IMG/VR virus record: IMGVR_UViG_3300030116_004362
Span: 1-23,904 of that record
Strand: one strand, 5' to 3'
Length of the DNA stretch: 23,904 bases
From: a virus
Positions 1 through 23,904 of this stretch are shown here, in pieces. The notes below the pieces were generated by a model, which was not told the origin of the DNA, ran no database searches, and saw only the letters and a list, made by a program, of their open reading frames with translations. How positions within the stretch are numbered: the stretch's first letter is position 1; each line of letters starts with the position of its first letter. The position numbers were made by a program, and so were the translations under genes.

Positions 1-236
1 GTCCCCTTAACTTCTACTAAATAGATAAAATTATCTTTGACTACTGCATAGTCAGGAATAAGAAGAACATTGGTAACATACCAAAACAAATCAAGCTTGT
101 TTTCTTTTGGGTCAGTTCCAATCTTGAGCCAGTCTTTGAACTCAACCAGTCCTGCATCTTTAAGATACTGTTGCATAGCTTCATCCGCCATATCAGGAAC
201 TGATTGTCTGTCATCATAACTGTCTGTATATTTCAA
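1..236 (-). CDS. PD-(D/E)XK-type nuclease, C-terminus cut by window edge
   Basis: The reading frame runs leftward off the window; 78 residues are visible. Residues 61-62 are PD, in the context LIPDYAVV, and residues 75-77 are EVK in YLVEVKG. This is the spacing and beta-strand setting of the PD-(D/E)XK nuclease fold found in phage recombination exonucleases, Holliday-junction resolvases and related enzymes; the subfamily cannot be told from this fragment. No ATG fits the start. A TTG at 234-236 lies 7 nt after a GGAG and overlaps the stop of the upstream gene as TTGA, a coupled start like the ATGA junctions nearby. The neighbouring Rad52-like gene suggests a nuclease/annealing pair for phage recombination. 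Nuclease fold: fairly sure. Exact role: inference. Confidence 0.65.
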   Translation of the reverse strand, partial: MKYTDSYDDRQSVPDMADEAMQQYLKDAGLVEFKDWLKIGTDPKENKLDLFWYVTNVLLIPDYAVVKDNFIYLVEVKG

Positions 237-532
237 AATATATCTCCTTGTTCGTATGTTACTCTTTCTTCAGGAGTGCTAACAACAGCATGGCATGTTG
301 CCCACTCCCATTTGTGTGATTGAACACCATCTTGTTTTTTAAATCTAGTAGCACAACATAAATTACCATCCATATCTGTATAAAAGATTTTATTTTCTTT
401 ACAAAGATATGGAGCTTTATGTTCTCTATCTAATGGTGTAGGCTTTGAGAAGTCATATTCAGGATATAACTTCTCAAGCTTCTTCACTAATTTATTTACA
501 TTGAAAGAGCTGCCTGCTTTTTCTAAAGCCAT
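233..532 (-). CDS. Unknown protein, 99 aa, Cys-containing
   Basis: I do not recognise this protein. It has a basic N-terminal half (residues 5-35, with a helix-like KLVKKLEKLYPEY) and cysteines at 44, 59, 60 and 80 followed by His81, which could bind a metal but do not form a standard zinc-finger pattern. Its ATG overlaps the upstream stop by one base (TAATG), and its own TGA overlaps the TTG start of the nuclease gene, so it sits inside a translationally coupled recombination cluster. A helper role in recombination is only a guess from position. Confidence 0.7.
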   Translation of the reverse strand: MALEKAGSSFNVNKLVKKLEKLYPEYDFSKPTPLDREHKAPYLCKENKIFYTDMDGNLCCATRFKKQDGVQSHKWEWATCHAVVSTPEERVTYEQGDIF

Positions 533-1482
533 TAGCTTGGTTCTTTGAGAGACCAGTCTCCATCAGTGTCAATCCAATCAAAGATATTTTTCTTTGTTGC
601 CTTACCACTATTTAAAAAGTCTTTAGCTTTTTTGACTAGCTCTGTTTGACCATCATCAGTTGCTTTGGCTACTTTCTCATTGAAAGTTTTAAGTTGTTTA
701 TCTGTTGGTGGTTCGCCCTCCCAGGCACCACTAGGAATTGTTTTCTCCTCAACATCACCAAACACATCTTTGACAACATCTGTTTCAGATTCTGATACAG
801 ATTGATAACCAACAAATATGTCTAGGTATGCATCAAAGTGGTCATTGGTCCAAAGATTTAAGTCACTTGGTCCAACATTTTTTTCAACGAAGTCAGTCCA
901 GGCAAGTTGCTTAATTGACTTTCTCAGACCCTCATCCTTTTCATGGAACTCAAGTGCCTGCTGCAATCTTGCTTTCATGTCATCATCAGGAACCATATCA
1001 TTGACTACTGCATTCATCTTTTCTTGTTCTTCTTTAGTTGGCTTGACTACTTTCTTTTTTTCTACTTCAACTGTTTGTTGTGGTTTAGCTTCTGAATAAT
1101 GTTCTTCTTCAGTAGCTCCTCCAGTCCAAAGCTCAAGTCCCATACCAATTCTCATGCAACATCTTTTGATACCATCTGATACAGCAAGTTTTAAAACTTC
1201 ACTCTCTGTATTACTTTCAAGTTGGTACTTTGTTACATCTCCAACCTCTTCAATTGTTTGGTCAGTTTCTTTGATAAACAATTTACATTTGGCTCCGACA
1301 ATTGCATTGTCCTTGCCTCTAATCTCAGTAAAGGTAAAGTCATATCCACCTGGGATAACATCAACCAATCTTTGAGTGTAAATGTGGTGAGGAACATAGT
1401 CCCCAAATTTTCCCTTGGGTGCTGGTTTAACAACACTCTTTGGAAAATCTTTTATTAGTTTCTTTTGTGTTTCTTTATTCAT
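532..1482 (-). CDS. Rad52-like single-strand DNA annealing protein
   Basis: This 316-aa protein has the layout of phage Rad52/Sak-type annealing proteins, which coat single-stranded DNA and pair complementary strands during recombination. The core is residues 29-122: YVPHHIYTQRLVDVIPGGYDF (conserved opening helix and strand), a strand with VGAKCKLFI, then SEVLKLAVSDGIKRCCMRIGMGLELW, the typical A-x-SDa-KR-a---G-GL ending. A charged linker follows (130-250), then GEPPTDKQLKTF (257-267) and a small C-terminal helical domain, a tail often seen in such proteins. An AGAGGA precedes the ATG, which overlaps the upstream HTH gene by 8 nt. The downstream nuclease completes a plausible recombination pair. 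Family assignment comes from pattern recognition, not a search. Confidence 0.75.
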   Translation of the reverse strand: MNKETQKKLIKDFPKSVVKPAPKGKFGDYVPHHIYTQRLVDVIPGGYDFTFTEIRGKDNAIVGAKCKLFIKETDQTIEEVGDVTKYQLESNTESEVLKLAVSDGIKRCCMRIGMGLELWTGGATEEEHYSEAKPQQTVEVEKKKVVKPTKEEQEKMNAVVNDMVPDDDMKARLQQALEFHEKDEGLRKSIKQLAWTDFVEKNVGPSDLNLWTNDHFDAYLDIFVGYQSVSESETDVVKDVFGDVEEKTIPSGAWEGEPPTDKQLKTFNEKVAKATDDGQTELVKKAKDFLNSGKATKKNIFDWIDTDGDWSLKEPS

Positions 1483-1675
1483 TATTTTCCTCTATCATTT
1501 TGTAAACTCTTGTAGCAGAAATTCCTAATACTTCTGAAATCTGCTTTATAGAGTTACCTTTATTTCTTGCTTCTTTAATTGCAATCAATCTATTCTGCCG
1601 ACAGTTTATTAATAATCTTTCGGCTCTTTCTATATGTCTTTGTGATTGTTTGAGTAAAGTAATCTCAGCACTCAT
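1475..1675 (-). CDS. Small helix-turn-helix DNA-binding protein, 66 aa
   Basis: Residues 40-62 (KGNSIKQISEVLGISATRVYKM) read as a sigma-factor-like or resolvase-like helix-turn-helix: a helix, the turn at LGIS, then the recognition helix ATRVYKMI. The first 35 residues form a basic amphipathic helix. There is no other domain, so this is probably a small transcription factor or DNA-binding accessory. It lies directly upstream of the Rad52-like gene and overlaps it by 8 nt; its ATG overlaps the stop of the preceding zinc-ribbon gene (ATGA). Targets are unknown; the palindromes in the 7.0-8.2 kb control region are candidates only by speculation. Confidence 0.72.
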   Translation of the reverse strand: MSAEITLLKQSQRHIERAERLLINCRQNRLIAIKEARNKGNSIKQISEVLGISATRVYKMIEENNE

Positions 1676-1800
1676 TCTGAACCATCCTTAGCTATCCAGT
1701 AGCATTCATCACAAAGTGGTCTGCTCCCTGGTAAAAGATAAGGTTCTTCATTTGTAACTTCAACATGGTTTACCCCTGCACATCTAAATATATGTAGCAT
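1672..1800 (-). CDS. Tiny zinc-ribbon-like protein, 42 aa
   Basis: This short frame reads MLHIFRCAGVNHVEV and later RPLCDECYW. Cys7, His12, Cys30 and Cys33 make a plausible four-ligand zinc knuckle. An AAGGAAAAG lies about 8 nt before the ATG. The ATG shares one base with the upstream TAA (TAATG), and the TGA overlaps the ATG of the next gene. Junctions this regular on both sides argue for a real gene despite its length. Function unknown. Confidence 0.6.
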   Translation of the reverse strand: MLHIFRCAGVNHVEVTNEEPYLLPGSRPLCDECYWIAKDGSE

Positions 1801-1946
1801 TACAATTCTTTTCCTTTTCTAATTAATCTGTTTCTGTTTAGAAACATTTGGTGCTTGTATCTTTTCTTAGCTTGCTCGTAACCTATTGCCCTACCGACAA
1901 TATAGGTTACGATAACAAACAATATTAATATGTATGCTTCAATCAT
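1800..1946 (-). CDS. Single-pass membrane protein, 48 aa
   Basis: Residues 4-20 (AYILILFVIVTYIVGRA) form one hydrophobic segment, followed by a strongly basic tail (KKRYKHQ...NRNRLIRKGK). By the positive-inside rule the N-terminus would face out and the tail lie in the cytoplasm. The ATG overlaps the upstream TGA by 4 nt (ATGA), and the TAA overlaps the next ATG by one base. No lysis or exclusion motif is recognisable; a small inner-membrane protein with a takeover or exclusion role is possible but unsupported. Confidence 0.6.
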   Translation of the reverse strand: MIEAYILILFVIVTYIVGRAIGYEQAKKRYKHQMFLNRNRLIRKGKEL

Positions 1947-2269
1947 TTGTCAGATATTCTTGCATACATTCTACAAACTCCACCCATTTCTTTGACTGAC
2001 TGTCTGACAGCGTAGTCAAAAATTAGAGTTGGGTTTGCTGTTTCAAACTGATACTTTTTATATTTGCCTGCGTGTCTCATAGGTGTAGAAATACTCATCA
2101 AGCCTCTAGATGATTTTCCTAATCCTGATATTTCAGCAATTAGAAATACCTTGCCTTTGTTTTTTAATAACAAATCTATGGCTTCATCAGTGACATATTT
2201 TTCTTGTCTACCTTGTTTTGCTTCAGGAAATTCATCTCCTATTTCTACTGGCGTAAATTGTTGTGTCAT
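1943..2269 (-). CDS. Unknown protein, 108 aa
   Basis: I do not recognise a family. The protein is compact, with mixed helix and strand (DEAIDLLLKNKGKVFLIAEI near residues 28-47) and a basic middle (MRHAGKYKKYQFE), ending in VCRMYARISDK. The pattern resembles small phage DNA-associated proteins, but no catalytic motif is visible. A strong AAAAGGAGG precedes the ATG, which overlaps the stop of the preceding gene by 4 nt, so it is coupled to the same small operon. Confidence 0.7.
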   Translation of the reverse strand: MTQQFTPVEIGDEFPEAKQGRQEKYVTDEAIDLLLKNKGKVFLIAEISGLGKSSRGLMSISTPMRHAGKYKKYQFETANPTLIFDYAVRQSVKEMGGVCRMYARISDK

Positions 2270-2487
2270 TCTTCCTCCTTTTCCATTTGTAATAACACTT
2301 CTTTTATTTTTTCAAACTCTTCAACAAACTGGATAATCAAAACTCTTATCTTATCTATGTTTTGTTTTTTGAGTTCTTTACCGAATGGCATATACTTTCT
2401 GCCACCAGTTGCATCTATTAAATCTAAAGCCCACTTTCGTATGCTCTCATTAGATGCGAATATAATCGGTTTATTTGGGTCCGACAT
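2266..2487 (-). CDS. Unknown acidic helical protein, 73 aa
   Basis: The C-terminal half (residues 42-73: QNIDKIRVLIIQFVEEFEKIKEVLLQ and an acidic end) is a likely coiled coil; the N-terminal part (SDPNKPIIFASNESIRKWALDLIDATGG) is unassigned. An AAAGGAGG sits 4 nt before the ATG. The stop overlaps the next ATG by 4 nt. No known family is recognised. Confidence 0.68.
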   Translation of the reverse strand: MSDPNKPIIFASNESIRKWALDLIDATGGRKYMPFGKELKKQNIDKIRVLIIQFVEEFEKIKEVLLQMEKEEE

Positions 2488-2512
2488 CAGCCTCCTTTAT
2501 TGTGCTCTTTGT

Positions 2513-2692
2513 TTAGATAGTATCGCTAGAGACAGCTGGTTTTAGTTCAAAAAATGAAACCAACTTTGAATTGCTGGCATCATCTTTGAGCTCCCTGATT
2601 TTCTCCTTGGCTTCTTGCTCATTGTCAAAAATCCACTGGGTCATATTGCTGTCAATAATTGATACACTCTTAACAATGTATTTCATTACCAT
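2513..2692 (-). CDS. Unknown small protein, 59 aa
   Basis: This is a short frame, MVMKYIVKSVSIIDSNMTQW to KPAVSSDTI, ending 25 nt before the next gene's start. It looks like a beta-strand/helix protein (WIFDNEQEAKEKIRELKDD). Two in-frame starts are possible (ATG at 2690-2692, or Met3); neither has a clear ribosome binding site. A TATAAT on the minus strand (2741-2746) and inverted repeats in the leader suggest its own promoter. Codon content matches its neighbours, so a real gene is likely. Confidence 0.55.
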   Translation of the reverse strand: MVMKYIVKSVSIIDSNMTQWIFDNEQEAKEKIRELKDDASNSKLVSFFELKPAVSSDTI

Positions 2693-2699
2693 AGTTCTA

Positions 2700-2768
2700 T
2701 TCTAAACACCTATTGATTTTATTTCAACAAGCGTTTAGAAATTATACTTTAGATAATTTAACTATCTA
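2700..2768 (-). promoter_or_regulatory. Possible leftward promoter with two inverted repeats
   Basis: Reading leftward, a TATAAT lies at 2746-2741, about 50 nt before the 59-aa gene. The 6-bp inverted repeat TAGATA/TATCTA (2750-2755 and 2763-2768) covers the place of a -35 box; no good -35 is seen. Downstream, TTCTAAAC (2700-2707) pairs with GTTTAGAA (2733-2740) in the leader. The promoter call rests on the -10 hexamer alone. Confidence 0.3.
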
Positions 2769-2786
2769 TTCTTTACTTGAGCCAGT

Positions 2787-2924
2787 TTAAAAAAGATGGC
2801 TACAAGTTTTGCAATGTGAGTATTTAGCCCAACAGCTGTTTTGATTTAGTATTTTAATCTGTAAAGTCATTTCTTTACAGTAAGGGCAGTAAGCCTTTGT
2901 TAAGTATGTATTTTTGTTTTTCAT
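2787..2924 (-). CDS. Tiny zinc-ribbon protein, 45 aa
   Basis: The frame carries two CxxC knuckles, CPYC at residues 13-16 and CKTC at 38-41, with an extra Cys31 and His37, which is the classic zinc-ribbon arrangement. The protein is basic, as expected for nucleic-acid or protein contacts. Only a weak AGAAAG precedes the ATG. It lies alone between two leftward operons, after an AT-rich stretch. Its role is unknown; small zinc ribbons in phages often act as transcription or host-takeover factors. Confidence 0.6.
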   Translation of the reverse strand: MKNKNTYLTKAYCPYCKEMTLQIKILNQNSCWAKYSHCKTCSHLF

Positions 2925-3051
2925 ACTTTCTATATAGGGGAAAAGTTTTTAAAATTTGGAAAATTTTTTTATTTTTTTCACCTCCATCAACAGAGCTGGG
3001 TTCTAGGTTGCCCAGCTCCATTGACTTATTTCTAGTTGTTTAAACAAGGTG
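2925..3051 (-). other. Gap between two leftward operons, with hairpin and TGTTTAAACA site
   Basis: In the leftward direction this gap holds a perfect TTGTTTAAACAA palindrome (3036-3047). Next comes a hairpin with 8-bp arms GAGCTGGG (2993-3000) and CCCAGCTC (3011-3018) and a 10-nt loop, then an almost pure A/T stretch (2943-2980). The hairpin is a candidate end point for the 3052-7012 operon, but no U-run follows it directly, so an ordinary intrinsic terminator is not shown. Confidence 0.45.
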
Positions 3052-3309
3052 TTATAACCTTGACACTGTTGGTATAAATTTGGGCTGCTCATCTGACAGA
3101 CTTTCGGCTGCTAGCTCAACAGTCCCATCATCATGCACAACAATACCTCTCACTCGCATAGTTCCATGACTTTCAACATGGTCTATAAAATCTTTAAGAC
3201 CTGAGTTTGAAATCATAAATCCTCCTATGTGAGGAGTATCTGGTTTCGCTTCAGGGTCCCAAAATGTTTTATAATCATGTGAACAGTGAAACTCTTGTTC
3301 ATCACTCAT
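3052..3309 (-). CDS. Unknown protein, 85 aa
   Basis: The start at Met (3307-3309, MSDEQEFHCSHDYKTF) is chosen because GGAG lies 6 nt upstream; an ATG four codons earlier has no such site. The protein is acidic, with a central PHIGGFMISNSGLKDFIDHVESHGTMRVRG that looks like an alpha/beta core. No catalytic motif is seen. It overlaps the end of the upstream gene by 8 nt. Family unknown. Confidence 0.65.
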   Translation of the reverse strand: MSDEQEFHCSHDYKTFWDPEAKPDTPHIGGFMISNSGLKDFIDHVESHGTMRVRGIVVHDDGTVELAAESLSDEQPKFIPTVSRL

Positions 3310-3505
3310 GCTCAGCTCCATAATTAAATGGTGACTTTGCGAAAAGTTTTGGTATGTGTTTTATACCACTACCTTTGCACAGTTCCTCCACCATTGCTAT
3401 TGCTAATTCTTTTTGAATATCACTATCAAAATAAAAATCTACAGTTAAGCAGTTCTCATCTTTCTTGTGACTTTCATCTATGAATTCGTATACTTCACTC
3501 ATCAT
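3302..3505 (-). CDS. Unknown small protein, 67 aa
   Basis: The sequence runs MMSEVYEFIDESHKKDENCLT and DFYFDSDIQKELAIAMVEELC, an alpha/beta pattern without a known motif. Two adjacent ATGs (3503-3505 and 3500-3502) can start it. Neither has a ribosome binding site, but both lie inside the end of the upstream gene, so translation is probably coupled to it. It also overlaps the next gene, which supports a compact three-gene run. Confidence 0.62.
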   Translation of the reverse strand: MMSEVYEFIDESHKKDENCLTVDFYFDSDIQKELAIAMVEELCKGSGIKHIPKLFAKSPFNYGAEHE

Positions 3506-3923
3506 TTTGCAATTCGATAATTACTGTTCTTGTATCATACTCTTTATAACACTCTACGAATTTTGTTATATATGATATGTTGGTAAGTTTACTAATTGTC
3601 TCTATCCAATTATCCAAATACCAATAATCATCTTCTAACCAATCCAAATTATTATCATCTACAATCTGTATTAAAATACTTGAGTTCAAGTCTTTTAATT
3701 TGTTGTAGTCTCGATAATCTTTGAGTGCTTCCTCTATATTGTCGCCTAAATTTTGTGACAACAAATGATGCACAATCCATCTTGCTTTGTAGTCATCATT
3801 TATAAACCAATCCATACAATTAAATTGACTGTCATAAATTTCCTCAGGCATAACAAAACCAGGTTCAACAAACAATTCTTTTTGTTGCTCCTTGGTTAGT
3901 TCATATTCAATTTGCTTTTGCAT
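3495..3923 (-). CDS. Unknown acidic protein, 142 aa
   Basis: The protein is acidic, rich in Trp, Tyr and Asp (for example NLDWLEDDYWYLDNWIETI near residues 92-110), and predicted mostly helical. Strong acidity in a small early phage protein is compatible with DNA mimicry or binding of a host protein, but nothing specific shows it. It carries the shared AGGAGGCAATATG start, and the TAG stop of the gene before it forms part of the TAGGAGG ribosome binding site, leaving no room for an intergenic hairpin at this junction. Confidence 0.68.
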   Translation of the reverse strand: MQKQIEYELTKEQQKELFVEPGFVMPEEIYDSQFNCMDWFINDDYKARWIVHHLLSQNLGDNIEEALKDYRDYNKLKDLNSSILIQIVDDNNLDWLEDDYWYLDNWIETISKLTNISYITKFVECYKEYDTRTVIIELQNDE

Positions 3924-3931
3924 ATTGCCTC

Positions 3932-4285
3932 CTATCTTGTATTTAACATAAAAAGATATGGCGTAGTCTTGCCTAACTTTTTACCCTTTACTCTATCTGA
4001 GGTGTTATAAATTCCAGCCACATAAGTTTGAAACCACAAACTTACAGCATCTGCGTAAGTCCACAGAGCCCAGTTTACAATTTCATCTAGTGTGTCTTTA
4101 TCAAAAGGGTTTATCCCTAATGTATTAGTTGAGTAAGTAATCGCTTCGTTGATTATTTCCTCCACCTCATAATTACTTTTACTTGCGTTGATAGTTCCTC
4201 TAGTTGGTCTTTCATATCTAGCAGCATATTTTTTGCCGATAGTCTCACCAATTTTTTGGGTATCAACACTTATAGTATCTGACAT
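3932..4285 (-). CDS. Unknown protein, 117 aa
   Basis: The start is placed at MSDTISVDTQKIGETIGKKY, directly after the shared AGGAGGCAATATG. The frame is open for 17 more codons upstream, but that extension runs back through the linker toward the intergenic hairpin and has no ribosome binding site. The body is helical, with an aromatic stretch VNWALWTYADAVSLWFQTYVAG (about residues 68-89) that may be an amphipathic or membrane-touching helix. No family recognised. Confidence 0.65.
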   Translation of the reverse strand: MSDTISVDTQKIGETIGKKYAARYERPTRGTINASKSNYEVEEIINEAITYSTNTLGINPFDKDTLDEIVNWALWTYADAVSLWFQTYVAGIYNTSDRVKGKKLGKTTPYLFMLNTR

Positions 4286-4330
4286 ATTGCCTCCTACTGT
4301 TCTGATAATTACCTTGTTGTAATTACCATT

Positions 4331-4356
4331 GAGCACCCTGTTTAAACAAGGTGCTC
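4331..4356 (-). repeat. Intergenic hairpin 1 of the repeated cassette
   Basis: The arms GAGCACC and GGTGCTC flank the core CTGTTTAAACAA (plus-strand view). Only one base pair fails in DNA (C/A); on the transcribed strand it is a U-G pair, so the RNA folds into an 11-bp or longer stem with a UUAA loop. On its gene-end side lies TGATTAGCTAG, shared with the other cassettes. On the start side a doubled TAATTACC stretch leads to the AGGAGGCAATATG of the 117-aa gene. Confidence 0.8.
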
Positions 4357-4372
4357 TAGCTAATCACATAAA

Positions 4373-4444
4373 TTAATTTAAGTAGTAGATATTCAGTGCG
4401 GTGAATATCAACACTACCCAAATGAATATTAGAAACTTATTCAT
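4373..4444 (-). CDS. Tiny hydrophobic membrane peptide, 23 aa
   Basis: Its ATG overlaps the upstream TGA as ATGA. The peptide is almost entirely one hydrophobic segment: MNKFLIFIWVVLIFTALN followed by a short polar tail. Length and character fit small membrane peptides of phages (holin-like, exclusion or toxin-type), but no family can be claimed. Such a short frame could be chance; the coupled start and the clean transmembrane profile raise the odds. Confidence 0.45.
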   Translation of the reverse strand: MNKFLIFIWVVLIFTALNIYYLN

Positions 4445-4668
4445 ACTGTTTCCATGTATTTAGTTCCATCATCAGCGAAGCCATAAAAGAAACCCTCCAT
4501 ATAAGTGTCCTTGTTTTCATCAAGCCAGGTTCCAACTTCAGTTGGTACCAGTTCTTTTATATCTCTAAGACTAGCCATGTTGACTAATCCGCTGTCTCTT
4601 ACAACTGTTAAAGCTGCAAGAATATCTCCTGGAATTAATAATTTTCCATCTTCATTTTTAATTGACAT
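4441..4668 (-). CDS. Unknown protein, 75 aa
   Basis: The start is set at MSIKNEDGKLLIPGDILAAL because AGAGAGGCATTATG, a degenerate form of the shared start sequence, lies directly before it; the open frame upstream reaches into the hairpin linker and is not used. The protein is acidic and probably a compact alpha/beta fold (ILAALTVVRDSGLVNMASLR; TWLDENKDTYMEGFFYGFAD). Function unknown. Its stop overlaps the start of the small membrane peptide. Confidence 0.65.
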   Translation of the reverse strand: MSIKNEDGKLLIPGDILAALTVVRDSGLVNMASLRDIKELVPTEVGTWLDENKDTYMEGFFYGFADDGTKYMETV

Positions 4669-4708
4669 AATGCCTCTCTTTCTTTTGTTCGGTGTGTTAC
4701 CACCATAA

Positions 4709-4732
4709 AGCACCCTGTTTAAACAAGGTGCT
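4709..4732 (-). repeat. Intergenic hairpin 2 of the repeated cassette
   Basis: The arms AGCACC and GGTGCT flank the same CTGTTTAAACAA core. Next to the gene end is TGACCAGCTAG, a slightly changed form of the cassette's TGATTAGCTAG. The linker toward the next start (GGTGGTAACAC on the coding strand) differs from that of the other copies. Confidence 0.8.
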
Positions 4733-4743
4733 CTAGCTGGTCA

Positions 4744-4920
4744 CTAATTTACTTTTGTAAGTCTTTGTAACTCGTGTTTGTAGTTATTCACTTTATCAGA
4801 AATAAAATTATTTATAATCTCATCTCTAAGGGCTTGTCCCTCCTCAGCAGGTAACCACTCACTTACAACAGCTAATGATAAAATTAATTTATCTAACTGT
4901 TCTTGAATATGCTTATCCAT
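4744..4920 (-). CDS. Unknown helical protein, 58 aa
   Basis: The frame opens exactly at the shared AGGAGGCAATATG and runs MDKHIQEQLDKLILSLAVVS to LQRLTKVN, then stops just before the TAGCTAG/hairpin element, as its longer neighbours do. It looks all-helical and acidic (WLPAEEGQALRDEIINNF). The matching start and end elements make this a confident gene despite its small size. Function unknown. Confidence 0.72.
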   Translation of the reverse strand: MDKHIQEQLDKLILSLAVVSEWLPAEEGQALRDEIINNFISDKVNNYKHELQRLTKVN

Positions 4921-4940
4921 ATTGCCTCCTATTTTTTTTG

Positions 4941-5100
4941 CTACGCTTTGTAGCTAGAGACCGACAAGTTGATAAGTTCAGGGCTGCACTATCAATCCTG
5001 CAAGTCTCTAGCTACTCACCAGGGTTGATAATCAAGGGCAATATGTTTTGCCCAGTGAGTAGCAATATTTTTTCTACTTGTTTAAACAACCTATTGCCCT
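4941..5100 (-). ncRNA. Structured leader: two long stem-loops plus TGTTTAAACA site
   Basis: This 190-nt gap is far longer than the others in the operon and densely self-complementary. Stem A is 11 bp: TAGCTAGAGAC (4951-4961) with GTCTCTAGCTA (5004-5014). Stem B is 9 bp: GCTACTCAC (5011-5019) with GTGAGTAGC (5055-5063), containing an inner GGGCAA/TTGCCC hairpin (5036-5041, 5048-5053). A and B share bases 5011-5014, so they either stack or compete. A small GCTAC/GTAGC hairpin (4940-4954) and TGTTTAAACA (5079-5088) flank them. It could be a regulatory leader for the 58-aa gene or a stand-alone RNA; no known riboswitch class is recognised. Confidence 0.5.
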
Positions 5101-5109
5101 AAGTTGTTT

Positions 5110-5553
5110 TTAGAATGGCGGCTCTGTAGAGTTGCTCACTCTGAGCTTGTCATTGTCATCATAATAAATCTGACTGACATCTACATTGTTAGCCTTGGCG
5201 AATTTGTTTTGGTCAATCTCATCTTGTAAAGCTTGCTTGTACTCTTTCAAGTCTTTGCCTGTTAGATTGTTGACTGGCACAATATCAGTGTTCTTGTATG
5301 GCATTCTCAATGACATGCTTATCCCTGAGTTTGCCATCCTGATTTGATTTCGTACCTTGTCAAATTCTGTCTCTGTCATGATTTCGACCTTGTCTGTATA
5401 TCGTGCATCTACACTTATACCGACAAGCGAATTCATCTTAGTCCAGGTTTCTCTAGCAGCATCTTTGTCAGCTGCTTTGACAACCTGTATATCTTGAAAC
5501 TTACTGAGCATGCATCTTGCAATTACAATAAATTCTTTTTCTTTGGTATCCAT
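5110..5553 (-). CDS. Unknown protein, 147 aa
   Basis: No family is recognised. The first half (EFIVIARCMLSKFQDIQVVKAADKDAARETWTKM) looks like an alpha/beta unit of a type common in small phage proteins; residues 70-130 are charged and helical (KDLKEYKQALQDEIDQNKFAKANN), ending in a flexible tail. It starts at the shared AGGAGGCAATATG and ends just before the structured leader at 4941-5100. Confidence 0.68.
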   Translation of the reverse strand: MDTKEKEFIVIARCMLSKFQDIQVVKAADKDAARETWTKMNSLVGISVDARYTDKVEIMTETEFDKVRNQIRMANSGISMSLRMPYKNTDIVPVNNLTGKDLKEYKQALQDEIDQNKFAKANNVDVSQIYYDDNDKLRVSNSTEPPF

Positions 5554-5579
5554 ATTGCCTCCTTTGTATAGTTACCATT

Positions 5580-5605
5580 GAACACCCTGTTTAAACAAGG
5601 TGTTC
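5580..5605 (-). repeat. Intergenic hairpin 3 of the repeated cassette
   Basis: The arms GAACACC and GGTGTTC surround CTGTTTAAACAA. Compared with hairpin 1, one G-C pair is replaced by A-T on both arms at once, a compensatory change that supports a selected base-paired structure. TAGTTAGCTAG begins with the stop codon of the protease gene. Confidence 0.82.
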
Positions 5606-5612
5606 TAGCTAA

Positions 5613-9593: not shown

Positions 9594-11503
9594 CACCTAA
9601 AGTATGTTTTGCTAAAGGTTGTCACAATATTTTAAAACCACCTAAGAAAAAATTTTGTTCTACAAAATGTTCTAAAAGTTATCACAATGCTGTATATCAT
9701 GCAAAATCAAAAGGTGCAGTATATGAATTAGAGCATGATGGTAAACCAGTTGCACAACCAAATGTACAAAAAAGAAGAGGTGAAGTCTATGAGAAACTTA
9801 TTGAAAAAGATTTAGGACCTCTGATTCTCAAAGGAGATATGGAAAAGAAAGATGCTGCAAAGATTCTTGGATGTTCAAAAGCTGCACTAAGTTATGCATA
9901 CGCTGCTTGGGTAGAAGATATAGAAACAAAATCAAAAGCAGAAAGCTGGACTTTACCAGCCAAAGCAGAAAAATCTTTGAGAGATTTTAAAAAATTTAGA
10001 GATAGATATTTCGAAACAGAGACAGGAGAAAAATACGAAACACCTGATTTTCACATAAGATGGATTGAATCGATACTTGAAGCTATCGAGCATGGTAAAC
10101 AACAAATGATATTGTCACCGCCAAGACATGGCAAGACTGATTTATTAATACATTTTGCAGTTTGGTTGATTATAAAAAATCCAAATGTAAGAATATTGTG
10201 GGTCGGTGGTAACGAAGAGATATCAAAGAATGCGATATCATCTGTTATTGACCAACTTGAGAATAATGAACTTCTTAACGAAGAGTTATGTCCACCTGGT
10301 AAAAGTTTTAAACCAGCATCAAGAACAGGTAAAGCCTGGTCGCAAAATGGTTTTACTGTAGGTACAAGAACTGTTACAGGTATTAAATCACCTACCATGG
10401 TTGGTATAGGTAGAGGTGGTAAAATTTTATCAAGAGACTGTGACATAATTATTGCAGATGACATTGAGGACCATGGTTCTACTATGCAACCTGCATCAAG
10501 AGAAAATACAAGAAACTGGTGGACAACAACTTTATCTTCAAGAAAAGAGGAACACACAGCAATTGTTGTTATTGGTTCAAGACAACATCATGATGATTTA
10601 TATTCACACTTACTTGATAACGATTCCTGGTCAACAATAGTAGAAGAGGCACACGATACAGGTTGTACTCTTCCTGATTGGTCAGATGATGAACATTTAG
10701 ATTGTATGTTATGGACTGGCAAAAGAACCTACAAATGGTTGATGGACAGAAAAAGAGCAGCAGAAACAACTGGAGGTAGAGCAATTTACGAAATGGTCTA
10801 TCTTAATGTAGCAATCCCTGATGGTCTCTCTTTGTTTGATAGAACAGAGATAGAAGCTTGTAGGGACCAAAAAAGGGATATTGGGCAAGTACCTGCAGGA
10901 GTAAGACTGATTGCAGGACTTGACCCAGCTTCTACTGGTTATCAAGCTGCAGTTTTATGGGGATACAATACAGAAACAGGTATGTTGTATCTTATTGATT
11001 TACACAACAATCTAGGTGGTGGAATACCACAAGCACTAGAAGTAATCAAAGATTGGTGGCAAAAATATACATGTAGTCATTGGGTAATAGAAGAAAATGG
11101 TTTTCAAAAAGCTATTAGACAAGATGAATCAATAAGAGTTTTTGCTGCAACACATGGGATATTTCTTGAGGGACATGAAACAAGAAATCAAAAATTTGAC
11201 CCATTGTTTGGTGTCACAGCTATGAGACCAATGTTCCAGGAACAGAAAATTTCTTTACCATATCTTGGATATGAAGCCCAAGAAAAGGTAAACTTATATA
11301 CAAGTCAGTTGGTTTATTTCAGTTCTGCAAGAACAAAAAGTAAATCAGTAGGAACAAAAACAGATATTGTTATGGCTAGTTGGTTTCCTATGAGAGCAAT
11401 TAGGCGTATGCAAAAAGAAAGATTTGCTGAACTAGGATATGATTACAGTCCTAGTTTTACTGACTATACTACAAGTAACATAGATTTAGACAACTGGAGT
11501 TAA
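9590..11503 (+). CDS. terL: Terminase large subunit with N-terminal zinc finger and HTH
   Basis: This is the DNA-packaging motor: an ATPase that pumps DNA through the portal and a nuclease that cuts the concatemer. Walker A is SPPRHGKT (176-183). Walker B is DIIIADDIED (285-294), followed by the coupling motif VIGSRQHHDD (327-336). The nuclease has RNase H-like acids: Asp445 in AGLDPASTG, Glu501/502 in HWVIEENGF and Asp592 in TKTDIVMASW. Unusual is the leading 120-150 residues: a Cys6/Cys11/Cys23/Cys27 zinc finger (CFAKGCH...FCSTKC) and a helix-turn-helix-like segment (82-110), features normally expected of a separate DNA-recognition subunit. The portal gene follows with no gap. Confidence 0.92.
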   Translation: MTPKVCFAKGCHNILKPPKKKFCSTKCSKSYHNAVYHAKSKGAVYELEHDGKPVAQPNVQKRRGEVYEKLIEKDLGPLILKGDMEKKDAAKILGCSKAALSYAYAAWVEDIETKSKAESWTLPAKAEKSLRDFKKFRDRYFETETGEKYETPDFHIRWIESILEAIEHGKQQMILSPPRHGKTDLLIHFAVWLIIKNPNVRILWVGGNEEISKNAISSVIDQLENNELLNEELCPPGKSFKPASRTGKAWSQNGFTVGTRTVTGIKSPTMVGIGRGGKILSRDCDIIIADDIEDHGSTMQPASRENTRNWWTTTLSSRKEEHTAIVVIGSRQHHDDLYSHLLDNDSWSTIVEEAHDTGCTLPDWSDDEHLDCMLWTGKRTYKWLMDRKRAAETTGGRAIYEMVYLNVAIPDGLSLFDRTEIEACRDQKRDIGQVPAGVRLIAGLDPASTGYQAAVLWGYNTETGMLYLIDLHNNLGGGIPQALEVIKDWWQKYTCSHWVIEENGFQKAIRQDESIRVFAATHGIFLEGHETRNQKFDPLFGVTAMRPMFQEQKISLPYLGYEAQEKVNLYTSQLVYFSSARTKSKSVGTKTDIVMASWFPMRAIRRMQKERFAELGYDYSPSFTDYTTSNIDLDNWS

Positions 11504-13267
11504 ATGCCATTAGATAGCGATAAACTGTACGACAGAATTGATTACCTCAGACAAATAAATAGAGATTCTATTATTGATAGGTCAAGGATTCGTGACATTA
11601 TGAATGGTGGAGAAGCAGCTGTAAAAGCTCTTCTTGGTGGCTCAATGAATGTTGAATATCACGAATTACCTGCACCTAATTTATTTTTGACTGCACTTGA
11701 AAGATTTGCACAAAAATTAGGCAGAAGTCCTGATTTAAAAGTAGATATACTTAACGAAAAAGATTCTGAAAGAGCAAAGAAAAAATCTGAAAAATTAGAA
11801 CGAATTGTCATGGCTTATGACAAATATCAAAAACTAAATATGCAATTACCACAAGTTGGTAGATGGTTACCAGGTTATGGTTTTGTTGTTTGGACTATCT
11901 CTCACAGAAGAGATAAAGAAGGTAATCCATATCCTTATGCAGAAATCAGAGACCCTTTTACTTGTTATCCTGGATACTTTGGAAATGACCAACAACCAAA
12001 AGAATTAGCAATCATATCAAGAGTTCCACATAGAATACTTGCAGAACAATATCCTGATGCCAAAAAATTTATATACCAGGGACCTGCAGAAGAAGAAAAT
12101 CAACCAGCATACAGTACAAGATTAGATTATGGAGACAGAGTAAAAAACTGGGCAGGTTCTAATGGTGATGGAAAGATTGTTGTTGAATACAAAGATGGTG
12201 AGGGTACTTATGTATTTTTACCTGAGAACAGAAAAATTATTGATTTTATGGAGAACCCACTTAAATCAGGTCCTTGTTTTGTTGTAGCTAAAAGATATAG
12301 TTTCGACCAATTACAAAGTCAGTTCCAACACATAACAGGTCTTATGGCTAACATGGCAAAAATAAACATCCTAGGAACTATTGCTATGGAAGATGCAGTA
12401 TTTACTGAAACAAATATTACAGGAGAGATTGAATCAGGGAAATACAGAAAAGGTAGGTTTGCTGTTAACTACCTTGCCCCTGGTTCATCAGTATCAAAAC
12501 CAGTAAATAATTTACCTTATCAATTGTTTCAACAAGTTGATAGATTAGAACGACACTTACGATTAGGTGCAGCTTATCCTGTATCAGATGATGGACAATC
12601 ACCAAACTCATTTGTTACTGGTAGAGGATTAGAAGAACTTGGTCAATCCGCATCATTGCATGTCAGAGAATATCAAAGTGTTTTAGCTGATGCTTTACAA
12701 GAACTAGATGCAAAAAGACTTGAATATGATGAAGCAATGTTTGCTGGATTAAGAAAACCTATAGCAGGTTTTCATAAAGGCACAGCTTACAAAGAAACTT
12801 ATGTACCTAACTCAGATATAAAAGAATTTTATACAACAAGAAGAGTGTATGGTGTCATGGCTGGATTTGATGAGCCACAGAAAATTATTACAGGTTTACA
12901 ACTCAAACAACAAGGAATTATTGATACGCAGACATTACAAGAAAACATGGATGGCTTGGATAATATTACAAAAATACAAAACAGAATAAATTCTGAAAGA
13001 GCAGAAACAGTATTGTTTGAAAGTCTTATGGCACAAGCTGCTCAAGGTAATCCAAAAGCTACAATGGCAGCTATTGAGATAAGAAAAAATCCGCAAAACA
13101 TGTCAGATATATTGGACAAGTTTTATACTCCTGAGGGAGAAGAACCTACAGAAGAAGAACAAGAACTTATCCAAGGGGCTCAACAGGTTCAAGCACAAGG
13201 ACCACCACCAGGATTAGCACAAGTATTAGCACAAGCAGCAGCACAAGGAGGTGAAAATGCAGGATGA
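11504..13267 (+). CDS. Portal protein
   Basis: This 587-aa protein has the character of SPP1/HK97-type portals, the dodecameric ring through which DNA enters the capsid. Supporting signs are the position directly after the terminase, an N-terminal helical part with NLFLTALERFAQKLGRSPDL, the wing/stem segment YPYAEIRDPFTCYPGYFG (about residues 144-161) and the clip/crown region RLERHLRLGAAYPVSDDGQS then TGRGLEELGQSASLHVREYQ. The C-terminus is Gln/Ala-rich and flexible. Its ATG is immediately after the terminase TAA. Identification is by pattern and context. Confidence 0.85.
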   Translation: MPLDSDKLYDRIDYLRQINRDSIIDRSRIRDIMNGGEAAVKALLGGSMNVEYHELPAPNLFLTALERFAQKLGRSPDLKVDILNEKDSERAKKKSEKLERIVMAYDKYQKLNMQLPQVGRWLPGYGFVVWTISHRRDKEGNPYPYAEIRDPFTCYPGYFGNDQQPKELAIISRVPHRILAEQYPDAKKFIYQGPAEEENQPAYSTRLDYGDRVKNWAGSNGDGKIVVEYKDGEGTYVFLPENRKIIDFMENPLKSGPCFVVAKRYSFDQLQSQFQHITGLMANMAKINILGTIAMEDAVFTETNITGEIESGKYRKGRFAVNYLAPGSSVSKPVNNLPYQLFQQVDRLERHLRLGAAYPVSDDGQSPNSFVTGRGLEELGQSASLHVREYQSVLADALQELDAKRLEYDEAMFAGLRKPIAGFHKGTAYKETYVPNSDIKEFYTTRRVYGVMAGFDEPQKIITGLQLKQQGIIDTQTLQENMDGLDNITKIQNRINSERAETVLFESLMAQAAQGNPKATMAAIEIRKNPQNMSDILDKFYTPEGEEPTEEEQELIQGAQQVQAQGPPPGLAQVLAQAAAQGGENAG

Positions 13268-13538
13268 CCCAATGTTAGAAACTAACAAAAAGTTTTATGA
13301 CATAATCAACTCTGAAGATTGGGAAGATGAACTTGAAGAACTAATTATTCTTGATGATGACATGGATGACTTTACTCCTCCTGTAATGCAATACTGGTTG
13401 CAATCACCAATACCAAATGTATTTATTAGAGTTGACTTTACTGTCGAAAAAGATGAAGAGAATCAACAGAAAGAATATCTTAATTTTTTAAATAACTTAA
13501 GAGAATTTTTGAATAGAAAAGAGGATGAGGGATGGTAG
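13257..13538 (+). CDS. Unknown acidic protein, 93 aa
   Basis: A perfect AGGAGG (13246-13251) lies 5 nt before the ATG at 13257; a GTG two codons earlier overlaps this site and is rejected. The protein is strongly acidic (SEDWEDELEELIILDDDMDD), followed by VMQYWLQSPIPNVFIRVDFT and a charged helix. Acidic small proteins after the portal may act in head assembly, but nothing proves it. It overlaps the portal end by 11 nt. Confidence 0.7.
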   Translation: MQDDPMLETNKKFYDIINSEDWEDELEELIILDDDMDDFTPPVMQYWLQSPIPNVFIRVDFTVEKDEENQQKEYLNFLNNLREFLNRKEDEGW

Positions 13539-13972
13539 ATAAAGAAACTATGGCAAAAGAAGCCACTGATATGAGAGACCCTGCTTTTCAAGATTTATAT
13601 GTACCAAGAAAAGAAGGTGACCCAACTGGTTCATCTCAAGTTAACAATGAATTAGCAAAAGGCTTGACTGGAGAGCAAGAAGATTTAGCTTTTGAACAAG
13701 CACTTAATCAAAGAGTACAAAGACCAATTACATTAGCAGAGCCAACTAGGTTTCCTGCAGAGCCTAATACAGCAGGTATTACTTTAGGTGCAGGTCCAGG
13801 TCCTGAAAAAACAAGACCAACTACAGATTTGAAAAGTTTTGTAGCAGGTGTTTTAGGAAAATATCGACATCCTATTCTTGCAGAATTAAATGTTGAGCTA
13901 AATACTCCTGTGGTTGAACAACCAAACACAAGATTCCGCATGACAGACAGTCAATTCAAAGATTATGCGTAA
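13532..13972 (+). CDS. Unknown protein, 146 aa
   Basis: The protein is polar and proline-rich in its middle (ITLAEPTRFPAEPNTAGITL), with a short hydrophobic-basic helix LKSFVAGVLGKYRHPILAEL near residues 100-119. It looks mostly unstructured, like a linker or scaffold-type protein. Start supported by GAGG 7 nt upstream; it overlaps the preceding gene by 7 nt and the giant gene by 8 nt. No family recognised. Confidence 0.65.
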   Translation: MVDKETMAKEATDMRDPAFQDLYVPRKEGDPTGSSQVNNELAKGLTGEQEDLAFEQALNQRVQRPITLAEPTRFPAEPNTAGITLGAGPGPEKTRPTTDLKSFVAGVLGKYRHPILAELNVELNTPVVEQPNTRFRMTDSQFKDYA

Positions 13973-16900
13973 TTATGGACTTAGATATTCTGCATCTGAT
14001 TTAAGTGATGCATACGCAGAAGAAGTCTTAAATAAAGTAAACAGCTACAACAAAGGTGTTCAAAAAACAAATCCTGATTTAGCAAACGATATAGCTGACA
14101 TGATACAAGCATATCCAACTATGGATGTAGAAGTAGCAGCTATTGCAGCAATGGAAGGTGTTAAAGCAGATGACCAATTAGCTTTAGATTTAGCAAATGC
14201 TATGCATAGTCTCGCAGTTAAAAAAAATACAAAAAATCTAGTTACAGATGTAGGTTATGGAAAAAGAAAATTCCAACAAGGTATGTTGTTTCTTGATTCT
14301 TTATTTCAACCTGTATCGAGAGGTTTTAAATCTGCAGTTGTTGCAGCACAAGAAACTGGTCGTTCTGTGCCTCTTACTGTTGCACAAGCAGCAGCAGGCG
14401 GATTAATAAGTTTATTTACTGCAAGACCAGGCAAACAATTACAAAATCAAACAACAGCTAATTATCTTGATGCTCTTGCTGGACCTGGTGTAGGTAGAGC
14501 TTTCCAAAATGCAAAAGAAGCTTATGGAGAAACTGAGTTTAATTTAATGTTAGAGCAATCAAGACAAGGTAAACCTTTGAACTTAGGTGCTGGGTTTTTA
14601 CCTCGCTCAGTAGATTTGAAAGAAACACAAGTATATTTAGATGAACTTAGAGCAGGAAGTGACAAAGGTACTGCAATGAGAAAAGCAGCAGAAGTTTATG
14701 GAATACCTATAACACAATTGTTTGATGCTAGAGAGGACCAGTTTAAATATACAACTGATACAGGAGAAAAAATAAATATATCTCCTGGAAGAGTTGTAGC
14801 AGCACAAGTTTTTGAACCAGGAACAGGTGGATACAATGTTGTCTCAGGAGCAATAGATGCAGTGTTTAGACTTGCAGCAGACCCAACAAACTTAGCTTTG
14901 ATGTATGGTGCTGGTGTAAAGACTGCTATGAGAACATTAGTGCAATCAAATAGAACAGCCTTATCAGCAACTGATAAGACAACAGCTTTTTTAAGAGGAT
15001 TTCTTCCTGGTAAGACTGGTAAGCATAATCGAGCTTTATTTTATGGAAGAACTGTTGATGATATAAGAAGAACTTCTTGGGGACAAAAATTTGGTGAATC
15101 AATTGCAAAACTTAAAGGTGATGAAGGAAGAGCTTTTCTTGCTGACATTCCTGAATTTGCAAAGATACCAGCATCTGTTAGAGAAGTATTAATTCAAGTC
15201 GATAATGCTGATGATGTATGGAATGTTCTTGAAGTCATAGCAAAAGGTGGTGATTTAACTTTGACACAGTTTGACAATATGTTTGCACTAATGAAAAATG
15301 CACAACCTAATACAGCAATTGGTAATCAAATAAAAAGAAATCTTGACCAAGTAAGAGAGTTAAGTGTAAATAATGTTAACTTTGGATTGAACGCAATACC
15401 AGCAAAGCCGACAGTAACAGGTGAGTTTTTTAATTTTGTTGGAAAAGTTATTACAGGAAGAACAACAGATGTAGCTCCATTAAGAAAATTTGTATCTATG
15501 TTTACTGCAAGAAGTAATCCTACAAAAGGTTTATTAGGTGTTGGTACACAATTAAAACAATCATTACCAAAACATATACAAAGAGCATTAAGTTTGAGAC
15601 CTGAAACAACAATGCTAATTAGTAATCTTGATGCTGCAGCAAAAAATGCAGATGATATGTTGAAAATAGCATTTGCAAATCCACTCACAAGAGGTAGGTA
15701 TCAAAGAGAGATATTAGAAGCTACATCTCAAAAAGAACTAGATGAGATTACACACAGAGTAAATCAATCAATTGCAGATAGTGTATCAAAACGAAATCCA
15801 CAACTAGAAATAGATGTACAAGATTTGGTGCAACAAGAAGAAGCTTATACTGCAGAAATAGAACAACTAAGAAACTTTTTCTCAGGTTCTAATGGTGGTG
15901 CCATAGCTTTTCCTGGAACTCAAACAAGAATTAGATATACAAAACTAATAAAAGATTTACAAGAAAGAAACAAAAAACTTGGTATTGAGATGACAGATGA
16001 ACAAATGAAACGAACTATTGTTGAAGCTGTCCCAAGTATGCATTTATTATCACAAGCAGCTGATAATTTTGCTGCCCAACTATGGGACCCTCAAGATATT
16101 ATCAGAGCAACTAAAGCACACTCAACATTAATTGGTCCTCAAGATTCTTTGTTAAGAGCATGGGCAAATAAACCTAGAGATTTAGCTACATTGAATTGGA
16201 CTGATGTTTTTAAGATTCCAAGAAAAGCACTACTTGCAAATACAAAGAATAATAAATTACAACTCAAACCAAAAACAGTATCTGATAGATTGCTTGATGG
16301 TGTACAAAACAATGTTTTGAAACCACTTTGGATGTTAAGGCTTGCACTTATGTTAAGGATTGCACCTGAAGAGGGACTAAGGGCTGCGTTTGGTGGTAAG
16401 ACAAACTTTATAACTACACCTTTTGAAAGAGCTGCTTTATTATCAAATAAATCATTAGGTTTCTTAGGACCAAAAGTAAGAGAAGATAAAGTTTTATCTC
16501 TTTACAACAACCTTGGTGAAATAGTTATGACTTCAAGAATGACACCTGATGATGTTACATTTTTAAAAAATATGATGCGAACAAAAGATTTAAAAGACTT
16601 TGCTGCAATTGATTATGTAAAGATAGAAAAATTAATAAAGAATAGTTTATTAGAGATAAACACACAAGGTGTTGTTTCAGATTACATAATTGCTGCTGCT
16701 GTAAATGGTTTTGATATACGAGATATAAGATTTGCACAGTTAACTGAGAAAACTTTTCAGTTAGGTAGTTCTAATGCTGCTATCAAAGCAAATGTTAAAA
16801 TTGCTGGACCAAATAAAACTTATAATTCTGTTGGAGATGCTATAGCAGATGGAAATGAATTTATAAGTCTTACAGGAAAAAAAATTGGTAAAGAAGATGT

Positions 16901-19900
16901 TTATGTAACTCCTTATAGAGACAAAGAATTAGTTGTTAAAAATTTTATTGAAAAACAATCTTTTGAACAATCTATGAATACGCAACTTGATGATTTATTT
17001 TTAGATGATGAAACAATAGCTTTGTTACAAAAGAAAAATCATTTTCTAGCTGTAGGTAAAAACAATGAAGGTGAAACAGTTTTAAATGTAGCAGTTGGAT
17101 TATCAGGACAAAATGCTGTTGAGAATGCAGTTATTATGGGTGTCAATAGTTTTCAAAAAAATGTATTTGTACAAAATGCAGATGCAGTAAAAAATGCTGG
17201 TTTTAAAATTAAAAATGGAAATATAGATTTATATGCTTCTGTTCCATCAAATCTTGCACCATTAAGTTATTCATCTGAAATCAATCAAGAAATATTAGAA
17301 ACACTTTTTAAATCTAACTTTGATGCCTTAAGTCTAAAGATTGATGATGTGCAAGGTGCAGCACAAGGTATGCCTGGAGCAGGTTTATTTACAGCAGATG
17401 AAACATACATGGAAGCTATGGGAGAAGCAGCAGTTGTAAAAGGATTATTTGATGGCAGAAAAGATGTCGCAGAAAATTCTTTTATTATGGTAGAAAAGTT
17501 TCTTGCTGATGGCAGTGTAAATCCAAGAGCATGGGAAGCTTTATGGAATGAATTATCCTTGTTAGCAAAAGACCCAAATGTAGTTTATCTTGTAAATAAT
17601 GGCGTAGATGCAACTTTTGATTATTTAAGAACAAACCCAACAGGAAAAGCAACACTTAAAGAATTTATAGAAAGAAGTTTTAATCCTGAAGATAGAACAT
17701 TTTTGACAGATGATGATTTATTAAGAGGATATTTAGAATCTTTACAATATAGAGTACACAAAGCAATAGGAAATCCAAGTGCAAAGATACTTGATAAGTT
17801 TGGCAAAGAAGTTCCTAGAGAATTGGTAGGGAGAGTTTTTTATGCAAATGGACAAAAGACATTTCCAAAATTTTCTGTTGGTGATTTGTCCTGGGGTAAT
17901 CAAACAAAAATGTACCAGTTTATAAAAAATGGAGGAGTTTTAGATGGTAAAGATTGGATACGATATAACACCCACATACAATCTCTAAAGTTAGGAGGTA
18001 AGTCAGGTAGAGGAGCAGCTAATGAAAAATTTTATAAAGAATGGATTAATTTATTTGGACCTAAAGGTAAAAATGAATATGCAGATTTAGGATTTGGTCA
18101 AAACAGAATTGCTGCACAGTTTGATTTGAAAAATAGAATTTCTGAAACAGGAACTTATATTGCAGGTACAGAAATAAAAGCTGCAGGTTTTGTTGATGAC
18201 ATAACAAAAGATGGAGGATTTTTTGGTATATCTAACAATCTGCTTGAAAAAGGTTATGGAATATTAATTACAAAACCATCCAACTATTTAAACAGAGACC
18301 CATTATTTAGATATGCATTTTATGACAATGCTAAAGATTTAATAAGATTTATGGATGAACCAACAAAAACAAAGTTTATAAAAGAATCAGAAGTATACAT
18401 TGATGGTAATAAATTATGGGATGAATTAGTAGAGATAGCAAAAGAACCATCTCTTGAAAATACTGTAACAAGTCTTGACCAAGCAAATACATTATTGAAG
18501 GCATCTGCTTTAAATGAAGTTTTGAATTTATTTTATTCAACATCACAAAGACATGTAGCCTCAGATTTATTTTCCAAGTACATACCTTTCCCTGAGATAT
18601 GGGCAGAGGTTGCTAAGACATGGGGTAGATTGATTGTTGATAATCCACAAAAATTTAACAGAGCAAGAATCGCAGTTGATAATGGAACAGAAGCAAAACC
18701 ATGGGATTCTGAAACAGGATTCTTTTCTAAAGACCCAAAGACAGGAAAACTTATGTTTAATTATGTTGATGTATTTAATGTCTTATCACTAGGAACAATT
18801 CCTTTGGCAGGTAAACTAATCAATCAATTTGCTCCAGGAGAAAATAGACCTGATTTTATTCAGTCTCCATATCAAACAGCTGTATTTGGACAAGACTTAA
18901 CAGATAAAGGAGTAAGGGCAAAACCTATGGCTTTTGCTGCAGGTTTAAACTTAGTTGCACAAAATGGTTTTGCACCTGGTTTTGGTCCTGCTGTTACAGT
19001 ACCAGCAAGAATGCTTCTCAATGCAATAGGTTCAAATAGAACAATCAGAAACTTTTTCTTAGGAGAATTTGCTAAATCAAATAAAATGTTTGAACAGTTA
19101 CCAGCTTGGGCAAAAAAGTTTATTATCGGTGCAAGAGGTGAATCATCTGATGATGATGATATTGTTGCTACCTATGGAAATACTCAGATGGACTTATATA
19201 CAAGTTATGTTCTTGCAGGACTTGTTGACCAAACAGACCCATTGGAGGTACAAAAATATTTAGCACTATCTTATAAACAAGCAAGAAATTTATTTATGTT
19301 TAGAGGTATGGCACAGTTTTCTTTGCCTACAGCAATACAACCAAGAATAGAAGTAGAAGATAAAAATGGTACTTGGTGGGCTACACAGACATTAGTAAGT
19401 AAGTATCAAGAAATATTAATAGAAAATGGATATGACCATTTTCAAACACAATTAGATTTTGTTGAGAGATTTGGAATAAATCCTATACCACTAAAACAAC
19501 CAGGACAATATAACATAGGTAAAAAACCAGTAAAAGAAAATGCGTTTTTCTTTTGGAATCAACCTGAAAATAAAGCCTTGTTAAAATCTCACCCAAACAC
19601 TGCATATTATATTTACACAGACAAAATAGAAGATGAACTTTATTATCCTGCTTACTTTCAGGTGCAATCTGTAAACCTAACTCCTGAACAAGAAGCTAAA
19701 TTTATGGTTCACAGCCAAGCAATATTTGAATATGAAAAAGGGAAAGCAGATATAAGAGAGGAAAACTTGAGTTCAGGAGAACAACAAAGAAGAATATCTG
19801 ATTTAAAAATGAATATAGAAGATAAATATGGCGGTATTGATATGTTCAACTTTCAAGGTAAACCACAAAGCATAAGTATAAAATCAACAATGCTTGAGTT

Positions 19901-20234
19901 AAGAAGCTGGGAGTTAAACAAAACATTAAGAGAATCTCCTGAGTGGGAATATGTAGAACAATATCTTGATTTTCGAGATGGTCTTTTAGATGTTCTTACA
20001 AAAGGAGGAACTTTTACTTATAAAGATAGAACTCTTGCTGTTGGTAAACCAAAATATACAGCTAGAGTATTGACAGGAACTGGTGACCAAAAAGTAGAAG
20101 CCAGGGAAATAATGATACAGATATGGTTAGACTTAGTTGAAGAAGCAGGAGTAGGCAACAATTATGCACAACTTGCAAATGAACTGCTATTCTATGAGTT
20201 GAACCCTAATAACAATGCAAATCGTAAGGACTAG
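13965..20234 (+). CDS. Giant virion-module protein, 2089 aa (ejection/polyvalent type)
   Basis: One uninterrupted frame makes up a quarter of the window. No enzyme motif is obvious. The protein is mostly helical, with many Ala/Gln/Asn-rich stretches, a hydrophobic patch near 135-155 (VAQAAAGGLISLF) and few other membrane-like parts. Near 1535-1570, IPFPEIWAEVAKTWGRLIVD and NPQKFNRARIAVDNG, followed by a Gly/Pro-rich FGPAVTVPARMLL, resemble a domain seen at the C-terminal side of very large phage 'polyvalent' or internal virion proteins, which enter the host with the DNA. Position beside a transglycosylase supports an ejection role. It overlaps the upstream gene by 8 nt, with only a weak AAAGA before the ATG. 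Role: inference from size and place. Confidence 0.7.
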   Translation: MRNYGLRYSASDLSDAYAEEVLNKVNSYNKGVQKTNPDLANDIADMIQAYPTMDVEVAAIAAMEGVKADDQLALDLANAMHSLAVKKNTKNLVTDVGYGKRKFQQGMLFLDSLFQPVSRGFKSAVVAAQETGRSVPLTVAQAAAGGLISLFTARPGKQLQNQTTANYLDALAGPGVGRAFQNAKEAYGETEFNLMLEQSRQGKPLNLGAGFLPRSVDLKETQVYLDELRAGSDKGTAMRKAAEVYGIPITQLFDAREDQFKYTTDTGEKINISPGRVVAAQVFEPGTGGYNVVSGAIDAVFRLAADPTNLALMYGAGVKTAMRTLVQSNRTALSATDKTTAFLRGFLPGKTGKHNRALFYGRTVDDIRRTSWGQKFGESIAKLKGDEGRAFLADIPEFAKIPASVREVLIQVDNADDVWNVLEVIAKGGDLTLTQFDNMFALMKNAQPNTAIGNQIKRNLDQVRELSVNNVNFGLNAIPAKPTVTGEFFNFVGKVITGRTTDVAPLRKFVSMFTARSNPTKGLLGVGTQLKQSLPKHIQRALSLRPETTMLISNLDAAAKNADDMLKIAFANPLTRGRYQREILEATSQKELDEITHRVNQSIADSVSKRNPQLEIDVQDLVQQEEAYTAEIEQLRNFFSGSNGGAIAFPGTQTRIRYTKLIKDLQERNKKLGIEMTDEQMKRTIVEAVPSMHLLSQAADNFAAQLWDPQDIIRATKAHSTLIGPQDSLLRAWANKPRDLATLNWTDVFKIPRKALLANTKNNKLQLKPKTVSDRLLDGVQNNVLKPLWMLRLALMLRIAPEEGLRAAFGGKTNFITTPFERAALLSNKSLGFLGPKVREDKVLSLYNNLGEIVMTSRMTPDDVTFLKNMMRTKDLKDFAAIDYVKIEKLIKNSLLEINTQGVVSDYIIAAAVNGFDIRDIRFAQLTEKTFQLGSSNAAIKANVKIAGPNKTYNSVGDAIADGNEFISLTGKKIGKEDVYVTPYRDKELVVKNFIEKQSFEQSMNTQLDDLFLDDETIALLQKKNHFLAVGKNNEGETVLNVAVGLSGQNAVENAVIMGVNSFQKNVFVQNADAVKNAGFKIKNGNIDLYASVPSNLAPLSYSSEINQEILETLFKSNFDALSLKIDDVQGAAQGMPGAGLFTADETYMEAMGEAAVVKGLFDGRKDVAENSFIMVEKFLADGSVNPRAWEALWNELSLLAKDPNVVYLVNNGVDATFDYLRTNPTGKATLKEFIERSFNPEDRTFLTDDDLLRGYLESLQYRVHKAIGNPSAKILDKFGKEVPRELVGRVFYANGQKTFPKFSVGDLSWGNQTKMYQFIKNGGVLDGKDWIRYNTHIQSLKLGGKSGRGAANEKFYKEWINLFGPKGKNEYADLGFGQNRIAAQFDLKNRISETGTYIAGTEIKAAGFVDDITKDGGFFGISNNLLEKGYGILITKPSNYLNRDPLFRYAFYDNAKDLIRFMDEPTKTKFIKESEVYIDGNKLWDELVEIAKEPSLENTVTSLDQANTLLKASALNEVLNLFYSTSQRHVASDLFSKYIPFPEIWAEVAKTWGRLIVDNPQKFNRARIAVDNGTEAKPWDSETGFFSKDPKTGKLMFNYVDVFNVLSLGTIPLAGKLINQFAPGENRPDFIQSPYQTAVFGQDLTDKGVRAKPMAFAAGLNLVAQNGFAPGFGPAVTVPARMLLNAIGSNRTIRNFFLGEFAKSNKMFEQLPAWAKKFIIGARGESSDDDDIVATYGNTQMDLYTSYVLAGLVDQTDPLEVQKYLALSYKQARNLFMFRGMAQFSLPTAIQPRIEVEDKNGTWWATQTLVSKYQEILIENGYDHFQTQLDFVERFGINPIPLKQPGQYNIGKKPVKENAFFFWNQPENKALLKSHPNTAYYIYTDKIEDELYYPAYFQVQSVNLTPEQEAKFMVHSQAIFEYEKGKADIREENLSSGEQQRRISDLKMNIEDKYGGIDMFNFQGKPQSISIKSTMLELRSWELNKTLRESPEWEYVEQYLDFRDGLLDVLTKGGTFTYKDRTLAVGKPKYTARVLTGTGDQKVEAREIMIQIWLDLVEEAGVGNNYAQLANELLFYELNPNNNANRKD

Positions 20235-20236
20235 AT

Positions 20237-21808
20237 ATGCCAAATCATGAGGAAGAGAATACAGAGCTAGAGGAGTTAGAAGCACTCACAGAATCTGATG
20301 AAGAATCAGAGATAGAAATAGGTGATGCTAATAAAATAACTTTTTCTGAACCTGCAAAGCGTTCACAATCTATATTTGAATTAATTTATAACACAATGAA
20401 TTACCCTTTGTTTTTCTTTAATGTTGGTTATAGAGCTGAAGTAGAACAAAGTGGTCTGAGTAGAACATCTTTTGGCACACAATATATACCTAATCTTGAA
20501 AATTATGTTTCTATAAATACTTTAGTAAATGATGGTTTGTATTCAGATTTTTTATCAGATGAACTTAAACAAAAATATATAGAAATACTAGATAATCCAA
20601 CAGAAGATGTTAAAGAAGAGCTTGAAACATTTATTAGAGATGTTGGTAATTATCTTAATAAAGGACAAAAAACACAGGTAAGACCTCAACCAGGACCTTT
20701 AGATATTGGTGGAAAAAAAGTTACTGATGTAGTTATTCAATATGACAGAAGAAAAACAAGAAAAGGCACACCTCAACTAGATGGTGGAACAACAATTAAT
20801 TATCTTGATGTTGCAGAAGATATTGCAACAACTAATTTTGAACGAGTGATTGCTGAAGGCGAAGCAGCAGAACAAGCTGTTGCTGGTCAAGAAGCTGCAA
20901 GTCAAGCTCAAGATGTTGTTGTTAATCAAGGCATTGTTAGAACATCATCTCCTGCCTGGGGTTACTCAACTGATTCAGAGGGATATGTAACTGTTATAAA
21001 TGCAGATGGACAAAAAGAAAGAAAGCTTGCACCCTTTTTCAAAGGGTCAGAATATGGATTATTTAATACACTAGACCCATCAGACATTGTAAGACTTCAA
21101 CAACAAATGGTAAGAGCTGGTATGGATGCTCCACCTATAGACCAATATGGTGTATGGACAGATAGAGAAGCTAACTTTATGACAGCTGTATTTATAAAAG
21201 CAACAGATTCAGGAGATGCTTTTAAAGATGCAGATGCAGGTTTACCTGCTTATACAACAACTTTGAATAAATTTGCTGAAAACTATTCTGCTAATGAAGC
21301 GTTTATAAATTTACTTTCTAAAGCTAATTATGCTAACCCAGCAGCTACAGCTGATGTTGCACCAGCAACAATACACGCAATGCTAGAAACAGCAGCTGCA
21401 GCAAATGATACAGAGTTGAGTGCAAAAGATTTAGTTGATTATGCTTATGTAGTTATAAATGCTTTAGAACAAGAAAAAGCATCAATAGCAGCTTTTAATG
21501 ATTCTTTAGTATCAGATAGAGATATAATTCTTGGTGCTACTTTTAAAGACCCAAGAGGAATAAAAGAAGGTGAGTTTGGTAGATTTTTCAAGGGTAACGA
21601 TTTACCTTTAGTATTGCCATCTGTTGAGTTTCTAACACAACAAAAAGGTGGACCAGTAGGTCAACCGATTAATGCACAAGAAATAGTAAATGCACAACTT
21701 GCAGATTTACAAGCAAATCAAATATCAGGAAACTTAATTTTAGATGACATAAAATACATAGCTAATATATTCGAATCCTCTATGGGAGCTATAGGATATG
21801 ATTTGTAA
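20237..21808 (+). CDS. Putative virion structural protein, 523 aa
   Basis: An acidic N-terminus (residues 1-35, Glu-rich) leads to a helical body and an Ala/Gln-rich linker (205-235). Near residues 275-320, LDPSDIVRLQQQMVRAGM then YGVWTDREANFMTAVFIKA has the L-----G---GVWD--T spacing of peptidoglycan-binding-like three-helix domains; this is a weak resemblance. The C-terminal 200 residues are helical and Ala-rich. AGGA lies 6 nt before the ATG, and the TAA overlaps the transglycosylase start. A tail or entry-apparatus component is likely. Confidence 0.62.
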   Translation: MPNHEEENTELEELEALTESDEESEIEIGDANKITFSEPAKRSQSIFELIYNTMNYPLFFFNVGYRAEVEQSGLSRTSFGTQYIPNLENYVSINTLVNDGLYSDFLSDELKQKYIEILDNPTEDVKEELETFIRDVGNYLNKGQKTQVRPQPGPLDIGGKKVTDVVIQYDRRKTRKGTPQLDGGTTINYLDVAEDIATTNFERVIAEGEAAEQAVAGQEAASQAQDVVVNQGIVRTSSPAWGYSTDSEGYVTVINADGQKERKLAPFFKGSEYGLFNTLDPSDIVRLQQQMVRAGMDAPPIDQYGVWTDREANFMTAVFIKATDSGDAFKDADAGLPAYTTTLNKFAENYSANEAFINLLSKANYANPAATADVAPATIHAMLETAAAANDTELSAKDLVDYAYVVINALEQEKASIAAFNDSLVSDRDIILGATFKDPRGIKEGEFGRFFKGNDLPLVLPSVEFLTQQKGGPVGQPINAQEIVNAQLADLQANQISGNLILDDIKYIANIFESSMGAIGYDL

Positions 21809-22500
21809 TGGAAGATAATTATTCTGTAGAGCAAGTTATTGAAGCCTTAGCAAGTGTAGGTATACCACAACAAGTTATTGAGCTTGTTGTTCCTATAGCA
21901 GGTTACGAATCAAGAGTAGATGGAGTGCCTTTTGTAAATGAAGCTGCCGATAAATTATCTCCATCTTATGGTGTGTTTCAAATAAATGTAGATTCAGAAC
22001 CAGCTTTTTATTATCAACTTATGAAAGCATCAGGAATAAATGTTGAAGAATTATTTACAAAAGAACAAATAAAACAATTAGAAACCAATATTGTAGGTGA
22101 AGGGGAAAAAGATTTAAGAAATTTTGATGATACAGCTAAAACAAAAGCAAAAACATTTCTTGCAAAATCAGGTTTAAAAACACAAGCAGAGCTTTTTAAA
22201 TTAGTTTATAACAACAAATCAAAAGAATTAGGAACAGATGACCCAATTAAAATACTTAGTAATATGTATGTTATGACAGTTGATAAATTTAATGATGCAG
22301 ATAATGAAGATGCACAAGCTCTTAAAACAAAAATAGATGGTGATGTATCTACTTATTATGAAAGAAAACAAAAAACAGAGGATGATATGTCCCTGTTTAA
22401 ACAAGCAGAACAATCATCAATGGAAAATGTTGGTGTTGGAGATGCAGCTCTAAATTACTATAAACTATTAGCACAGATAACAAAGAGGGCTAAAGGATAA
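21808..22500 (+). CDS. Virion lytic transglycosylase-like protein, 230 aa
   Basis: Residues 26-60 read LVVPIAGYESRVDG...VNEAADKLSPSYGVFQIN. The glutamate at 34 followed by Ser, then a SYGVFQIN block, is the signature of SLT/lysozyme-fold transglycosylases, with Glu34 the predicted catalytic acid. These enzymes cut peptidoglycan so the phage can pass its DNA. The rest is helical and charged. Its place between structural genes, with no signal peptide or holin partner, suggests a virion-borne enzyme rather than the lysis endolysin. It contains the 19-nt element shared with the control region at 22390-22408, coding SLFKQAE. Joined to both neighbours by TAATG. Confidence 0.7.
   Translation: MEDNYSVEQVIEALASVGIPQQVIELVVPIAGYESRVDGVPFVNEAADKLSPSYGVFQINVDSEPAFYYQLMKASGINVEELFTKEQIKQLETNIVGEGEKDLRNFDDTAKTKAKTFLAKSGLKTQAELFKLVYNNKSKELGTDDPIKILSNMYVMTVDKFNDADNEDAQALKTKIDGDVSTYYERKQKTEDDMSLFKQAEQSSMENVGVGDAALNYYKLLAQITKRAKG
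22390..22408 (+). repeat. TGTTTAAACA element inside a coding region
   Basis: TCCCTGTTTAAACAAGCAG is identical, in opposite orientation, to 7427-7445 in the control region. It lies in frame in the transglycosylase gene (residues 195-201) and is the only coding copy of the decamer in the window. Confidence 0.7.
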
Positions 22501-23669
22501 TGTTAACATCAAATTTTGATTTTCAACCAAATGAACTTATAAGAATAAATGGAATAATCTATGCTGTTTATCTTGACACAAACGAAGAGTTAGGAGATTT
22601 TCCTATTCTTGCAGAAGTAGAGTTTGAATCATTCTTAAAAGAAGGTGCAACAATTATTGATTTATCTGAAGAACAGTTTGCAGATAAGTATGGTTATGTG
22701 TTTAGAGGTCATGGTGATTTGTATGTATCTGATATACCTACAGGAGGAGAACAACAAGAGTACAGAGGTGTGTTAGACCTTATGGAAGCACAACTTGAAA
22801 AAAGAGCAAAAGAAAAAGGTAACGAATGGTTATTAGATAAAGATGTTCAGGTAAAATTTTTAGCTGCTGCACTTACAGGTAAACCGCTAACAGAAGATGA
22901 CTTATCAGATACTGAGTGGTATAAAAGTTCAACACCTGAACAAAGAAGTTTTATTGCAGAGTTTTATGGTGACCCTGCAGGCGTAGAAGAAAAACTTACG
23001 AATAATATTGCAAGTATAAATCAAGCATTGTTTGATGCAGATTTTGTTGGTGATACAAGTGGTTTAGCTACAGAATTAGCTTATGGTCTAACAACAAGTA
23101 AGTATAGCGTAGAAGATGTAAATCAATACATTGGTTATTTATCTGATAAATTTTATTTAGAGTTGAGTGGAGGAGAACAATTACTTCCTGAAGAGTTAAG
23201 AGAATATGTTGGAAAATTTCCTACAAATGATGGTAAAGCTACTGCAGAAAATTACATAACAAGTTATCTTGGAAAAGATTCAATACAAGGATATAAAAAC
23301 TCAGGACAATTTTTACAATTTGCAGGAATGATAAGAAATGGAAAAGGAGATGTTTTAAAAGATGATTTACAGAAAGTTCATGATACTCTTTATCCAGCAT
23401 TCGCAGGTTCTCAATATTCAGTATGGAATCCATTTTTTACCAACAGAGCATCAAGAATAATTTATGGAACCACTGGCTCACAAATTGTAGATTTACCTGT
23501 AAAAGACCAAATCAAAGTAAATCAGCTTATAATTGATTCAAAAGGTGATTACAATAAGTTTGATAGTTTAGTGAGAAAAGCATACCAAAACTCTCCAGGA
23601 GTTAAAAATGATTTTCTTGATGACCTAGCAAGAGCAATACCACAATCATTTTCAGGAGTATTTAGATAA
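22500..23669 (+). CDS. Putative virion structural protein, 389 aa
   Basis: An N-terminal beta-rich segment (ELIRINGIIYAVYLDTNEEL, ending by residue 75) is followed by a long helical region. The block LTEDDLSDTEWYKSSTPEQR then SFIAEFYGDPAGVEEKLTNN (about 135-170) resembles a repeated helical motif in structural proteins of aquatic phages (memory). No enzyme site is visible. It is coupled to both neighbours by one-base overlaps and lies in the entry-apparatus gene block, so a tail or virion role is inferred. Confidence 0.62.
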   Translation: MLTSNFDFQPNELIRINGIIYAVYLDTNEELGDFPILAEVEFESFLKEGATIIDLSEEQFADKYGYVFRGHGDLYVSDIPTGGEQQEYRGVLDLMEAQLEKRAKEKGNEWLLDKDVQVKFLAAALTGKPLTEDDLSDTEWYKSSTPEQRSFIAEFYGDPAGVEEKLTNNIASINQALFDADFVGDTSGLATELAYGLTTSKYSVEDVNQYIGYLSDKFYLELSGGEQLLPEELREYVGKFPTNDGKATAENYITSYLGKDSIQGYKNSGQFLQFAGMIRNGKGDVLKDDLQKVHDTLYPAFAGSQYSVWNPFFTNRASRIIYGTTGSQIVDLPVKDQIKVNQLIIDSKGDYNKFDSLVRKAYQNSPGVKNDFLDDLARAIPQSFSGVFR

Positions 23670-23904
23670 TGGCAGAAGTAACTTTACCTAATGGACAAGT
23701 AATAGAGGTAGCTGATGATGCAGAATCTTATCAAGTTACAGTAACTTTACCTACAGGTTTTACGACAACAGCTAATGCTTTGACAAGAGCTGGTGAATCA
23801 TCATCAGAACTAGAAAGATTATTAGCTGGTGAGATACCAGGGAGAGAAGGATACGAAGGTGCCACTGATATTTTTACAGGAAGCACTGGTTTAATTAGTG
23901 AGGC
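23669..23904 (+). CDS. Unknown protein, N-terminal 78 residues, cut by window end
   Basis: The frame opens at an ATG overlapping the previous TAA (TAATG) and stays open to the window end. MAEVTLPNGQVIEVADDAES and QVTVTLPTGFTTTANA hold two similar beta strands (VTLPNGQ, VTLPTGF), followed by a polar Ser/Gly-rich part. Probably another structural protein of the late operon; too little is present to classify. Confidence 0.6.
   Translation, partial: MAEVTLPNGQVIEVADDAESYQVTVTLPTGFTTTANALTRAGESSSELERLLAGEIPGREGYEGATDIFTGSTGLISE

Follow-up and report, generated by a model that had tools for sequence, protein, structure and literature searches.

Intercistronic RNase III sites in T7-like phages are irregular hairpins located on the sense strand between consecutive early genes, while loop-E (AGUA/GAA) RNAs include, for example, the T-box and glutamine riboswitches. 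Corndog-type (cluster O) mycobacteriophages contain a 17-bp invariant palindrome, which is present in many copies per genome, both between and inside genes, and recombination takes place between such palindromes (PMC4351075). The element described here (4921-5109, minus strand) was found in a window of 23,904 nucleotides, the whole stretch of DNA analysed, itself taken from a virus record of 26,256 bases. It is tentatively identified as an intercistronic strand-exchange element that could well set expression in a leftward early operon.

The phage and its early operon

The phage is uncultured and marine. Its terminase has only distant relatives among GenBank phages (about 22-25% identity), thus belonging to a phage of an uncultured lineage, and the SprT, terminase and portal proteins of IMG/VR relatives are about 60-85% identical to those of the window. 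The left part of the window is a leftward operon of small genes, which encode a Rad52-type annealing protein, an SprT-like protein and many proteins of unknown function; from 8.6 kb onward, the terminase, portal and structural genes are read rightward. At its head, the leftward operon has roughly 1 kb of DNA that is largely non-coding (7013-8181). On the minus strand of this region, just after TATGGTATAGT, lies a conserved non-coding stretch (7925-8035), also present in L119, L120, L122, L123 and L125, which could form a pseudoknot (GATAGATTC-CAGGCA-...-GAATCTAT-...-TGCCTG) and is positioned like a promoter-proximal antitermination RNA.

The element, hereafter the leader, separates two minus-strand genes: an upstream gene of 147 aa (5110-5553), which is an orthologue of L110:1677-2105 and others, and a downstream gene of 58 aa (4744-4920) without family match. 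Searches with the 147-aa gene's own sequence returned no close relatives. The ribosome-binding site (RBS) and start codon of the 58-aa gene (GGAGGCAATATG; 4918-4929, minus strand) recur within the leftward operon before several genes. An earlier note on this DNA had described the gap between the two genes as the only long one in the operon, which holds locally; besides 7013-8181, the operon has other gaps of at least 110 nt.

Stems and alternative pairing of the leader

As the operon lies on the minus strand, the RNA to study is that of the minus strand, and the stems belong to this sense strand of the leftward early operon. Every stem of the earlier note was recovered at its coordinates, namely a perfect 11-bp stem (4951-4961/5004-5014), which extends to 12 bp plus one G-U pair, and a perfect 9-bp stem (5011-5019/5055-5063) with an inner 6-bp hairpin (GGGCAA/TTGCCC; 5036-5053), where 5011-5014 are common to both stems as claimed. 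The TGTTTAAACA site (5079-5088) and the second occurrence of CTACTCAC at 6340 were confirmed as well. The stems go beyond chance, as had been supposed: a perfect stem of at least 11 bp appeared in 8 of 2000 dinucleotide shuffles, and two stems of at least 9 bp in 5 of 2000, where the leader has three. In the proposed comparison of folding energy with shuffled sequence, the minus-strand RNA (minimum free energy -65.3 kcal/mol, z -6.3) surpassed all 200 shuffles, and the fold of the plus strand (z -3.4) is far weaker.

On the minus strand, the 5' to 3' order is TGTTTAAACA, arm Z, a loop with GGGCAAAACATATTGCCC, arm A, a 40-nt insert, arm B, arm C, A8 and GGAGGCAATATG. Arm Z (GCTACTCAC; 5055-5063) is the perfect 9-bp complement of the start of arm A (GTGAGTAGCTAGAGACT; 5003-5019), of which the first 9 bases pair with Z and the last 13 with B, the two portions overlapping by 5 bases. 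Arm B (GGTCTCTAGCTAC; 4950-4962) forms 12 Watson-Crick pairs and one G-U pair with A, and arm C (GTAGC; 4940-4944) is, in the folds, the partner of Z in the A:B state and of the end of B in the Z:A state. The inner hairpin in the Z-A loop (GGGCAAAACATATTGCCC; 5036-5053) contains ATATTGCCCTTG. Arm A cannot hold both the 9-bp Z:A and the 12-13-bp A:B helix, so that the shared bases render the two mutually exclusive, as in an attenuator, and thus provide the pivot on which a strand exchange could turn. The A:B state was calculated at -65.3 kcal/mol and the forced Z:A state at -62.1 kcal/mol, a difference of 3.2 kcal/mol, and in growing-prefix folding Z:A persists until B is made, after which A:B is formed.

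The window's copy has A8, not U8, after the closing hairpins, and was rejected as an intrinsic terminator, the U-tract being absent. A terminator test on the leader returned one weak match (5053-5036) with a poor tail.

Relatives of the leader and the Z-A-B family

In close relatives, the orthologous upstream gene is followed by a simple double hairpin or by a long structured RNA. The upstream gene of L110 qualifies as an orthologue through family alignment (its protein has 21% identity to that of the window), the orthologous gap aligns to the leader with a score of 53 (none of 2000 shuffles was as good), and ATATTGCCCTTG is again present in the Z-A loop. L227 aligns with a score of 49 (none of 500 shuffles was as good) and has nearly identical arms (TGAGTAGCTAGATACC/GGGTATCTAGCTATC), with Z again upstream and the same Z-A-B order; the arm core TAGCT(T/A/C)G and its complement occur in both (window GTAGCTAGAGAC, L227 GTAGCTAGATACC). 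L105, L118, L122 and L125 did not align to the leader above shuffles, and a pattern derived from the window and L110 matched only L110 and its near relative L247. The leader region has no BLAST match in GenBank phages, and the collections searched contain no close homologue of its exact sequence.

The alternation of Z, A and B with longer arms is found in L105, L110 and L118, while L118, L122 and L125 contain tandem arrays of A-insert-B hairpins, where arm A is typically GTAGGTAGCTTGTAGCACATA and the inserts are mostly 30-135 nt, the same inserts recurring on different contigs. The 15-mer TAGCTTGTAGCACAT matches at least 120 viral stretches, and the few matches without a B arm look coincidental. 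Among the matches listed, 85 of 120 loci contain at least one homologue of a window gene, and 104 of the 109 copies that could be oriented are in the early-operon sense. The arm 20-mer has no match in bacterial and archaeal genomes, nor has the array by BLAST in GenBank phages. Several inserts (L127, L167, L188, L184 and L172) close with a 5-bp stem carrying a 7-nt loop (GTAGGTTGAACTCCTAC, for example), an arrangement reminiscent of the tRNA T-arm; ARAGORN detected no tRNA in the loci tested. Other non-coding RNAs of about 220-600 nt occur in the same operon (L122 7520-7811, L125 7266-7488, L119 3763-3987 and L110 2889-3490), with perfect or near-perfect closing stems of 21-26 bp and no Rfam match in these loci.

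On the operon-sense strand, the stems contain 371 G-U against 48 A-C pairs, and the ordinary modules described below 82 against 1, although these counts include copies of common descent and register conserved positions more than once. The sense orientation together with G-U rather than A-C pairs thus indicates an RNA feature. Arm flanks that were unselected for pairing, a set including opposite-strand copies, show pairing at 83% of their positions, compared with 58.5% once the partners are shuffled; a separate list of arms chosen for pairing was left out of the covariation evidence.

The window element has the alternation of arms by which the Z-A-B family is defined here (9-bp Z:A and 12-13-bp A:B), lies in sense orientation in the early operon between the terminase side and the annealing-protein gene, and is linked by homology to L110 and L227. 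Its position, orientation and arm sequence make it look like a diverged member of this family, which in turn seems to be lineage-specific and previously unlisted, with copies spread over the early mRNA of many related marine phages.

The R1 linker hairpin of relatives

R1, a conserved hairpin located between array units, consists of P1, AGUARGA, P2, a tip with GCCCUGUU, P2', ACYGAA and P1'. In 35 sequences, where P1 is partly selected for pairing and P2 is unselected, its covariation is 0.403, compared with 0.192 for shuffled and at most 0.133 for slid pairings. Within the arrays, P1 joins arm B of a unit to arm A of the following one, and R1 can therefore form only once these arms have come away from their own units. 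Five copies have T8 immediately after P1', which on the sense strand gives them the form of an intrinsic terminator. With the R1 model, 100 loci gave 45 matches scoring above 47 bits, some of which lie on overlapping stretches, and a long-range partner for the GCCCUGUU loop is absent from most loci.

Applied to the window, the same model gave the leader 12.3 bits (E 1.7), which is not significant; in this alignment, CAGCCCUG is set at the conserved tip, and CAGCCCTG (4979-4986, minus strand), at the tip of the A-B insert, falls at the conserved loop. The leader was rejected as an R1 copy on this score and on the absence of the internal loop (AGUARGA opposite ACYGAA). Covariation in relatives, which had been named as a check of the leader, is found in the wider family (R1 and the arm flanks), the leader's own copy being alignable with L110/L247 and L227 only.

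Proposed working of the element

During transcription of the leader, Z:A would form first, and A would shift from Z to B as B emerges, whereupon the freed Z would close on C. This exchange would change the set of exposed C-rich loops and the exposed portion of the flanking mRNA, and may thereby set the processing, stability or translation of the 58-aa gene, by way of attenuation or of access to the start site among others. In the arrays of relatives, the same choice of arms would decide whether R1 is formed. Attenuation is a plausible original use, as some R1 copies run into U8 and are terminator-shaped. Strand exchange is favoured by the sense-strand fold, the Z:A-first prefix folding, the alignments with L110 and L227, the longer Z-A-B arms of L105, L110 and L118, the R1 copies with U8 at their end, the orientation of the family, the G-U bias and the covariation; against it stand the missing R1 internal loop, A8 in place of U8, and homologues of the window's own copy in L110/L247 and L227 only. 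The switching, its trigger and any effect on expression are inferred.

A broader proposal, more speculative than the foregoing, is that this marine phage lineage possesses a new class of modular early-operon RNA arrays, made up of A-insert-B hairpins with exchangeable inserts, an R1 formed only when neighbouring units open, and arms with two partners each. Such an array might work as RNA switches linked in series or might carry interchangeable small RNAs, and the window's element would represent a minimal diverged case.

The start region GGCAATATG, which the next gene has in common with several operon genes, is complementary to the loop segment CATATTGCC (5037-5045, minus strand). A translational switch is an unlikely explanation of the element, where CAUAUUGCC of the loop would pair with the downstream gene's RBS and start codon (GGCAAUAUG) and block translation unless the inner hairpin holds CAUAUUGCC; action in trans is also conceivable, as the same RBS precedes several operon genes on which CAUAUUGCC could act. 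The nine pairs are perfect, GGAGGCAATATG recurs in the operon, and the fold with the CATATTGCC:GGCAATATG pairing, which hides the start site of the 58-aa gene, is just 4.3 kcal/mol above the minimum. However, in the minimum fold this start site is left free, the pairing is unconserved (L110 retains about five pairs with its own start site), and the arrays of relatives often precede other elements rather than start sites.

Ordinary modules and the palindrome

Most nearby gene junctions contain an ordinary intercistronic module, composed of TTAGCTAG, one stem half, a TGTTTAAACA loop, the other stem half and TATGGTAA. One such module lies at 6337-6369 (minus strand), and others are located at 5573-5612, 4701-4744 and 4324-4367. 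The module stems vary among copies yet remain complementary, the copies being partly selected for pairing, and the start of the leader's arm A matches the flank of ordinary modules (family D14). Downstream of the 147-aa gene's orthologue, two hairpin modules in L123 enclose an extra small gene where L122 has a single module, as if genes move as module-bounded cassettes.

The wide occurrence of these modules and the long irregular stems on the sense strand would also suit plain processing or stabilising hairpins between genes, which are cut by RNase III or block exonucleases as at T7-like intergenic sites, and in which the alternative pairing is idle. This explanation is rather improbable, as it accounts neither for the recurrence of Z-A-B in L105, L110, L118 and L227 nor for the conserved R1 loops; strand exchange is preferred.

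The palindrome TGTTTAAACA, present at 5079-5088 on the 5' side of the element, occurs at 9 sites in the window against 0.18 expected, an over-representation of about fifty times. It is dispersed in close relatives too, even inside genes (L004, L016, L007, L039 and L057), and L004, L005 and L006 have a module in common after which their sequences diverge. An element acting at the DNA level, where TGTTTAAACA would be a protein-binding or exchange site at a cassette boundary or recombination site and the hairpins would be by-products, draws on this dispersal, on the different continuations after the common module, on the extra gene of L123 that is missing in L122, and on the recombination between palindromes of Corndog-type phages (PMC4351075). 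It is nevertheless improbable and, for the RNA arms, disfavoured, as neither the sense orientation of 104 of the 109 copies (among the matches listed) nor the excess of G-U over A-C pairs is expected of a DNA site, and most array-bearing contigs among the matches listed are without the palindrome. A chance structure or decayed remnant with no present function, to which the lack of close homologues of the exact sequence and the weak R1 score would lend themselves, is hardly credible given the fold z-score of -6.3, the rarity of paired long stems in shuffles and the alignments of the leader to L110 and L227.

Database comparisons and classification

In the Rfam search that had been proposed as a check, no Rfam 15 family scored above its gathering threshold, and a relaxed threshold gave chance matches only. 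No aptamer family was matched in Rfam at the standard or relaxed setting, and ARAGORN detected no tRNA or tmRNA. Group I introns, hammerheads, TIGR arrays and retrons were dropped as candidates, their signatures not being seen by inspection and in Rfam. The part of the literature that was searched for the palindrome or for such RNAs contains no earlier description.

The leader had been regarded as a regulatory RNA, a riboswitch-like leader or a stand-alone RNA of a new kind. What stands is a structured RNA outside Rfam, as indicated by its fold z-score, the covarying helices of relatives and the sense-strand G-U pairs. Nothing points to a ligand-binding aptamer as in a riboswitch, a stand-alone RNA gene is unsupported, and the element is no isolated leader but belongs to a numerous set of intercistronic elements within one phage lineage. 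As a family of structured RNAs that is abundant and unlisted, these elements of uncultured marine phages would make RNA strand exchange testable in a phage early operon, and repeats resembling the inverted repeats of mobile DNA appear, from their sense orientation and sense-strand G-U pairs, to be selected as RNA.

Comparison with known systems

In relatives, the R1 linker shares with loop-E RNAs an AGUA that faces GAA, but differs from these in having no Rfam match and a conserved GCCCUGUU tip, and the internal loop is missing from the window copy. Like the palindrome of Corndog-type phages, TGTTTAAACA is short, invariant and repeated between and inside genes; however, it is 10 bp rather than 17 bp, it is located in the loop of hairpins with variable but paired stems, and most array-bearing phages of the Z-A-B family are without it among the matches listed.

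The element shares with attenuators (terminator-antiterminator leaders) two mutually exclusive helices that compete for one strand and an order of pairing set by transcription, and the R1 copies of relatives that end in U8 are like intrinsic terminators. Unlike attenuators, the window copy lacks a U-tract and lies between genes inside an operon, and no leader peptide, tRNA or ligand site was found here. Irregular sense-strand hairpins between early genes are shared with the RNase III sites of T7-like phages, which differ from the present elements in the conserved TGTTTAAACA loop of the ordinary modules, the alternative pairing and the tandem arrays with exchangeable inserts. The window element resembles attenuators by its working principle and T7-like processing hairpins by its place, and is assigned to neither class.
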